A DNA stretch of 64,000 nucleotides, taken from the NCBI GenBank assembly GCA_014379595.1, contig JACMLM010000006.1, positions 1-64,000 on the forward strand, written 5' to 3'. This DNA is from Anaerolineales bacterium. Its GTDB lineage: Bacteria; Chloroflexota; Anaerolineae; Anaerolineales; Villigracilaceae. Positions within the stretch are counted from its first letter, which is position 1; each line of letters opens with the position of its first letter. Shown piece after piece: positions 1 to 64,000 of the stretch. The translations under genes were made by a program, and so were the position numbers. Under the pieces are notes generated by a model that ran no database searches, was not told the origin of the DNA, and was given only the letters and a program-made list of their open reading frames with translations.

Positions 1-1059
1 AGTATTGGTAATGCAGTTCTCGAGCAGATGATCAATGAAGAAGTGATCCGTCAGGAAGCGAAAAAACTCGGCATCACTGTCAGTGAAGAGGAAATGGAAG
101 AGGCAATGCAGAGCACATTTGATTTTTATCCAAATGGCTCTCCCACTCCAACATTGACTCCTACAGAGTTGGTCATGCCTGAATTGGCTCCGGAATCCCT
201 TGCTATTGTTTCACTTACCCCAACAGCCAGTACCACACCTGAAGCTACTGCTACGGCTGGCGCGATAACAACAACTGGCACCCCCGGCGTTGATGTGACA
301 GTTCAGCCGTCGTTTACACCGACCGCAACAATTGAACCAACTGCCGAACCAACAACAGGACCTACTCCCACACCCCTGCCTACAGCTACACCCTACACCT
401 TGGAAGGTTTTCAAACAGCCTTCAATGATGCCAGAGACAGCGTTATGAAACTTGGTTTCTCAGAAGCTGACTATCGCAATCTCTTTGAAATTCAGATCTT
501 GGAAAGAAAACTTAAAGATGAGATCGCAGGCGATGTTCCTCGTACTGAACAACAAGTTTGGGCACGTCACATTCTTGTAAGTGATCCCGCTGTTGCAATT
601 GCTGTCATCGGACGCATCAACAACGGTGAAGACTTTGCTACTCTTGCACTGGAACTCTCAGAAGATACAGGCTCCGCAGTAAATGGCGGTGACCTCGGTT
701 GGTTTGGTAATAATGGAACTATGGTCGCAGAATTTCAAACAGCCGCTTTCGCTCTGGAAAAACCAGGTGACATCACTCCTGAACCTGTTCAAACCGAGTT
801 TGGATATCACATTATCCAATTGATCGCAAAACAAGATCGTCCACTCACGCAAGAGCAGTATGATGCCGCACGTGATAAGGTTTTTCAGGAATGGGTTACT
901 GCTGCCCGCGAAGAATACGGCGTGGAAATCTACGACTTCTGGAAAGAACGAACCCCAGCTGAACCGAACTTTATCACCATGGCAACTGATTCTGCAAACT
1001 TAGCCTTAACTTCTGCTGCAGAGGAAGCAGCAGCACAAAAAACTGCAACACCTGAATAA
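1..1059 (+). CDS. Parvulin-type peptidyl-prolyl isomerase (SurA/PrsA-like), 5' end missing
   Basis: The frame is open from base 1 and an ATG at 28 lies inside the conserved N-terminal chaperone helix (VLEQMINEEVIRQEAKKLG), so the true start is outside the window. Residues about 190-285 form a rotamase domain (ARHILV, GGDLGWFG, FGYHIIQL). The protein probably folds exported proteins outside the cytoplasmic membrane. An unusual Pro/Thr-rich stretch of about 85 residues (codons about 45-130) splits the N-terminal helical part. It faces smc convergently and shares a bidirectional terminator with it. The PPIase family is clear; the exact orthologue (SurA or PrsA) is not. Confidence 0.88.
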   Translation, partial: SIGNAVLEQMINEEVIRQEAKKLGITVSEEEMEEAMQSTFDFYPNGSPTPTLTPTELVMPELAPESLAIVSLTPTASTTPEATATAGAITTTGTPGVDVTVQPSFTPTATIEPTAEPTTGPTPTPLPTATPYTLEGFQTAFNDARDSVMKLGFSEADYRNLFEIQILERKLKDEIAGDVPRTEQQVWARHILVSDPAVAIAVIGRINNGEDFATLALELSEDTGSAVNGGDLGWFGNNGTMVAEFQTAAFALEKPGDITPEPVQTEFGYHIIQLIAKQDRPLTQEQYDAARDKVFQEWVTAAREEYGVEIYDFWKERTPAEPNFITMATDSANLALTSAAEEAAAQKTATPE

Positions 1060-1072
1060 GATAAATTGAATC

Positions 1073-1107
1073 AAAAAACCCCATCTCAGTTTGAGATGGG
1101 GTTTTTA
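1073..1107. terminator. Bidirectional intrinsic terminator
   Basis: A perfect 10-bp stem, CCCCATCTCA (1079-1088) with TGAGATGGGG (1092-1101), has a 3-nt loop. A-tract on the left and T-tract on the right let it work on both strands. It separates the convergent foldase and smc genes. Confidence 0.92.
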
Positions 1108-1109
1108 TT

Positions 1110-4100
1110 TTATCCACGTTTCAACATATCATCTGTAACTTGATCCAGCCTCAGGCTGATGATCTGACTCGCCGAGTCACGTCCCATCGTAACGCCATAA
1201 ATGATATCTGCAGCTTGCACAGTATTACGGTTATGTGTGATGATAATAAACTGCGTATCCTTGCTCAAATCCACGAGCAGGTCACGGAAGCGGCCAACGT
1301 TGGCTTCATCAAGCATGGCATCTACTTCATCCATTACACAGACTGGCGTGGGTGAAACTTTTAGCAAAGCAAACACCAATGCGATAGCTGTCAAACTTCT
1401 TTCACCACCCGAAAGCAAAGCCAGCCCTTGTTCACGACGGCCAGGTAAACGGGCTTCGATCTCAATACCAGTATCAACAAGATTTTCAGGATCGGTCAAT
1501 GCAAGGCGGGCCGAACCACCGCCAAACAAGCGCACAAAAGTTTCACGAAATTGTTTGTCCACTGCATCAAACGTGCGGACAAATTCCCGTTTTGTAATTT
1601 CATCCAACTCGGCAACGACTTGCTTCAAATCTATTTCGGCTTTTCGCAGGTCTTCAACTTGAGTCTTCATGAACGTATAACGTTCACTTTCCTGATCATA
1701 TTCAGCTTTCGCATCTGGGTTGATCGGCCCCATGCGGCGCAATTGCGCGCGATAGTGAGTCAACTGTTCTTCAGTTTCAGGAGCAAGTTCTGTCACAATT
1801 GGCAATTGCTCCACCATGCCATCCAATGGCAATGGCACAGGACCAGATACATCATCTGCATAATCAAACATCACCAAACCAAAATCATCTGTGATTTTTT
1901 GATGTAAATTATCCAACGCTTCCTGCTTGCGCATCTGATCCAATTGCACCTGTCCAAATGAACGTTCTGTATTTGCAAAGATACGCTGCGAATTGGTTTC
2001 TGATTCCTGCAAACGTTTTTCTTCCTGCTCCGCTGTTTCAAGATCCTTCTCAGCAGGTTCGATCAACACCCGCATCTCTTCTATTTGATCATGCAGTTTT
2101 ATTTCATTCTCGCGTAGTTTGGATTTTTCAATATCCAAACCGTTCAAAGAATCTTCTGTTTCCTGTAAGCGGGAAGTTAATTCAACACGGCGCGAATCAA
2201 GCCGCATAATTTCCTTCGCACGTTCATCCTTCTTCGCACTCGCACCTGTCATGCTTTGTTCAGCCACAGCCGCACGCGTATTCCAATATGAAACCTGTTC
2301 CTGTAATTCATCCGATATGATTTCGGTCAGCTTCGCATGAATGTCCTTCGATTGCAATTGTGATTCCGAAGAGACATGTTCTACTTCAGTTTGAGATGCA
2401 ATTAGTTTTTTCTGGATCGAATCAGATTCCTGTGCTTCAACTTCCAACTGAGTCAATTGACTCTTCTGCCACTCAAGCTGGCGATGTGTAGATTCAGCCT
2501 CCAACCCAGCCTGCTGCTCGGTTTCTTGAGCCTCTCCCAATCTAACACGAGCTTCACGTGCATCAATTTCTGCTTGCACCAGTTCACGTTGTGCGCCCGC
2601 CAGTTGATTTGATAACTGTTCCACCGAAGTATTTGATTCAGCAAGTTGTGTGAGGAGTCCACTCAAAGCGGATTCGAATTCTCTTTTTTGGCGTGGCCTG
2701 CCCAGAGCGGAGGAAGAGGCGGTCTTCCCAGCAATGACAAGTCCATCACCACGGAAGACTTCGCCGCGCAGAGTCACCACGCGTGCGTGAGTCGGCAAAT
2801 CCTTTATCAATCTACGGGCAGAGTCACGATCGCGTGCGATCAAAGTTTGCCCCAACATTAGTCGCACGGCGCCGAGTAAATCATCAGGCGCATTAACAAG
2901 TTCAGATGCAACGCCAAGCAAATCGCCAGAGACTTCCGAAGTCTCGCGTAGCGCCCTGTGGGTTAAGACTTCGGAAGTCTGAGTGATTGGCAGCAAAACG
3001 GCGCGCCCTGCATCAGTAGATTCAAGCAAGCTCAAAGCCTCTTCAAGTTGACTCGCATCAAGCAGAACTGCATCGAGCGTATCACCCAATGCGGCAGCAA
3101 TTGCGATCTCAAGTTCAGCAGGGACATCCAACGAGGCGCTCAATGCACCACGCATGCCTGTAAGTTTTCGCGCGGCATCCAGCAAATAACGTGCGCCTTC
3201 AGCATACCCAGCCAGCGATTGTTCTGATTGTTCAAGCACTTCAAGCTGTGCCTTCAAACGTGAATGATCTGATTCTATTTTCGCTCGCTGTTCAAGAGCA
3301 TCACGACGTGTTTGTTCAATAGTATCAACTTCGTTTTTTCTACTAATAACTTTTTCTTCTGCTTCACGTAAAGCGATGTTCGCATGTTCGCGTGCAGTGC
3401 GGGCAGTTTCATAGTGTGCTTTTGCCTTGGCGGCAAGAGGCTCTCCATTTGCAATTGCAGTCTTGGTTTGTTCGATCTTTTGTGATTGCAATTCAAGGCG
3501 GGATTTTAATTCATCCAAGCGTGCGTTATTCTCAGCACGCTGCTGACTCAATGATTCAATTCGATTGCGTGTATTCGCAAGTTGTTCTTCCAACGCAGCG
3601 CGTTCAGACTGGCGAGTTTGCAAGGAATTCTGTGCATTCAAAAATTGAGACTTGGCTTCTTCGTATTCGCTTTGAATACGCGCTGTATCCTGCTCTGCTT
3701 CGCCATATCTTTCATTCGCCAGGTGCAATTCATCCATTGCATGTTCCTGGTCCGCAAGCACGGAAGTTTTTGTATTGGTCAATGCACGGCGGCGTTCTTC
3801 GAGCACAGCTAACTCGCGGCTGATGGATTCGCGTTGATTATGCAATTCAGCCGATTGACGATGCCAGCCATTTAACTGGGTTCGCAAATCAGAGAAGCGT
3901 TCACGGAAGGTTAAATATCCTGCCTGGGCTTTTTCATAAACGACACGCGCTTCATTCACACGCGCTTCCTGCCCGCGGACAGTTTCGCGTACATCGGTCA
4001 GGTCACGTTGTGCACGATGCCAGTGAAAGCCATACCATTCGCGCAGAACCATTTTCATATCCGCTTGAGCACGCGCAAAATCAATCGCGCGCTTGGCCTG

Positions 4101-4727
4101 CCGTTCCAAGCTTTTAATACGCGGTTCAAGCTCGGCCATAATATCAAGTACACGCTCAAGATTGCGTTTTGTATTTTCGAGTCGTTTTAATGCTTCATCG
4201 CGGCGTGCACGATATAACCCCACACCCGCAGCTTCTTCAAACAAACGGCGGCGATCATCCGCTTTCAAGGCAAGTGATGCATCCACCAAACCTTGACCGA
4301 GAATCGTATAAGTGCGCTCGCTTAAACCAGCCTGTGCAAGCAACTCATTCATCTCACGCAAACGCACATGCTGGCCGTTGATCAAATAATCATTATGGCC
4401 ATCGCGATGTGCAAGGCGCGCCAATGCAACTTCGGAGAAATCAACTGGCAGCCATTGTTCAGTGTTATCGAATGTAATAGTGGCTTGCGCCATGCCCGCC
4501 CGCGCACGATGCTCAGAACCTGAGAAGATCATGTCTTCTGTTTTCTTGCCGCGCAAAAGTGTATAGGATTGTTCACCCAACACCCAACGCAGAGAATCGG
4601 CAATATTCGATTTGCCTGAACCATTCGGCCCGACAATTGCAGTAATTCCGCTTGCGAACTCAAAGACAGTTCGCGAAGCAAAAGTTTTATAACCTTGTAG
4701 TTCGAGCGATTTTAGACGAAGAGGCAT
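1110..4727 (-). CDS. smc: Chromosome segregation protein SMC
   Basis: A 1205-residue SMC ATPase that organises and segregates the chromosome with ScpA/ScpB. Walker A GPNGSGKS is at residues 33-40. Two long coiled coils flank a hinge (about 515-690), followed by the ABC signature LSGGERS near 1103 and Walker B VCVMDEVDA near 1132. The length matches bacterial SMC. The start ATG has no obvious Shine-Dalgarno. It lies downstream of rnc on the same strand, the rnc-smc order seen in many bacteria, but 175 bp holding a nested palindrome separate them. Confidence 0.98.
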   Translation of the reverse strand: MPLRLKSLELQGYKTFASRTVFEFASGITAIVGPNGSGKSNIADSLRWVLGEQSYTLLRGKKTEDMIFSGSEHRARAGMAQATITFDNTEQWLPVDFSEVALARLAHRDGHNDYLINGQHVRLREMNELLAQAGLSERTYTILGQGLVDASLALKADDRRRLFEEAAGVGLYRARRDEALKRLENTKRNLERVLDIMAELEPRIKSLERQAKRAIDFARAQADMKMVLREWYGFHWHRAQRDLTDVRETVRGQEARVNEARVVYEKAQAGYLTFRERFSDLRTQLNGWHRQSAELHNQRESISRELAVLEERRRALTNTKTSVLADQEHAMDELHLANERYGEAEQDTARIQSEYEEAKSQFLNAQNSLQTRQSERAALEEQLANTRNRIESLSQQRAENNARLDELKSRLELQSQKIEQTKTAIANGEPLAAKAKAHYETARTAREHANIALREAEEKVISRKNEVDTIEQTRRDALEQRAKIESDHSRLKAQLEVLEQSEQSLAGYAEGARYLLDAARKLTGMRGALSASLDVPAELEIAIAAALGDTLDAVLLDASQLEEALSLLESTDAGRAVLLPITQTSEVLTHRALRETSEVSGDLLGVASELVNAPDDLLGAVRLMLGQTLIARDRDSARRLIKDLPTHARVVTLRGEVFRGDGLVIAGKTASSSALGRPRQKREFESALSGLLTQLAESNTSVEQLSNQLAGAQRELVQAEIDAREARVRLGEAQETEQQAGLEAESTHRQLEWQKSQLTQLEVEAQESDSIQKKLIASQTEVEHVSSESQLQSKDIHAKLTEIISDELQEQVSYWNTRAAVAEQSMTGASAKKDERAKEIMRLDSRRVELTSRLQETEDSLNGLDIEKSKLRENEIKLHDQIEEMRVLIEPAEKDLETAEQEEKRLQESETNSQRIFANTERSFGQVQLDQMRKQEALDNLHQKITDDFGLVMFDYADDVSGPVPLPLDGMVEQLPIVTELAPETEEQLTHYRAQLRRMGPINPDAKAEYDQESERYTFMKTQVEDLRKAEIDLKQVVAELDEITKREFVRTFDAVDKQFRETFVRLFGGGSARLALTDPENLVDTGIEIEARLPGRREQGLALLSGGERSLTAIALVFALLKVSPTPVCVMDEVDAMLDEANVGRFRDLLVDLSKDTQFIIITHNRNTVQAADIIYGVTMGRDSASQIISLRLDQVTDDMLKRG

Positions 4728-4765
4728 GTTTTAATTTTCGATTTCCGATTTTGAATTTACGATTT

Positions 4766-4900
4766 CCGTCATTGCGAGGAGGGTGCTTTTCCCGACGACA
4801 CTTGCGCCGCACTGCGTTTGTTGCAGTGCAGGTGAGCAATCTCCGTCATAGTGTTGGAGATTGCTTCGGGCAAAAAGCAAGTGCACCCTCGCAATGACGG
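4766..4900. repeat. Nested palindromic element between rnc and smc
   Basis: The outer arms CCGTCATTGCGAGG..GGGTGC (4766-4786) and GCACCCTCGCAATGACGG (4883-4900) are inverted copies with one 3-nt bulge. Two inner hairpins are nested: CACTGC/GCAGTG (4810-4815, 4823-4828) and GCAATCTCC/GGAGATTGC (4836-4844, 4856-4864). The nested symmetry is typical of a dispersed intergenic element. No protein is encoded here. Confidence 0.75.
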
Positions 4901-4902
4901 GA

Positions 4903-5613
4903 TTAGATGACTCCCAAATTTTTCAACGCAGCCTGTGCAGCAGCATGTTCGGCATAACTTTTGCTTGTGCCCGTACCACTTCCTTTTACTGCACCTGCAA
5001 TTGCAACTTCCATTTCAAAAATAACTGCATGATCTGGTCCACTGGTGCCCACTACATGATAACGCGGTGTGCCAAGCTTGTGTGATTGCGCCCACTCCTG
5101 CAATTGACTTTTTGGATCATGAATTTCATTCAGAATGGATTCGCGGACTTCTTCCAAAATTGGATGAACAAACGCTTCAACCACGCCGAGGCCTGAGTCT
5201 AAATACAAAGCGCCGATCAGCGCTTCAAAAGTGGAGCCAAGCAAGTTGTCTTTATCCTGACCACCTGAGGAAGATTCACCACGCCCAAGCAAAAGCCCGC
5301 GTGCCAGATCCAACTTGCGAGAAAATTTTGCAAGCTGCTCATTGCGGACAAGCGCTGAGCGCATTTTGGTTAAGTCACCTTCGGGCATTTCGGGGAAACG
5401 ATGATATACCCAAGCCCCTACAATAAAATCCAACACGGCATCGCCAAGAAATTCAAGGCGTTCATTATCTTGCAGAGTTTGAGAATGCTCATTGACATAG
5501 GATCGATGAGTAAGAGCACGTGTCAGCAAAGATAAATCGGAAAAGGGCAAACCCAGCCGTCGGCTTAGGTCGGAAGCGGGTTCGATATCCCGCTCATTAG
5601 AATTGAGTGTCAC
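4903..5613 (-). CDS. rnc: Ribonuclease III
   Basis: Cleaves double-stranded RNA (rRNA precursors, structured mRNAs). The RNase III signature ERLEFLGDAVLD is near residues 51-62, the second acidic cluster DNLLGSTFEALIGALYLD follows, and the C-terminal 70 residues form a double-stranded RNA-binding domain. I chose the GTG at 5611-5613 because GGGAGG (5619-5624) sits 5 nt upstream. A TTG at 5643 would add ten residues but has no ribosome-binding site. It is upstream of smc on the same strand, a common pairing. Confidence 0.95.
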   Translation of the reverse strand: MTLNSNERDIEPASDLSRRLGLPFSDLSLLTRALTHRSYVNEHSQTLQDNERLEFLGDAVLDFIVGAWVYHRFPEMPEGDLTKMRSALVRNEQLAKFSRKLDLARGLLLGRGESSSGGQDKDNLLGSTFEALIGALYLDSGLGVVEAFVHPILEEVRESILNEIHDPKSQLQEWAQSHKLGTPRYHVVGTSGPDHAVIFEMEVAIAGAVKGSGTGTSKSYAEHAAAQAALKNLGVI

Positions 5614-5774
5614 AGGAGCCTCCCGGAACTCAGGGAACGCCAAACCCTATTCCATTTTTATGGGCAGAGTCTCGCATTCCATCAGTTCCAAATTTTGAAC
5701 GGGCTGAATTGTAACCTGAATTTTTTGGGAAAGTGATTTTTTAAGATAGAATGGGAAATCTTTCAGGAGGCACT

Positions 5775-6719
5775 GTGACCGAGACCAACAACGAGACACG
5801 CTTTCTACATGCAATTGAAATGGGATTGGGCGCATGGCAATGGGGTGACAAGGTATTTTGGGGGTATGGACAAGCATATTCAGATAAGGAACTTCGCGAA
5901 ACATTTGATATGTCTTTAAATCTTGGTGTGCGGTTGATAGACACCGCCGAGATTTACGGCTCAGGCTATTCAGAGCGTTTGCTTGGCAAGTTTATAAAAG
6001 AAACTGATCAGCCTGTATTAATTGCGACAAAGTTTTTCCCATGGCCGTGGAGGCTTACGAAAGGTTCACTACCTCGCGCGTTAAAAGGGAGTTTGGAACG
6101 CATGGGAGTTGAAGCAGTTGATCTGTATCAAATTCATGGCGCGAGTGTGCTGATATCACCTGAAACGATGATGGAAGGCATGGTGGAGTGTGTAAAGCGT
6201 GGCTGGACTCGCACTGTGGGTGTTTCTAATTTCAAGCAAAGTCAAATGTTACGCGCTTATTCCACACTGGCGCAACATGGGATTCAACTGGCATCCAATC
6301 AGGTGCACTATAGTTTATTAAATCGTGAAGTGGAAAAAAATGGCTTACTGGCACGCTGCAAAGAACTTGGGATTCGTTTGATCGCTTATTCACCGCTTGA
6401 AATGGGCTTGTTAACTGGAAAATATTCAAGTGAGAATCCACCCCCTGGAGTGCGTGGCAATCAATATGTTGAGTTACTCAAAAAACTTCCGCCTGTGCTC
6501 AAGCTTTTACAGGAGATCGGCTTAAATCACAGTGATAAAACTATTTCACAAGTTGCATTGAATTGGCTGATCTGTAAAGGTACTTTACCTATCCCAGGTG
6601 CAAAAAATGCACTGCAAGCAGAACAAAATGCGGGCGGCGCAGGCTGGAAGTTGACCGACGAAGAAGTAGCCAAATTAGATGAAGCTACAGATAATATCCG
6701 TGAATATTCAAAAGGGTGA
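5775..6719 (+). CDS. Aldo/keto reductase
   Basis: A 314-residue NADPH-dependent oxidoreductase of the AKR TIM-barrel family. The catalytic tetrad is visible as Asp and Tyr in LIDTAEIYG, Lys in ATKF and His in QIHG. The C-terminal cofactor-binding segment (LPIPGAKNALQAEQN) is present. The GTG at 5775 follows AGGAGG by 4 nt; an ATG at 5751 would add eight residues that encode this same ribosome-binding site, so it is less likely. The substrate cannot be told from sequence. The next small gene follows with almost no gap, suggesting cotranscription. Confidence 0.92.
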   Translation: MTETNNETRFLHAIEMGLGAWQWGDKVFWGYGQAYSDKELRETFDMSLNLGVRLIDTAEIYGSGYSERLLGKFIKETDQPVLIATKFFPWPWRLTKGSLPRALKGSLERMGVEAVDLYQIHGASVLISPETMMEGMVECVKRGWTRTVGVSNFKQSQMLRAYSTLAQHGIQLASNQVHYSLLNREVEKNGLLARCKELGIRLIAYSPLEMGLLTGKYSSENPPPGVRGNQYVELLKKLPPVLKLLQEIGLNHSDKTISQVALNWLICKGTLPIPGAKNALQAEQNAGGAGWKLTDEEVAKLDEATDNIREYSKG

Positions 6720-6721
6720 GC

Positions 6722-6949
6722 ATGTTATTACAAAAATTAATAAAATCTATTCTCCCTAAAAACTTATCTGATAAGATCGAAGCAGAATCAAGATCGTGGA
6801 TGGTGCAATGCCCCAACTGCAAATATGAACGATCTTATTGGGATATGGGCGGCCTTCGTTGGGGAGCGGCTGGTAACCCTAAAATCAACAAGCTTTGCTC
6901 AAATTGTCATACTTTGAGTTGGCATATTGTTTATAAAAAGGTTGGATAA
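6722..6949 (+). CDS. Small zinc-ribbon-like hypothetical protein
   Basis: A 75-residue protein with two CxxC pairs (CPNCKYE and CSNCH) about 30 residues apart, as expected for a small zinc ribbon. The N-terminal part is a basic helix (LLQKLIKSILPK). The start could be ATG 6722, 5 nt after AAAGGG, or the overlapping GTG at 6716; I prefer the ATG. It begins 2 nt after the reductase stop, so it is probably translated from the same mRNA. I do not recognise a functional family. Confidence 0.7.
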   Translation: MLLQKLIKSILPKNLSDKIEAESRSWMVQCPNCKYERSYWDMGGLRWGAAGNPKINKLCSNCHTLSWHIVYKKVG

Positions 6950-6960
6950 ATTTTATATCG

Positions 6961-7524
6961 ATGCCTAGAAATCGTTTTTTACTAATTGCCACCTTGGTTA
7001 TGATGGTTTCTGGCAGTTGTAGCAACATAATCACAACGCCTACATTAACCCCAACCTCTGCGCCAGAAAAGTTGAAATTGATTAATGGTGAAATTGATGC
7101 CTGCCTGCTTATCAGCCCATCAGAGGTTGAATATGTGTTGGGGTTGAAGGTTGCGACTAAAGCATGGTTTGCGACGATGGGTGCTGTTGGATGTGTATAT
7201 ACTTCAGTATCTGATGATCGAACCATTTTTCAAACCTTCGTCACCACCGACGCAACGCTGAAAAAAGTAAACTCTCCTTACTCTGCTGTTGAAACTTATG
7301 AGTCGCTCAAACGTTCACATCTACAATCCCCAGAAGTATATAAGATTAATGAAATAGAAAACTTTGGTGACCGAGCATATTCCACAGATGCATCATTTTT
7401 GCAGATTAATATTTTGAATAATGGTATCTATTATGACTTCACTACGGAAACCATCAGCGATGGTGGTATTGGCTATGATGCATTAATGAAACTGGCAGAA
7501 ATAGCATTACAGAAAATGCCATAG
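6961..7524 (+). CDS. Predicted lipoprotein, unknown function
   Basis: A 187-residue protein with a lipoprotein signal peptide: basic start, hydrophobic core and lipobox SGSC near residues 17-20. A short Thr/Pro linker (TPTLTPTSAP) follows, then a globular domain starting at INGEIDACLLISPSEVEYVLG. The acidic/Cys opening resembles small secreted domains that measure one ligand, but I cannot name a family. It starts 11 nt after the zinc-ribbon gene, so it may belong to the same transcript, and a hairpin follows the stop. Confidence 0.75.
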   Translation: MPRNRFLLIATLVMMVSGSCSNIITTPTLTPTSAPEKLKLINGEIDACLLISPSEVEYVLGLKVATKAWFATMGAVGCVYTSVSDDRTIFQTFVTTDATLKKVNSPYSAVETYESLKRSHLQSPEVYKINEIENFGDRAYSTDASFLQINILNNGIYYDFTTETISDGGIGYDALMKLAEIALQKMP

Positions 7525-7526
7525 TA

Positions 7527-7557
7527 GAGTTGGAAGCTTGAAAATTCCAGCTCTTTT
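7527..7557. terminator. Intrinsic terminator (imperfect)
   Basis: GAGTTGGAA (7527-7535) pairs with TTCCAGCTC (7545-7553) with one wobble, followed by TTTT. It lies between the convergent lipoprotein and HD-domain genes. Confidence 0.7.
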
Positions 7558-7562
7558 AAATA

Positions 7563-8414
7563 TTACTCATCTGCATTATGTTCCGAATCAAATACATGCG
7601 AATGCATATTCGCCACCCATTGCTTGCCGTCTTCGGTCAGACGCAAATAGACAAGCGCATCTTGAATATAATCATCCACGCTATTCCAATAGAAGGATGC
7701 ATAATTTTTACGCATATCATTCGGGGATTTATATCCAAGTTTTTCATTCAAGCCAAGTTCGTGAAATTCATAAAATAAATGAGGAGTCTTTCGTAAATAA
7801 TCAGGGTCGCCCAACTGACCGATAAAATCTGCCGCACGGACTAATCCCCCATATCCTTTTGTATCTTTATACATTTCATCGGGAGGGGACGGAAAGCGTG
7901 TCATCTCAATATAAGATGCGATCAAATCTGCATCCAGTTGTTTTGTCATATCTCGAAGCAGCCCAGTTGCAAAACGTTCTTTTACAAATAATTTACTGCG
8001 GTTGACATGATAAGGCGTAAGCGCAACATCTGTGCCTTCGGGAGAGATAGAAATCATCTCATCCCCTACCCCAGTGGCAAACATGTTTTTCTTATCATTT
8101 CTACATACCCCTTTGACATATCCAATATCATGGCATAATACCGCGATCATAAAATGCATCCAATCCCGCGGCGTTACGCCTCCCTCGCGCAAGTGCTTGC
8201 CTTCAAGGATCGCCTGGCCCGCTAAAGAAACCATGATCGTGTGATCAATATCGTGATAGAGTGCGTCTGAATTTGAAATATTTTCAAGTACCAGTCGTCC
8301 ACACCAGGCAACAATCCGCCCAAAGTCAACATCAAGTTCGCCGTAGGTGCGTTGATAAACCGTCCGCAATTGCTCAACGAACATATCAATGGTAAGTTCC
8401 TGCCAACTGATCAT
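7563..8414 (-). CDS. HD-domain phosphohydrolase
   Basis: A 283-residue metal-dependent phosphohydrolase of the HD superfamily. The metal ligands are visible as H..HD..H in YHDIDHT (about residues 53-59) and CHDIGY (about 93-98), spaced as in 3',5'-cyclic nucleotide phosphodiesterase-like HD proteins. There is no signal peptide and no membrane segment, so it should be cytoplasmic. The ATG is preceded by GAGGTGAG at a good distance. The substrate is unknown; a cyclic nucleotide is possible because a cNMP-binding protein is encoded at 19.7 kb, but this is speculation. Confidence 0.85.
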   Translation of the reverse strand: MISWQELTIDMFVEQLRTVYQRTYGELDVDFGRIVAWCGRLVLENISNSDALYHDIDHTIMVSLAGQAILEGKHLREGGVTPRDWMHFMIAVLCHDIGYVKGVCRNDKKNMFATGVGDEMISISPEGTDVALTPYHVNRSKLFVKERFATGLLRDMTKQLDADLIASYIEMTRFPSPPDEMYKDTKGYGGLVRAADFIGQLGDPDYLRKTPHLFYEFHELGLNEKLGYKSPNDMRKNYASFYWNSVDDYIQDALVYLRLTEDGKQWVANMHSHVFDSEHNADE

Positions 8415-8463
8415 AATTACTCACCTCATGTTACAAAGTACTACAAGTTATCTCAAAAATACC

Positions 8464-8548
8464 ATGTCGCTCTGAGGGAGCGTTCTTCGCGACCGAAGAG
8501 TCTCGTACTTTCAGGAGGAGAGACCCTTCGCTCCGCTCAGGGAGACAT
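8464..8548. repeat. Imperfect inverted repeat in a 316-bp intergenic gap
   Basis: ATGTCGCTCTGAGGGAGCG (about 8464-8482) is mirrored by CGCTCCGCTCAGGGAGACAT (about 8529-8548). An inner CGAAGAGTCTC / GAGACCCTTCG pair adds a second stem. The rest of the gap (8415-8730) shows no gene or strong promoter. Confidence 0.65.
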
Positions 8549-8730
8549 TTTTGAGATCGGTTTGATATAAATGTCTGAATTATTCTCTATGCAGTAAAAT
8601 AGATTGCACATTCAATATTTTCAAGAGTTTACCAGAAAACACAAGTAAGAAATCAAGCATCTTCGAGTTAAAAGCTTATGTGGAGCGCAAATTTCAGTCC
8701 GCGCTCCGTAAAAAGATAAGGAGAATTCTC

Positions 8731-9159
8731 ATGGGCAATCTTGAATGGATCATAGCTGGGTCCAGTATCTTTATTACCATTGTAAGTGTAGCGTGCAGTG
8801 TACTATTGCCGATTCTTATATTAGGAGGAGTTGGATACTTCATATACAAAAAGAGTCAACAAAGCAGCGCAGCAAAACAAATTGCTCAAACCTGGCCAAG
8901 TACAACAGGCAGAGTACTTATGTCTTCTGTGCAATCGGGATCGGGGAGTCACAGCGGCAGTAGTTATCCTGTTGTCGTATATCAATATGAGGTACACGGA
9001 AAAACTTATCAAAGCCAAACCATCAAGGCGGGTGAAAAATATTTGAGTGTCCGTATCTCTGGTCAGGCTCAAGCGACTGTGGCGCGCTATCCAATTGGCT
9101 TAAGCGTGCCAGTCTATTACAACCCTGCAAATCCTGCTGATTCTGCATTGGAAAGATGA
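8731..9159 (+). CDS. DUF3592-like membrane protein
   Basis: A 142-residue protein with one or two N-terminal membrane segments (SSIFITIVSVACSVLLPILI, LGGVGYFIY) followed by a small beta-rich domain: TTGRVL, YQYEVHGKTYQS, YPIGLSVPVYYNPANP. This matches the pattern of DUF3592 proteins, whose role is unknown. The ATG at 8731 is chosen because GGAGA lies 7 nt upstream; a longer GTG-started frame has no ribosome-binding site. Its stop overlaps the next start by ATGA, so the two genes are translationally coupled. Confidence 0.8.
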   Translation: MGNLEWIIAGSSIFITIVSVACSVLLPILILGGVGYFIYKKSQQSSAAKQIAQTWPSTTGRVLMSSVQSGSGSHSGSSYPVVVYQYEVHGKTYQSQTIKAGEKYLSVRISGQAQATVARYPIGLSVPVYYNPANPADSALER

Positions 9160-9464
9160 GAATTTTTTCAAGTCTCTTACAGTGTGGAGTATTTATAATA
9201 ATTCCCGTAATAACATTCGGCATTGGGATTTGGAAAATAATTAAACTCAACCCAAAATATCAAAAAGTAAGCATTTCAGCTTTAATCGGATTTATTTTCT
9301 TCGAAGCATCCATTATTGGCTTAATTATTGACCCGAGGTCATCAGGGCACAGTTTCCAAGAATTACTAGTTCTTTCTGGAATAATAGGTTTTGCAACCTC
9401 TCTATTTGTTCTTATACTTTTACCTATCGGTACTTTAATGTTAAATATATTTAAGAATAAATGA
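9156..9464 (+). CDS. Small three-helix membrane protein
   Basis: A 102-residue hydrophobic protein with about three membrane segments (CGVFIIIPVITFGIGIW, SALIGFIFFEASIIGLII, GFATSLFVLILLPIGTLML) and a short basic tail. It overlaps its upstream neighbour and miaA by 4 nt each (ATGA), so all three are likely one operon. No family is recognised. The coupling suggests it is really translated although it carries no catalytic motif. Confidence 0.7.
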   Translation: MRIFSSLLQCGVFIIIPVITFGIGIWKIIKLNPKYQKVSISALIGFIFFEASIIGLIIDPRSSGHSFQELLVLSGIIGFATSLFVLILLPIGTLMLNIFKNK

Positions 9465-10396
9465 CAAAACTTCCATTGATTCTTATTGTTGGACCCACTG
9501 CTGTCGGTAAGACAGAACTTGCCATTCAACTTGCAGAAAAATTTACACAACGCGGCGAGATCATCTCTGCAGATTCACGTCTCTTCTATCGCGGCATGGA
9601 TATTGGCACTGCAAAACCATCTCTTGAAGAACGTGCTCGCGTGCCTCATTATCTAATTGACATTGTGAATCCAGATGAAACCTTAAGTCTGGCAGTCTTT
9701 CAACAAAAAGCAAAAGATATCATTGCAGATATTCACGCACGAGGCAAACTTCCCTTTTTGGTGGGCGGCACAGGGCAATATATCCGCGCTGTGACTCAGG
9801 GTTGGAGCCCGCCGGAGGTTGTGGCTGATGAGAGATTACGAAGTGAATTAGAAAAGATCGCTTCGCGAGAGGAAAGAGGGGTTGATTGGCTACACGACAG
9901 ACTTACTCAACTAGATCCAGAGTCCGCGCAAAAAATTGACGCGCGGAATGTGAGGCGAACGATCCGCGCGTTGGAGGTCATACTTACAACAGGAAGAAAA
10001 TTTTCTGAACAACGCGGCCAAGGTGATTCACATTACCATTTGATTACCATCGGTTTAACACGTCCAAGAGTTGAATTATATGAAAGAGTAGACAAACGGA
10101 TTGATGCCATGTTTGCAAATGGATTTCTGGATGAGGTGAAGGGATTACTTGAAAAGGGCTATTCCCCTACTTTGCCAAGCATGTCTGCAATTGGGTACCG
10201 CGAATGTGTCAGAGTGCTTAAAGGCGAATTGACGATTGAGCAGGCTAAAGTGGAGATGAGACGCGTGACAAGAATTTTTGTCCGCAGGCAGGCAAATTGG
10301 TTTAAGGAATCCGATCCGCAAATCAAGTGGTTTGATCCCAATGATGAAGAATCTTTTGAGCAGATCGAGCAATATATTCTTGATTCCATAAAATAA
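9461..10396 (+). CDS. miaA: tRNA dimethylallyltransferase
   Basis: Transfers the dimethylallyl group to A37 of tRNAs reading UNN codons. The P-loop GPTAVGKTE is at residues 10-18, the substrate segment ISADSRLFYRGMDIGTAKP at about 35-53, and GGTGQYI near 104. The 311-residue length is normal. The start overlaps the preceding membrane-protein gene by 4 nt (ATGA), so translation is probably coupled. The family and order of motifs leave little doubt. Confidence 0.96.
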   Translation: MTKLPLILIVGPTAVGKTELAIQLAEKFTQRGEIISADSRLFYRGMDIGTAKPSLEERARVPHYLIDIVNPDETLSLAVFQQKAKDIIADIHARGKLPFLVGGTGQYIRAVTQGWSPPEVVADERLRSELEKIASREERGVDWLHDRLTQLDPESAQKIDARNVRRTIRALEVILTTGRKFSEQRGQGDSHYHLITIGLTRPRVELYERVDKRIDAMFANGFLDEVKGLLEKGYSPTLPSMSAIGYRECVRVLKGELTIEQAKVEMRRVTRIFVRRQANWFKESDPQIKWFDPNDEESFEQIEQYILDSIK

Positions 10397-10477
10397 CGTG
10401 CGCTGTAATTGACTTTTAATCTTTTCACGATATACTTGCAATCACTTATCTTCACCAAATCAAAAGGAGAAGGATAT

Positions 10478-12181
10478 ATGAGCAGTAAACCCTGGCTGGC
10501 ACATTACGACAAAGGCGTGCCTCACACAATTGAATATCCAAAAGCGCCAATCTTTTACTTTTTAGAGGAAGCTGCGCGCAAATATCCAGACCGTGCCTGT
10601 ACAATCTTTAAGGGCGCGGTTATTTCTTATAAAGAAATGAATGAAAAAACCAATCATATGGCCGCTGCACTCGTTGAAATGGGTGTAAAAAAAGGCGACC
10701 GTGTTGGAATTTTCATGCCAAACATACCGCAGTTTGTGATCGCATATTTTGGTATTTTGAAAGCGGGCGGTGTGGTGGTAGCTGTAAACCCCACCTATCC
10801 AGTGGATGAAATCCTGATTCCTGTAAACGATGCCAATATTGAGATCATGTTCACCATGAGTCGTTTCTATGGCAAGTTGAAGACCGTCAGAGAAAGATCA
10901 AAACTTAAACGAATCATTGTTACAAATATCAAAGAGACATTACCTCCCATCACGCGACTCTTGTTCACGCTCCTGAAAGAAAAGAAGGAAGGTGATCACG
11001 TTGAGTCACTGGCAAGTGGCGATGTCTGGATGAAGGATTTATTAGCAAAGCACGCTTCTTCTCCCAAACCGAATATTGATATTTCGCCCGATGACACAGC
11101 CTTATTCCAATATTCCGGTGGAACAACGGGTATTCCCAAAGGCGCAGTGGCGATGCACCGCAATGTAGTTGCGAATACGCTTCAAATTAAAAGCTGGATG
11201 ACTGGCATTTTGGAGGAGGGCAAGGAAGTGGTGCTGATGGGCATTCCGCTTTTTCATGTGTACGGCATGGTAGCCGGCATGAATTTCGGAATGACAATTG
11301 GTGCGAGCCTGGTGATGGTACCAAATGCGCGTGACTTGAAAGATGTATTAGTAAACGTCAGCAAATACAAAGCATCCATTTTCCCGGGTGTGCCTTTGTT
11401 GTATAACGGACTCAATAATCATGCTGATGTAAAAGCTGGGAAATACAATCTTTCATCCATCAAGGCTTGTATCTCTGGCTCTGCTCCATTGATGCGTGAA
11501 ACCAAGGAAGAATTTGAACGCCTGACTGGCGGAAAGTTATTCGAGGCTTATGGACTCTCCGAAGCTCCCACCGGTACACACTGCAATCCATTGAGCGGTG
11601 AAAATAAAATAGGTTCAATCGGTTTGCCATTGCCGGATGTAGATTGTAAACTCGTAAGTTTGGATGATGGCGAGACAGAACTCGCGCAGGGCGAAATTGG
11701 CGAGATCATTCTTTATGGGCCACAGGTGATGAAAGGCTATCACAACATGCCTACTGAAACAGCCAATACCTTAAGGACGTGGAAAGATGGAAAGAACTGG
11801 CTCTTCACCGGTGATATTGCACGCATGGATGAAGATGGTTATTTCTACATTGTTGATCGCAAAAAGGAACTCATCAAGCCCGGGGGATTCCAGGTATGGC
11901 CACGCGAGGTGGAAGAGGCCATTATGGATCACCCCAAAGTTTTGGAAGTCGGCGTGGGCGGCATTCCAGACCCACAACGTGGTGAGACAGTTAAGGCATG
12001 GATCGTTTTGAAGCCCGGCGAAACTTTAACAGAAGCAGAACTCAAAGCATTCTGTAAAGAACATCTTGCACCATACAAAGTACCCACCCATTATGAATTT
12101 AGAACTGAATTACCCAAGACCACGGTTGGAAAGATTTTGAGACGTGAATTAGTAAGGCAACACAAAGAAGGCGTAAAGTAA
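10478..12181 (+). CDS. Long-chain fatty-acid-CoA ligase (AMP-forming)
   Basis: A 567-residue acyl-adenylate-forming enzyme that activates fatty acids to acyl-CoA. The AMP-binding P-loop YSGGTTGIPKGA is near residue 212, the motif TGDIARMDEDGYFYIVDRKK near 445 joins the two domains, and the catalytic Lys lies in PKTTVGKILRREL near 551. ATG 10478 is preceded by AAAAGGAGAAGG; a longer frame opening at 10409 includes this ribosome-binding site and is rejected. It is followed by a strong terminator and is probably monocistronic. FadD-like; chain-length preference unknown. Confidence 0.93.
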   Translation: MSSKPWLAHYDKGVPHTIEYPKAPIFYFLEEAARKYPDRACTIFKGAVISYKEMNEKTNHMAAALVEMGVKKGDRVGIFMPNIPQFVIAYFGILKAGGVVVAVNPTYPVDEILIPVNDANIEIMFTMSRFYGKLKTVRERSKLKRIIVTNIKETLPPITRLLFTLLKEKKEGDHVESLASGDVWMKDLLAKHASSPKPNIDISPDDTALFQYSGGTTGIPKGAVAMHRNVVANTLQIKSWMTGILEEGKEVVLMGIPLFHVYGMVAGMNFGMTIGASLVMVPNARDLKDVLVNVSKYKASIFPGVPLLYNGLNNHADVKAGKYNLSSIKACISGSAPLMRETKEEFERLTGGKLFEAYGLSEAPTGTHCNPLSGENKIGSIGLPLPDVDCKLVSLDDGETELAQGEIGEIILYGPQVMKGYHNMPTETANTLRTWKDGKNWLFTGDIARMDEDGYFYIVDRKKELIKPGGFQVWPREVEEAIMDHPKVLEVGVGGIPDPQRGETVKAWIVLKPGETLTEAELKAFCKEHLAPYKVPTHYEFRTELPKTTVGKILRRELVRQHKEGVK

Positions 12182-12200
12182 TTAACAAGCTAATAAATAA

Positions 12201-12237
12201 AAAAAGAGGCTTTCCAAAATGGAAAGCCTCTTTTTTT
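12201..12237. terminator. Bidirectional intrinsic terminator
   Basis: A perfect 10-bp stem GAGGCTTTCC (12206-12215) / GGAAAGCCTC (12221-12230) is flanked by A5 and T7, between the convergent acyl-CoA ligase and ftsH. Confidence 0.95.
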
Positions 12238-12257
12238 ATTTAACTATTGTTTGCTTC

Positions 12258-14126
12258 TTAAGCAATTTGTGGCGTGCCACTCTTCTTTTTTCCAAAAGGT
12301 GCCGGGAAGAGATTTTCAAATTCTTCGCGATTGATTGATTCAACTTCGAGAAGTTTCGTCGCAATCAGATCCAGTTGCTTGCGATATTTCTTGACGAGAT
12401 TCCTCGCGACTTTATATGATTCTTCCACGATCTTGCGAACTTCGCGGTCAATTTGTTCGGCAACGGCTTCAGAGTAATCACGTTGTTCCGAGATCTCACG
12501 GCCGAGGAAGATCATCTCTTCTTTTTGACCATAGGTCATGGTGCCCATTTCAGCACTCATTCCCAAGCGTGTGACCATGGCACGTGCCATGCGAGTGACT
12601 TGTTCAATATCGTTGGATGCACCAGAAGTAATGTCATCGAAGATCAATTCTTCTGCGGCACGGCCACCTAGAGCCATGGCCAGGGTAGCAAGCATCTTCT
12701 TGCGAGACATGAGGATGCGGTCTTCGTCAGGACGGAACCAGGTTACGCCGCCGGCTTGACCACGGCCTACGATGGTCACTTTTTGCACAGGGTCTGCTTC
12801 AGCGATTGCATTGGCCACTATCGCATGACCAGCTTCATGGTAGGCAATGATGCGCTTCTCTTCATCAGAGATAAGACGGGATTTGCGTTCAGGTCCCATC
12901 ACTACGCGCTCAATAGCTTCTTCCAATTCAGATTGGCCGATGGATTTCAGATTACGGCGCGCCGATAAAATAGCTGCTTCGTTTACAAGGTTTTCCAAAT
13001 CTGCACCGACGAAGCCGGGAGTACCGCGTGCAATGGAAGCGAGATCAGCGTTTGGATCCAATGGCTTGCCTTTAACATGCACTCTGAGAATGGCTTCGCG
13101 TCCTTTAACATCAGGGCGATCCAACGTCACGCGGCGGTCAAAGCGGCCAGGGCGCATAAGCGCCGGGTCAAGAATATCGGGACGGTTGGTTGCGGCAATA
13201 ATGATCACGTTGGTATCTGTATCAAAGCCGTCCATCTCAACAAGCATTTGATTAAGCGTCTGCTCGCGTTCATCATGTGAACCGCCGAGTCCTGCGCCGC
13301 GTTGACGACCTACGGCATCAATTTCATCTACAAAAATAATGCAGGGAGAATGTCTCTTGGCTTGATCGAAAAGATCACGTACGCGGCTTGCACCAACGCC
13401 AACAAACATTTCAACAAATTCAGAACCGGAGATCGAGAAGAAGGGCACGCCTGCTTCTCCAGAGACGGCTTTTGCTAACAGAGTTTTGCCTGTGCCGGGA
13501 GGGCCCACCAGCAAAACACCTTTCGGAATACGCGCGCCGAGTTGAATAAACTTCTGCGGCTCTTTAAGGAACTCAACAATTTCTGCCAGTTCCTGTTTTG
13601 ATTCTTCAGCACCAGCTACATCAGCAAATGTAACAGTTGGATGTTCGCCACTGAACATGCGTGCACGGCTCTTTCCGAATGACATGGCTGCATTGTTGCT
13701 GCCCTGCGCCTGACGGAAAATAAACCACAACACACCGCCCATAAATAGAACGGGCAGCAGATATAATGCACCACTTAATACGCCTCCCCAGGCAGATGGT
13801 GCACGGACTTCAATGACTACATTTTCGGGGGCAAGTTGCTCTGTCGTAACACCAAGACTGCCAAGCTGATCTACCAAAGTAGCATCCGGCTCTTTACGAG
13901 ATTCAACGCCTTCTTCTTCTGTCCCATTGGTATAAACCACGGTAAAGGTATCATCGCTCTCAATAATAATGCGAGCAACCTTACCATCTTGTACCGCTTT
14001 TGCCACTTCATTAATAGTAAGCGGCTCTTTCACATTGGTATTCTCACGAAAACCCATGTAAAGCATGGCAACAATGGCGACGATCAGAAGGAAATACACA
14101 AAAAATGATTGGCTACGGGAATTCAC
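12258..14126 (-). CDS. ftsH: ATP-dependent zinc metalloprotease FtsH
   Basis: A membrane-anchored AAA+ protease that degrades misfolded membrane proteins and short-lived regulators. There are two N-terminal membrane segments (about 7-27 and 105-130), Walker A GPPGTGKT near 206, Walker B FVDEIDAV near 262, and the zinc site HEAGH near 426. The start is taken as GTG 14126 because GGAGG is 5 nt upstream; an in-frame TTG at 14138 overlaps that site. An extended -10 (TGGTATAAT) lies just upstream on the minus strand. Confidence 0.97.
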
Positions 14127-14155
14127 GGAATCCTCCAAATATGACTTGCGGCTAG

Positions 14156-14164
14156 ATTATACCA
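14156..14164 (-). promoter_or_regulatory. Extended -10 promoter of ftsH
   Basis: On the minus strand TGGTATAAT (TGnTATAAT) reads from 14164 to 14156. It predicts transcription starting about 20-25 nt before the ftsH GTG, with GGAGG inside the leader. No -35 box is obvious, as is common for extended -10 promoters. Confidence 0.6.
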
Positions 14165-14266
14165 AGCCAACACCCTAGACGACGCGTGAATGAGAAATAT
14201 TATATGATTCTCTAATACGGCTCTTTTTAGCCGAAACCTGCTTGCAAAAACAACCGGCAGTGATTT

Positions 14267-14296
14267 TTGCTTTTAGCAATCTTCCCATGCTATAAT
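14267..14296 (+). promoter_or_regulatory. Promoter for the 14.4-15.4 kb genes
   Basis: TTGCTT (14267-14272), an 18-nt spacer, and TATAAT (14291-14296) sit about 75 nt before the next ATG. The rest of the gap has a small CGGCT/AGCCG hairpin (14218-14233) and nothing else recognisable. Confidence 0.6.
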
Positions 14297-14373
14297 TTTT
14301 TATTAGAGCTAAATAGTTTTATCCATAAAATGTTCATGCCATTTAGTTAATTATAGAGGATCAGGTAAAACCC

Positions 14374-14760
14374 ATGGCCAAACGTACAACACTTCAACTC
14401 TGGGACCTTTGGTATCCGCAAGCCGGTGCAACAGGCGTTCCCTTTGCCCGCGGGCGCATGGATGCAACCGATATTCTCCTTGTACATGCCGCGCCGCCCT
14501 ATCTAACTGTAGAAGTAAGAAGTGACAAAGGCAGTCGGCTGGCTTATAGTCGTGATCTCCCCAAAACTGCTGACCGCCCAATCGCCCGCTTGACCCGCAA
14601 AGGAAATCGAGTGGTACGGCTAGACCTTTGGCCAACAAAAAAAGATATCGGTCAACTAGTAATTCTGCCAGGCGGTGAAGTTGGTGTACTTATGGAATGG
14701 TGGAACGCAGAAGATGGAAGCGAATGGCGCTGGCAGGTAGAATTCTATAATCACCGCTGA
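14374..14760 (+). CDS. Conserved-looking hypothetical protein
   Basis: A 128-residue soluble protein opening with MAKRTTLQLWDLWYPQAGATG. It is rich in beta-strand patterns (YLTVEVRSDKG, IARLTRKGNRVVRLDLWP, LVILPGGEVGVLMEWWN, WRWQVEFYNHR) with many Trp residues. The ATG follows GAGGATCAGG. It precedes a Nudix hydrolase by 25 nt and may share its transcript. I do not recognise the family and assign no function. Confidence 0.72.
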   Translation: MAKRTTLQLWDLWYPQAGATGVPFARGRMDATDILLVHAAPPYLTVEVRSDKGSRLAYSRDLPKTADRPIARLTRKGNRVVRLDLWPTKKDIGQLVILPGGEVGVLMEWWNAEDGSEWRWQVEFYNHR

Positions 14761-14785
14761 TCATTTATTCTGGGCGAACTAAAAA

Positions 14786-15364
14786 ATGAGCAAAAAAGAA
14801 TTACGAGTTTGGGAAACTGTTTCAAGAAAAACCATTCTTAACCACAATAAATTCTTAACAGTTGAGAGCCACACTGTAAAACTTCCTGACGGTCAAATTA
14901 TTCCTGATTGGCCGTGGATCGTTATTCCAAGCGCCGCAATTGTTCTGGCCGTAACAGAAGATAATAAGTTTTTATGCTTTCGACAAACAAAATATGCAAT
15001 AGAAGGAACGTCGTTAGCTCCAGTTGGCGGCATGCTTGAACCTGATGAAACACCACTTAACGCAGCGAAAAGAGAATTACTTGAAGAGATGGGATACGAA
15101 TCATCAAATTGGGTTAATTTGGGAAGCCATATTTTAGATCCAAATCGCGGGATTGCAACCATGCACCTTTTTCTCGCCTTGAATTCAAAACGCGTAGCTG
15201 AACCTGACAGTGATGATTTGGAAGACCAGGAAATGTTATTACTCAGCCGAACCGAAATAGAAAGTGCCTTAAAAGACGGAGAATTTAAGATATTAGCATG
15301 GTCAGCGGTTGTGGCTTTGACTTTGAATTACTTATCAAACCTTGAAAATTCAAAAACGATATAA
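14786..15364 (+). CDS. Nudix hydrolase
   Basis: A 192-residue Nudix-fold pyrophosphohydrolase. The Nudix box is complete around residues 80-102: G, then E six residues on, then RELLEEMGY. This supplies the metal-binding glutamates. The upstream strands (IPSAAIVLAVTEDNKFLCFRQTKYAIEG) resemble ADP-ribose or nucleoside-diphosphate-sugar pyrophosphatases, but the substrate cannot be fixed. It is cytoplasmic and lies in tandem with the hypothetical gene upstream. Confidence 0.88.
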   Translation: MSKKELRVWETVSRKTILNHNKFLTVESHTVKLPDGQIIPDWPWIVIPSAAIVLAVTEDNKFLCFRQTKYAIEGTSLAPVGGMLEPDETPLNAAKRELLEEMGYESSNWVNLGSHILDPNRGIATMHLFLALNSKRVAEPDSDDLEDQEMLLLSRTEIESALKDGEFKILAWSAVVALTLNYLSNLENSKTI

Positions 15365-15453
15365 CTTAACTTCTAGTTTTATGAACCTAATTGTCAGAGG
15401 GACAAAATCTATAACTTTTTAAACAAATTTCAGCATACAATACAATCCACACT

Positions 15454-16470
15454 ATGACACCTTATTTTACAGATCGATTATTTCTGACGCGCTTTGCCTG
15501 GCTTTCCATTGGTGCAGCGGTCATCACGATTTCACTAAAAGCAATTGCCTATTTACTGACAGGTTCAGTAGGGTTGCTTTCAGATGCGCTGGAATCTTTG
15601 GTCAACCTGATCGGCGCAGTGATGGCATTGGCAATGCTAACGATAGCTGCACGCCCCGCAGATGAAGATCACGCCTACGGACACAGCAAAGCAGAATATT
15701 TTTCAAGCGGCGTTGAAGGGACATTAATTTTGATCGCCGCTGCGAGTATTGTCATCGCTGCCATTCCACGGCTGATCATTCCAAAACCACTGGAACAGGT
15801 TGGTTTGGGTTTAGGTGTTTCAATTGCCGCCTCCCTTGTAAATTTGATCGTCGCCCTTATTTTACTAAGAGCCAGCAAACAATATAACTCTATTACGCTT
15901 GAAGCCAACTCGAATCACTTAATGACAGATGTGTGGACGTCTGTTGTCGTATTGGCTGGAGTGGGCGTCGTGGAACTCACCGGCTGGGAGCGATTGGATC
16001 CCATTGTCGCGTTCCTGGTAGCGGCTAATATCATATGGTCAGGAGTTCGCATTGTCCGTATGTCTGCATTGGGCCTTATGGATACAGCATTATCAACTGA
16101 TGAGCAAAACCTTGTACGAAGCAAATTAGAGCCCCATATGAAAAATGGAGTGCAATACCATGCACTTCGTACACGCCAATCAGGTTCGAGAAAATTTGTA
16201 TCCCTGCACGTTATCGTCCCTGGCAGATGGACAGTGCAGCGCGGACATCGATTGTTGGAAAGCATAGAAGCTGATATTCGAAGCGTATTACAAAGCGTGA
16301 CTATATTCACACATTTGGAATCCCTTAGCGACCCCGCTTCATGGGACGATACAGATTTAGACCGCGCTAAAGTTCCATCAAAGGAAATTCCCACTGTTGA
16401 AGAAATTCCAATTAGGTATCAACGAAGGTCAACAGATAAAAAAGATGTTTCTTCAAAAAATAAGAGCTAA
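15454..16470 (+). CDS. Cation diffusion facilitator family transporter
   Basis: A 338-residue CDF-type divalent metal exporter (Zn, Fe or Mn). The six-helix membrane part contains the metal-site segments [14 protein letters not shown] in helix 2 and HLMTDVWTS in helix 5, with [15 protein letters not shown] between helices 2 and 3. The C-terminal cytoplasmic domain (about 210-300) has the expected ferredoxin-like pattern, followed by a charged tail. A TACAAT box (15441-15446) ends 7 nt before the ATG, suggesting a leaderless mRNA. It is convergent with xth. Confidence 0.92.
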
Positions 16471-16482
16471 AAAATCACAATC

Positions 16483-17244
16483 TTATTTCAGCACCAACTC
16501 CGCAGGGCAATGATCTGAACCAGTCACCTGATCATGAATAATTACGTCTTTCACACGTGGAAGTAGATTTTTGGAAACCAGAAAATAATCCAATCGCCAA
16601 CCGATACCACGTTCGCGTGCATTCGTTACCTGACTCCACCATGTATATTGAACTTTTTCTGGATACAAATGACGATAAGCATCTACAAAACCATGATCCA
16701 GGAACTTTTGAACCCATGCACGTTCTTCAGGCATGAAACCTGATGTCTTTTGGTTTTGTTTTGGGTTTTTCAAGTCAATTGGCATATGAGCGGTATTGAA
16801 ATCGCCGGTAATGATAATGCTCTCACCTTTGCGATGAAGTTCGTCACACAATTCCAGCAAATGAGCATAGAAAGCAAGTTTATATCCCACGCGCTCATGT
16901 CCGCGAGTGCCGCTCGGGAAATAAATGTTGAAGAGACGAATCCCAGCTTCAACGGTTTGAATGACGCGCCCTTCCACGTCAAAAGAATCTTTACCCATGC
17001 CGATCACAATTTCATCAGGTTGTTTTTTATAAAAAGTCGTCACGCCGCTATAACCAGGGCGCACGGCCGCATTCCATGTATATGGCAATTTTAATAAAGC
17101 GCGTTGTTCTTCGTTCAATTGATCTGCGCGTGCTTTTACTTCCTGCAAGCATAAGAGATCGGGCTTCTGCATAAAAGCCCAATTCAATGCATTTTTATTG
17201 AGCGATGCGCGAATTCCATTCACGTTCCATGTGATGATCTTCAT
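16483..17244 (-). CDS. xth: Exodeoxyribonuclease III / AP endonuclease
   Basis: A DNA-repair nuclease acting at abasic sites. It belongs to the EEP fold: MKIITWNVNGIRASL at the N-terminus gives the Asn ligand, LCLQEVKA the catalytic Glu, TGDFNTAH the Asp-Asn pair, WRLDYFLVS and GSDHCPAELV the C-terminal Asp-His. The 253 residues match ExoIII/ExoA. AAAGG lies upstream of the ATG. It is divergent from the response regulator gene and convergent with the CDF gene. Confidence 0.95.
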   Translation of the reverse strand: MKIITWNVNGIRASLNKNALNWAFMQKPDLLCLQEVKARADQLNEEQRALLKLPYTWNAAVRPGYSGVTTFYKKQPDEIVIGMGKDSFDVEGRVIQTVEAGIRLFNIYFPSGTRGHERVGYKLAFYAHLLELCDELHRKGESIIITGDFNTAHMPIDLKNPKQNQKTSGFMPEERAWVQKFLDHGFVDAYRHLYPEKVQYTWWSQVTNARERGIGWRLDYFLVSKNLLPRVKDVIIHDQVTGSDHCPAELVLK

Positions 17245-17307
17245 CGTTAAGCCTTTAAATATTTTATGGTAAACTTACTTTAACGCTTGTTGCATAAATA
17301 ATTAAAC

Positions 17308-17336
17308 TTGTTGAAATAATAAAGAATAAATCTAAT
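17308..17336 (+). promoter_or_regulatory. Promoter of the response-regulator gene
   Basis: TTGTTG (17308-17313), an exact 17-nt spacer, and TCTAAT (17331-17336). Transcription would start about 30 nt before the ATG at 17375. The region is AT-rich. Confidence 0.55.
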
Positions 17337-17374
17337 TTAGTTATTTATACACATTTGTAAGAGACAGGACAAAA

Positions 17375-17770
17375 ATGGACAATATAACTGTCAAACGAAT
17401 TCTTTGTATTGAAGACGAGCCGGAGATGATCGATCTCATTCGGCTTATTCTCAGTCGCCGCGGGTTTGAAGTATACGGCGCTGCAGGTGGAGTGGAAGGT
17501 ATCAAGCTTGTCCGCGAAATGCTGCCAGACCTTGTACTGCTTGATCTGATGATGCCTGATATGGATGGTTGGGAAGTATATCAACAAATGAAAGCCGATG
17601 ATTCCATGCGCGAAATCCCTGTCATCGTCGTCACCGCCAAAGCGCAAAACATTGATAAAGTTCTCGGTCTGCATATCGCAAAAGTGGATGACTATATTGC
17701 CAAGCCGTTTGGCCCACAGGAATTGATGGATAGCGTCGAAAAAATACTCAACAAAAAATCAGCAGCTTGA
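17375..17770 (+). CDS. Single-domain response regulator (CheY-like receiver)
   Basis: A 131-residue stand-alone receiver. The acidic pocket is EDEP near the N-terminus, the phosphoacceptor Asp is in LVLLDLMMPDMDG near residue 55, the conserved Thr lies in VVTAKA and the Lys in YIAKPFG. No output domain or kinase is adjacent, so the partner is unknown; the nearest sensor kinase is at 48.7 kb. AGGAC precedes the ATG. A terminator follows whose T-run runs into the next promoter. Confidence 0.93.
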   Translation: MDNITVKRILCIEDEPEMIDLIRLILSRRGFEVYGAAGGVEGIKLVREMLPDLVLLDLMMPDMDGWEVYQQMKADDSMREIPVIVVTAKAQNIDKVLGLHIAKVDDYIAKPFGPQELMDSVEKILNKKSAA

Positions 17771-17777
17771 TTTGACG

Positions 17778-17800
17778 GGCGGCACATAAGCCGCCTGTTT
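17778..17800 (+). terminator. Terminator of the response regulator
   Basis: GGCGGC (17778-17783) and GCCGCC (17790-17795) form a GC-rich stem with loop ACATAA, followed by TGTTTTATAAT. The T-run is shared with the -10 box of the next gene. Confidence 0.75.
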
Positions 17801-17812
17801 TATAATCACTTT
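17801..17812 (+). promoter_or_regulatory. TATAAT box 6 nt before ATG (leaderless start)
   Basis: TATAAT occupies 17801-17806 and CACTTT separates it from the ATG at 17813. A transcript starting 7 nt after the -10 would begin at the A of the start codon. Confidence 0.6.
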
Positions 17813-18190
17813 ATGCCAAATCCCATTATCGTCTACAACTTAAATAAACCGATTACAGAACCTGCCATCGTAGGGTACTGCGACTCATTTTTAAACAAAC
17901 TTCGTGGACTCATGTTCCGCGCTCGCCTCGATCTTAACGAAGGCCTGCTTCTGGTCGAAAAGCGGAATTCACGCCTCGACACTTCCATCCACATGTTCTT
18001 CGTTCCGTTTGACCTGGCTGTCTTTTGGATCAACTCTGAAATGACAGTAGTTGATAAAGTCATCGCCAAATCATGGAAGCCTGCTTACTTTCCAAAAACA
18101 GACGCACAATACACATTGGAAATACATCCAGATCGCTGGGGAGATTACGAGATCGGGGATAAGGTTGAATTTAAAATACCTACAGCATAA
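17813..18190 (+). CDS. DUF192 family protein
   Basis: A 125-residue DUF192 domain protein of unknown biochemical function. The family core is visible: SFLNKLRGLMFRARLDLNEGLLL, the HMFFVPFDLAVFWI strand and VVDKVIAKSWKP. Many family members are secreted, but this one has no signal peptide and appears cytoplasmic. The ATG has no Shine-Dalgarno; the TATAAT box 6 nt upstream suggests a leaderless mRNA. Confidence 0.85.
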   Translation: MPNPIIVYNLNKPITEPAIVGYCDSFLNKLRGLMFRARLDLNEGLLLVEKRNSRLDTSIHMFFVPFDLAVFWINSEMTVVDKVIAKSWKPAYFPKTDAQYTLEIHPDRWGDYEIGDKVEFKIPTA

Positions 18191-18234
18191 AACGCTCTTA
18201 GGGCGGTACGAGAAAAAACCATTACAATAAACTA

Positions 18235-19641
18235 ATGTCAAAACGCAACCTCATCCTTTTATTTCTTCTTTCATCATTCATATTTCCTTTTCATCCAGTC
18301 CAGGCACAAGATGCCGCTGGACCTATTTACATCGTCCAACCTGGCGACAGCTTATCTTCGATTGCATCACGATTTAGCGTCAGCCTTGCAGATCTAATGT
18401 CTTTCAATAATATTACTGATGCAAATCAACTTGATGCGGGTCAGCAGCTTGTCATACCGGGGCTTGAAGGCATTACAGGAATTTTAAGCACCGAGGTCAT
18501 CAACTTTGGGGATTCATTCCATAGTCTTATGCGGCGAACCCAGATACCAGAAGACTTATTCAAGAAACTGAATCATGTGGTCAGCCCAAGCGAGTTCTAT
18601 GTAGGCGCGAGTATGATCATTCCTGTAGAAGAAGGAAGTCAAAACCTGACAACACGTATTTCCCCGGGCGCGGGCGAGTCACTGCTTGAATTGGCTGTAA
18701 AACAAAATACAAACGTGTGGTCTCTTGCTCATTACAACAATTTGCAAGGGTCATGGGACGGCTTACCCGGTGATACACTTTTTACTTCAGGTGGAAATGG
18801 CGAACAAATCACCAGCGGTTTGCCTTCAGCTTTCGTCAGTGCGGAGATACGCGACCTTCCTATTAAACAAGGAGGTACGGGCGTTATCATGGTAAAGACC
18901 ATTCCCAACGTCACACTCGGCGGGATATTGGTTGATCATTCGTTACATTTCTTTCCAACAGAAGATGGAACACAAGTTGCGTTTCAAGGGGTACATGCTC
19001 TGCTTGAGCCGGGGGTATATCCATTGCGGCTGGATGCAACACTTCCTGATGGAAGTGTGCAATCTTATGAGCAAATGATCCTGATAGTTTCAGGTTACTA
19101 TGCCGATATTACACTGTCCGTTCCTTCCGAAACGCTTGACCCAAGCGTGACCGAACCCGAAAACCAACAAATCATTTCCGTTGTTTCCACTGCCACCACA
19201 ACCAAGAATTGGCAGCAAGAATTTAATATTCCTGTTGCTTTACCATTTTGTATAAAAGACTGGTTTGGAATTCGCCGCACTTATCTCGGTCAGGGCACGG
19301 ATATAAAACTTAATGGTTTCCACTCTGGAGTAGATTATGGTGTTTGCTCGGAATCAAATCCTTATGATATTTATGCCCCTGCGCCCGGGACGGTTGTGTT
19401 CACCGCCCCTCTCACTGTGCGTGGCAATGCAACGATCATTGATCATGGTTGGGGAGTCTACAGTGGGTTCTGGCATCAAGAAGAGAGCTACGTTACAGTA
19501 GGGCAATTCGTGAAAACAGGTGAGCTTATCGGCAAAATTGGGTCAACAGGCCGCGTGACGGGCGCACACCTGCATTGGGATTTATGGGTAAACGGTGTAC
19601 AGGTCGAGCCGCTTGATTGGCTGATTCAGGCTTACCCTTAG
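18235..19641 (+). CDS. Secreted LysM and M23 peptidase (cell-wall hydrolase)
   Basis: A 468-residue exported protein with a signal peptide (about 1-24, ending QAQDAAG). A LysM domain (YIVQPGDSLSSIASRFSVS to GQQLVIP, about 31-76) binds glycan, and two weaker LysM-like segments follow. A beta-sandwich-like middle leads to a C-terminal M23 (LytM) domain. Zinc ligands are in HSGVDYG and in HLHWD, with a catalytic His in the WHQEE region. It probably cuts peptidoglycan cross-links. TACAAT (18223-18228) is exactly 6 nt before the ATG and there is no Shine-Dalgarno, so a leaderless mRNA is likely. Confidence 0.92.
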   Translation: MSKRNLILLFLLSSFIFPFHPVQAQDAAGPIYIVQPGDSLSSIASRFSVSLADLMSFNNITDANQLDAGQQLVIPGLEGITGILSTEVINFGDSFHSLMRRTQIPEDLFKKLNHVVSPSEFYVGASMIIPVEEGSQNLTTRISPGAGESLLELAVKQNTNVWSLAHYNNLQGSWDGLPGDTLFTSGGNGEQITSGLPSAFVSAEIRDLPIKQGGTGVIMVKTIPNVTLGGILVDHSLHFFPTEDGTQVAFQGVHALLEPGVYPLRLDATLPDGSVQSYEQMILIVSGYYADITLSVPSETLDPSVTEPENQQIISVVSTATTTKNWQQEFNIPVALPFCIKDWFGIRRTYLGQGTDIKLNGFHSGVDYGVCSESNPYDIYAPAPGTVVFTAPLTVRGNATIIDHGWGVYSGFWHQEESYVTVGQFVKTGELIGKIGSTGRVTGAHLHWDLWVNGVQVEPLDWLIQAYP

Positions 19642-19677
19642 CGGAGCTGATAAATGCTTTTAGTAGAATGCTCCGCT
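19640..19677 (+). terminator. Hairpin after the M23 peptidase gene
   Basis: AGCGGAGC (19640-19647) pairs perfectly with GCTCCGCT (19670-19677) around a 22-nt loop, starting at the stop codon. There is no strong T-run after it, so termination is possible but uncertain. Confidence 0.45.
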
Positions 19678-19746
19678 ATCTTGTTAGGGCGAAGCGTTGC
19701 ACTTCATCCGCGAATATGCTAAACTTTTGAAAAGGATTTCAACCAC

Positions 19747-20238
19747 ATGAGCAACTTCGTCAACTTTTTGAAACAAAGCGATATCTTTTATCAATTCACG
19801 CCAACACAATTGGAGTTGGTTGCAAACCTGTGCCAGGAAGTTGTATTCAACGCGGGTGAAATTGTTTTTCATGAAAACAGTGGAAGCAAGGAACTATATG
19901 TGATCACACAAGGCGAAGTGGATATTTTGATCAATCGTAGCGCCACAGGCGACACTGATAAAAAAGAGACAGCGGTAGCACGGCTTCGCAGAGGTCAGTC
20001 TTTTGGTGAAGTAGCTTTGGTGGATGAAGGACTACGATCCGCATCTGCACGGGCTGCACAAAAAGATACGCGCCTGCTTGTGATACAACGTGATAAGTTG
20101 ATCATGCTTTGTGAAACCTATCCACAATTAGGCTACCGCTTAATGTATAATCTCGCCGCAGACCTTGCAATGAAGATCCGTAATACAGATTTACGCATCC
20201 GTGAACAACTTTTATACAAGCCAACTGAAAAAAAATAA
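19747..20238 (+). CDS. Cyclic nucleotide-binding domain protein
   Basis: A 163-residue stand-alone cNMP-binding domain: VVFNAGEIVFHENSGSKELYVITQGEVDILI forms the first strands and RRGQSFGEVALVDEGLRSASARAA is the phosphate-binding cassette (FGEVAL plus RSASA). No DNA-binding helix-turn-helix follows, unlike CRP, so it may regulate another protein or act as a sensor subunit. AAAAGG lies upstream of the ATG. The liv operon promoter starts 33 bp after its stop. Confidence 0.9.
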   Translation: MSNFVNFLKQSDIFYQFTPTQLELVANLCQEVVFNAGEIVFHENSGSKELYVITQGEVDILINRSATGDTDKKETAVARLRRGQSFGEVALVDEGLRSASARAAQKDTRLLVIQRDKLIMLCETYPQLGYRLMYNLAADLAMKIRNTDLRIREQLLYKPTEKK

Positions 20239-20270
20239 ATCTGGGAATAATAAAAGTCTAGACAGAGTAC

Positions 20271-20299
20271 TTGACCTAAACCAAAAATCACCGTATTAT
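20271..20299 (+). promoter_or_regulatory. Strong sigma-70-type promoter of the liv operon
   Basis: TTGACC (20271-20276), a 17-nt spacer, and TATTAT (20294-20299). Five of six bases match in each box. Transcription would start near 20306, giving a leader of about 180 nt before livK. Confidence 0.8.
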
Positions 20300-20305
20300 T
20301 ACTTA

Positions 20306-20487
20306 CTAAAGTGGTTTAGAGTTAAGCCTCGAAAATCCAAGTCTAAGGGTTTTTCAGGCTTTCTTTATGTAAAAACATCTTACCAAAAGGAGGTGAGGCT
20401 GACATAGCTAAGCATTGTCCGCTGTTTGTTCACCCCGCGTTTGCGGGAATCGATTTCACCTAACATAATTTTGGAGGAGTAAGAAAA
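20306..20487 (+). promoter_or_regulatory. Structured leader of the liv operon
   Basis: The leader holds a long hairpin at 20324-20338 / 20347-20361 (14 pairs, one mismatch, 8-nt loop) followed by TCTTTATG. A perfect anti-16S sequence AAGGAGGTGA (20387-20396) has no start codon within 15 nt. A GC hairpin CCCGC/GCGGG lies at 20434-20447, with TTCACCT at 20455-20461, which can pair with AGGTGAG. No leader peptide rich in Leu/Ile/Val is seen. The true livK site GGAGGAG is 8 nt before its ATG. Confidence 0.5.
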
Positions 20488-21759
20488 ATGAATAAGCGTT
20501 TGCTCGCTTTACTATCCGTGTTGGTTCTTGCCAGCATGTTGCTCGCCGCTTGTGGTCAACCTGTTGCCACTGAAGCACCTGTCGCTACTGACGCTCCTGC
20601 TACAGAAGCACCAGCCACTGAAGCACCAACGGAAGCCCCTGTCGCCATGGGCACCATTAAGATCGCCACTCAGAGCCCGCTCTCCGGTGGTCAGTCCCTG
20701 CTCGGTGTTGCCATCAAGCAAGGCGCTGAATTAGCCCTCGAACAACTTGGCGGCGATTTAACCGCCATGGGCTATGATGTTCAACTCGCCCCATACGATG
20801 ATCAGGCTACTCCTGACGTTGGTGTTGCGAATGCAAAGAACATTGTTGCTGATACCGAAATTCTCTGCGGTGTTGGTCACTTGAACTCCGGCGTTATGAT
20901 CCCCTCTTCTGAGGAATATCACACCGCTGGTTTGGCCTTCATTTCTCCAGCCAACACCAACCCTGTTGTGACCACCCGTGGTTACCTCGAAGTGAACCGT
21001 GTTGTGGGCCGTGATGATGTTCAGGCTCCTGCTGCCGAAGAATATGCTTTCAGCACACTTGGCGCCAAGAGCGTCTATGTTATTCATGACAAGACCGCTT
21101 ATGGTCAGGGCGTAGCTGAATTCTTCCGCACTGCTGCCGAAGAAGACGGCATTGAAATATTAGCTTTTGAAGGTACTGAAGAAACCGCCAACTTTGATGC
21201 TATCGTCACCCCGCTCGTTGCTTCAAATCCTGACGTAGTATTCTTCGCAGGCATCTACAATCAGGCTGGTGTATTCTTCAAGCAGGCTCGTGAAGCCGGC
21301 TTCGAAGGCACCTTCCTTGGTACTGACGGTATGGACTCAAGCGATCTGGCCGACTTGGCTGGTGATGCTTTGACCTCCGGCGGCGGCATGGCTTACACCA
21401 CCGTTGCTGGCCCTGCCAGTGCTTATCCTGCAGCTGCTACATTTGCTGCAGACTACGAAGCTAAGTTCGGTGCTGCTCCTGAAGCTTATGCTGCTCAAGC
21501 CTATGATTCCATGGGCGTCTGCTTGGCCTCAATCAAAGCTGCTGCTGAAGCCGCTGGTGGCACACCCACTCGCGCTCAGGTTGCCGAAGCCATTCGCGCT
21601 GTGACCTACGAAGGTCTCACCAGCACGATTGCCTTTGATGAAATTGGTGACCTTCCTGTTGCCAAGTACTTCATCATCAAAGTTAACGCAACTTCCAAAG
21701 ACACATGGGCTTCGAACGAGATCATCGCATCCTTCGACCTGCCTTCCCCAGGTAAATAA
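20488..21759 (+). CDS. livK: Branched-chain amino-acid ABC transporter, substrate-binding lipoprotein
   Basis: A 423-residue periplasmic-binding-protein type I lipoprotein that captures branched-chain (or related) amino acids outside the membrane. Signal peptide with lipobox LLAAC (Cys22), then a Pro/Ala/Thr/Glu-rich spacer made of TEAP-like repeats (about 28-53), then the Leu/Ile/Val-binding fold (IKIATQSPLSGGQSLLG, GVGHLNSGVMIPSSEEYH, VYVIHDKTAYGQGVAEFF). GC-rich codons hint at high expression. It is the first gene of livKHMGF, and a perfect hairpin separates it from livH. Confidence 0.95.
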   Translation: MNKRLLALLSVLVLASMLLAACGQPVATEAPVATDAPATEAPATEAPTEAPVAMGTIKIATQSPLSGGQSLLGVAIKQGAELALEQLGGDLTAMGYDVQLAPYDDQATPDVGVANAKNIVADTEILCGVGHLNSGVMIPSSEEYHTAGLAFISPANTNPVVTTRGYLEVNRVVGRDDVQAPAAEEYAFSTLGAKSVYVIHDKTAYGQGVAEFFRTAAEEDGIEILAFEGTEETANFDAIVTPLVASNPDVVFFAGIYNQAGVFFKQAREAGFEGTFLGTDGMDSSDLADLAGDALTSGGGMAYTTVAGPASAYPAAATFAADYEAKFGAAPEAYAAQAYDSMGVCLASIKAAAEAAGGTPTRAQVAEAIRAVTYEGLTSTIAFDEIGDLPVAKYFIIKVNATSKDTWASNEIIASFDLPSPGK

Positions 21760-21779
21760 AGATTAAATAACGTGTACGA

Positions 21780-21810
21780 GAACCTCTCTCCCTTTCAGGG
21801 AGAGAGGTTC
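21780..21810 (+). promoter_or_regulatory. Intercistronic hairpin between livK and livH
   Basis: A perfect 13-bp inverted repeat, GAACCTCTCTCCC (21780-21792) and its complement (21798-21810), has loop TTTCA. There is no T-run, so it probably stabilises the livK end or attenuates read-through rather than terminating fully. Confidence 0.75.
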
Positions 21811-21837
21811 ATTAAATAAAAGGACAGGATTGAAGAA

Positions 21838-22971
21838 ATGAAACAATTTACATCAAACCCCTTTTACAAATTCATCCTCTTTCCCATTGGGCAAATGCTC
21901 GTATTCATATTGGGAGCGAGCCTGGCCCTGTCTCTTTTTATCATCCTACTCGCCTTCCTATTTCGTTCCAACGTAACAGATTTTGATCTTGTGGAAAGAA
22001 CATTATTAATTCTTCCACAAGTTTTAATTAACGGTATCACGATCGGTTTTGTTTATGCCACCATTGCACTTGGCTATACAATGGTATACGGTGTTTTAGA
22101 ATTCATTAACTTTTCTCATAGCGAAATTTTTATGGTAGGTGGAATTGTTGGTGTGGAATTAATGGCCTATTTTGACCACACGGGCGCTTTACAAACAATG
22201 AATCAGTATGTGGTAATTGGATTGGCAATATTGCTTGGAATGGTCATTTCCGGTTCTCTTGCTGTGACCATTGAACGGATAGCATATAAACCACTGCGCG
22301 GCGCTCCCAGGCTGGTTCCACTCATTTCGGCAATTGGTATGTCTTTCTTTTTACAAGATGCAGTTCGTCTTATCCTCAGCCTTACTACAGGTGAATTTAA
22401 CGTTATCCTGCCCAATTTCGGCACGTTTGATGAGTTTCTGATATTGGCAGTACCTGGGATAGAAAACCCTCTGCGCTTTCAAATTAAATCCATACTCCTT
22501 GTTGGTGTAACAGTCATTATGCTGGTTGGTTTAAATTATCTGGTCAACGGCACCAAGGTCGGCAAAGCCATTCGCGCGGTTGCACAAGATCGCCCTTCTG
22601 CAAGTTTGATGGGCATCAATGTCAACCTGATCATCTCGATCACATTTTTGATCGGTGGCGCTTTAGGCGGAGCGGCTGGTGTGCTTTTTGCGATAAAAGC
22701 AACACGCCTTGATCCATTCGTAGGCTTCTTCCCAGGCCTTAAAGCATTTACAGCAGCAGTGCTCGGCGGCATTGGAAATTTAACGGGCGCCCTGCTCGGC
22801 GGATTAATATTAGGTCTGCTTGAATCATTCGGCGCATCTTATCTTTCAATATTTACAAACGGCGCTTTCGGTGCAGAATATAAAGATATTCTCGCCTTTG
22901 CTATTTTGATCATTGTGCTTATTATTCGCCCCTCTGGCTTGCTCGGTCAAACCGTAGCCCAGAAGGCATAA
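21838..22971 (+). CDS. livH: Branched-chain amino-acid ABC transporter permease LivH
   Basis: A 377-residue polytopic permease of the LivH type, with about eight to nine membrane helices. Family landmarks include GITIGFVYATIALGYTMVYGVLEFINFSHSE, AVAQDRPSASLMGINV (the loop contacting the ATPase) and the Gly-rich end GGIGNLTGALLGGLILGLLE. The N-terminal extension of about 50 residues adds one extra hydrophobic helix. It pairs with LivM to form the channel through the membrane. It is second in the operon, after the hairpin. Confidence 0.95.
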   Translation: MKQFTSNPFYKFILFPIGQMLVFILGASLALSLFIILLAFLFRSNVTDFDLVERTLLILPQVLINGITIGFVYATIALGYTMVYGVLEFINFSHSEIFMVGGIVGVELMAYFDHTGALQTMNQYVVIGLAILLGMVISGSLAVTIERIAYKPLRGAPRLVPLISAIGMSFFLQDAVRLILSLTTGEFNVILPNFGTFDEFLILAVPGIENPLRFQIKSILLVGVTVIMLVGLNYLVNGTKVGKAIRAVAQDRPSASLMGINVNLIISITFLIGGALGGAAGVLFAIKATRLDPFVGFFPGLKAFTAAVLGGIGNLTGALLGGLILGLLESFGASYLSIFTNGAFGAEYKDILAFAILIIVLIIRPSGLLGQTVAQKA

Positions 22972-22997
22972 TCAGTTTTCAGGAAAAGGCAAATCCC

Positions 22998-24335
22998 ATG
23001 AAAACATTTTTTAACGACTTGTACAAGAAAGCCAATAAAGGTCCGTGGCCGTTGATCATCACAGTTGGCCTTATGGTTATTGGAAGCATAACGGTCTATC
23101 AAAGCCCAAGGTCGCTGGGAGCATTTCTGACATTGATGCTATGCCCCATGATGATTTACTTTTTAAAGATAAACACAAAAGTAAAGATCTTTATGGGCCT
23201 CTTGCTTGCAATTGTGATTATTCCAGTGTTGGGAATTCGCAATATTTTTTACCTTGAAGTGATATTCCAAATGGCCGTCTTTGCGGCGCTGGCACTTGGG
23301 TTGAATATTGTGATCGGAATGGCAGGCTTGCTGGACCTGGGATATGTTGCATTTTATGCAGTGGGTGCATACTCATGGGCCATTTTTGGTTCAAAACAAC
23401 TCTCCTTATTGCATTCCATTCCAGGTGCAGCACCGGCAGGCGCTGAATTTTCACTTTCACCATCCTATTTTTGGCTCTTTCTATTTCTTGGAGTTGGGCT
23501 TGCAGCTTTAGCTGGGATTCTACTTGGCCTTCCAGTGCTTCGCCTACGTGGTGACTATCTTGCCATCGTGACGCTCGGCTTTGGTGAAGTGATCCGCGTA
23601 CTAGCATTGAATCTTGATAAGCCAATTAATCTAACCAACGGCCCACAAGGTATTACACCCATCCAACGCCCCCCCCTTCCTCCTGGTTTCATCCTGGAAC
23701 CAATTCGAAGTTTGCTTACACCGATTGTGGGGCACGTCCCAACAGATGCAGAATTCTATAATGTATTCTTTTATTTACTTGCACTGGTCGTGATCTTGAT
23801 CGCTATTGCCGTAGCAACACGGCTGGAAGATTCACGTATCGGCCGCGCCTGGGCAGCCATTCGCGAAGATGAAACTGCCGCGATTGCAATGGGCATTCCA
23901 CTGGTACGTATGAAGCTGGCAGCATTTGCCGCTGGAGCATCTTTTGCAGGCTGCATGGGCGTTTTGTACGCAGCCAACCGCACCTTTGTAAGCCCTGAAA
24001 CTTTTTCGTTCCTACAATCCATCGGTGTGTTGACCATGGTTATTTTAGGTGGACTCGGCAGCATTCCCGGTGTGATTTTTGGAGCGGGCGCAGTTGTCAT
24101 CCTGAATATCCAAGTCCTACAAAATTTCTCGCTTTACTTAAGTGCATTGCGCCAAAGTGACGCTGTCATCCCGATCATAAACTTTGCCTGGAAGGATCTT
24201 TCTAATCAGTTGGATCCTGCCAAATATCAAAAACTTGTCTTCGGTATTATTCTGGTTGTGATGATGATCTTCCGACCAGAAGGCCTTATCCCTGCCGAGC
24301 GCCGCAAGCGCGAACTTGTTGAAGACAAAGAATAA
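22998..24335 (+). CDS. livM: Branched-chain amino-acid ABC transporter permease LivM
   Basis: A 445-residue permease with about ten helices. Landmarks are ALALGLNIVIGMAGLLDLGYVAFYAVGAYSWA, RLRGDYLAIVTLGFGEVIRV and the ATPase-contact loop RAWAAIREDETAAIAMGIPLVRMKL. A loop between helices (about 220-250) is longer than usual. AAAAGG precedes the ATG by a short gap. It forms the second membrane subunit with LivH. Confidence 0.95.
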   Translation: MKTFFNDLYKKANKGPWPLIITVGLMVIGSITVYQSPRSLGAFLTLMLCPMMIYFLKINTKVKIFMGLLLAIVIIPVLGIRNIFYLEVIFQMAVFAALALGLNIVIGMAGLLDLGYVAFYAVGAYSWAIFGSKQLSLLHSIPGAAPAGAEFSLSPSYFWLFLFLGVGLAALAGILLGLPVLRLRGDYLAIVTLGFGEVIRVLALNLDKPINLTNGPQGITPIQRPPLPPGFILEPIRSLLTPIVGHVPTDAEFYNVFFYLLALVVILIAIAVATRLEDSRIGRAWAAIREDETAAIAMGIPLVRMKLAAFAAGASFAGCMGVLYAANRTFVSPETFSFLQSIGVLTMVILGGLGSIPGVIFGAGAVVILNIQVLQNFSLYLSALRQSDAVIPIINFAWKDLSNQLDPAKYQKLVFGIILVVMMIFRPEGLIPAERRKRELVEDKE

Positions 24336-24348
24336 GTGGAAGTGACCT

Positions 24349-25128
24349 ATGAGCCTCCTACAAACAATTGACGTCGTTAAACGATTTGGCGGTTTGATCG
24401 CTGTAAATAAAATCAACTTCTCTATTGAGCAAGGAACTATTGCCAGCATCATTGGTCCAAACGGAGCAGGAAAGACCACTTTTTTCAATAGTCTCACCGG
24501 CATATATAAACCTGAAGAAGGTCAGATTCTGTTCAATGGCCAATCTCTGATCGGTTTGCGCCCAGACCAGGTTTCAACGCGCGGAATCTCCCGCACTTTC
24601 CAAAACATACGCCTTTTTGGAAACATGACTGTAATTGAGAACATTATTGTTGGTATGCACACACAGCTCAAACAAGGTGCAACAGATGCGCTCTTTCGCA
24701 CAAAAAAATTCCATGAAGAAGAAAAAGAAGCGGAAAACAGAGCAAGCCAATTGATGGAATATGTTGGACTTAAAAATGTAGGCAACCAATTGGCACGCAA
24801 TTTACCTTATGGAGCTCAGCGTCGTATTGAGATAGCACGCGCCATCGCAGCCAACCCGACCTTGTTGCTGCTCGATGAACCCACAGCAGGCATGAACCCG
24901 AATGAGACTGCAGACGCCATCAAACTGTTCCGCCACATTCGTGATGACAAAGGTATTACCATCCTGTTGATCGAACATGATATGCGTGTGGTGATGGGTA
25001 TTTCAGAACACATCAGCGTAATGGACTACGGCGAAAAAATTGCCGAGGGCACACCCAAAGACATACGCAATAATCAACGAGTGATCGAAGCATATCTTGG
25101 CCGCGAAGCAGCCAAATTGCGCGACTAG
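24349..25128 (+). CDS. livG: Branched-chain amino-acid ABC transporter ATPase LivG
   Basis: A 259-residue ABC ATPase. Walker A GPNGAGKTT is near residues 38-46. The signature is altered to LPYGAQRRIEIARAI (usually LSGGQ-like; LivG proteins commonly have LPYGxQRR). Walker B is LLLLDEPTAGMNP, and the switch His is in LLIEHDM. It powers the LivHM channel from the cytoplasmic face. Its TAG stop is one of several genuine TAG stops in the window. Confidence 0.96.
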   Translation: MSLLQTIDVVKRFGGLIAVNKINFSIEQGTIASIIGPNGAGKTTFFNSLTGIYKPEEGQILFNGQSLIGLRPDQVSTRGISRTFQNIRLFGNMTVIENIIVGMHTQLKQGATDALFRTKKFHEEEKEAENRASQLMEYVGLKNVGNQLARNLPYGAQRRIEIARAIAANPTLLLLDEPTAGMNPNETADAIKLFRHIRDDKGITILLIEHDMRVVMGISEHISVMDYGEKIAEGTPKDIRNNQRVIEAYLGREAAKLRD

Positions 25129-25138
25129 GAGCATCCGA

Positions 25139-25855
25139 ATGGGAAAATTACTTGAACTCACTAACGTCCACTCCTATTACGGACATATCCATGCGTTGAA
25201 AGGCATCTCACTTCATGTCGATGAGGGTGAGATTGTTACACTCATTGGTTCAAATGGCGCAGGAAAAAGCACCACTCTGCGTACCATTTCTGGCATGATC
25301 CACGCGCGCGAAGGAAAAGTTATATTGGGCGGTACGAATATTACCCAGCACGAGGCGCACGTTATTGTAGGCATGGGCGCGGGACATGTTCCTGAAGGCC
25401 GCGGTATCTTTCCTAAATTAACAGTGCAGGAAAATCTCGATATGGGTGCCTACACGATCAATGATCCGAAATTGATCAAAGAGCGCATGGAATTGGTCTT
25501 TGAGTTGTTCCCGCGTTTGAAGGAACGTATTCTACAATACGGCGGTACGCTTTCAGGCGGTGAACAGCAGATGCTCGCCATCGGCCGCGGCTTGATGCTT
25601 AATCCACGCATCTTAATGCTCGATGAACCATCCATGGGACTTGCCCCCGTACTGGTAGACGTGATCTTTGACACCATCAAAAAATTGAATGAACAAGGCA
25701 CCACGATATTGCTCGTAGAACAAAACGCCTTGATGGCGCTCTCAATCGCACATCGCGGATATGTACTTCAAACTGGCGAGATTGTCTTAACCGACGACGC
25801 AGAAAAACTGAAGAAAAATGAGATGGTGCAAAAATCATATCTGGGTATTGAATAA
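25139..25855 (+). CDS. livF: Branched-chain amino-acid ABC transporter ATPase LivF
   Basis: A 238-residue ABC ATPase, the second nucleotide-binding subunit. Walker A GSNGAGKST, signature LSGGEQQMLAIGR, Walker B RILMLDEPSMGLAP, switch LLVEQN. The start is ATG 25139, because AGGAGC lies 6 nt upstream. An in-frame ATG at 25097 would overlap livG by 32 nt and add 14 residues absent from the family. A terminator follows, closing the operon. Confidence 0.96.
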   Translation: MGKLLELTNVHSYYGHIHALKGISLHVDEGEIVTLIGSNGAGKSTTLRTISGMIHAREGKVILGGTNITQHEAHVIVGMGAGHVPEGRGIFPKLTVQENLDMGAYTINDPKLIKERMELVFELFPRLKERILQYGGTLSGGEQQMLAIGRGLMLNPRILMLDEPSMGLAPVLVDVIFDTIKKLNEQGTTILLVEQNALMALSIAHRGYVLQTGEIVLTDDAEKLKKNEMVQKSYLGIE

Positions 25856-25878
25856 AATCAGATCGAATTAAACTAGTT

Positions 25879-25920
25879 GAGACCCGTTTTCCGCCTAGGC
25901 GTGAAGACGGGTCTCTTTAT
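25879..25920 (+). terminator. Terminator of the liv operon
   Basis: GAGACCCGT (25879-25887) pairs perfectly with ACGGGTCTC (25907-25915), with an inner palindrome GCCTAGGC (25893-25900) in the loop, then TTTAT. Confidence 0.85.
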
Positions 25921-25928
25921 AAAACATA

Positions 25929-27083
25929 ATGAACCTACCAACCACAGCAGATATTGTCATCATTGGCGGAGGCGTAATGGGGGCTAGCGCGGCGTATCAC
26001 CTTGCACAACGTGGGATGAAAGATATAGTTTTATTAGAAAAGGAAACTTTCTTCGGTCAGGGCGCAACGGGTCGATGCGCAGGTGGAGTCCGTTATCAAT
26101 TCTCAACTGAGATCAATATAAAGTTATCGCTGGCCAGCCTTCCGATGCTTGAACAATTCAAAGAAGAACTTGGGCAGGATGTCAGTTATCACCAGTGTGG
26201 ATATCTGCTCGTAGCAACGAATGAAAAAGATGCGAATAACTTTAAGCGCAATGTTGAACTCCAAAATAGATTGGGCGTGCAAACTGAATCTCTCAGCGGA
26301 GATGAAATCCGCAGGCGATTGCCATTGATGAAATTTGCCGATGCACTGTCTGGAACATTTAATCAAAAAGATGGAACTGTTGACCCCAATAGTGTAGCCA
26401 TGGGATATATCAATGCGGCGCATCGCTTGAGAGTAAAAGCCTTCACTAGGGTAGAAGTTATTGGGGTTGGCGTCAGCGGCGATAAGGTTTACGAAGTGCA
26501 AACAAGTTTAGGCGCGATAAAGACGCGGATGGTGTTGAACGCGGCAGGACCGTGGTCAAGTCAAATCGCAAAAATGGCAGGAGTCGAAATCCCAGTCATC
26601 CCCCTCCGCAGGCAAATGTTTACTACCAGTCCGCTGAAAGAAGTTGCAAAAGACTTTCCGTTCGTAATTGATTTTGCAAAGTCACTTTATTTTCATCGCG
26701 AAGGCGAAGGATTGTTGATTGGCATGAGCAATCAAAATGAGCAGCCTGGATTCGATCAAAGCGTGGATGAAGATTTTGAAATTACAAATTTGGAGGCTGC
26801 CATTGAACGCATGCCTTTGGTGGAAAAAGCCCAACGCGTTTCACATTGGGCAGGTTTATATGAAGTGACACCTGATGCGCATCCGATTTATGGTGAAACA
26901 AATGTAAATGGATTTTATGTCTGCACCGGGTTTTCGGGCCACGGTTTTATGCATGGCCCGATCTCAGGAAAATTAATGAGCGAATATATTTTAGATGGAA
27001 AATTTTCTAGTGTGGATGTTTCCATGCTCGACTTAAAGCGTTTCAAAGAAGGCAGATTAATTCAAGAGTACAATGTAGTATAA
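25929..27083 (+). CDS. FAD-dependent oxidoreductase (DadA / sarcosine-oxidase-like)
   Basis: A 384-residue DAO-family flavoprotein. The dinucleotide-binding motif IVIIGGGVMGASAAYHLA is at residues 9-26, and the C-terminal FAD contact YVCTGFSGHGFMHGP near 335-349 is typical. It oxidises an amine such as glycine, sarcosine or a D-amino acid; the choice cannot be made from sequence. It begins 14 nt after the liv terminator, so it has its own promoter: TATAAA overlaps the terminator tail 5 nt before the ATG. Being next to an amino-acid importer fits amino-acid catabolism. Confidence 0.9.
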   Translation: MNLPTTADIVIIGGGVMGASAAYHLAQRGMKDIVLLEKETFFGQGATGRCAGGVRYQFSTEINIKLSLASLPMLEQFKEELGQDVSYHQCGYLLVATNEKDANNFKRNVELQNRLGVQTESLSGDEIRRRLPLMKFADALSGTFNQKDGTVDPNSVAMGYINAAHRLRVKAFTRVEVIGVGVSGDKVYEVQTSLGAIKTRMVLNAAGPWSSQIAKMAGVEIPVIPLRRQMFTTSPLKEVAKDFPFVIDFAKSLYFHREGEGLLIGMSNQNEQPGFDQSVDEDFEITNLEAAIERMPLVEKAQRVSHWAGLYEVTPDAHPIYGETNVNGFYVCTGFSGHGFMHGPISGKLMSEYILDGKFSSVDVSMLDLKRFKEGRLIQEYNVV

Positions 27084-27103
27084 ATAATTTTGAATAAAAT
27101 CTA

Positions 27104-27159
27104 TTGCCACAGAGTATGCCGAGAAAACCAGAGAAAAAACTCAAAGAACTCTGTGGCAA
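27104..27159. repeat. Inverted repeat upstream of the cinA-like gene
   Basis: TTGCCACAGAGT (27104-27115) and ACTCTGTGGCAA (27148-27159) are perfect 12-nt inverted arms around a purine-rich 32-nt loop. A similar half-site (TTAACCACAGAGA) sits near 39393. It is probably a dispersed intergenic element, and could act as a weak terminator. Confidence 0.6.
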
Positions 27160-27175
27160 AATATCATGAGAGTAA

Positions 27176-28309
27176 ATGACATCAGCAGAGATCATCACAA
27201 TCGGAACAGAAATATTACTCGGCGAGATCGTGGATACCAACACGCGTTATCTCGCTAAAAACCTGCGCGCACTTGGTGTAGACCTGTATCGCACCATCAC
27301 CATTGGCGATAATGAAGATCGGATCGCAAGCGCAATACAACATTCAATGGAGCGGGCTGATATTGTTATCACTACAGGTGGGCTTGGCCCCACAATTGAT
27401 GACCCCACCCGTGATGCTATTGCAAAAGCTGTAGGCGTGGAAACAGAATTTCGCGAAGACCTATGGGAACAGGTAGTTGCTACGATTGCACGTTATGGAC
27501 GCAAACCCTCTGAGAATCAAAAACGTCAGGCATATGTCCCAAAGGGTGCGTTGGGAATTCAAAATCCTGTGGGAACAGCGCCTTGTTTCATTGTTGAAAC
27601 TGAACGCAATGCGGTAATCGCACTGCCCGGTGTTCCAAACGAAATGGAATATATTCTGCACGACTCCATCATTCCATACTTGCAAAAAAGATTCAACCTT
27701 AACGAAATTATCAAAGTACGTGTGCTTCATTGCGCAGGTCTTGGTGAAGGCACAATTGATGAAAAAATTACAGACCTTGAAAAATTGAGCAATCCCACCG
27801 TTGGCTTGGCCGCACATACTGGTGTTGTGGATATACGCATCGCTGCGAAAGCAAAAAGCGAAAGTGAAGCGAATGCCATGATTGCAGATATCGAGTCACA
27901 GGTCCGCGAAAGACTCGGTAATATCGTCTTCGGAGCAGATGAAGATAAGCTCGAAGAAGTCACATTGGATTTGATCGCAAAGCGCGGCTGGACTCTGGCG
28001 ACAATCGAATCAGGTCTTGATGGAATTCTGGCCCGCACGCTTCGCGTTCCACACACCGTTTCTATACCTAACCTGAATCCTGCTTCTCTCATGGACGCAT
28101 TACGCGCCGCTCGAACGAACTCCAAGGCGGATATCGCTTTGGGTGTTTCCGCTTATCCTGAAGATCGTTCGGCTGAAATGGCAATCATCTCGCCGCGTGG
28201 TGAAAAAACTCATCGCATCACTTATGGCGGGCCGCCTCGCAGTTTACAATATTGGGCAATGAATCTTGCTTTAAATTGGCTTCGAATGACTCTTGAGGAA
28301 ATTGACTAA
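27176..28309 (+). CDS. cinA: CinA-like protein with degenerate amidase domain
   Basis: A 377-residue CinA family protein. The N-terminal COG1058 / molybdopterin-binding-like domain (about 1-170) is intact: IITIGTEILLGEIVDTNTRYLA and TTGGLGPTIDDPTRDAIA. This half hydrolyses ADP-ribose-type substrates in other members. The C-terminal domain should be a nicotinamide-nucleotide amidase, but the conserved AESCTGG segment reads TIESGLDG here and the domain is shortened. The enzyme may therefore lack NMN deamidase activity. Its TAA stop shares one base with the next ATG. Confidence 0.88.
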   Translation: MTSAEIITIGTEILLGEIVDTNTRYLAKNLRALGVDLYRTITIGDNEDRIASAIQHSMERADIVITTGGLGPTIDDPTRDAIAKAVGVETEFREDLWEQVVATIARYGRKPSENQKRQAYVPKGALGIQNPVGTAPCFIVETERNAVIALPGVPNEMEYILHDSIIPYLQKRFNLNEIIKVRVLHCAGLGEGTIDEKITDLEKLSNPTVGLAAHTGVVDIRIAAKAKSESEANAMIADIESQVRERLGNIVFGADEDKLEEVTLDLIAKRGWTLATIESGLDGILARTLRVPHTVSIPNLNPASLMDALRAARTNSKADIALGVSAYPEDRSAEMAIISPRGEKTHRITYGGPPRSLQYWAMNLALNWLRMTLEEID

Positions 28310-29283
28310 TGCCTGCACCACGCCAACAAAAAGAATCCATTTGGGTCACATTGGCATGGACGTTAAACATTGCAGGCTTGGGCGGCATAGCGGTTCTAGG
28401 AATTGCGTACGTAGCATTACAGCCTGCATTTGCTGCGCCACAGGATGCACAATCTACTTTCACACATCCACCCCCGGTATCATACACGCCTGATCCAAAA
28501 TTATTTAACCTGCCAACTATTACGCCAAATCCGCGATCCACGATGATCGTTGTGAAAACATTTACGCCTTTCGTCCTTGAAGGCGGCGCGCGCCCAGTCG
28601 CCATTGGATATTCGGTATCAGGTCGGCCTATTGAAGTGTATACATTCGGCAACGGCGAACGGGAACGCATGATCGTGGCAGGAATTCATGGCGGCTATGA
28701 ATGGAATACGATTGCACTCGCCGATGAATTGATGAAACATATCAACGAGAATCCAGATATTATCCCGAGTGATGTTACGCTTTATATCCTGCGGAATTTA
28801 AATCCAGATGGCGATGCACGGGCGCACGGAATTGATGGTCGAGTCAACGATCACGGCGTGGACTTGAATCGCAACTTCCCCACCAACTGGGCTTCGGACT
28901 GGGATCGTGACGGGTGCTGGAGTTATGGTCCAACAACAGGCGGTACAGGCCCTGGCTCAGAACCAGAAACACAAGCCGTGATGGCCTTTTTGCAAACACA
29001 TAACATCGAAGCATTGATCAGTTATCACAGCGCTGCCTTGGGTGTTTTTCCTGGTGGTGAACCGTGGGAGAAAAAATCAATTGAATTTGCAAAACAACTT
29101 GCGAAGGTAACAAAATATCCGTTCCCACCGATTGATACAGGCTGTATCTTTACAGGCACGCTCGCAGATTATGCAGTGGAACTGGGTGCGACCTCTGTAG
29201 ACATGGAACTCTCCACACACTCAAAAACAGATTTCAAACAAAATGTAAAAGCCTTGGAAGTGCTTTTGAATTGGGAAAGATAA
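28309..29283 (+). CDS. Membrane-anchored or secreted M14 zinc carboxypeptidase
   Basis: A 324-residue protein with an N-terminal hydrophobic segment (about 17-38), then an M14 peptidase domain. Zinc ligands are HGGYEWN (HxxE) and the His in SYHSAALG. The substrate-binding motif is VDLNRNFP and the catalytic Glu lies in VDMELSTHS. It is likely to act outside the membrane on peptides or peptidoglycan stem peptides. Its start overlaps the cinA stop by one base, so expression is coupled. Confidence 0.9.
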   Translation: MPAPRQQKESIWVTLAWTLNIAGLGGIAVLGIAYVALQPAFAAPQDAQSTFTHPPPVSYTPDPKLFNLPTITPNPRSTMIVVKTFTPFVLEGGARPVAIGYSVSGRPIEVYTFGNGERERMIVAGIHGGYEWNTIALADELMKHINENPDIIPSDVTLYILRNLNPDGDARAHGIDGRVNDHGVDLNRNFPTNWASDWDRDGCWSYGPTTGGTGPGSEPETQAVMAFLQTHNIEALISYHSAALGVFPGGEPWEKKSIEFAKQLAKVTKYPFPPIDTGCIFTGTLADYAVELGATSVDMELSTHSKTDFKQNVKALEVLLNWER

Positions 29284-29300
29284 ATCTTGCCAAGAGTTCT

Positions 29301-29343
29301 GATGGCAGTTGCACTGCCATCAATCAGCAGTACAACTGCTGAT
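29301..29343 (+). repeat. Two tandem perfect hairpins
   Basis: GATGGCAGT/ACTGCCATC (29301-29309, 29313-29321) is followed at once by ATCAGCAGT/ACTGCTGAT (29323-29331, 29335-29343), each with a 3-nt loop. They lie between the M14 and amidohydrolase genes. A similar double hairpin is at 45635-45672. Confidence 0.7.
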
Positions 29344-29369
29344 GCAACATAAAGTATAAAGGAGATCGA

Positions 29370-31349
29370 ATGATTCAAAAAGTTGATACTCTATTTGTTA
29401 ATGCCATCGTCCTCACCATGGATGAAAAATTGAATCAATATGATCCCGGCGCAGTAGCAGTCAAAGGTGACTCCATTGTTGCTGTTGGGCCAGAAGCTGA
29501 GATCAAGAAAGAATACACTGCTGACGAAATCATTGATTGCGATGGCAAAGTACTCATGCCCGGTCTCGTCAATGCACATACACACGTTCCCATGACTCTT
29601 CTGCGCGGCCTCGCCGATGATTTGCGCCTCGATGTATGGCTCATGGGCTATATGCTTCCTGTAGAACGTGAATTCGTTTCGCCTGAATTTGTACGCCTTG
29701 GAACCTTGCTGGCTTGCGCCGAGCAAATTCGCAGCGGTGTGACCACCTTCAATGATATGTATTTCTTCGAAGACGCAATCGCGCAAGCCACCGCAGATGC
29801 AGGTATGCGTGCAGTCTGCGGGCAGAGCGTGATGAAATACCCCGCGCCTGATGCTGCTTCTTTTGATGACTCGCTTGCTATGGCACGTGAATTTATCAAG
29901 AAGTGGAAGGGTCATCCGCTTATTGTCCCAGCGGTTGCACCGCATGCACCTTATTCCACTACACCAGAAATTCTAAAAGCATGTGCGGAACTTGCAAAAG
30001 AATTTGACGTGCCTTTGCACATTCATATTTCCGAAACTGCGTTTGAAGTTGAAACCATGCGCAAAGAACAGGGCATGCCCGTTGTGCCATATGTTAAAAA
30101 GCAGGGACTTCTCGAAGCAAAAGTTATCGCTGCGCATTGTGTTCATATTGACATTGGCGAAATAAAAACGCTGCAACATGTGAATGCAGGTGTGGCACAC
30201 AATCCATCATCGAATCTTAAACTCGCATCAGGATTCGCGCCTGTGCAAAAGATGCTTGAGAACGGACTCAACGTTGGCATTGGAACCGACGGCCCTGCAT
30301 CAAACAATGATCTGGATATGTTCGAAGAAGTGCGCCTTGCTTCATTTGTTGCAAAGGCATCCAGCAATGACCCGACTGTCGTTCCTGCCGCAACTGCTTT
30401 GTTGATGGCAACTCGAATGGGAGCGCAAGCGCTTCACATCGGACATTTGACAGGGTCGCTCGAGGTAGGCAAACGCGCCGATTTGATAGTAGTGGACACC
30501 TCCCCCATACACAACTCGCCGCGCTTCCGCCGTGACCCAAACAATGCTTATGCTCAACTGGTATTTGCATCCAAGTCAACAGATGTGACCGATGTGATGG
30601 TCAATGGCAAATGGCTCATGCGAGAGCATAAATTACTTACATTGAATGAGGCTGATCTTTTAATACAAGCACGTGAACTGGCACAAAAGATAGATGCATT
30701 CCTGATCGTGCGTGAACAATCTGTGCTTTCGAAATTGATCGCGCTTGGCGGCTCTATGGAGCAAGAGTCATTCGAGGTGCAGGTCAAGGTCAAGATAACG
30801 GAACCAGATAAATTAATCCAGGAAATGAAGCGGCCCGAAATTGAGATCAATGCTCACAAGCATTATCTTCAATATGATGAATATTTCCTGTTCGATGATC
30901 CCGCCCAGGGACGCCTGCGCTTCCGTGAAGATAACTTGATCAACGAAAAAGGAGATGTGGAAAATGTACGTTCACGATTGACATTACTGGGCCAGCAGCG
31001 CGAAGGCGAGATCGGGCATGATGTTTTACTTTCGCGCAGTCGTTTCCTTGCGCCTGCTGTACACACGTCACGTTTTTATCGTGAATACTTTAAACCCAAG
31101 CAGGAAATTCCCATTGAAAAAGACCGCCTGCGCTGGCACATTAAATATAAAGAGACCGAGTTCTTTGTGAATCTGGATCACATGAAGAAACCAGAAATGG
31201 GATATTTCCTTGAGATCAAGAGCCGCACATGGAGCCGCAAGGACGCAGAGCACAAAGCAGAGTTGACCAATGAGTTATTAAACCTGCTGGGCGTAGGTAA
31301 TGCTGAAACAGTAACACAGGATTATATTGAAATATTGCAAGCACAATAA
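29370..31349 (+). CDS. Amidohydrolase (SAH/MTA deaminase-like) fused to a CYTH-like domain
   Basis: A 659-residue two-domain protein. Residues 1 to about 430 match the metal-dependent deaminases of S-adenosylhomocysteine and methylthioadenosine: NAHTHVPMTLLRG, APHAPYSTTP, HIHISETAFE, AAHCVH, GTDGPASNNDLDMFEE, and the closing KRADLIVVD. Residues about 465-655 resemble a CYTH triphosphate-tunnel domain: EVQVKVKI (ExExK motif altered to ExQxK), GRLRFRED, NVRSRLTL, LRWHIKYKETEFFVNLDHM and GYFLEIKSR. The family alone ends near residue 430, so this is a fusion. AAAGGAGATCG precedes the ATG. Confidence 0.85.
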   Translation: MIQKVDTLFVNAIVLTMDEKLNQYDPGAVAVKGDSIVAVGPEAEIKKEYTADEIIDCDGKVLMPGLVNAHTHVPMTLLRGLADDLRLDVWLMGYMLPVEREFVSPEFVRLGTLLACAEQIRSGVTTFNDMYFFEDAIAQATADAGMRAVCGQSVMKYPAPDAASFDDSLAMAREFIKKWKGHPLIVPAVAPHAPYSTTPEILKACAELAKEFDVPLHIHISETAFEVETMRKEQGMPVVPYVKKQGLLEAKVIAAHCVHIDIGEIKTLQHVNAGVAHNPSSNLKLASGFAPVQKMLENGLNVGIGTDGPASNNDLDMFEEVRLASFVAKASSNDPTVVPAATALLMATRMGAQALHIGHLTGSLEVGKRADLIVVDTSPIHNSPRFRRDPNNAYAQLVFASKSTDVTDVMVNGKWLMREHKLLTLNEADLLIQARELAQKIDAFLIVREQSVLSKLIALGGSMEQESFEVQVKVKITEPDKLIQEMKRPEIEINAHKHYLQYDEYFLFDDPAQGRLRFREDNLINEKGDVENVRSRLTLLGQQREGEIGHDVLLSRSRFLAPAVHTSRFYREYFKPKQEIPIEKDRLRWHIKYKETEFFVNLDHMKKPEMGYFLEIKSRTWSRKDAEHKAELTNELLNLLGVGNAETVTQDYIEILQAQ

Positions 31350-31362
31350 AAAGAGGAATGAA

Positions 31363-32376
31363 ATGAATATGGTCAGAAAAATCTTCGCCACGATCTTCGC
31401 AATCTTATTTGTGATCACAGCCGTAGTTGCGCTCTTTGTTTTTAACTTTGATCGAAGAGCTTTTACTGCAGAGACATATCAAAAGGCGTTTGCCAAAGAG
31501 GACTTTTATAACCAGCTGCCAGCCGCCCTTGCAGAAGCAATGATTTCTTCAGGCACAGATCAAAGCGGATTCCCCATCGTGATGCGCGGCATGAGCACGG
31601 AGGCATGGGAAGCTTTCTACCGCGCCCTACTCCCGCCAGAGACGTTGAAAGTAATGGGCGATGATCTGCTCAATTCCACTTTTGCCTACCTCAACCTGCA
31701 AACGGATTCGGCGCAGCTCAATCTCGTTCCCTTAAAGATCAGTTTGACAAGTGATACAGGCGTGGAGGCTGTTTTTGCATTATTGGCAACGCAGCCGGAT
31801 TGCACATTAGCCCAGCTGGGGCAAATGGCATTTGGGTTGATGTCTGAACAGGAAATGTTGCTTTGTAATCCGCCAGCCGAAATAGCTCCTCTAGTGGCTC
31901 CAGTTGTTCAAGCACAACTACAGGCAGCGACAATTGCCATCCCAGACCAGATCACAATTGCAAGTGCGAGTGCGGATGGAACAAACGACCCGCGCCAAAG
32001 ATTAAAAATTGCAAGACTCTTCATGAGGCTTAGCCCAATTTTACCGCTTACCTTCCTGTTGGCATTAACGATCTTCGCTGTGAGATCACTTAAGAGTTGG
32101 TTGAGCTGGTGGGGAGTTTCACTTTTTATCACAGGATCGATTGCATTTGTGATGAGTTTGATCGGCGCACCCGTATTTGGGGCAATTCTCGAACGCATAC
32201 TCGTACTGCGAATGCCAGCTTACCTCCCCACTATTTTGCTTGATTATGCCAGCGACTTTGCGTCTGTGATGGTACAAACTTTGCTCAGCCCTGTTTTGTG
32301 GCAGGGGCTGATAATTGCATTTGTCGGATTTTTAATGGCTATTGCTTCCTACTTTTTCAAGCAAAAAACAACATAG
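31363..32376 (+). CDS. Membrane protein of unknown function
   Basis: A 337-residue protein with an N-terminal membrane anchor (about 5-28), an extracytoplasmic domain of about 190 residues containing two Cys (QPDCTLAQLG, LLCNPPAE) that could form a disulfide, then about three membrane helices (LPLTFLLALTIFAV, WWGVSLFITGSIAFVMSLIG, GLIIAFVGFLMAIASYF). The ATG at 31363 follows GAGG by 7 nt; a start at 31327 would overlap the upstream gene. It is probably cotranscribed with the amidohydrolase. Family not recognised. Confidence 0.75.
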   Translation: MNMVRKIFATIFAILFVITAVVALFVFNFDRRAFTAETYQKAFAKEDFYNQLPAALAEAMISSGTDQSGFPIVMRGMSTEAWEAFYRALLPPETLKVMGDDLLNSTFAYLNLQTDSAQLNLVPLKISLTSDTGVEAVFALLATQPDCTLAQLGQMAFGLMSEQEMLLCNPPAEIAPLVAPVVQAQLQAATIAIPDQITIASASADGTNDPRQRLKIARLFMRLSPILPLTFLLALTIFAVRSLKSWLSWWGVSLFITGSIAFVMSLIGAPVFGAILERILVLRMPAYLPTILLDYASDFASVMVQTLLSPVLWQGLIIAFVGFLMAIASYFFKQKTT

Positions 32377-32497
32377 CAAAGTAATTTAGAACGAAAATGA
32401 AACTGTCTTTTGGAATTGGGCTTTGCATTTTAACAGATAAAAATCAAATATGAATACAGAAAAAACTGGGCAATAAGAACATTGTCAATAGACTCAA

Positions 32498-32530
32498 GAT
32501 CATCCATGGTCAATCCACGGATGATCAATC
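32498..32530. terminator. Imperfect hairpin in the convergent gap
   Basis: GATCATCCATGG (32498-32509) pairs with CCACGGATGATC (32515-32526) with one mismatch. It lies between the convergent membrane-protein genes, with a weak T-run. The remaining gap shows nothing else. Confidence 0.5.
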
Positions 32531-32559
32531 TTTCAGTTTCGAGTGTTGGACTTCGTCGA

Positions 32560-34206
32560 TCATTTATGTGCAGAAGATGCAGCAAGCATCAAAAAAAACA
32601 AACTTAAATTGTTGATCAGCAAAAGCGGGAGAAATCCAAGCAATGCTATCTGAAACCATCTCTTGTTTGCAAGTTCCCGCCATGCCAACGCCAGAAAGAG
32701 GAAAATGGCGTACATCCAGTTCGGCGCATACAGAAATACATCTCTTCCATAAAACATATGGAGCACGAAGAAGAAAATTATCGTTAGAATAAAATTAAAA
32801 GAATATCTGTTATCTTGCCGTAATAGATTTTTCAGGAAGAGGACACCTCCCAACAACATAAACGCGAACCATAGATATGCAACAGTCGAGGCAAACCATC
32901 CATCGTATTGAGCAATTAACATAGGGGCTTTTCTAATAGCAGCGCGGAAAAACCACATTTTGACAAATGGTCCTCCTTCCTTGAAAAACACAGGTTCTGG
33001 GGCAACCGTACTATGTAGAAACATAACACGTCCAAGATAATGGGCACGTTGAAGGGTCGGATCAAAAGAATGTTTCTCCTCTCGTCCATAGGAAGATGGA
33101 TTCCACAAATATGGATGGTCATCAGGATAGATATAATTATTCAACAGATTTATTGGAACGACCAATACAGCAACTATCAAACCATATTTGATCCACTGTT
33201 TAATATCTCGTTTGATAAGCAAATGTGTCATCGCGATCTGAGCAAAATTCAAAAAAGTGATTCCAAAGGTGGTCAGTCCCGTAATTACAAGTGTATATTG
33301 TGGCTTATCTTTTAGCAAAAGTATAAGAAAGATTAAGGAGGCAGCCGCCAGGAAAATATAAGTCTCAATAAAAGAACCCATTATTAATTGGGATGTGGAT
33401 GAGCCAAATATAGCTGCAACTAGAGTAGCATAAAGCGGACCATCAACAAATTGCTTAATAAAATACCAAACAAGAAAAACACAAAATGCACCCGTCAGGG
33501 CAACAAGTACAAAGGTGGCATAAAGCGTATCTCCTTTCAAGAACAAAGAGATCAGTGCCACCAATGGACGGATGATTATATTAATATAGGGATGTACGGG
33601 ACGATGAGACATATCCTGATAGTGTTCGGTCGCAAATCTTAGTCGCCATAGATAGACGTCAGTATCAAAAAATGTATCGATGTAATTAAAAATAGGCTGA
33701 TTAAATATAGAACCGATCAGGAGATAAAGAAAAAAGAAAAAAATTGCGAGCAGCAGTCCACCTAGATGATTGCTAACAAACGAAATAATGCCGCTTAACT
33801 GCAATTTCTTATGTTTTAAAATCAAGAAAGTCCACGAGGATGCAGGAAATGCCAGAATAACCCCAAGAAAAAAATAAATTAAGGATTCAGGCTCAACAAG
33901 ATATAGGGACGGATCGAATAGTCTAGGAACCTTTACTGCCATATTGAACAGGCTGATAAAAAACGCTATCAAGACTACGGCAAGGGTGATATACATTGTC
34001 AAGTCAATCGGCCTGGATATAAATTGACTTTTAATTCTCTTTATTAAAAATAGAACAATAAATGTACTAAAGGGATGTATAACCAACGAAAGCAGTATGA
34101 ACTCAATTTTTGATTGATAAAAGTTACCTAGAAAACCAAGCACAATATAGCTAAAAGGAATCCCAAGCGACCAAGCAAAGAGAAGTTGTTTATTTATCTG
34201 CGACAT
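32560..34206 (-). CDS. Polytopic membrane protein, possible GT-C glycosyltransferase (copy B)
   Basis: A 548-residue protein with about a dozen membrane helices. A large loop after helices in the first half carries acidic residues (FFDTDVYLWRLRFATEHYQ and RPVHPYINIIIRP), which resembles the catalytic loop of GT-C fold transferases using lipid-linked sugars. No family is certain. It is a close paralogue of the protein at 34466-36106 throughout its length (for example SRPIDLTMYI vs AKPIDMTIYV, and FLNFAQIAMTHLLIKRDIKQWIKYG vs the equivalent). The copies are separated by a decayed piece of mltG, so they arose by tandem duplication. Confidence 0.75.
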   Translation of the reverse strand: MSQINKQLLFAWSLGIPFSYIVLGFLGNFYQSKIEFILLSLVIHPFSTFIVLFLIKRIKSQFISRPIDLTMYITLAVVLIAFFISLFNMAVKVPRLFDPSLYLVEPESLIYFFLGVILAFPASSWTFLILKHKKLQLSGIISFVSNHLGGLLLAIFFFFLYLLIGSIFNQPIFNYIDTFFDTDVYLWRLRFATEHYQDMSHRPVHPYINIIIRPLVALISLFLKGDTLYATFVLVALTGAFCVFLVWYFIKQFVDGPLYATLVAAIFGSSTSQLIMGSFIETYIFLAAASLIFLILLLKDKPQYTLVITGLTTFGITFLNFAQIAMTHLLIKRDIKQWIKYGLIVAVLVVPINLLNNYIYPDDHPYLWNPSSYGREEKHSFDPTLQRAHYLGRVMFLHSTVAPEPVFFKEGGPFVKMWFFRAAIRKAPMLIAQYDGWFASTVAYLWFAFMLLGGVLFLKNLLRQDNRYSFNFILTIIFFFVLHMFYGRDVFLYAPNWMYAIFLFLALAWRELANKRWFQIALLGFLPLLLINNLSLFFLMLAASSAHK

Positions 34207-34314
34207 AATTTGTGGGGTTTATTTACTACTTCACTAGTGAGATAATATCTTATCGATAGATTATAAACCATTATCATGAAAGGCAATATCCTGCCTATCT
34301 CACCTCTACGGGCA

Positions 34315-34462
34315 GCTATCCTCAATATGCTCTTCAAAAGTGACTATAAAATTATGATAACCTAAGCCATACCAATTTGCTTGGAAGTAATAATACGGAG
34401 AAGCTTGAGGAAAGTCTATAACGTGCGTAAATATATTGTATAGTGAGCCAAATCATAAAAGA
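34315..34462 (-). pseudogene. Decayed 3' fragment of mltG
   Basis: The sequence from AATATGCTCTTCAAAAGTGAC (34324-34344) onward aligns with the end of mltG (36290-36310 and beyond), including its stop region. The alignment continues through GCTTGGAAGTAATAATACGG and, after a deletion, GTGCGTAAATATATTG, which corresponds to mltG around 36437-36455. The frame is broken by substitutions and deletions. This remnant marks one edge of the tandem duplication that copied mltG's 3' end together with the membrane-protein gene. The rest of the gap (34207-34314) holds nothing recognisable. Confidence 0.8.
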
Positions 34463-34465
34463 TTC

Positions 34466-36106
34466 CTATCTCGTATGTTGTGAAGACGCAGTCAGCATAA
34501 ATAAAATCAACCTTGAATTGTTAAACAGCAAAAGTAATATAAAGCAAAGTAATGCCACCTGAAACCCTCTCTTGCTTGAAAGTTCCTGCCATGCCAGTGC
34601 CAAGAAAAGGACGAGCGCGTATGTCCAATTGGCGGAATATAAAAATACATCCCTTCCATAGCGCATATGAAGTACGAAGTAAAAAGCTATTGTCAGAATG
34701 AAAGCAAAAGAAAAACCATTCTCTCGTCTTGATAGGTTTTTTAGAAATAGCACACCACCTAAAACCATAAACGCAAGCCAGAAATATATAATGGTTGATG
34801 CAAACCATCCTTCATACTGGGCAATACGCATTGGTTCCCTCCTAAGGGTGGTCTGAAACATCCAAACCTTCAGAAATGGAATTTCGTCTTTTGTGATCAA
34901 CGGCTCTGGAGCAACTATACTATGGAGAAATATAACGCGTCCCAAGTAATTAGCACGCTGAAAGTTTGGGGTGAAAGCATGTTTTTCCTCTTGTCCGTAC
35001 GATGAGATCTCCCAAAAATACGGGTGTTCATCGGGATAGATAAAATTATTCAACAGACTTAGTGGAACAAGTAGTACAGCGACGATCAAACCATATTTGA
35101 TCCATTGTTTTACATCGCGTTTAACAATTATGTGTGCAATAACAGTCTGACCAAAATTTAGAAAAGTGATTCCAAAGGCTGTTAATCCCGTAATGACAAG
35201 TGCATATTGCGGTTTATCTTTAAGCAGAAGGATGATAAAAATTAGCGCGACCGCCGCCAGAAAAATATACGTTTCGATCAATGAGCCAAACACTAACTGG
35301 GATGACGATGCTCCGAAAAGGGAGGCAATTAAAGTGGCATAAAGTGAATGGCCAGTAACATATTTTACAAAATACCAGACAAAGAAAGTACAAAGCGCGC
35401 CCGTTAGAGAAACAAGTACAATGGTGGCATAAAACGAATTCCCTTTTAAGAATAGAGAGATTATCGCAATCAATGGGCGGATGATGATGGTGACAAATGG
35501 ATGTACTGGACGCATGGATAAATCATGGTAATTTTCCGTGGCAAACCTCGTACGCCAAAGAAAGCTATCTGAATCAAAGAAAATATCATCATATCCAAAA
35601 ATAGGTTGATTAAATATGGAGCCAATTAAAAGATAAACAAAAAAGAAAAAAGACGCAAGCAGCCACCCACTCAGATGGTCATTTATAAATGAAATAATTG
35701 TAGTAGGCCGCAAATTCATCCGTTGTACCAGGGAGAAAATCCATAAGGATATAGGAAATGCCCAGACAATCCCAAGTAAAAATTGAACCCACAATTCAGG
35801 TTCAATGCGATATATGGATGGGTCGAACAATTCGGGAAACATCAATGCCATATTGATGAGGCTAACGAGGAATATTGCCAGCGCTACAGCCAGGATGACA
35901 TATATTGTCATGTCAATTGGCTTGGCTTGAAATTCTCTTTTCATTAATAAAAGGGCCAAAAGAGTAAAAACAGAATGAATAACAAATGAAATCAGGATAA
36001 ATTCATTTTTCGATGTATAAAAATTATCTAGAAAGCCCAAGATAAGATAGCTAAAAACACCGCCAAGAAACCATATAAGGAAGAATCGTTTATTTATCTG
36101 CAGCAT
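34466..36106 (-). CDS. Polytopic membrane protein, possible GT-C glycosyltransferase (copy A)
   Basis: A 546-residue paralogue of the preceding copy, with about a dozen membrane helices and the same acidic loop (DDIFFDSDSFLWRTRFATENYHDLSMRP is aligned throughout). It lies directly downstream of mltG with a 165-bp gap. As this is the position adjacent to the intact mltG, it probably represents the original location and the other gene the duplicate. It might transfer a sugar to a lipid or surface polymer, but no substrate can be given. The gap 36107-36271 has no gene. Confidence 0.75.
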   Translation of the reverse strand: MLQINKRFFLIWFLGGVFSYLILGFLDNFYTSKNEFILISFVIHSVFTLLALLLMKREFQAKPIDMTIYVILAVALAIFLVSLINMALMFPELFDPSIYRIEPELWVQFLLGIVWAFPISLWIFSLVQRMNLRPTTIISFINDHLSGWLLASFFFFVYLLIGSIFNQPIFGYDDIFFDSDSFLWRTRFATENYHDLSMRPVHPFVTIIIRPLIAIISLFLKGNSFYATIVLVSLTGALCTFFVWYFVKYVTGHSLYATLIASLFGASSSQLVFGSLIETYIFLAAVALIFIILLLKDKPQYALVITGLTAFGITFLNFGQTVIAHIIVKRDVKQWIKYGLIVAVLLVPLSLLNNFIYPDEHPYFWEISSYGQEEKHAFTPNFQRANYLGRVIFLHSIVAPEPLITKDEIPFLKVWMFQTTLRREPMRIAQYEGWFASTIIYFWLAFMVLGGVLFLKNLSRRENGFSFAFILTIAFYFVLHMRYGRDVFLYSANWTYALVLFLALAWQELSSKRGFQVALLCFILLLLFNNSRLILFMLTASSQHTR

Positions 36107-36271
36107 AGTTATGTGTAATATTTATTAGATTAGTTACTGTGGTCAGTAGATTTAACATAAAAAAATTCCTATGTTCGGGGTAATGAGCCAACCATGATTT
36201 GGCCTAACCAATACCTATATATTAAATATTAGATTATGGACCTGTTACACTAAAATATTGTATTATCTATC

Positions 36272-37393
36272 TTATGGACATCCATTCGCAATATGTTCTT
36301 CAAAAGTGACGGAGAAGTTATGAAAGCCTGGGTTATCACAACTGGCTTGAAAGAAATAAAAATCAGAAGCCATAGGAAAAGCTACAGCTTGCAAAGATTC
36401 CAAACTAGGACTTGCAATTGGGCCAGGCGGTAAGCCTGCGTAAATATAGGTATTATATGGGGAGTCAAATTGCAAATCAGCGAGGCTGAGAGGGTTTGTC
36501 CACCATGTTTGCTCAATGGGGTCATAGCCAAGCGCGTATTGTATTGTGGGGTCACTGCCGAGGGTCATGCCGATATTCAAACGATTAATGAATACTGATG
36601 CGATCAATGACTGTTCTTCTTCCTTGATAGATTCGCGCTCCACTAGAGAAGCCAGCGTGACAGCTTGATATACGTCCAAGCCTTGTGCGGCGAAACCAGC
36701 ACGCATGTCATCTGTGATGTGCAGGACAAAATTCCGCGCGATGATGTCAAGTAATTCATTTGTAGTTGTGGAACGCGGCAGAATGTAAGAGTCTGGGAGG
36801 AAGAATCCTTCGATCGAAGCAGAGACAGGTACGAAGTCCAAAACTTGAGGCGGAGTCTGTGCGGCGGCGAGAAATTCTTCGGGAGAAATATCCAAGCCCG
36901 AGGTTGGAAGTGAAGCGGCGATCTCTTCCATCCGCCAGCCTGCGAGAATTGTCAATGTTATATCTTTGGGAGTTGCATCCTGTAGTGTTCTTGCGATATC
37001 TATGATCGAAAGCGCGGGGCTGAGGGTGTAATTACCCGATTGAACAGAAAGATCGAGGCCTGTATAAACCAGATAATCATAAAAGGCCTGCGCGTTTGCA
37101 ATGAGGTTTGATCCTTCAAGGCGATCAGCAATGGAAAGTACAGACTCGCCTTCTTCCACTTGAAAGGACTGCTCAATGCCGTTTGGGATATATGGGGTTT
37201 TCAAAAGATCGCCATGCGAAAGCAGGCGCGTGGAATATTCAATGCGATTTGATAATGAAAGCGAGCGTGCAGGCGGACCATATAACAATGATGCGCGCGC
37301 AGGAACATATCCAAAGGCAAGATAAACACAAGCAAAAACACCAATGACGAGAAAAGCAAGAATAAAGTGAAGTTGATAACGACGGAAGTTCAT
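36272..37393 (-). CDS. mltG: Endolytic transglycosylase MltG
   Basis: A 373-residue YceG-like lytic transglycosylase that cuts nascent glycan strands at the outer face of the membrane. There is a membrane anchor at about 8-30, a LysM-like segment (FQVEEGESVLSIADRL), and the catalytic domain with Glu in ASLVERES near residue 251. Later motifs SVFINRLNIGMTLGSDPTIQYALG and YNTYIYAGLPPGPIASPSLESL are diagnostic. It starts 15 nt after ruvX, the frequently seen ruvX-mltG pair. No Shine-Dalgarno is obvious. Confidence 0.95.
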   Translation of the reverse strand: MNFRRYQLHFILAFLVIGVFACVYLAFGYVPARASLLYGPPARSLSLSNRIEYSTRLLSHGDLLKTPYIPNGIEQSFQVEEGESVLSIADRLEGSNLIANAQAFYDYLVYTGLDLSVQSGNYTLSPALSIIDIARTLQDATPKDITLTILAGWRMEEIAASLPTSGLDISPEEFLAAAQTPPQVLDFVPVSASIEGFFLPDSYILPRSTTTNELLDIIARNFVLHITDDMRAGFAAQGLDVYQAVTLASLVERESIKEEEQSLIASVFINRLNIGMTLGSDPTIQYALGYDPIEQTWWTNPLSLADLQFDSPYNTYIYAGLPPGPIASPSLESLQAVAFPMASDFYFFQASCDNPGFHNFSVTFEEHIANGCP

Positions 37394-37407
37394 TTTGGAT
37401 TTTCGAT

Positions 37408-37824
37408 TTATGATTTTCGATTGGCTTCAATATAGGATTGTAGAATAACAACCGCTGCAAAAACGTCTTGATGGCCTGCACGTTTTTTTCTTGAAACCCC
37501 AAGTTCAATTCGCGCGGTGCGGGCATCTTGTGTGCTGAATGATTCATCCCATAATTCGATGGGAATATTTGTTTGGTTTTTCAATTCATCTGCAAAACGG
37601 CCAGATCGCCTGCCCGCAGGATTCGGATTGCCTTCTTCATCAAAGGATTGCCCGATGACGATCAAGGTAACACCATTTTGCACAGCAATATCAGCAACTT
37701 GCGCAGCATCAATTGTACGCGAGATATGCTCGACCACTTTAAGTGGGCTTGCTACTGTACCGGTCTCGTCGCTTAATGCGAGGCCGATTCTTTTTTCACC
37801 GTGATCTACTGATAGGATTCTCAT
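37408..37824 (-). CDS. ruvX: Putative pre-16S rRNA nuclease RuvX (YqgF)
   Basis: A 138-residue RNase H-fold nuclease that processes 16S rRNA ends or acts on Holliday junctions. The catalytic Asp is in MRILSVDHGEKRIGLALSD, the middle Glu region is LIVIGQSFDEEGNPNPAGRR, and the last Asp lies in KKRAGHQDVFAAVVILQ. The start ATG 37824 gives the usual length; the longer frame to 37863 adds 13 residues lying in an intergenic repeat. A TATAAT reads on the minus strand 3 nt upstream. Upstream of mltG. Confidence 0.92.
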   Translation of the reverse strand: MRILSVDHGEKRIGLALSDETGTVASPLKVVEHISRTIDAAQVADIAVQNGVTLIVIGQSFDEEGNPNPAGRRSGRFADELKNQTNIPIELWDESFSTQDARTARIELGVSRKKRAGHQDVFAAVVILQSYIEANRKS

Positions 37825-37843
37825 AACATTATATAAACTGTAA

Positions 37844-37895
37844 GGGCGACCCGCCCAAAACAACCAGACACCTTACTAACCTTGGCGGGTCGCCC
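37844..37895. repeat. Inverted repeat upstream of ruvX
   Basis: GGGCGACCCGCC (37844-37855) and GGCGGGTCGCCC (37884-37895) are perfect 12-nt arms with a 28-nt loop. It lies between the baseplate-J-like gene and ruvX and is much more GC-rich than its surroundings. It looks like the same kind of element as the perfect palindrome at 52446-52473. Confidence 0.7.
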
Positions 37896-37901
37896 CTACT
37901 A

Positions 37902-39386
37902 TTATCTAACCTCCACCGAAATATTAAATGGGATCAACGGAAGCCACGGCCACCAGGAAGGCGTTAGAACAATATCGGATTCCTGACGCAAAGAAAAGTT
38001 TTCCGTCAATTGTTCTTCTGCCTGTTTGGGATCACTTCCGCGCACAAAAGAAAATACTTGTGTAAAGTCTACTTTCTGGAGCAAGGTGCGTGTTACATCA
38101 AGTTCAAAATGTGTAACGCCAGAAGAATCAGTTATGGGTTCAGTCAAGGGTTTGAAATTCGCATCACCAAAAGGTTCAAAGCCATCTGTAATGGATGAAT
38201 CCAATGCGGCAAGAGATAATTGATTCATATCTTCTGCCGAAATAGTCCGCGCTGAATATTCAACTTGCATTTTCAATATCAATGTTTCGCCAGGCTGCCC
38301 TGCGGGGGGCTCAAAGTTTTCTTCGATAATTTCCACAACTTCAAATGTGTCCGACAATAAAATATCATCTGGAGCGATCTGCGAACTTAATTTTGATGCT
38401 GCTTCACGCTGCAAACTTTCCATTACCATTTCACGCAAGTTAGCGCGGTCATCTTCATCTGCACCGATCAACCGTGCATCCACGCCGCCTGTGATCGCAT
38501 TTGGATTGGTCACGGAAATTGATAGCCCAAGCGGCCCTTCCACGATCGTGATTGTATCTGCCAAAACATTTCCCTGCGTACCCAACTCCATTGCCTCAAT
38601 CGGCACATCCACAAATTCATCAACACCCGCAAGCAGCCTTGTATTATGCAAAGTCACAAACCGAATCGAAGATTCAGTCACGACCACTGTGCCTGTTGGA
38701 ATCTCCACTTCACCTTGACCTAAATTTGTAAAGCGCACAATCCCCTTGGACTTTATTTTTGGGATTGCGATCACACTTCTCACAGTCAGTGATTGCTCGG
38801 CATTCACTTTAACTGATAACGGCCGAGCAGGGATCACTCCTGTTACAGAAACGGAATCAACTGACTCGCTGGCGCTTACAGGAATAACGACACTTTGAGT
38901 CTGCGATTGAGGGTATAGAGTCAGCGTAGCACTCGGGACAAATAAGCCTGCTACTATTAAAACGGCTATCACTCCCGCTGTGAAAGTGATCACTCGCCCA
39001 AGCAGAGATATCCGCCACGAGGCTTCTTTTTCGTAAACAGTATCCCGCACTTGACGCAGGTCTCGGCGCGGCACTTTCGGTATTCGCTGACTCCGTGAAA
39101 TATTTTTAGGCCACAAATCCTTTTGTGCTGTCGTTGTTGAAGCAAAGACTGGAATCCCCAGCGACTCTGCATCACGCCTTACATTTGCACGCCGAGTGAC
39201 CAAGCCTAATTGTGCTCCAAGCGAATCAGCATGACGCTGTAAGACTTTCAAATCTAATAAACGCAAGGTTACCTTCTCATACTTGGGCCAGACAAGTAAA
39301 ATGCGCGGCGTCTTCGCCCACGAAAATTTATCGCGGACAGAGATCAGGTCATCGTGAGATTCTAGGGTAATAATTTGGGTTTTCAA
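37902..39386 (-). CDS. Membrane-anchored baseplate J/gp47-like domain protein
   Basis: A 494-residue protein with three parts. Residues 1-130 are a soluble cytoplasmic region rich in Arg/Lys (RILLVWPKYEKVTLRLLDLKVLQRHA). One membrane segment follows (about 134-157, VITFTAGVIAVLIVAGLFV), then an extracytoplasmic domain with the baseplate-J-like pattern (PTGTVVVTESS.., NAITGGVDARLIGADEDDRANLR). There are no other phage genes nearby, so this is a cellular use of the fold, possibly in the envelope. The frame begins with TTG, with no clear ribosome-binding site, so the start is uncertain. Confidence 0.75.
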   Translation of the reverse strand: MKTQIITLESHDDLISVRDKFSWAKTPRILLVWPKYEKVTLRLLDLKVLQRHADSLGAQLGLVTRRANVRRDAESLGIPVFASTTTAQKDLWPKNISRSQRIPKVPRRDLRQVRDTVYEKEASWRISLLGRVITFTAGVIAVLIVAGLFVPSATLTLYPQSQTQSVVIPVSASESVDSVSVTGVIPARPLSVKVNAEQSLTVRSVIAIPKIKSKGIVRFTNLGQGEVEIPTGTVVVTESSIRFVTLHNTRLLAGVDEFVDVPIEAMELGTQGNVLADTITIVEGPLGLSISVTNPNAITGGVDARLIGADEDDRANLREMVMESLQREAASKLSSQIAPDDILLSDTFEVVEIIEENFEPPAGQPGETLILKMQVEYSARTISAEDMNQLSLAALDSSITDGFEPFGDANFKPLTEPITDSSGVTHFELDVTRTLLQKVDFTQVFSFVRGSDPKQAEEQLTENFSLRQESDIVLTPSWWPWLPLIPFNISVEVR

Positions 39387-39405
39387 ATTTCGTTAACCAC
39401 AGAGA

Positions 39406-40560
39406 TTACTTCTTGTTTAAACCTCTAGCCTTTTCAACCAACTCAGGCAAGGTTTTCAAGAAAGATTCTATTTGTTCAGGGTTTGAATCAACGCCAAGTG
39501 TTACACGTAACGAGCCTAATGCCCAGTCACGAGTAAAGCCTAATGAAGTAATCACTTCACTTGGTTCGGGGTTTCCAGTTTTGCAGGCCGAGCCAGATGA
39601 ACACGCAAAGCCAGCAGAATCTAGTAATTGAAGTAATAGATTGCCATCTACATCTTTGAAAACAAAAGATGCATGGTTTGGTAATCGGTTTTCGGGATGA
39701 CCCGTTAATTTTGAATCTGATATTTCTTCGAGTACACGGCCGATGATCTGATCTCGCAATGGCTTGACATGGCTTGTCCGTTCTTCACGTTCTTTTGCTA
39801 CAAGATGTAATGCTTCAGCAAAGCCAACGATATATGGCACATTATGAGTCCCTGCACGTAAACTAAATTCCTGTCCGCCGCCTGTTAGGTGAGGCACAAG
39901 CCCAGTCCCCTTGCGGACGTATAATGCACCTACACCTTTTGGCCCGTAAAATTTATGCCCACCAAGTGACATCAAATTCACATCGAGTTTTTCAACATTT
40001 ACATCTAGATAAGCTGCAGCTTGTACCGCGTCAGTATGAAACAGAATGTTATTTGCTTTTGCAATCACAGCAAGTTCGTAAATGGGATTGATCGTACCAA
40101 TTTCATTATTTGCATACATCACAGAAGCAAGCGCCGTGTCGCTGCAAACAGCTTTGTTCAGAGATTCAGGAGTGGTTGTGCCATGTTCGTCGACGTCCAA
40201 CCATTCAAGTAAAAAATCATATTCTTTTTCAAGTTGTTCAGCAGTTTTGCTTACGGCATGATGTTCGGTTTTGGAGGTCAGAATCCATTTTTCACCTGAT
40301 GCATTACGCCTTGCTATTGCCGCGCCGCGAAGTGCGAGGTTATCTGACTCGCTGCCGCAGGATGTGAAAATAATTTCTTCAGGTTTGCCGTGCAGAACAG
40401 CAGCGACTTTCTCACGCGCTTCATCCACTGCGGCTTCCGCTTTTTGCCCAAGTCGATGCACAGAAGATGGATTTCCGTAATTTTCGCGGAAATAAGGAAG
40501 CATTCTGTCGAGCACACGTTGGTCAACGGGGGTGGTGGCTGCATAATCAAGATAAATCAT
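39406..40560 (-). CDS. Cysteine desulfurase (NifS/IscS family)
   Basis: A PLP-dependent enzyme of 384 residues that removes sulfur from cysteine for Fe-S clusters or tRNA thiolation. The N-terminus MIYLDYAATTPVD is typical, the PLP Lys lies in SLGGHKFYGPKG near residue 203, the PLP-stacking His is in TEHHAVS near 100, and the active-site Cys is in ACSSGSACKTG near 323. ATG 40560 is preferred over 40581, since the extra MFAIISF is not family-like. A minus-strand TATAAT ends 7 nt upstream, so a leaderless mRNA is possible. A C-terminal group I/II label cannot be set. Confidence 0.95.
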   Translation of the reverse strand: MIYLDYAATTPVDQRVLDRMLPYFRENYGNPSSVHRLGQKAEAAVDEAREKVAAVLHGKPEEIIFTSCGSESDNLALRGAAIARRNASGEKWILTSKTEHHAVSKTAEQLEKEYDFLLEWLDVDEHGTTTPESLNKAVCSDTALASVMYANNEIGTINPIYELAVIAKANNILFHTDAVQAAAYLDVNVEKLDVNLMSLGGHKFYGPKGVGALYVRKGTGLVPHLTGGGQEFSLRAGTHNVPYIVGFAEALHLVAKEREERTSHVKPLRDQIIGRVLEEISDSKLTGHPENRLPNHASFVFKDVDGNLLLQLLDSAGFACSSGSACKTGNPEPSEVITSLGFTRDWALGSLRVTLGVDSNPEQIESFLKTLPELVEKARGLNKK

Positions 40561-40626
40561 GAAAGAGATTATAGCAAACAAATTGCATCGAATGATACAA
40601 TACAGAAAAAGATATAAAGGTGATAG

Positions 40627-41661
40627 ATGACCGACTTCCTTATTTTTCTTAATACAGCAGACCTTGATACATTGACTAAAATCCCTGGGATTTCACGCAT
40701 CATTGCAGAAAATATTATTGCGGCAAGGCCGTTCGAATTTGTGGAAGATTGCGCCAAGGTACGCGGTGTTGGAAAAAATCTACTGGGGCGCATGCAGTCC
40801 TTTTTTGAAGCGGAGTTAAATAAATCTCGTAACAGTGCCCTGATCCCCGTCGAGGAAGAGGCGCTGCCCGCTCCTATTGCGAAGAGTCAGCCTGAACCAG
40901 AACCTGTTGAAGATCAGCCATCTTTTTTTTCCCGCTTGGGCAGAGCATTTCAAAATTTTCTGAGAACAGTAATTAGATTGATCTTAATCGCTGCATTAAT
41001 TGCGGCATTTGGCGCACTTTTTTATTATGGGTTGCCCTATATCAAGGAAACATTTATTGTGCCCGTGGAACAAAATGCTGCGCGCGTAAGTGAACTTGAA
41101 GATGAAGTTACAGCATTACAAATGAGATTAGCTGAGATAAATGTTCGCATGGATGGGCTTGAAACATCGGTTCAATCGCATACAGTTTCAATCGAAAAAA
41201 TGGAGCAAATACAGACCACGCTTGAAGAGCAATTAAAAGAGAACAACGACAAGGCTTTGTTGGAGTTGAAGCATGAAGTAATGATGACACGCGCTCTGGA
41301 TATGCTTGGACGTGCAAGGCTTTATCTCGCGCAAAGTAATTTTGGCCTGGCAAAAGAAGATGTGCAATCGGCGCGCAGTCTGCTGGCTGATCTACAAACT
41401 GAAACAAATGACGAATTACTTGACCTGATAATTCAACGCCTAGACCTCACACTTGGCAACCTACCAGCTTTTCCTGTTATTGCATCAGGTGATTTGGAAA
41501 TTGCATGGCAGTTGTTAGTGTCTGGTGAGCAAACAATTACTGTGACCCCAACACCTTTTCAGGAACCATTTCTAACTACATCACCTACGCCCAACCCTAT
41601 CGTAACGTTGACGCCCACCATCGAGCCTCAACCTGAAAGCAGCACAACACCAACACCTTAA
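40627..41661 (+). CDS. HhH-domain membrane protein with coiled coil and Pro/Thr tail
   Basis: A 344-residue protein of unusual build. Residues about 5-63 form two helix-hairpin-helix units (LTKIPGISRIIAENIIAARP, AKVRGVGKNLLGRM), like the DNA-binding ComEA end. A Pro/Glu-rich linker follows, then one membrane helix (about 116-138) and a long coiled coil (about 150-215, VSELEDEVTALQMRLAEI). A helical domain around LELKHEVMMTRALDMLGRARLYL comes next, then a Pro/Thr tail. The HhH part should be in the cytoplasm and the rest outside. AAAGGTGATAG precedes the ATG. Function unknown; could tether DNA. Confidence 0.82.
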   Translation: MTDFLIFLNTADLDTLTKIPGISRIIAENIIAARPFEFVEDCAKVRGVGKNLLGRMQSFFEAELNKSRNSALIPVEEEALPAPIAKSQPEPEPVEDQPSFFSRLGRAFQNFLRTVIRLILIAALIAAFGALFYYGLPYIKETFIVPVEQNAARVSELEDEVTALQMRLAEINVRMDGLETSVQSHTVSIEKMEQIQTTLEEQLKENNDKALLELKHEVMMTRALDMLGRARLYLAQSNFGLAKEDVQSARSLLADLQTETNDELLDLIIQRLDLTLGNLPAFPVIASGDLEIAWQLLVSGEQTITVTPTPFQEPFLTTSPTPNPIVTLTPTIEPQPESSTTPTP

Positions 41662-41676
41662 ATACGGAGAATATTC

Positions 41677-43107
41677 ATGGCACAAAAAATTAAATTTGGC
41701 ACAGACGGCTGGCGCGGAGTCATTGCAGAAGATTACACATTCGATAATGTGCGTCGTTGTACACAGGGTTTTGCAAATTATTTACTTAAGCAGGGTAAAG
41801 ACGGGCAATTTGTTGTCGTGGGTCACGATATGCGATTCAGCAGTGAGCACTTCGCGGCAGCCGTTGCAGAAGTGCTGGCTGGCAACGGATTAAAAGTTTA
41901 CTTAACAGATGGAGCAACACCTACACCAGTCATCGCTTATGCAGTTGTGGATAAAAAAGCGGCGGGTGCGGTGAACATTACTGCGAGTCACAACCCACCC
42001 ACTGACAACGGATTCAAAGTCCGCAACGAGACAGGTGGCGCGATTGACCCTGAGGGATTAAAGCAAATTGAAGCAGGCATTCCTGATGACATCAAAGATG
42101 CAAAACGCAAAGTATATAAAGAAGCAGAAGCTGCTGGCGAGATCGTCAAATTTGATGCGGCGACTCCGTATATTGAACATCTAACAAAAGATAACTTAAT
42201 TGACCTGCAGCCCATCAAAGATGCGGGCCTGACCGTCATGGTAGATACGATGTGGGGCAACGGCGCGGGTTGGTTTCCAAGATTATTAGCAGGCGGAAAA
42301 ACCAAAGTAATTGAGATTCATAATGAAAGGAATCCGTCATTTCCTGAGATGAAAAGGCCTGAACCGATTCAGCCAAATATTGATGTTGGATTGAAAGCGA
42401 CAGTAGATAACAAAGCTGACGTTTTGTTAATCACAGACGGCGACGCTGACCGTTGTGGAATCGGAGATGAGAACGGCCAGTTCATTAATCAACTGCGCGT
42501 GTTTGGCCTACTGGCCTACTACATGCTTGAAGTCCGTGGTGAACGCGGTGACATTGTAAAGACTTTATCCACAACTACTATGCTCAATAAGCTCGGTGAG
42601 ATTTACGGAGTCCCTGTCCACGAGACAGGTGTGGGATTCAAGTTCGTGGCCCCAAAAATGACCGAGACCAATGCCCTCATTGGCGGTGAAGAATCTGGCG
42701 GCTATGCCTTCCGTGGAAATGTCCCTGAGCGTGATGGGATATTGGCTGGTTTATATATGCTTGATTTTATGGTGAAGACTGGCAAGAAGCCTACTGAATT
42801 GCTCAAAGATTTATTTGCCAAAGTTGGCGGTGAATATTTCTACGACCGTGTGGATAGTCCGTTTACAGGCGATCCTGAAGCACGCAAGAAGATCATCATG
42901 GATAACAATCCCAAGACTCTGGGCGGTTTGAAAGTGACCGAGCTTGTGACTGTTGACGGTTTTCAATTCAAGATGGAAGATGGCGGCTGGATGTTAATCC
43001 GCTTTTCTGGAACAGAGCCCATTCTCCGCGTTTATACTGAGACTCGTCATGGCGATAAAGTTAAAGCGATTTTGGAAGATGGACTCAAAGTTGCGGGAAT
43101 AAAATAA
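41677..43107 (+). CDS. Phosphoglucomutase/phosphomannomutase
   Basis: A 476-residue alpha-D-phosphohexomutase. Phosphoserine loop [12 protein letters not shown] near residue 103, metal loop DGDADRCG near 257, sugar-binding [10 protein letters not shown] near 338, and phosphate-binding [12 protein letters not shown] near 442. It interconverts hexose-1- and hexose-6-phosphates for sugar nucleotide supply. CGGAGAA precedes the ATG by a short gap after the HhH gene, so the two may be cotranscribed. Glucose, mannose or glucosamine specificity cannot be told. Confidence 0.95.
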
Positions 43108-43115
43108 TCGTTTAC

Positions 43116-43159
43116 AACTTGGAAGGTTAAAACTTTTAAAAGTTTTAACCTTCCAAGTT
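43116..43159. repeat. Perfect 44-nt palindrome after the phosphohexomutase
   Basis: Two 22-nt arms are exact inverted copies centred at 43137/43138 (outer part AACTTGGAAGGTT, inner part AAAACTTTT). It is AT-rich with no T-run. It may stabilise or end the phosphohexomutase mRNA and precedes the toxin gene promoter. Confidence 0.85.
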
Positions 43160-43190
43160 ATTTAAAAAACAACAGGTGTATAATTTAAAC

Positions 43191-43487
43191 ATGAAGGAAA
43201 TATATGGTTGGGACAAAAGAAAGGCCCAAATCAACCTTGCAAAACATAAAGTAAGTTTTGAAGAAGGTGAAACAATTTTTGATGATCCATTCCTTATTAC
43301 CTATCATGATGAGTTGCATTCAGAAAAAGAAGAACGATTGATAAGTATAGGTATATCTAAAAATCAACGAATTCTCTTGGTTGTACACGTCGAAAAACAG
43401 GAAACAGCAGATTTCATCTTAGTTCGAATTATTAGTTGCAGAAAAGCCACACCATCTGAAAGAAAACTATATGAAGAAAGCAAATAA
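43191..43487 (+). CDS. brnT: BrnT-family toxin
   Basis: A 98-residue RelE-fold ribonuclease toxin of the BrnT type. The family pattern is clear: GWDKRKAQINLAKHKVSFEE, IFDDPFLITYHDE, EERLISIGISKNQRILLVVH and IRIISCRKATPSERKLYEE (reading RIISCRKATPSERKLY here). It should cut mRNA when its antitoxin is lost. ATG 43191 fits family length; TATAAT (43179-43184) is exactly 6 nt upstream, so a leaderless transcript is likely. The antitoxin gene overlaps its end by 17 nt. Confidence 0.88.
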   Translation: MKEIYGWDKRKAQINLAKHKVSFEEGETIFDDPFLITYHDELHSEKEERLISIGISKNQRILLVVHVEKQETADFILVRIISCRKATPSERKLYEESK

Positions 43488-43812
43488 AATCGACTCAAAA
43501 GATTACGATGATGGCATGTTGCCCGAATATGATTTCACGGGCAAAAAAGGTGTGCGCGGAAAATATTATCGTGCCAGAGAGCAAGGCTACACTGTTCGTA
43601 TTTATAATGAAGATGGCTCATTTACTGAAAAACATTTTGGCCCAACAATTACTCTCGAGCCTGATATAGCAAAGTACTTTCCTGATTCAGAAAGTGTTAA
43701 TAATGCTTTGCGGACATTGATTTCTCTAGTTCCAAACAAACAAGTTGGCGAGAAGAAAGCAAAATATAAAGTCAGCAAAAAGCCTGCAAAGAAAATCGCC
43801 GTCAGAAAGTAA
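43471..43812 (+). CDS. Antitoxin partner of BrnT
   Basis: A 113-residue protein encoded in a 17-nt overlap with the toxin gene, as for coupled TA pairs. It has MLPEYDFTGKKGVRGKYYRA and a C-terminal ribbon-helix-helix-like part (ITLEPDIAKYFPDSESVNNALRTLISL) that would bind operator DNA, then an unusual Lys-rich tail of about 20 residues. It should neutralise the toxin and repress the pair. It differs from short BrnA, so no symbol is given. Confidence 0.8.
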   Translation: MKKANKIDSKDYDDGMLPEYDFTGKKGVRGKYYRAREQGYTVRIYNEDGSFTEKHFGPTITLEPDIAKYFPDSESVNNALRTLISLVPNKQVGEKKAKYKVSKKPAKKIAVRK

Positions 43813-43830
43813 CTGACGGCGAAAGTTATT
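43797..43830 (+). terminator. Hairpin at the end of the antitoxin gene
   Basis: CGCCGTCAG (43797-43805) pairs with CTGACGGCG (43813-43821), loop AAAGTAA, followed by AAAGTTATTTT. It overlaps the antitoxin stop codon and lies just before tatD. Confidence 0.55.
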
Positions 43831-43832
43831 TT

Positions 43833-44654
43833 ATGCAACTCACCGATACCCACTGTCACCTTGACTATCACAAATTCGACTCTGACCGCGCAGAAGTAAT
43901 TCAACGTGCGATTGATGCAGGGTTGATTCGGATGCTCGTGCCGGGACTCCATCACAGGTCCAGTAGAGATGCGGTGCAGTTGGCGGAGTCAAATTCCAGT
44001 GTGTACGCGGCGGTTGGGTTCCATCCAACTGATTTGGAAGAATTCTCCGAAGAATCATTTCAACAAGTAAAAGAGTTGGCGAAGCATCCAAAGGTTGTGG
44101 CCATTGGCGAGATCGGCATTGATTATTATTGGGTGAAAGAAAATGACAAACGTGCCTTTCAACGCGATGCTTTAAAACAACAATTGCAATTTGCAAAAGA
44201 TATTAACAAGCCAGTCATCATCCATATGCGCGAAGAAAATGATGCTTGGTTTGGTGAAGCATCGCAAGACCTGTTAAAAATTCTGGAGGAATGGCAAAAC
44301 AGTTTGAAAGGCTCACTTGCTGAAAAACCTGGCGTGCTTCATTCGTTTAATGGGACTTTAGAAACTGCCCAAAAAGGGCTTGCACTTAATTTTTATATCG
44401 GAGTCACAGGCCCGGTCACTTATAAAAACGCAGAAAAAAAGCGGGAAATTATCCAGCAATTACCCCTTGAAAAGCTGCTGATCGAGACAGATTCGCCATT
44501 TCTCTCCCCAAAACCCGTTCGTGAAAAAAGGAACGAACCCTCGTACATTTTGCACATTGCTGATAAAATAGCAGAAATCCATTCCAAGAGCCCGGCAGAG
44601 ATCGCCGCCATTACCACAGCCAATGCGGCACGGCTCTTTGCATGGGGAGACTAA
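43833..44654 (+). CDS. tatD: TatD-family metal-dependent hydrolase
   Basis: A 273-residue TatD-type DNase. Metal ligands: DTHCHLDY (HxH), GEIGIDYYW (Glu), VIIHMREEN (His), VLHSFNG (His) and the terminal LIETDSPFL Asp. It lies in the barrel amidohydrolase fold and has 3'-5' exonuclease activity in relatives. The TAA stop is followed after one base by a TTG that begins the polyprenyl synthase frame, with GGGGAG inside this gene's last codons acting as its ribosome-binding site. Confidence 0.93.
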   Translation: MQLTDTHCHLDYHKFDSDRAEVIQRAIDAGLIRMLVPGLHHRSSRDAVQLAESNSSVYAAVGFHPTDLEEFSEESFQQVKELAKHPKVVAIGEIGIDYYWVKENDKRAFQRDALKQQLQFAKDINKPVIIHMREENDAWFGEASQDLLKILEEWQNSLKGSLAEKPGVLHSFNGTLETAQKGLALNFYIGVTGPVTYKNAEKKREIIQQLPLEKLLIETDSPFLSPKPVREKRNEPSYILHIADKIAEIHSKSPAEIAAITTANAARLFAWGD

Positions 44655-44655
44655 T

Positions 44656-44739
44656 TTGAGCGCGGTAACCTTTTTCTCACCAGTACAGGAACAAATCAAA
44701 CTCGTTGAAGAACGAATGTGGATTCAAGCCGATGAATAG
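44656..44739 (+). other. N-terminal coding remnant ending in an in-frame TAG
   Basis: A TTG at 44656 follows GGGGAG (44644-44649) by 6 nt. It opens 27 codons in the same frame as the polyprenyl synthase (LSAVTFFSPVQEQIKLVEER, then MWIQADE), ending at TAG 44737-44739. After the TAG the frame continues HPELQAALEHLMAAGGKR, which is the usual start of the family. The original gene therefore almost certainly began at 44656. Confidence 0.8.
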
Positions 44740-44748
44740 CATCCGGAG

Positions 44749-45621
44749 TTGCAAGCTGCGCTCGAACATTTAATGGCGGCGGGAGGCAAACGCGTTCGCC
44801 CTACCCTTGGCCTGCTCGTCGGAAATATGCTGGGTGCTCCCCTTGAAAAACTTATAAACCTCGGCGCAGCTGTTGAATTATTGCACACCGCAACACTTGT
44901 ACACGACGATCTCATTGATGGGTCATTGCTTCGCAGAGGCATACCTACATTAAATTCGAGCTGGTCTCCACCTGCCACGGTGTTAACTGGTGACTTTCTT
45001 TTTGCACGCGCTGCCAAGCTCGCTGCGGAAACAGACAGCCTGCCGTTGATGAAATTATTTTCTGAAACACTGGCGATCATCGTCAACGGCGAATTGACTC
45101 AACTTTTCACCTCGCACGGTCTTATTAACCGCGATAACTATTACAAACGCATTTATGCAAAGACAGCTTCCTTATTTGAAATGATTTCCCGCTCTGCGGC
45201 CATGCTCAGCCCAGCAAGTGACGAGATGATCGAGTCCATGCGTGATTTTGGATACCAGATCGGTATGGCATTTCAAATTGCAGATGACATTTTGGATTTC
45301 AACGGAGATCAATCTGCTGTTGGCAAACCTCTCGGCTCAGACTTAATGAATGGCCTGGTCACCCTTCCAGCCATTTACTACGCTGAATTAAATCCTGAAG
45401 ATGCAGATATACTATCCTTATCCAACGGCGGTTGGACCCATCACGAAAATATGTCCCGCCTCGTGGAAAAAGTCCGCTCAAGCAGTTGTACCAAGAAAGC
45501 CATGCTCGAAGCCGAGCAGCACATTGACCGTGCGCTTGTACACCTTGAATTGTTTGAACCCTGCATCGAGCGTGATGCACTGGAAAACCTCGCCAGATAT
45601 ATTGTTGATAGAAAAATATAA
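44749..45621 (+). CDS. Polyprenyl synthetase, interrupted near the 5' end by TAG
   Basis: Makes long-chain prenyl diphosphates for quinones or undecaprenyl carriers. GGKRVRP near the start, first Asp-rich motif VHDDLIDGS near residue 52, second motif ADDILDFNG near 180. From TTG 44749 there are 290 residues, slightly short at the N-terminus. The upstream 27 codons and a TAG at 44737-44739 show that the gene is longer. It could be translated by read-through, by re-initiation at this TTG, or be an early pseudogene. Both catalytic motifs are intact. Confidence 0.9.
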   Translation: MQAALEHLMAAGGKRVRPTLGLLVGNMLGAPLEKLINLGAAVELLHTATLVHDDLIDGSLLRRGIPTLNSSWSPPATVLTGDFLFARAAKLAAETDSLPLMKLFSETLAIIVNGELTQLFTSHGLINRDNYYKRIYAKTASLFEMISRSAAMLSPASDEMIESMRDFGYQIGMAFQIADDILDFNGDQSAVGKPLGSDLMNGLVTLPAIYYAELNPEDADILSLSNGGWTHHENMSRLVEKVRSSSCTKKAMLEAEQHIDRALVHLELFEPCIERDALENLARYIVDRKI

Positions 45622-45634
45622 TGATATGGAGTCT

Positions 45635-45672
45635 GTTGGCTTGCCAACGGGATTTTCAGCAGCAAGCTGCTG
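45635..45672 (+). repeat. Two tandem small hairpins
   Basis: GTTGGC/GCCAAC (45635-45640, 45643-45648) and CAGCAGC/GCTGCTG (45657-45663, 45666-45672), each with a 2-nt loop. The gap of 70 bp has no other feature. Confidence 0.6.
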
Positions 45673-45691
45673 GATTCCAAAATAACTTCCT

Positions 45692-46198
45692 ATGCCCAGT
45701 CCTAAAAAACCCTTTCGCTTAAATGTTGGCTTCATCATTCATGAGGAAATCGGTCGTCACCATGATTTCCCGTTTGAATTTGACAAGATCATCCTCGGTG
45801 ATGATTTTGAACTACGCAACTTCGAAGGTATTGTCAACATCGGCAGGACGCCGCAAGGCCTCGTCCTTCAGGCAGATTTTTCTGCAGTGACCACACTGGA
45901 TTGTGTACGGTGTTTAACTACTTTCGATTGTGGACTTAAATGGTCATTTACTGAACTATATGCCTTCGACAAACGTTCTGAAACAGAATCAGAACTCATT
46001 CTGCCAGAAGATGCACATATCGAACTGGGTGAGCTTGTGCGCGAATTCGCGCTTTTGGAAGTGCCCATCAGCCCGATCTGCAAACCAGATTGTCAGGGTC
46101 TCTGTATTGAATGCGGCCAGAATCTAAATGAAAAAGATTGCGGCCATCGTCCTGAAGAAAACGATTCGCCGTTTGCGAAGCTGAAAGACCTTCTATAA
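45692..46198 (+). CDS. DUF177 family protein (YceD-like)
   Basis: A 168-residue YceD-like protein of the ribosome/23S rRNA maturation-linked DUF177 family. The Cys pairs CVRCL (about 70-74) and CKPDCQGLCIECGQNLN (about 130-146) are the family hallmark and may bind zinc. The usual downstream partner rpmF (ribosomal protein L32) is absent; a terminator and a membrane protein gene follow. There is no clear Shine-Dalgarno before the ATG. Confidence 0.88.
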   Translation: MPSPKKPFRLNVGFIIHEEIGRHHDFPFEFDKIILGDDFELRNFEGIVNIGRTPQGLVLQADFSAVTTLDCVRCLTTFDCGLKWSFTELYAFDKRSETESELILPEDAHIELGELVREFALLEVPISPICKPDCQGLCIECGQNLNEKDCGHRPEENDSPFAKLKDLL

Positions 46199-46205
46199 AT
46201 TTTAT

Positions 46206-46237
46206 AAAATGACAGTCATAAATATGACTGTCATTTT
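46206..46237 (+). terminator. Terminator of the DUF177 gene
   Basis: AAAATGACAGTCAT (46206-46219) pairs perfectly with ATGACTGTCATTTT (46224-46237), followed by CTTATT. Confidence 0.85.
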
Positions 46238-46245
46238 CTTATTAG

Positions 46246-47445
46246 ATGAAAAAAACCACGCAAACTATACTCGGTGCTATTCTTACAATTCTGTTGATCG
46301 GGGGAATGATCTTCATGCGCGCGCGAATAAGCTACAACACCTTTGATTTTCAAAGTTCAAATTTTACCTTCTTCTGGCTCGCAGGTCGTATGGTATTGGA
46401 TGGAGAAAATCCATACGACGAGACTCAATATCTCGCGGGGCATGAGACGTACGGCATCAAATGGCAGCCTAATAAAATATTTCCCTATCCTTTACCACTT
46501 GCAATTTTTTGCATTCCGTTTGGCTTCTTTTCATTGCCAACGGCATACATCATTTGGCAGGTAATTTCACTTGTCATTGTTGCTTTCACTATTTTTATCT
46601 TATTAAATCACTGGAAGGAAGCAGCGCCGAGACGACTGCTTGTACCCATTTTTGCTTCCATGTTTTTCTTTGGGCCTTTGTATCTTTCCCTACACACAGG
46701 CTCGATTGGAGCACTTGCTGTTCTCGCAGTGCTGGCTGCGATTCTTTTATTTGAAAAAGATAAATCCATGCTGGCAGGCATAGCCCTTTCATTAACTATT
46801 CTCAAACCTCCTCAAGGTCTAACGATTTTATTACTCGCAGGAATTTGGTTGCTTGCACGACGTGATTGGAAAGCGATTTTCGGCGTGGCAATTGGCGGGC
46901 TGGCATTACTAGTTATTGGGATGATTCAAGATCCACTGTGGGTGATCAAATTTCGCGGCGCAAGCGAAGCCGTTATGGATCGGACTCTCGGAGTCCATTC
47001 AAATGTATGGGCTTTTTCATATTTAGCTTGTAAAGGTGCTTCACCTTGCTCCACGCTTCTCGGCGGGACCTTGGCTGTGATCCTGCTTGGGTTGGGCGGA
47101 TTCTACCTTTGGCGGAATCAGGCTAAAATCACAGCATGGGAGGCGTTTAATGTCATCATCCCCATTGGGTTTGTCTCCACCATCTATTTATGGGCGTATG
47201 ATCAACTTCCTTACATTATTCCTATTGTATGGATCATTGGCACACTCGTACAAAGAACAAAAAGTTATATTCACGCTTTTATCTTTTTGATCGTGCTGGA
47301 TATATTTTCTTTTTATGCGCTGGTACAGCACGCTTCAACTGATAAAGATTTATGGAGTTTGGTCACCACAATTATTGTTCTCGGAATGGTTTTAGGACTG
47401 ATGTATCTGAATCAGAAAAAACCTTTAGACAAACCGATGTTATAA
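46246..47445 (+). CDS. GT87-family (DUF2029) membrane glycosyltransferase-like protein
   Basis: A 399-residue protein with about ten membrane helices. The early loop SSNFTFFWLAGRMVLDGENPYDETQY with acidic residues and the Trp/Pro pattern (IKWQPNKIFPYPLPLAIFCIP) matches the polyprenol-phosphate-mannose-dependent GT87 group (DUF2029). It probably adds a sugar to an envelope glycolipid or polymer on the outer face. Substrate not known. It starts 9 nt after a terminator and is convergent with the receiver-ATPase gene. Confidence 0.82.
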   Translation: MKKTTQTILGAILTILLIGGMIFMRARISYNTFDFQSSNFTFFWLAGRMVLDGENPYDETQYLAGHETYGIKWQPNKIFPYPLPLAIFCIPFGFFSLPTAYIIWQVISLVIVAFTIFILLNHWKEAAPRRLLVPIFASMFFFGPLYLSLHTGSIGALAVLAVLAAILLFEKDKSMLAGIALSLTILKPPQGLTILLLAGIWLLARRDWKAIFGVAIGGLALLVIGMIQDPLWVIKFRGASEAVMDRTLGVHSNVWAFSYLACKGASPCSTLLGGTLAVILLGLGGFYLWRNQAKITAWEAFNVIIPIGFVSTIYLWAYDQLPYIIPIVWIIGTLVQRTKSYIHAFIFLIVLDIFSFYALVQHASTDKDLWSLVTTIIVLGMVLGLMYLNQKKPLDKPML

Positions 47446-47480
47446 AAAACATCCTGCTAAATTTAGCAGGATGTTTTTAT
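47446..47480. terminator. Bidirectional intrinsic terminator
   Basis: AAAACATCCTGCTAA (47446-47460) and TTAGCAGGATGTTTT (47463-47477) are perfect inverted arms with flanking A and T runs, between convergent genes. Confidence 0.93.
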
Positions 47481-47481
47481 A

Positions 47482-48696
47482 TTATTTCTTCCTTTTCTGA
47501 TAACGGTTATAAACTCGCTGCCAGGCTTCAGTGGGTTTTTCGGGCTTGGATTTTTTATGATTTTCCTTACTTATGAAGAAAGCAAAATCTTCAAGCAAAG
47601 CAGAGATCGCTTCTTGAGGTTTATGGAACACTGGAGGCTGTCCAAAATTAATTGCTTCGACAAATACATCTGGAACATGAGGGACGGTTACGATGGAAGT
47701 TAATCCTAGAGCAGCTTCGATCTTATCCTTTGGCAAACCTGAACGAGGAAATGTAGCGTTGATCAGCAGTTTTATTCTTTCAGGTGGATAACCAAGTTTG
47801 GAGTATGTATCCATTGCAGCAGCGGCAGCACGCACAGACGCCATATCAGGAGTTGCGACCATCAATATCATATCCGCGACATCAAGTGCTTGAATTGCAA
47901 CATCGCTGAAATCATGGGGCAGATCCGCCACGATGTAGTCATAACGAGTCTTGAGCAAATTCAAAGCAGTAGAAAGTGTTTCATTTCGCAGGGCTTCCCC
48001 TTCAGCTGGGAATGTGGGAGCAGCGATGAAAGCCAGTCCACTTTCGTGCATACTGATCACTGAGTGGAGCGCATCCATGTCAAATTCACCAGCACCGAAG
48101 CGAGCTACGTCAGCCCAGGTACGACGAAGGTTCATATTGAGCATTAATGCAACCTGCCCAGCTGTCATGGTCATATCAAGAAGAATAGTCCCACCCCATA
48201 ATGAGGCGAGAGATATTCCAAGATTAACTGACAAACTGGAACTACCTGTTCCCCCGCGTAAACTATGAAGCGCGATCATCCGCCCTTTTTCCGCTGTAGG
48301 CTGGCTTGGGAGAGACGCCTGTGCTGTTTCCACACGCCTCAATAAAGCGGTGATCCGTGCAGCGAGTTCAGCGGCTTCAAAAGGCTTGCTCAGGTAATCA
48401 TCTGCACCTGCTTCAAAAGCTTTAAGTTTATCCTGCAAGCCAGATTGGGCAGTAAGTACGAGAATCGGAGTACCTGCAAACTGCGGGTCGCGCCGCAATT
48501 GACGAGTCACTTCATAACCATTGATATCCGGCATCATTACGTCTGTTATTACAACATCAGGCTTTAGTGTACGTGCCTGGGCAATTCCACTGGTGCCATC
48601 CTCAGCAAAACTGATCTGACATCCCAGCGGCTGCAAGGCATGGTTCACAAGCTGATGATTCATGGGTTCATCGTCAATATACAAAACACGTGTCAT
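47482..48696 (-). CDS. Receiver plus CpaE/MinD-like ATPase domain protein
   Basis: A 404-residue protein. Residues 1-118 are a receiver with phosphoacceptor Asp in VVITDVMMPDINGYEV and Lys in YLSKPFEAAEL. Residues about 137-370 are a ParA/MinD-type ATPase related to CpaE, the pilus assembly localisation protein (LLDMTMTAGQVALMLN, YDYIVADLPH, DMILMVATPDMASVRAA). The P-loop reads RGGTGSSS where active members have KGGxGKT, so it probably cannot bind or hydrolyse ATP normally. The tail is Lys-rich. It overlaps the upstream hybrid kinase stop by 4 nt, so it is its likely output. Confidence 0.88.
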   Translation of the reverse strand: MTRVLYIDDEPMNHQLVNHALQPLGCQISFAEDGTSGIAQARTLKPDVVITDVMMPDINGYEVTRQLRRDPQFAGTPILVLTAQSGLQDKLKAFEAGADDYLSKPFEAAELAARITALLRRVETAQASLPSQPTAEKGRMIALHSLRGGTGSSSLSVNLGISLASLWGGTILLDMTMTAGQVALMLNMNLRRTWADVARFGAGEFDMDALHSVISMHESGLAFIAAPTFPAEGEALRNETLSTALNLLKTRYDYIVADLPHDFSDVAIQALDVADMILMVATPDMASVRAAAAAMDTYSKLGYPPERIKLLINATFPRSGLPKDKIEAALGLTSIVTVPHVPDVFVEAINFGQPPVFHKPQEAISALLEDFAFFISKENHKKSKPEKPTEAWQRVYNRYQKRKK

Positions 48697-51600
48697 GGCT
48701 GCTCCGATTTAATTGATAGTCGAGAAATATATTCCTGCAAACGTATGGATTCTTTTTCAATCTGTTCCACGAGCACTGAGGCATTTTCTAAATTTTCATC
48801 ACGACCACATGCTTCGAGCTTAATGGCAAGGTTAGATAATGGATCAGCGTTAAAGTTCATGGATAACCCTTTAAGGTTATGTGCCAGCCTGCCGAGTGTA
48901 TTAATATCTCCTGCAGCCAGCGCAGATTTTATCTCTTTCATGCGATCAGGCAAATGCTCTTTGAATTCCTGGCACATTTCCATCATAAAAGATCGATCTC
49001 CGCTAAAGCGAAATAACGCGGCATCGAGGTCGGCGGGTAATTTTTCAGCCAGGGCGTCTATTTGAAAAGCTGAAGCGGGCTCAGGCACCGTAGACGAAGC
49101 GGGAGCGAGATGTGCGGTTTCTCCAAACCAGTCACCGCCCAAATCTGCATTGAAAATTTCGAGTCCGCCGGCGGAATAATCCTGCGTGACCTCGACGTTA
49201 GATTCTTTTTCAGCGACGGAATCCTGAGTCCAGCGATCAATCGCATTAAACAATGCTCGCGGCTCAAGCGGCTTGGTGACGTAATCATCCATGCCTGCAT
49301 CAAGACAGCGCTCGCGATCACCTGGCATGGCATGTGCGGTCATGGCAATGATCGGAGTGTGCTGACCATTGTTTTGTTCCCATGCACGGATCTGTCGAGT
49401 GGCTTCCAAACCATCCATCTCAGGCATTTGAACATCCATAAGCACAGCGCTGTAATGATCAGTTTGTACTTTATGGAGCGCTTGCGCGCCTGTCTCAACT
49501 GCATCTACTGAGTAGCCTGCTTTTTGTAACAAGATCAGCGCGAGTTTTTGATTGATGGGGTTATCTTCTGCCAATAAAAGGCGCAGGTTCAGTTTTCTTT
49601 GTTCTGAAAGTACATGGCGTGTAATAAGAGGCGGCGCCTGATCTTCCTTGGTTGCAAGTACAGCGATGACTGCATCAAATAGCATTTGTTGTTTTACCGG
49701 CTTTAGTAAATAACCGGAACAGCCAAGGGCTTCCAGGCGGACAGCATCACCGCGTTGTCCCATGGAGGTGAGAACAAGCACCTTCACTTCTTTGACAGCA
49801 GGATCACTCTTGATGGCCCGGGCAGTTTGTTCACCGTCCATGCCTGGCATTTGCATATCAAGCAGGACGACGTGATATGGATCGCCGGCGCGATGCGCGT
49901 TACGCAAAGTCTCGAGACCTTTCGCACCACTGGAGACAGCATCTACGCGAGAACCAAGCGCTTGCACATTTTTTGTAAGCACCATGCGATTGGTCTGGTT
50001 ATCATCTATAACAAGGACGCGTGCCTGAGTGAGATTTACAGGGCCAAGCGTGAGCGGGCCAGTAACACGGCGTTTTTCAAGAGGCTGTTTATGAAATTTA
50101 ACTTCGAACCAAAAGGTAGTTCCAATTCCAGGCTTACTGTTAAGGCCGATCTTGCCTCCCATGATCTCAACCAATTGCTTTGAGATCGTAAGACCAAGTC
50201 CGGTTCCGCCGTATGTACGCGTGGTGGAACCATCCGCTTGTGTGAATCGGTCAAACACAGCTGCCTGGCGTTCGTATGGAATTCCAATGCCGGTATCCTG
50301 CACAGAGAATCGGATGATGACATGATCATCCATATCTTCGACCGGCTCTGCTCGGATGACGATCTCACCTTGATGAGTGAACTTGATGGCGTTGCCAACG
50401 AGGTTGACCAGAATCTGTCTTAAGCGGCCAGGGTCGCCCCGTAAATGAGAATTCAACTCCGGGTCAATCAGACATGCCATTTCAAGTCCCTTATCTTGAG
50501 CACGTTTAGCCAGTGTATAGGCCACATCTTCAACTGCATTACGCAAGCTGAAATCAATTGTTTCAATGTCGAGCCTGCCTGCTTCGATTTTTGAGAAATC
50601 AAGAATATCATTAAGCAAAGATAGGAGCGCCTCCGCACTGTGGAGAGATGTTTGCAAATAATCATTTTGTTCAGGAGTGAGCTGTGTATCAAGCGCCAAC
50701 TCGAGCATGCCCATTACACCATTCATCGGCGTGCGTATCTCATGACTCATGTTGGCAAGGAATTCACTCTTGGCTCGGTTGGCTTCCTCGGCTTCCTGAC
50801 GGGCGCGAACGATCTCCGAGATATCGTGATACATGGCAAATGCGCCTGTTCTTTTTCCATCAATCACGACAGGCACACCAAAGATCTCAACATCCACCGA
50901 TGAACCATCTTTACGTTGACGCTTTCCAACTGCATGAACTGCGGTATTCATTACATCTTGTGTATAACCTGCAGCTTCGTCACGGGTTTGCTGATTCGTA
51001 ATGAGCGTATCAAGATTCAAGCCCAAAATCTCATCATTACCAAACCCATATAATTGTTCAAACGCAGGGTTGCTGGAAACTATATTCTGATCATTATCCA
51101 GCACGACAATCGCAACAGGACTATTAACTGTTAGTGATTCGAAGTATTGCTTCTCATGAGCCAATTCCGCAGTGATCCGTTGACGTTCAGTGATATCTCG
51201 GTCAATTCCGATGATCAGTTCGCGCTCTCCAACCATGATAAGCGACGTTGAAACATCAACGGGAAATATAAAACCGTCTTTTCGTCGATGATGAGTTTCA
51301 ATTTTAATATTCCCGGCATCACGCAATTTTTTGAGATACGCATCTCGCTCTGCCTGCGTGCCAGATGTGACATTTAATATATCAATGGAATGGCCGATCA
51401 ATTCTTCACGGCTATAGTCGTTCATCAGGCAGGCGGCCTCATTGCAATCAATGATCGGCCAGGAGACTTTGGGATCATGAGGGTCGATAAGCACGACGGC
51501 ATCAGGAGAGCGGTCAAACAAGGCACGAAATAAGATTTCGCTTTGTTCCACCTCAGCCTCAGCTTGCTTACGGTAGGTTATATCGTGCAAAATATAAAGT

Positions 51601-52130
51601 TTACGTTCAAACTGCTTTTCAAGCTGGATCGGGTAGATCGATACGGCATAAACCCGCCCGAGCCACAAATATTCGTTTGAAGAATTTTGTATACTGGGTA
51701 CGCCTTCCATGCCTGCTATATCAAATATTGGCTGACCAATTACTTTATAAAAGGAAGTATTTAATTTATCAACAAACGCGTGATTACAACGAATAATACG
51801 GCTGTCTTTATCAAGAATGAAAATCGGATCCTGAAGTGCGTCAAATGTAGTTTCCCATTCCCTTTTGCTTTGCGATATCAAATTAAACAGGCTGTATTGC
51901 GAGCCCGCCAGACCTGCCAAAATCCCGAAAACAAATGGGGCGAGGTCAAGAAGAAAGAAAACAAGATGATTTCTATGCAGGTTAAGATATGACTCAACTG
52001 TAAATGGTAGATGGTCTGAAGTTAATTCGATCCAGGCCCCTAACCATAAAAGTAGTATTCCCCCGAGAAAGCCAATAATGGCAAAACGAACAACTGTACG
52101 GTCTTTTAGCAAAATCACGGACACCTCCAT
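48693..52130 (-). CDS. Hybrid sensor histidine kinase with two receivers and HPt
   Basis: A 1145-residue phosphorelay protein. Two membrane helices (about 12-34 and 51-74), three PAS domains (about 90-190, 200-320, 325-440), HisKA with His in ANMSHEIRTPMNG near 463, HATPase (about 570-690, GTGLGLTIS), two receivers (Asp in VVLLDMQMPGMDG near 765 and AVLMDVQMPEMDG near 905), and a C-terminal HPt (LGRLAHNLKGLSMNF). Signal enters through PAS sensors, and phosphate passes to the HPt. It overlaps the receiver-ATPase gene, its probable target. AGGTGTC-like leader; monocistronic promoter not defined. Confidence 0.95.
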   Translation of the reverse strand: MEVSVILLKDRTVVRFAIIGFLGGILLLWLGAWIELTSDHLPFTVESYLNLHRNHLVFFLLDLAPFVFGILAGLAGSQYSLFNLISQSKREWETTFDALQDPIFILDKDSRIIRCNHAFVDKLNTSFYKVIGQPIFDIAGMEGVPSIQNSSNEYLWLGRVYAVSIYPIQLEKQFERKLYILHDITYRKQAEAEVEQSEILFRALFDRSPDAVVLIDPHDPKVSWPIIDCNEAACLMNDYSREELIGHSIDILNVTSGTQAERDAYLKKLRDAGNIKIETHHRRKDGFIFPVDVSTSLIMVGERELIIGIDRDITERQRITAELAHEKQYFESLTVNSPVAIVVLDNDQNIVSSNPAFEQLYGFGNDEILGLNLDTLITNQQTRDEAAGYTQDVMNTAVHAVGKRQRKDGSSVDVEIFGVPVVIDGKRTGAFAMYHDISEIVRARQEAEEANRAKSEFLANMSHEIRTPMNGVMGMLELALDTQLTPEQNDYLQTSLHSAEALLSLLNDILDFSKIEAGRLDIETIDFSLRNAVEDVAYTLAKRAQDKGLEMACLIDPELNSHLRGDPGRLRQILVNLVGNAIKFTHQGEIVIRAEPVEDMDDHVIIRFSVQDTGIGIPYERQAAVFDRFTQADGSTTRTYGGTGLGLTISKQLVEIMGGKIGLNSKPGIGTTFWFEVKFHKQPLEKRRVTGPLTLGPVNLTQARVLVIDDNQTNRMVLTKNVQALGSRVDAVSSGAKGLETLRNAHRAGDPYHVVLLDMQMPGMDGEQTARAIKSDPAVKEVKVLVLTSMGQRGDAVRLEALGCSGYLLKPVKQQMLFDAVIAVLATKEDQAPPLITRHVLSEQRKLNLRLLLAEDNPINQKLALILLQKAGYSVDAVETGAQALHKVQTDHYSAVLMDVQMPEMDGLEATRQIRAWEQNNGQHTPIIAMTAHAMPGDRERCLDAGMDDYVTKPLEPRALFNAIDRWTQDSVAEKESNVEVTQDYSAGGLEIFNADLGGDWFGETAHLAPASSTVPEPASAFQIDALAEKLPADLDAALFRFSGDRSFMMEMCQEFKEHLPDRMKEIKSALAAGDINTLGRLAHNLKGLSMNFNADPLSNLAIKLEACGRDENLENASVLVEQIEKESIRLQEYISRLSIKSEQP

Positions 52131-52247
52131 TACATAAAGAAATGGATTGCCACATCTTTATAGTTTTAGCATAGCAGTAAAATTATTATTTCAGAAGTAG
52201 GGTTTACCCGTATTGCCAGCGTTTTACATTTCATAAAATTGTTCTAC

Positions 52248-52276
52248 TTGCCAGACGCCAAAGGACATAGTAAACT
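52248..52276 (+). promoter_or_regulatory. Promoter of the metG leader
   Basis: TTGCCA (52248-52253), an exact 17-nt spacer, and TAAACT (52271-52276). The -10 ends 7 nt before the ATG at 52284, so transcription would begin at or next to that ATG and the leader peptide would be leaderless. The 358-bp gap 52131-52488 also contains the peptide, attenuator and a palindrome; the first 115 bp show nothing. Confidence 0.6.
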
Positions 52277-52283
52277 TGGCCTT

Positions 52284-52379
52284 ATGAAATTCAGATCTGC
52301 TTACCCAATGGTGACAATTACCATGGCCATGCGAATGCAAATGGAGATGTTTAACTGCGCCAAGTGGAAAGCACGTTAG
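52284..52379 (+). CDS. Methionine-rich leader peptide of metG
   Basis: A 31-codon ORF (ATG 52284 to TAG 52377-52379). Seven codons are Met: residues 1, 9, 14, 16, 18, 20 and 22, with the run MAMRMQMEM at 14-22. It ends 109 nt before metG. There is no Shine-Dalgarno, but the promoter position predicts a leaderless start. When charged initiator/elongator tRNA-Met is scarce the ribosome should stall in the Met run, while full translation takes the ribosome over the 5' antiterminator arm (52362-52377), which includes the stop codon. No protein function of its own is expected. Confidence 0.72.
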   Translation: MKFRSAYPMVTITMAMRMQMEMFNCAKWKAR

Positions 52380-52430
52380 GTTTACATACCTGAATGAAAA
52401 CGAGCTGTCCATTTTACGGACAGCTTTTTT
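52362..52430 (+). promoter_or_regulatory. Transcription attenuator of metG (antiterminator and terminator)
   Basis: Terminator: AGCTGTCC (52403-52410), loop ATTTTAC, GGACAGCT (52418-52425), then T-run to 52430. Antiterminator: 52362-52377 (AAGTGGAAAGCACGTT) pairs with 52399-52414 (AACGAGCTGTCCATTT) through 14 pairs in 7+3+4 blocks with two single mismatches and one G-U. The antiterminator uses the whole 5' arm of the terminator, so the two are mutually exclusive. The peptide's stop codon begins at the last base of the antiterminator arm. Confidence 0.72.
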
Positions 52431-52445
52431 GTTTGTAAATTTTCC

Positions 52446-52473
52446 GTAGGTGCGGACGGCCGTCCGCACCTAC
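52446..52473. repeat. Perfect 28-nt GC-rich palindrome
   Basis: The arms GTAGGTGCGGACGG and CCGTCCGCACCTAC meet at 52459/52460 without a loop. The sequence lies just upstream of metG's ribosome-binding site (GGAG). It could be a dispersed repeat or a regulatory dimer site; similar GC-rich palindromes occur near 37844. Confidence 0.85.
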
Positions 52474-52488
52474 ATCACGGAGTTCACA

Positions 52489-54279
52489 ATGAACGAAAAC
52501 ATATTAATTGCCATTGCATGGCCATATTCGAATGCTGAAATACACGTTGGAAATATCACGGGTTCTCATTTACCCGGTGACATTATCGCACGCTATCACC
52601 GCCTCAAGGGAAATAAAGTCCTCGTGGTTTCTGGAACAGATTCACATGGCACGCCCGTTGTGCTTGCGGCGGATAAAGAAGGCAAGCCTGTTGAGGAAGT
52701 GTACAAGAGATATCACGAAAGTTTTCTCGAAGTCTTCAAAGGCTATGGCATTACGTACGATATATTCACCACCACGCATAGTGAGAATCATTTCAAGGTT
52801 TCACAGGCGATGTTCCTTGCTTTGCAGAAGAACGGATTCCTTTTCAAGGAGTTCAGCAAGCAATGGTATTCGCCCAGCGCAAACAAGTTCCTGCCCGACC
52901 GCTATGTGGAAGGGACATGTTACATCTGCGGATTCGAAGGTGCGCGCTCCGATCAATGCGATAACTGCGGTAATGTACTTGAGCCTGAAAAGTTGAAAAA
53001 TCCGCGTGCAAAAACTGGTGATGGTGCACTTGAATTGCGTGACACTGAACATTTTTATCTCGATCTTTCCAAGCTCGAACCTGATGTGAAAAACTTTTTG
53101 CAGGAACGCGCTCCACACATGCGCGATACTGTCATCGGTGAATCACTGCGTAAGATCGAAAGCGAAGGTCTCAAGTCGCGCTCCATCACACGTGACTTGG
53201 ATTGGGGCGTCCCCATTCCTGTTGAAGGCTGGACGGAAGCAGGAAAACGCATTTACGTTTGGTTCGAGGCAGTTATCGGCTACCTCTCCGCTCCAATTGA
53301 GTGGAGTCAGGTATCGGGTAATAAAGATGCGTGGCGCGATTGGTGGACGAATCCAAACGCGAAGCAATTCCACTTCATTGGCAAAGACAACATCTTCTTC
53401 CACACATCGCAATGGCCTGCTGAATTAATGGGTGCAGGAAGCGCGTTCATGGAAATCTTTGCAGGCGAGGAAATCCCGTTGACTCTACCGTATGATGTGC
53501 CAGCGAATCAATTTATGAATCTCGAAGGGCAAAAGATCAGCGGCTCGCGCAATTGGGCCGTGTGGGGACTCGATGCATTGACGCGCTATGACCCCGATGC
53601 GCTGCGTTATTACCTCACCGTGAATATGCCCGAAAGCAAAGACAGCGATTGGGATTGGGCAGAATTTGTAGCGCGCAACAACAATGAACTGGTTGCAACG
53701 TGGGGCAACCTTGCAAATCGCGTGTTGGCATTTTGTTATAAGAATTGGGAAGGGCAAGTTCCTGATGTGGATGTGACCACGCTTCGTGACTCCGACTTGA
53801 ACCTGCTCGCCACCATCGAAAACGGATTCAACACTGTGGGCGCGGAACTCGATGCCGTACGCATACGTTCTGCATTGGGCGAAGCGATGAAACTCGCCAC
53901 AGTGGTCAATCAATATCTTGATGTCAATGCACCGTGGTCTGCGGTGAAGACAGATAAAGATGGCGCAAGCAAAACCATCTACACGGCCTTGAAAGCAATT
54001 GACTCATTGAAAGTGATGTTCTCTCCGTTCCTGCCATTCACCTGCGAAAGATTACATACTTTCTTTAATTATGAAACTCCACTTTTCGGCCAGCAATATA
54101 TTGAAGAAGTATCTGATTCGTTGGGAACACACAAGGTGTTGAGATATCGAGGCATTGAAGGCTTGCAATGGAAACCCAGCGACTTACAGCCCGGGAAGAA
54201 GTTGAATCAGCCGGGTCCACTGTTTAAGAAGTTGGAAGAAAGCGTTATTGAAGAAGAACGGGCAAGGTTAGGAAAATAA
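52489..54279 (+). CDS. metG: Methionyl-tRNA synthetase
   Basis: A 596-residue class I aminoacyl-tRNA synthetase charging tRNA-Met. The HIGH-like motif is AEIHVGN (residues about 16-22), the zinc knuckle has CYICGFEG and CDNCGN, the KMSKS-like motif is KISGS, and the anticodon-binding helical domain occupies the C-terminal third. The optional C-terminal tRNA-binding domain is absent. ATG 52489 follows GGAG by 8 nt. It is preceded by a Met-rich leader peptide and attenuator and followed by a terminator. Confidence 0.96.
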   Translation: MNENILIAIAWPYSNAEIHVGNITGSHLPGDIIARYHRLKGNKVLVVSGTDSHGTPVVLAADKEGKPVEEVYKRYHESFLEVFKGYGITYDIFTTTHSENHFKVSQAMFLALQKNGFLFKEFSKQWYSPSANKFLPDRYVEGTCYICGFEGARSDQCDNCGNVLEPEKLKNPRAKTGDGALELRDTEHFYLDLSKLEPDVKNFLQERAPHMRDTVIGESLRKIESEGLKSRSITRDLDWGVPIPVEGWTEAGKRIYVWFEAVIGYLSAPIEWSQVSGNKDAWRDWWTNPNAKQFHFIGKDNIFFHTSQWPAELMGAGSAFMEIFAGEEIPLTLPYDVPANQFMNLEGQKISGSRNWAVWGLDALTRYDPDALRYYLTVNMPESKDSDWDWAEFVARNNNELVATWGNLANRVLAFCYKNWEGQVPDVDVTTLRDSDLNLLATIENGFNTVGAELDAVRIRSALGEAMKLATVVNQYLDVNAPWSAVKTDKDGASKTIYTALKAIDSLKVMFSPFLPFTCERLHTFFNYETPLFGQQYIEEVSDSLGTHKVLRYRGIEGLQWKPSDLQPGKKLNQPGPLFKKLEESVIEEERARLGK

Positions 54280-54308
54280 ATTTAGAAAATTGAGAACCAC
54301 AAACAAAG

Positions 54309-54333
54309 AGGCTGGCGACATACCAGCCTTTTC
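54309..54333 (+). terminator. Terminator of metG
   Basis: AGGCTGG (54309-54315), loop CGACATA, CCAGCCT (54323-54329), then TTTCT. Confidence 0.8.
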
Positions 54334-54338
54334 TAAAA

Positions 54339-54470
54339 TCAGCCTAGTTTATACTCTTCATCCCAATTTAGTGCATAACCTTCCCCCAGAGATTTAACCT
54401 GATTACAAAGGTCTTCAAAAGTAATGTAATAATATTCACTGCCATGTTCTTTACGAAATCCATCCGTCCA
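54339..54470 (-). other. In-frame coding extension after a TAG
   Basis: The frame of the membrane protein upstream continues past its TAG (54471-54473) for 43 sense codons to TGA (54339-54341). The sequence WTDGFRKEHGSEYYYITFED, then QVKSLGEGYALNWDEEYKLG, looks like ordinary protein (rich in acidic and aromatic residues, with no further stop). It suggests that TAG interrupts an originally longer gene. Confidence 0.65.
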
Positions 54471-54878
54471 CTACGGTGTTAAGTGATTAGCGCAAGCGAG
54501 AATAGATACATAATAAATGCTCATTACTTGTTTTTCAGTTAAGTACCCATGTTCGATCATATGCATTAAATCATTTAGAAAATCAACAACCTCTCGTACA
54601 TGAAACTGGGTCTGTTTTGTTTCTTTTGACTTATAGGTCTTATAGTTTTTATACTTGAACCCTCTAATAACATCCATCCCTTCCGAAAAATGAATTTCCC
54701 TTGCAGTGTTTATTACAGTCAAAAACGTCTGTGCTTGAATAGCAATTTGACTTAGTTTGTTTTGCTTTACAGCTTCTATACTCTGCTTTATGGCAATCCA
54801 CGCAGTTATGATCGCAATAACTGTGCCTATGCTTGCTATAACTGTTCCTATCAAAGCAAATTTTGCATCAATTGACAT
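54471..54878 (-). CDS. Small membrane protein with in-frame TAG
   Basis: A 135-residue protein with one N-terminal membrane segment (ALIGTVIASIGTVIAIITAWIAI, about 7-29), a short coiled region (KQSIEAVKQNKLSQIAIQAQTF) and an alpha-helical rest. The original reading frame seems to continue for 43 more codons after the TAG (see 54339-54470). AT-rich and lying immediately downstream of the HNH nuclease gene on the same strand (12 nt), so likely one transcript. Function not recognised; similar small membrane-anchored proteins sit in accessory islands. Confidence 0.7.
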   Translation of the reverse strand: MSIDAKFALIGTVIASIGTVIAIITAWIAIKQSIEAVKQNKLSQIAIQAQTFLTVINTAREIHFSEGMDVIRGFKYKNYKTYKSKETKQTQFHVREVVDFLNDLMHMIEHGYLTEKQVMSIYYVSILACANHLTP

Positions 54879-54890
54879 ACTCTTTCTCCG

Positions 54891-55616
54891 TCAAACCACA
54901 TTGTTGCTTTTACTTCGATTGTGTTTCTCACAAAGCAATTCAATATTTCGAGCAGTGTTACTTCCACCTTTTGAAATTGGTACTATGTGATCATATTCTA
55001 ATTTTTCGCGGCTACCACATCTAGCACATTTACCACTATCTCGCCGCCAAACCTCGATACGAACATTTTCGGGAATTCTTGGGCGTTCATTCGAAGGATT
55101 GACTTCTTGAGTTTCTTCAAACTTAATCTTCAGTTTTTCAAAATATCTACGCTCTTTGTCAAAATCATCAAGAATCAAGAGTCTTATTTCGTTATCAGAA
55201 TAAAACCCCTTCACCTCATAAATATATCCGTTGAATACCCACTCATCACCAAGATATTGTCTTTTGTTAAAATCTTGACCAACAAATATCCCTAACTTCA
55301 TTGGCTCTTTATCAACTCGTGACATACAATCGGCATAGATTTCACATATATTGTATATTGAGTATGTTTTGTCTCTTTCAGGACTAGTGTAATGAAACCA
55401 CCTCCAAATTTCCATCATCGTTATATCATACGAGTGGCCATACATTTTCTCAAATATAGCTATATTTTCTTCTTGTTTTTTCTCACTCTCAGAAGTAATT
55501 TCTATCCGATGCTGTTCCTTATTATATATGTAAGCATATATCTCCATCGCAGCCATAGCTTCAGCTTTCTCTATAGTTTTTAGAGAAATTGGGCTTTTCT
55601 TTTTTACAGACGGCAT
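54891..55616 (-). CDS. HNH endonuclease-domain protein
   Basis: A 241-residue protein whose last 60 residues form an HNH nuclease (CARCGSREKLEYDHIVPISKGG, ARNIELLCEKHN): four Cys bind zinc and DHI gives the catalytic His. The 180-residue N-terminal part has no recognised family and is Lys/Glu-rich. It lies in a low-GC stretch with a membrane-protein gene, next to TIR genes. It may be part of a defence or mobile accessory unit, but context alone does not show this. Confidence 0.85.
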   Translation of the reverse strand: MPSVKKKSPISLKTIEKAEAMAAMEIYAYIYNKEQHRIEITSESEKKQEENIAIFEKMYGHSYDITMMEIWRWFHYTSPERDKTYSIYNICEIYADCMSRVDKEPMKLGIFVGQDFNKRQYLGDEWVFNGYIYEVKGFYSDNEIRLLILDDFDKERRYFEKLKIKFEETQEVNPSNERPRIPENVRIEVWRRDSGKCARCGSREKLEYDHIVPISKGGSNTARNIELLCEKHNRSKSNNVV

Positions 55617-55648
55617 TTTAGACTTATCTCCAATTGAACATTACCTAC

Positions 55649-55816
55649 TTAATTGATTCTCAATTTCCGTTTGCCATTCTGACCTAAGAAGAGTTTCTCT
55701 TCGCCCAGCCAAGAATCAATCCAGCCTTCGGCGTTGAGTCGCTGGTAGAGTTCGCGGACGATGGGTTTGTCCTGCGAAGAATGACAGAGGAAAACGCGGA
55801 GTTTGCGTTCAGCCAT
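55649..55816 (-). pseudogene. Truncated TIR-domain gene
   Basis: A 55-residue reading frame. Its first 46 residues closely match the beginning of the complete TIR gene at 55826: RKLRVFLCHSSQDKPIVREL against RKLRVFLCHASQDKPIVRDL. After LGQ the match is lost (NGKRKLRIN) and a TAA follows. The missing part includes the catalytic Glu region. The two are 9 nt apart on the same strand, as expected for a tandem duplication followed by deletion. Confidence 0.82.
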
Positions 55817-55825
55817 AATATTCCG

Positions 55826-56269
55826 TTAAATTCCCAAATTATCCTTGCGAATCTTAAGGCTCGCCTTCAACCTGTCAAAAGCAGATGCCTGATTTGTAGC
55901 TGGGAAATAATCAAGAGATTGTTTGTCTTTAAGCCTGCGGGGTAATTCGCAATCATCTAATCGAATGGGGATAACAAATATCCCACCTTCTAATTTTTCA
56001 AGTGCAATATCCAAAACCTTGCGTAGCTCTTTCTGAACATATCCCTCTTTGGCCACTGAAATACTTGATACACATACAAGCACAGCATCGGAAGATTCGA
56101 CTGCTTTTTCTATTTCTAGATTCCAATCTTGCCCCGGGAGCAGCCTGTCTTCGTCCAGCCAGGAATCGATCCATGATACAGCTAGCAATTTTTTATGTAA
56201 GTCACGGACAATGGGTTTATCTTGTGAAGCATGGCAAAGAAAAACTCGTAGTTTGCGTTTGGCTGGCAT
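55826..56269 (-). CDS. TIR-domain protein
   Basis: A 147-residue TIR domain with no other fused domain. KLRVFLCHASQDKPIVRDLHKKL is the first strand/helix, SWLDEDRLLPGQDWNLEIEKAVESSDAVLVCVSS holds the expected catalytic Glu region of NAD-cleaving TIR domains, and IPIRLDDCELP the last strand. Bacterial TIRs serve in antiphage defence or NAD degradation; sensor partners are usually adjacent but none is seen beyond an HNH gene. GGGAGATC precedes the ATG. A truncated copy lies directly downstream. Confidence 0.88.
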   Translation of the reverse strand: MPAKRKLRVFLCHASQDKPIVRDLHKKLLAVSWIDSWLDEDRLLPGQDWNLEIEKAVESSDAVLVCVSSISVAKEGYVQKELRKVLDIALEKLEGGIFVIPIRLDDCELPRRLKDKQSLDYFPATNQASAFDRLKASLKIRKDNLGI

Positions 56270-56324
56270 AAATGATCTCCCTGATGATTGATGCCCAAAT
56301 TATACGGCAGATGAGCATGGAGAG

Positions 56325-56415
56325 GGTGCGTCGCACCTTACTTAATTGGATTCTGTCTTAGGGTGGATTCTATCTGGTTAATGAGATTTGTCTACGGGGC
56401 AGGTGCGACGCACTC
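56325..56415. repeat. REP-type repeat pair downstream of the transposase (copy 1)
   Basis: GGTGCGTCGCACC (56325-56337) and, 65 nt on, AGGTGCGACGCACTC (56401-56415), in inverted orientation to each other. The whole unit is homologous to 57035-57125 (shared GATTCTA..GTTAAT..AGA core). Offset between copies is exactly 710 bp. Confidence 0.82.
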
Positions 56416-56430
56416 CGGGCGCCAGTCAAC

Positions 56431-57012
56431 TTAATCCCAAAATAAGTAATGCATTAATTCTTTTTGAGTCTTTTCAGGTGGGACGTAATTCATCACAAAA
56501 TCTTCATAGGCTTCGGGTGTGCCAAAATTAATTTTGACAAATTCATGGTCAACCAATGTCCCATTACGTTTGCCAATAAATTCTGCATAATTTGAATAAT
56601 GCCATTGCTCAGGCTTAACCACCATTCCTGCCTCAAGCGGGTTTCGGTGAATATATCTGCAAAGATGCAACAGGTATTCATTACGATCTATAAAAATGGC
56701 TTTATAAGGTCCTTCAAACAATGTTCCTGACAGTTCATATTTAGTGTTGAATGCTTTTGTGTAAATATTAAAAATCGCCTGCATAAATTGGCTTACTTCC
56801 ACATCTCCATTTTGCCGCAGGATAAAATGATAATGATTATCCATCAGACAGTAAGCGATCACGGTAATATCGCATTTTTTAGCTTGTTCTTTCAGTAGCT
56901 TCAGAAGAAATATATAATCTCTGTCATTACGAAAGATGATGATTTTATGCGCTCCGCGATTGTAAATATGATAATAGCAATTTGGGTTGAAAACAATTTT
57001 TCTTCGAGCCAT
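56431..57012 (-). CDS. REP-associated tyrosine transposase (Y1 HUH family)
   Basis: A 193-residue Y1 transposase of the TnpA-REP (RAYT) type. CLMDNHYHFILR carries the HUH motif (HxH as NHYHF), the Tyr nucleophile lies in the helix AIFNIYTKAFN, and RYIHRNPLEAGMV is the diagnostic RAYT segment. It is single-copy here and flanked on both sides by REP-like palindrome pairs in homologous 91-nt direct repeats. Such enzymes cut REP hairpins in single-stranded DNA and spread them. It has no resolvase or passenger gene. Likely a domesticated mobile element. Confidence 0.93.
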   Translation of the reverse strand: MARRKIVFNPNCYYHIYNRGAHKIIIFRNDRDYIFLLKLLKEQAKKCDITVIAYCLMDNHYHFILRQNGDVEVSQFMQAIFNIYTKAFNTKYELSGTLFEGPYKAIFIDRNEYLLHLCRYIHRNPLEAGMVVKPEQWHYSNYAEFIGKRNGTLVDHEFVKINFGTPEAYEDFVMNYVPPEKTQKELMHYLFWD

Positions 57013-57034
57013 GAGAGTCCGCCTTACCTGAGAA

Positions 57035-57125
57035 GGTGCGTCGCACCAGCCTAAATGAGATTCATCGCCAGATAAGATTCTACTCGTTAATCAGAAAATT
57101 TCAACTTGTCAGGTGCGACGCACTC
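57035..57125. repeat. REP-type repeat pair upstream of the transposase (copy 2)
   Basis: GGTGCGTCGCACC (57035-57047) and AGGTGCGACGCACTC (57111-57125) match the copy at 56325-56415 in order, spacing and parts of the interior. The two copies flank the transposase as direct repeats. Confidence 0.82.
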
Positions 57126-57132
57126 GGCTCAC

Positions 57133-57663
57133 TCATGGACATTTCAATACAAAATCCAAAACCACAGTTTCTCCCGGATTGACCGTTACATCTATGCTTG
57201 AAAAAAGTATGTCATACCACACACCTACTTTAAGCCATGTGGCGTAATGCTCCCAGTCCAGATCAGTACCATATACATATTCCGGAGTTTCACACAACCT
57301 CTCGCTAACTGGTAAGTTAAAGTAGATCCCGAATCCATAATCCCCGGCTTCAATGTTACCGAATGTAAAATGTCCGTTCGCGCCAACTTTTGTTGTATAT
57401 CTCCGATAGTCACCAGTATGCCCATTGATCTCCAGGTTTACTAATCCAATGGGAGCACTTATGGATGTTGAAGTGAAGAACCAGGAAAAATCGCCTTCGA
57501 TATGTCCCATGGCAGGGTCGGGGGTTACTGTCATAGTTGGAGTGCCAACTACTTCCACGGTGCTTGTGGGAGGTGCTGATGTATGAGTTGGTTTCAGTGT
57601 TGCAGGGGAAGCGCAAGAAGCGAGGAAAATAACGAATAAAAGAAGCAGTTTTGAGGGTTTCAT
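57133..57663 (-). CDS. Predicted lipoprotein with Pro/Thr linker
   Basis: A 176-residue lipoprotein: lipobox LASC near residue 17, then a Thr/Pro/Val linker (about 20-50), then a domain with the strands GLVNLEINGHTGDYRRYTTKVGANGHFTFGNIEAGDYGF, which resembles a carboxypeptidase-regulatory-like or Ig-like fold (periodic Gly, aromatic). No enzymatic motif. It ends immediately next to the right REP repeat, so the REP cassette lies just downstream. Function not recognised. Confidence 0.78.
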   Translation of the reverse strand: MKPSKLLLLFVIFLASCASPATLKPTHTSAPPTSTVEVVGTPTMTVTPDPAMGHIEGDFSWFFTSTSISAPIGLVNLEINGHTGDYRRYTTKVGANGHFTFGNIEAGDYGFGIYFNLPVSERLCETPEYVYGTDLDWEHYATWLKVGVWYDILFSSIDVTVNPGETVVLDFVLKCP

Positions 57664-57713
57664 TTGATCGCCTTTTATATTTGAGTCTAATTAAATTATA
57701 CGATGGAATCAAA

Positions 57714-57745
57714 AACTGTCCTGCGACTTCAGTCGCAGGACAGTT
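57714..57745 (-). terminator. Terminator of the HdeD-like gene
   Basis: A perfect 14-bp stem (57714-57727 and 57732-57745) with loop TTCA, followed on the minus strand by TTTTT. It lies between two minus-strand genes. Confidence 0.9.
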
Positions 57746-57772
57746 GGAATTTTATTCAAAACAAATTGTTTA

Positions 57773-58366
57773 TTATCTAGTCGAGTGAGAGTGTCTCAAT
57801 GGACCTTTCGGCTTGCTTTTAACTTTGACAGGTATATGCATGGCACGTAAGCGGAAGCCGAGAGCGATCAACAAAATACCAAAGATCAAAGCATAGGCGC
57901 CGATCAGCCAAATCATTGCGATTCCGCCCGCAACAGGCTGTAAGAATAGTAGTACACCAAGCCCAATAGACAGGAGACCACTTAACACCAAAATCCATTC
58001 GTTGGTAATTTCACGGCGTAAACGAATAGCCGCAGCAATCTCAAAGATGCCAGTAACAACCGCCCAAGTAGCGATCACAATCAGTAATGCGTAGGCTGTT
58101 AATCCTGGCCATAATAAGGCGCTTACACCCGCACCGATACTTACCAAACCTTCAAACAGGAAGACCCACCAACGAGATGAATCTCTTGTGTGCTTGATGC
58201 CGGCAATAACAGCGATAATGCCGTCAACCAAGGCATAGATACCAAATAATATGACCAAAGCGAACCATGTGATCTCAGGTGATAGAAATGCCGCCATACC
58301 GAATAGGATTGCTGCCACCCCTCGCAGGACTAACATCCACCAATTTTGAGTTAAGTTCATCATCAT
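57773..58366 (-). CDS. HdeD-like (DUF308) membrane protein
   Basis: A 197-residue protein with six membrane helices in three similar pairs: FGIYALVDGIIAVIAGIKH, TYALLIVIATWAVVTGIFEIAAA-like and IWLIGAYALIFGILLIALGFRLR. This threefold pattern and the conserved G/A/D residues are those of the HdeD (acid-resistance) DUF308 family, whose exact role is unknown. AAAAGGAG precedes three consecutive ATG codons; the first gives the largest protein. A C-terminal basic tail is cytoplasmic. Confidence 0.88.
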   Translation of the reverse strand: MMMNLTQNWWMLVLRGVAAILFGMAAFLSPEITWFALVILFGIYALVDGIIAVIAGIKHTRDSSRWWVFLFEGLVSIGAGVSALLWPGLTAYALLIVIATWAVVTGIFEIAAAIRLRREITNEWILVLSGLLSIGLGVLLFLQPVAGGIAMIWLIGAYALIFGILLIALGFRLRAMHIPVKVKSKPKGPLRHSHSTR

Positions 58367-58565
58367 AATACTCCTTTTATGAGTTACTTCTGTTTAGTTT
58401 AAATTAATATACAAATTAATTTACAACTTAATCAAATTAACGGTATGCCCGAGCTTCTGTTATAAAAACTGAGCTTATTTAGACAATTGATAGTCAAGCG
58501 ATAAAAATAAATGCAAATCGTCTGTTTCAAAACCATTTCAGCCTATTTAGCTCCAAATTCAGATG

Positions 58566-58577
58566 TATAATCTCTCC
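58566..58577 (+). promoter_or_regulatory. TATAAT box 6 nt before kinase 1 ATG
   Basis: TATAAT (58566-58571), CTCTCC, then ATG 58578. The second kinase has the same arrangement (62209-62214, TTTCGC, ATG 62221). No -35 box is evident. Upstream 58367-58565 is AT-rich with no other feature. Confidence 0.55.
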
Positions 58578-60485
58578 ATGCCTGAATGGATTGGTAAGAC
58601 GATTGGTAAAGTTCGAATTGATAAATACCTCGCACATGGGGGAATGGCAGAGGTTTATTTAGGTTCGCACCTGGCACTTGAACGCCCGGTTGCGATTAAG
58701 GTTCTCCATAGCCATGTAGAACAGGACCCCGACCTGCTTGCGCGATTTCAACGAGAGGCTAAAGTGGTAGCGGGGTTACGCCATCCTAATATTGTACAAA
58801 TCTTTGATTTCGACACAACCGACGGCCACCCTTATATCGTAATGGAATATTTGAAGGGGCCAACTCTCTCAACCTACTTGCGCCGCCTCCATGATCGAGA
58901 CGAGCGGATCCCGCTGCATCAGGTGGCACGTCTCCTCAAAGTATTGACTGCCGCCCTCGATTACGCTCACGGACAAGGTGTCATTCATCGGGATATAAAA
59001 CCAGGTAACATCCTGCTCCATGGTAAAGCGGATGAGATCACTCTTGATAAACCATTATCCAATGATGTTGAAGCAGTCATAACCGATTTCGGGCTTGTGC
59101 GTATCGAGCACGCAACTTCACAAACTGCATCAGGCATGATCAGCGGGACGCCGGCTTACATGTCTCCTGAACAGGCGCGCGGAGCGAAGACCGACCATCG
59201 GACAGACATATATTCGCTTGGCGTTGTGTTGTATGAAATGCTTGCAGGCCGCGTCCCATTTGATGCCGATAGCAGTCTATCGGTGATCTATATGCAAATC
59301 AACGAAACGCCTCCACCCATACCTGGAATCCCAGCCGCGGTACAGGAAGTGATGAATCGTGCGCTTGTAAAAGATCCAAATCAACGTTACCAAACCAGCC
59401 GCGAAATGGCAGTTGATTTTTTCCTCGCAATTGGCATGACAGCAGAAGCGCAGACGATCCATGAGTTTGCACCTGAGAGCGCCAAGTTCAAAAAGACCAT
59501 GTCGGAAAGCACCAATGCTGAAAAGACTATGTGGGAAAGCGCCAAGGCTGAAGGCACACGGCTGGAACAGGCCATGCCGGAAAGCACAAGGCTTAAGGCT
59601 ATGTCCGAAAGTATCAGGTCCGAAGAGGGTGTGTCCGAAAGTATCAAGCCTGCTCAGTCTCCTGTAAAACAGAAGCCAACTCGAAGCCGTGCATGGATCG
59701 GCGTAGGAATATTTTTATTCCTCTGCCTGCTCGTTGGGGGAATCGGTGGTTGGCGAGTCTTGTCTGCGCTGCCGATTTTTTCAAGTCCCACAGAAACTTC
59801 AAACCCAGATATAAATCCTACAAATGAAAGCACCACATCATCCGATCCCGTCGTCATCCCTTCAGCAGATGGGATGGTAAAGATCGCATCTGGCTCCTAC
59901 GAAGTTGGCCTCAGCACAGAGGATGAATATCATAGTGCTGTACAAAATATTTCCCTGAATGAATTCTGGATCGACCAGTATCAAACGACAAACATTCAGT
60001 ATCAGCAATATCTAACTGAGACAGGAGCTGTGGCACCAGTCATCTGGCCCAGCACAGACAATTATCCTGTTAGAGGGGTAACGTGGGATCAGGCTGCTGC
60101 TTATTGTGGTTGGGCAAACAAAAGATTAGCAACAGAAGCTGAATGGGAAGCAGCCGGGCGTGGCCCTGGTTCAAGCCCACAGTTGTATCCATGGGGAAAT
60201 GATCCAACAAATGATGGTCAAGCTCTTCAATTACCTGATCAAGACACATACGAGGTTGGTACTCAATCGTCTAACACTACTCCATCAGGTTTGTACGATA
60301 TGGTGGGCAATGTATGGGAATGGGTTGCAGAACCATATGGTAGCGTGCAGGAAGGATACAAAATCTTGCGCGGCGGCCGCTTTGGAATTCCACAAGATCT
60401 AGCTTATCGACTCGCAGTTACACCTAATGATGAACGTTATGTGAAATTTGCAGGTTTTCGTTGTGCATCTGACCAGGTTCAGTGA
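58578..60485 (+). CDS. Ser/Thr protein kinase with sulfatase-modifying (FGE-like) extracytoplasmic domain
   Basis: A 635-residue membrane kinase. Kinase domain about 8-280: Gly-rich LAHGGMAEVYLG, Lys in VAIKVL, HRDIKPGN near 135, DFG in ITDFGLV near 168, GTPAYMSPEQARG. Then a 10-residue repeat region (about 297-360, units like SESTNAEKTM, PESTRLKAM, SESIRSEEGV), a membrane helix (about 374-397), and a FGE/SUMF1-type domain (about 430-635: WDQAAAYCGWANKRLATEAEWEAA, YDMVGNVWEWV, LRGGRF). The ATG is preceded by TATAAT, not by a ribosome-binding site. A longer in-frame ATG at 58563 is unlikely. Confidence 0.95.
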   Translation: MPEWIGKTIGKVRIDKYLAHGGMAEVYLGSHLALERPVAIKVLHSHVEQDPDLLARFQREAKVVAGLRHPNIVQIFDFDTTDGHPYIVMEYLKGPTLSTYLRRLHDRDERIPLHQVARLLKVLTAALDYAHGQGVIHRDIKPGNILLHGKADEITLDKPLSNDVEAVITDFGLVRIEHATSQTASGMISGTPAYMSPEQARGAKTDHRTDIYSLGVVLYEMLAGRVPFDADSSLSVIYMQINETPPPIPGIPAAVQEVMNRALVKDPNQRYQTSREMAVDFFLAIGMTAEAQTIHEFAPESAKFKKTMSESTNAEKTMWESAKAEGTRLEQAMPESTRLKAMSESIRSEEGVSESIKPAQSPVKQKPTRSRAWIGVGIFLFLCLLVGGIGGWRVLSALPIFSSPTETSNPDINPTNESTTSSDPVVIPSADGMVKIASGSYEVGLSTEDEYHSAVQNISLNEFWIDQYQTTNIQYQQYLTETGAVAPVIWPSTDNYPVRGVTWDQAAAYCGWANKRLATEAEWEAAGRGPGSSPQLYPWGNDPTNDGQALQLPDQDTYEVGTQSSNTTPSGLYDMVGNVWEWVAEPYGSVQEGYKILRGGRFGIPQDLAYRLAVTPNDERYVKFAGFRCASDQVQ

Positions 60486-60496
60486 CGGAGAATATC

Positions 60497-62080
60497 ATGA
60501 AAAGCCAGCGCTTTTTCCTATTAAATCAGTTAATGCCAGTATTACTCATCGTTCTGGTTACATTAAGCTGCGTAAGTAGTGCAAGTACCACACCGACAGC
60601 AATACCGGCAGCTTCATCCAGCCCTGAAGTTGTTGTTGAGGGTGAGGCTACACCAACTTCAGCGCCTGTTACAAATACAAACTCAAACGTGCTATATCAG
60701 GATGACTTCACGAATCCTGCCACCGGCTGGGCAGCAGCAACGTTTGATAATTACTTCATCGGCTATCATGAACCGGAATATTATCACGTCGAAATCAAGA
60801 GTCCCAATTCCAAGAGCACAGTCTTCGAACCCGGACAACAGATCTTCGGTGATGCGACCGTCGAGTTGAAAGCCTTTACAAATTCAACGAAAACCGATCC
60901 CAACGGAGACTTTCGCTTCGGCCTGGTTTTCCGTCGATCAGGGGATCAGTACTACGCCTTCACCATTTCTCCCCGTTCCAAGAAATGGTATCTGCTCAAA
61001 AGTACTCCAAATAAACTGGATGTTTTAGCCGAAGGCACAGATAACACTCTCCACGATGCTGATGAAAACGATGTTCTGCGCGTGGATGCCCAGGCTTCGA
61101 CCTTCTTCCTACATATCAATGATCGGCTGATTGGTCAATTCAATGATCCTGATTACGCCAGCGGTGAAGTTGGTTTTTTCGTTCAGACCCTGGATAATCC
61201 CACTTTACATATCCATTTTGATGAATTAACTGTCTTGAATTTCGAGGCACCACAGCCCTATCAACCCCAAACAGCTGAGTTATATCAGGATGATTTCACA
61301 AATCCTGCCACCGGCTGGTCGGCAGCAACGTTTGATAATTACTTCATCGGCTATCATGAACCGGAATATTATCACATCGAAATCAAGAGTCCCAATTCCA
61401 AGAGCACGGTCTTCGAACCCGGACAACAGATCTTCGGTGATGCGACCGTCGAGTTGAAGGCCTTTACAAATTCAACGAAAACCGATCCCAACGGAGACTT
61501 TCGCTTCGGCCTGGTTTTCCGCCGCTCTGGTGACCAGTATTACGCCTTCACCATTTCTCCTCGCAGCAAGGCATGGTATCTGCTCAAAAGTACTCCAAAT
61601 GAACTGGTAGTTATTGCCGAAGGCACAGATAACACTCTCCACGATGCTGATATAGATGATGTTCTGCGCGTGGATGCACAAGGGCCGACCTTCTTCCTAC
61701 ATATCAACGGCCACCTGGTTGGTCATTTCGATGATCCTGATTACACCAGTGGTGAAGTTGGTTTTTTCGTTCAGACCCTGGATAATCCCACTTTACATAT
61801 CCACTTTGACGCGCTAAATATCTGGGATTTTGAATCGCCAAGAACATGCAATGTCAGCACGGCATCAAGGGTAAACATTCGAAGCGGACCCGGCACAACA
61901 TTCTCGTCGATCATATCTGTATCTCAAGGTGATATATTGGAACCGCTCGGAATCAGCCTTGACGGGAAATGGATCAGCGTAAAAGTTGAGGGAAGTGATC
62001 AGCCGGGTTGGATTGCCAACTCAGATGAACTGATTTCCTGTAATGTGGACGTGCAACTTCTTCCTCTCATCGGCCAATAA
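60497..62080 (+). CDS. Lipoprotein with two duplicated domains and an SH3b domain
   Basis: A 527-residue lipoprotein. Lipobox TLSC with Cys25, Thr/Pro-rich linker, two consecutive nearly identical domains of about 185 residues (about 66-250 and 262-447), and an SH3b domain (about 452-515, VNIRSGPGTTFSSIISVSQGD). The repeated domain starts DDFTNPATGW and contains FRFGLVFRRSGDQYYAF; it resembles jelly-roll (DUF1080/LamG-like) carbohydrate-binding domains. ATG 60497 follows GGAG by 7 nt, 12 nt after the kinase stop, so it is probably an operon with it and a cell-wall sensor. Confidence 0.88.
   Translation: MKSQRFFLLNQLMPVLLIVLVTLSCVSSASTTPTAIPAASSSPEVVVEGEATPTSAPVTNTNSNVLYQDDFTNPATGWAAATFDNYFIGYHEPEYYHVEIKSPNSKSTVFEPGQQIFGDATVELKAFTNSTKTDPNGDFRFGLVFRRSGDQYYAFTISPRSKKWYLLKSTPNKLDVLAEGTDNTLHDADENDVLRVDAQASTFFLHINDRLIGQFNDPDYASGEVGFFVQTLDNPTLHIHFDELTVLNFEAPQPYQPQTAELYQDDFTNPATGWSAATFDNYFIGYHEPEYYHIEIKSPNSKSTVFEPGQQIFGDATVELKAFTNSTKTDPNGDFRFGLVFRRSGDQYYAFTISPRSKAWYLLKSTPNELVVIAEGTDNTLHDADIDDVLRVDAQGPTFFLHINGHLVGHFDDPDYTSGEVGFFVQTLDNPTLHIHFDALNIWDFESPRTCNVSTASRVNIRSGPGTTFSSIISVSQGDILEPLGISLDGKWISVKVEGSDQPGWIANSDELISCNVDVQLLPLIGQ
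60694..61282 (+). repeat. Tandem in-gene repeat, copy 1 (about 588 bp)
   Basis: The segment from TATCAGGATGACTTC (60694) to about 61250 aligns with copy 2 at an offset of exactly 588 bp (196 codons), with long stretches identical at DNA level (for example 60722-60850 against 61310-61438), indicating a recent duplication or gene conversion. Confidence 0.85.
61282..61838 (+). repeat. Tandem in-gene repeat, copy 2
   Basis: Begins TATCAGGATGATTTC and continues in frame through GTTTTTTCGTTCAGACC (about 61760). Differences from copy 1 are mostly silent or at variable surface positions. Confidence 0.85.
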
Positions 62081-62134
62081 ATAAACCGCCAGGGAAGTTT
62101 TGTGGAAGATTCGCGCGTAAGCCAAAAGCAATTC

Positions 62135-62178
62135 TGGTATCTATAATATTTAATTTCCAATAAAGTTTATAGATACCA
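62135..62178 (+). repeat. Inverted repeat upstream of kinase 2
   Basis: TGGTATCTATAA (62135-62146) and TTATAGATACCA (62167-62178) are perfect arms with a 20-nt AT-rich loop, 30 bp upstream of the TATAAT box. It could be an operator or a weak terminator of the lipoprotein gene. Confidence 0.6.
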
Positions 62179-62220
62179 TCTTAGGTCTATTGCTTTGAAT
62201 AAGTGTTGTATAATTTTCGC

Positions 62221-63279
62221 ATGCCTGAGTGGATTGGTCAAACGATTGGAAAAGTTCGGGTGGATAAATACCTAGCCCGCGGGGGGATGGCTGAGGTTTA
62301 TCTAGGCACCCACCTGTCACTAGACCGCCAGGTAGCCATAAAAGTATTGCACAGTTTTATTGAATCAGAACCTGAGCTTCTTAATCGTTTCCAACGTGAA
62401 GCAAAAGCGGTTGCAGGGCTGCGTCATTCCAATATTGTGCAGGTATTCGATTTTGATACGTATGATGGTCATCCATACATCGTAATGGAGTATCTGAAAG
62501 GCCCGTCCCTTTCAACTTATCTTAACCACCTCCATAAAAACAAAAAGAAACTCTCGTTTGAGCAGATTGGTCAATTGCTCAAATCGATTATTGCTGGAAT
62601 GGATTATGCTCATGCTCAGGGTATTGTCCACCGCGATATTAAGCCAGCCAATATTATTCTCCATAACAAAAAGGGTGAATTTTCAGAAAACGCAGCAATC
62701 ACTAAAGACGTAGACGCGATCATCACTGACTTTGGCCTGGCACGTATTACACATTCCGGTACCCAGACTGCGTCTGGGTTGGTCAGTGGAACGCCCGCGT
62801 ACATGTCGCCTGAACAGGCGCGCGGCAGTAAAGTGGATCACCGAACAGATATTTATTCGATTGGCGTTCTACTGTATGAAATGATCGCGGGCCGGGTTCC
62901 TTTTGAAGGTGACACATCCATTACGATTATTTACAAGCATATCAACGAGCCGCCGCCGCCCATTGAAGATATATCACCAGAGTTAGAATCCGTGATGGAA
63001 AAGGCGTTAGCAAAATATCCAGAGGATCGATATCAAAATGGATATGACCTGCTTGTGGACTATTATGAAGCAGTGGGCATGCCCCCCGAAGCGGAGAAGA
63101 CTCCCTCGGTTCAAGCCCGACATACCCCCAAGCCTGCTACAATTTCGAAGAAAAGCAAGCCTGCCTCAGCCCTAAGTGCTTCGATTGGCACCTGGATATT
63201 TATATTTTCCTGTGTATCTTTTATGCTCTTGAGCATATTGGGAATATTAGCTTATTCTTTATTCCCACAATTAAGATGA
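62221..63279 (+). CDS. Membrane-anchored Ser/Thr protein kinase (paralogue of kinase 1)
   Basis: A 352-residue kinase with the same N-terminus as kinase 1 (MPEWIGQTIGKVRVDKYLARGGMAEVYLGTH). HRDIKPANIIL near 137, DFG in ITDFGLA, GTPAYMSPEQARG. A Pro/Ser/Lys-rich linker leads to one membrane helix (about 323-347) and the protein ends soon after, with no extracytoplasmic sensor. TATAAT (62209-62214) is exactly 6 nt before ATG 62221; an ATG at 62203 lies upstream of the -10. It probably arose by duplication of kinase 1. Confidence 0.93.
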   Translation: MPEWIGQTIGKVRVDKYLARGGMAEVYLGTHLSLDRQVAIKVLHSFIESEPELLNRFQREAKAVAGLRHSNIVQVFDFDTYDGHPYIVMEYLKGPSLSTYLNHLHKNKKKLSFEQIGQLLKSIIAGMDYAHAQGIVHRDIKPANIILHNKKGEFSENAAITKDVDAIITDFGLARITHSGTQTASGLVSGTPAYMSPEQARGSKVDHRTDIYSIGVLLYEMIAGRVPFEGDTSITIIYKHINEPPPPIEDISPELESVMEKALAKYPEDRYQNGYDLLVDYYEAVGMPPEAEKTPSVQARHTPKPATISKKSKPASALSASIGTWIFIFSCVSFMLLSILGILAYSLFPQLR

Positions 63280-63302
63280 ACGGCGAAGAATCAAGGGGAA
63301 AA

Positions 63303-64000
63303 CTACAGATGTGTATCTTTCTTTAAAAATAAAACAAATCCTAATAATCTCAATCCAGCACTTACCCATAATGCACCGCCGAGTCCAATGGAATCAGCGA
63401 GCCATGTGCCGATTAATGGAGCAACAATGGCGGAGAGATATTGCATAGACTGTGCCAGCGATACAAATGTCGCGCTGTATTCTGCAGGGACCGTTTTCAT
63501 TAACTCGTCGAAGAAAACCAAGTCTAGACCCGATTGAAAAAAACCTGCTATAGCTGCATAAAGGATAAGCAGATGGATTTGATGAGTTGCCGCAGTAAGA
63601 GCGGGATAAAAGATCATGCCGAATGTTGTGGCAAGTAAAACGAACCGTCCGCCGTATTTGCGCGAAGCACGAGGCCAAATGAAATAGCCAGCAAGCATCA
63701 CAATAGTCATCGCCATCGTAATGGTTCCGATCTGCGAGTCAGTGGCTTTCGCTTCACGCACAAAAAATAATGGCAGGATCGGTTGGCTTAACGCAAGCGC
63801 GGAATAGTAGACGAATTTCTTCGAAGCAAAGGAAGTGAATGCAGGTGCGCCCCGAATTAAGGAAAAATAGTTAAGGGCTGAGTCAAATGCCGATGAAGAA
63901 GGAGCAAGCATGGGCGGCGTCTGAAGCGGGAGTTTTATCTGCCTTGAAAAATAAAAACTGATCAATCCGCCCAGCGATAGCCCCAGAAACATCATCTCGT
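63303..64000 (-). CDS. MFS transporter, N-terminal part beyond the window
   Basis: The frame is open to the right edge (codon GAG before ATG 63995), so the N-terminal half lies outside. About 232 residues with six membrane helices are visible, with the usual C-terminal half (for example RKYGGRFVLLATTFGMIFYPAL, QSGLDLVFFDELMKTVPAEYSATFVSL), the loop after helix 8 carrying conserved Arg/Gly. It is convergent with kinase 2; no terminator is obvious. Substrate not known. Confidence 0.85.
   Translation of the reverse strand, partial: EMMFLGLSLGGLISFYFSRQIKLPLQTPPMLAPSSSAFDSALNYFSLIRGAPAFTSFASKKFVYYSALALSQPILPLFFVREAKATDSQIGTITMAMTIVMLAGYFIWPRASRKYGGRFVLLATTFGMIFYPALTAATHQIHLLILYAAIAGFFQSGLDLVFFDELMKTVPAEYSATFVSLAQSMQYLSAIVAPLIGTWLADSIGLGGALWVSAGLRLLGFVLFLKKDTHL

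Follow-up and report, generated by a model that had tools for sequence, protein, structure and literature searches.

The question raised by this locus is how metG is controlled in an Anaerolineales bacterium in which a short open reading frame (ORF) crowded with Met codons precedes the gene. The window analyzed in this study is the whole stretch of 64,000 nucleotides, and the gene proposed as controlled, metG, encoding methionine–tRNA ligase, is located at 52489–54279 on the forward strand; its product scored 467 against TIGR00398 (metG; cut-off 336) and also matched PF09334 and PF19303. The initial annotation had proposed that a Met-codon leader peptide and an attenuator govern this gene, and re-reading of the sequence recovered the Met-rich ORF, the promoter, the pairing arms and the terminator that it had described.

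The leader ORF, which is expected to be leaderless, extends from 52284 to 52379 on the forward strand (31 codons, seven of them Met; MKFRSAYPMVTITMAMRMQMEMFNCAKWKAR followed by the stop codon, as read from the sequence), and five of the seven Met residues fall in MAMRMQMEM, the cluster at 52323–52349 (+) proposed as the sensor. The ORF could be extended back to a TTG at 52239, and the position of the promoter together with the comparison of relatives favours the ATG at 52284 as the start. The putative promoter of the leader transcript (52248–52276, +) is composed of a −35 element TTGCCA (52248–52253) and a −10 element TAAACT (52271–52276), which are separated by a 17-nt spacer and match the consensus at 9 of 12 positions, with the ATG 7 nt past the −10 element; the promoter scan, which returned two promoter-like sites against 1.4 in shuffles, is weak taken alone. 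On the same strand and within the ORF, the region 52362–52377 (segment 2, the 5′ arm of the antiterminator) can pair with 52399–52414 (segment 3, its 3′ arm) at 14 of 16 positions, including one G-U pair, and the TAG of the ORF starts at 52377, the last base of segment 2. Segment 3 overlaps the 5′ arm of an intrinsic terminator (52403–52430, +), whose stem (52403–52410 with 52418–52425) is followed by a T-run. Predicted folds further suggested a candidate protector arm, segment 1 (CCAATGGTG, 52305–52313, +), proposed to pair with 52357–52367 when the ribosome is absent. The folding of 52248–52489 surpassed all 200 shuffles (z −3.9), a value that owes part to a separate perfect 28-nt palindrome at 52446–52473.

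The window thus carries clustered cognate codons in a leader ORF (seven Met in 31 codons, before metG), an intrinsic terminator between this ORF and the gene, and an antiterminator that excludes the terminator and is overlapped by the end of the ORF, all of which belong to the classical attenuator. The spacing by which a stall would free the antiterminator and completion of the peptide would block it was also found, for the window and the core group of related leaders, at the usual size of a ribosome footprint.

Upstream regions of metG were then surveyed for ATG-initiated ORFs of 9–60 codons in the last 300 nt before the gene, with at least three internal Met per ten codons. The results revealed such Met-cluster upstream ORFs (uORFs) at 54 of the 54 distinct loci of the window's family, which is an upper figure as these loci were chosen by MetG or leader similarity, and at 38 of 47 further loci of the genome_contigs set. 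The order, class and phylum loci were the higher-scoring rows of the matches and not a random draw; among them the uORF was present at 28 of 59 loci from other families of the order, 2 of 10 from other orders of the class and 3 of 42 from other classes. The reverse strand gave 0/54, 1/47, 2/59, 0/10 and 0/42 for these five sets, and shuffles gave 0.5–1.6% across the survey sets (1.6% for the family and 0.6% for other families of the order). Ten, 32 and three duplicates had been removed from the family, genome_contigs and order sets, respectively, along with one short region from each of the first two. A sample of the family spread over genera (20 loci, 18 genera), in which GTG starts were also accepted within 320 nt and most loci had no leader DNA match, showed the Met cluster at 14 loci; it overlaps the earlier sets at 10 of its 20 loci. 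By the survey criterion, the cluster was absent from the other 6 of these 20 loci and from 31 of the 59 loci of other families, and in family f13 a Met-cluster ORF was detected at L207 alone among 13 loci (L202–L214). Thus, the claim that relatives keep Met-rich ORFs held for all 54 family loci and for 14 of the 20 genus-spread loci.

Of 150 family genomes, 147 contained a match to the MetG protein, in some cases only to a fragment or a related synthetase, and 83 contained a DNA match to 52150–52489. The better leader-DNA matches adjoin metG upstream, and some of the weak ones cover nothing but the palindrome or a small part of the promoter. From these searches 97 distinct upstream regions were compiled, one of which (L002) belongs, like L147, to a leuS-like synthetase and not to metG. 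Many of the surveyed loci are from metagenome assemblies; the order name Anaerolineales was taken from record titles, and family and genus labels are anonymous numbers. Three loci outside the order (L170, L173 and L176; two from other orders of the class and one from another class) combine a Met-cluster uORF, a terminator and a complementary segment, which hints at an older origin.

The neighbourhood of the leader has features of its own. The perfect palindrome between the terminator and the metG start (52446–52473) has copies of 83–94% identity elsewhere in several family genomes and looks like a dispersed repeat. REP-associated tyrosine transposases are known to accompany palindromic repeats, and an ORF at 56431–57012 on the reverse strand, which matched Y1_Tnp (PF01797) and, below the cut-off (58 of 80 bits), the REP-associated tyrosine transposase model NF047646, perhaps goes with repeats of this kind. 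Two adjoining reverse-strand ORFs at 55649–55816 and 55826–56269 carry TIR_2 domains (PF13676); the shorter covers profile positions 1–43 only, barely at the cut-off, and the pair looks like a duplicate and a remnant.

Several lines of evidence point to translation of the leader ORF from a leaderless start. The best Met-rich ORFs mostly follow one plan, namely a −10 element, about 7 nt, an ATG, the Met cluster, a short tail and a stop. In the 56 core regions selected by the presence of both end motifs, with no ORF required, the distance from the start linked to the −10 element to the stop motif was divisible by three and the reading frame stayed open in all 56, the ORFs ranging from 23 to 50 codons. 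The ATG triplets in the leaderless uORFs numbered 483 in frame against 6 and 22 in the other two frames, and Met accounted for 406 of the 2186 residues encoded by core uORFs and for 81 of the 507 encoded by divergent leaderless ones. In 106 leaders located via the terminator motif, a −10 element (e.g., TAAAAT, TAAACT or TACAAT) was found 6–8 nt before the start in 88 (7 nt in 73; 6 or 8 nt in 15), and 18 had none by this criterion. Among the 72 core leaders with a −10 element, 60 had, at a spacing of 16–18 nt, a −35 element agreeing with TTGACA in four or more of its six positions (12.6% in shuffles), and the full hexamer was present in 30. This conserved spacing of −10 and −35 ahead of the ATG leads us to expect that the leader transcript starts at or beside the AUG. 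The leader ORF contains in-frame insertions in some relatives; at L066, L059, L109, L119, L010 and L148 these are palindrome-like (...TLAPGASAG... or similar), and the ORF stays open.

Two other meanings of the Met cluster were considered. The His-rich ORF on the complementary strand, against which the initial annotation had cautioned, was rejected, its CAT codons being the complement of ATG and the reverse strand having no Met cluster at any of the 54 family loci. A copper-binding Met motif was also set aside.

A T-box or SAM-type riboswitch might instead govern metG, the Met-rich ORF being incidental, and the genome does have matches to both classes. The T-box covariance model gave six matches in the whole genome (L140–L144 and L147), two of them over the cut-off, and the genes downstream, judged by eye from their translations, are pheS, valS, thrS, serS, leuS and trpE; two SAM riboswitches also exceeded the cut-off. 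None of the six T-box matches and neither of the two SAM riboswitches lies at metG. The Rfam scan of the window returned no family at the gathering score, and the best E-value at the metG leader under lax settings was 0.41, in agreement with the initial annotation that the locus lacks T-box and SAM hallmarks. In addition, the riboswitch scan of 40 relatives' loci, mainly those with no clear Met uORF, yielded one tRNA and nothing else, and the Met clusters keep frame. A riboswitch with an incidental ORF is therefore extremely improbable at this locus.

The pairings that an attenuator would need were examined in 73 aligned core leaders. The antiterminator arms were paired in 94.6% of cells, compared with 26–56% when the partner was slid by 1–3 columns. 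None of 500 shuffles (mean 0.059) reached the covariation score of 0.070, and seven core sequences have in common a double change from C-G to U-A, whereas one pair with changes on both sides, against a shuffled mean of 1.1, makes the covariation modest. The expectation of paired arms with compensatory changes was thus borne out for the pairing and only modestly for the compensation. The terminator stem, likewise expected to persist in relatives, was paired in all 584 cells of the 73 leaders, with two pairs doubly changed. A stem near GGCTGTCC/GGACAGCC recurs upstream of metG in several families of the order (L177–L201 and the core loci) despite differing leader peptides. The alignment gave no support to an AGGT...ACCT hairpin past the stop, which was paired in 74% of cells, no more than in shuffles. 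Duplex energies gave a weak signal: against mononucleotide shuffles, p ≤ 0.05 was reached by 23 of the 73 core leaders and 17 of the 33 divergent ones. Five of the 54 family leaders and 6 of the 38 genome_contigs leaders had at least 8 contiguous pairs (shuffles, 8.4% and 9.4%), in a test that is insensitive in the core because the core antiterminator carries two mismatches. Of the 70 core leaders measured, 57 had their last Met codon 15 or 18 nt from the TGG; the stop was separated from the terminator arm by 21–26 nt in 71 of the 73 core leaders and 24 of the 32 divergent ones.

In the divergent leaders, segment 2 has another sequence, lies inside the ORF and is often near the terminator's own 3′ arm (GGACAGCC, GGGCAGCC). 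At least 8 contiguous pairs between segment 2 and the terminator 5′ arm were found in 24 of 32 divergent leaders (shuffles, 9.6%). A generic scan found the same at 17 of 24 order loci, a set overlapping the 32 leaders (shuffles, 9.8%), the remaining 7 falling below 8 pairs, and, where a Met uORF and a terminator were present, at both class loci and one of the two phylum loci. The last Met codon lies 15, 16, 21 or 22 nt before segment 2 in 20 of the 32 divergent leaders, and in 19 of the 24 with at least 8 pairs. Swapping the arms between divergent genomes, whose terminator arms are nearly alike, gave no clear difference (18 of 33). In many divergent leaders segment 2 ends 16–22 nt ahead of the stop, which implies that a ribosome at the stop would cover little or none of it; blocking in such leaders may depend on a ribosome still in transit or on a different pairing.

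These divergent leaders also bear on whether the nascent peptide itself arrests the ribosome, perhaps with a ligand, the Met residues being part of an arrest motif and not the sensed codons. The core peptides are alike (FPMVTMTMAM...WKAR), which speaks for such an arrest, but those of other genera and families share little except Met clusters (MKQSVMMMSRFPAQFSAR, MNPMVCSSLGIMMMRPHRPA, METALYLIDIEATAMMLIFSMMMMEMEMQTHTRAARIR), and the conserved end of the core peptide coincides with an RNA arm. We consequently hold peptide arrest to be unlikely, and favour Met codons read as codons.

The effect of ribosome position was modelled by folding with the ribosome footprint masked, scored before the 3′ arm of the terminator exists, in the window and 40 core leaders defined by a strict motif. 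In the window, the antiterminator had a probability of 0.66–0.90 when the ribosome stalled at any of the six internal Met codons, 0.00 when it stood at the stop and 0.55 when it was absent; these values are in line with the proposal that a completed peptide blocks the antiterminator and a Met stall frees it. In the 40 core leaders, the median was 0.83 for a stall at the last Met codon (above 0.5 in 65%), 0.20 at the middle Met codon (42%), 0.00 at the stop (none) and 0.06 with no ribosome (25%). The protector pairing of an untranslated leader is accordingly indicated by the model for the relatives and less clearly for the window itself. At equilibrium the full terminator prevailed in all of these states (P 0.99 for the window), so that the choice between antiterminator and terminator must be kinetic. 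With the last Met codon in its A site, a ribosome would extend about 12 nt past the first base of that codon; at spacings of 15–22 nt, its leading edge would lie shortly before segment 2. Once at the stop codon, it would overlie segment 2 in both the window and the core group.

The state of the empty leader is also what weighs on a model of initiation sensing, by which low fMet-tRNA or poor formylation would empty the leader and the AUG cluster would supply spare starts. Leaderless mRNAs depend on fMet-tRNA and a 5′ AUG, and the leader is expected to be leaderless, which lends this model some appeal. Nevertheless, 483 of the 511 AUGs share the frame of the first, they stand at recurring distances from the antiterminator that fit elongation stalls, and empty core leaders are mostly predicted to lack the antiterminator (the median of 0.06 above), which would be the wrong sign, the window being less clear at 0.55. 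We therefore give initiation sensing little credence.

Considering the ORF, the Met cluster, the promoter position, the alternative pairings, their spacing and their conservation, all evident in the sequence and its comparison with relatives, we propose that the metG leader is very probably a ribosome-mediated transcription attenuator of the trp/his/pheST type, in which the sensed codon is AUG and the leader is expected to be leaderless. Transcription would begin at or beside the AUG, and ribosomes would translate the ORF on a leaderless mRNA in the wake of RNA polymerase. With ample elongator Met-tRNA, the ribosome would reach the UAG and cover segment 2 (52362–52377), allowing the terminator stem at 52403–52425 to form and leaving metG untranscribed. 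When charged Met-tRNA is scarce, the ribosome would stall at one of the clustered Met codons and leave segment 2 free to pair with segment 3 ahead of the terminator's 3′ arm, and the polymerase would enter metG. In an untranslated leader, segments 1 and 2 would pair and the terminator would form. As a counterpoint, scarce Met-tRNA should also limit the leader's own initiation with fMet.

The proposed leader resembles several known systems. The pheM leader peptide attenuates pheST in E. coli, where a leader rich in cognate codons and an antiterminator/terminator switch also control a synthetase gene; pheST senses Phe, whereas the metG leader would sense Met, and it belongs to another phylum. 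To our knowledge, the pheST leader has not been described as leaderless. The trp and his operon attenuators have codon-rich leaders and the same logic of segments 1–4, but they serve biosynthetic operons and other amino acids. T-box leaders likewise read tRNA charging and control synthetase genes, and they bind the tRNA directly with no leader peptide. In PMC1262725, pheST is given as a classical attenuator of gamma-proteobacteria, and candidate classical attenuators are described for trpS and leuS in Streptomyces; the latter were also predicted by comparison, with a leader ORF, an antiterminator and a terminator before synthetase genes, and sense Trp and Leu where the metG leader would sense Met. 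Hence, the view of the initial annotation that trp/his logic acts here on a tRNA synthetase held for the logic and not for its novelty, pheST, trpS and leuS having come before (PMC1262725); sensing of Met looks new.

The same paper states that the methionine operons of Actinobacteria have no conserved upstream RNA structures (PMC1262725). Chloroflexi are counted among the groups with too few data for a judgement (PMC4833913), and neither "Chloroflex-" nor metG occurs in the main text of PMC2965389. No Met-codon leader peptide of metG was found in searches of the open-access literature, which is weak evidence of absence and agrees with the initial annotation, which knew of no such example, and no described case of leader-peptide attenuation in this phylum was found there. 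From the sequence, the metG leader looks new in its sensed amino acid and its lineage, the mechanism being a known one.

If so, methionine, which is also the amino acid that starts proteins, joins those apparently sensed by leader-peptide attenuation, and within one genome different synthetase genes are seemingly read by different systems, with T-box matches at some and a peptide attenuator at metG. The sensing of elongator Met-tRNA through a leader whose initiation requires fMet-tRNA now becomes testable, and relatives offer many natural variants in which the spacing from Met codon to antiterminator recurs and the antiterminator sequence differs. We tentatively raise a further possibility, which we think doubtful as yet, that metG in this order was ancestrally controlled by a leaderless attenuator specific for Met, whose single layout persisted through several rebuildings of its RNA arms, and that this attenuator reads elongator Met-tRNA against fMet-tRNA, because AUG serves both initiation and elongation. 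Were this true, the leader would be a two-sided sensor, in which a mild shortage stalls ribosomes at the internal Met codons and turns metG on and a severe one stops initiation and turns it off, a behaviour that would be impossible for the attenuator of any other amino acid.
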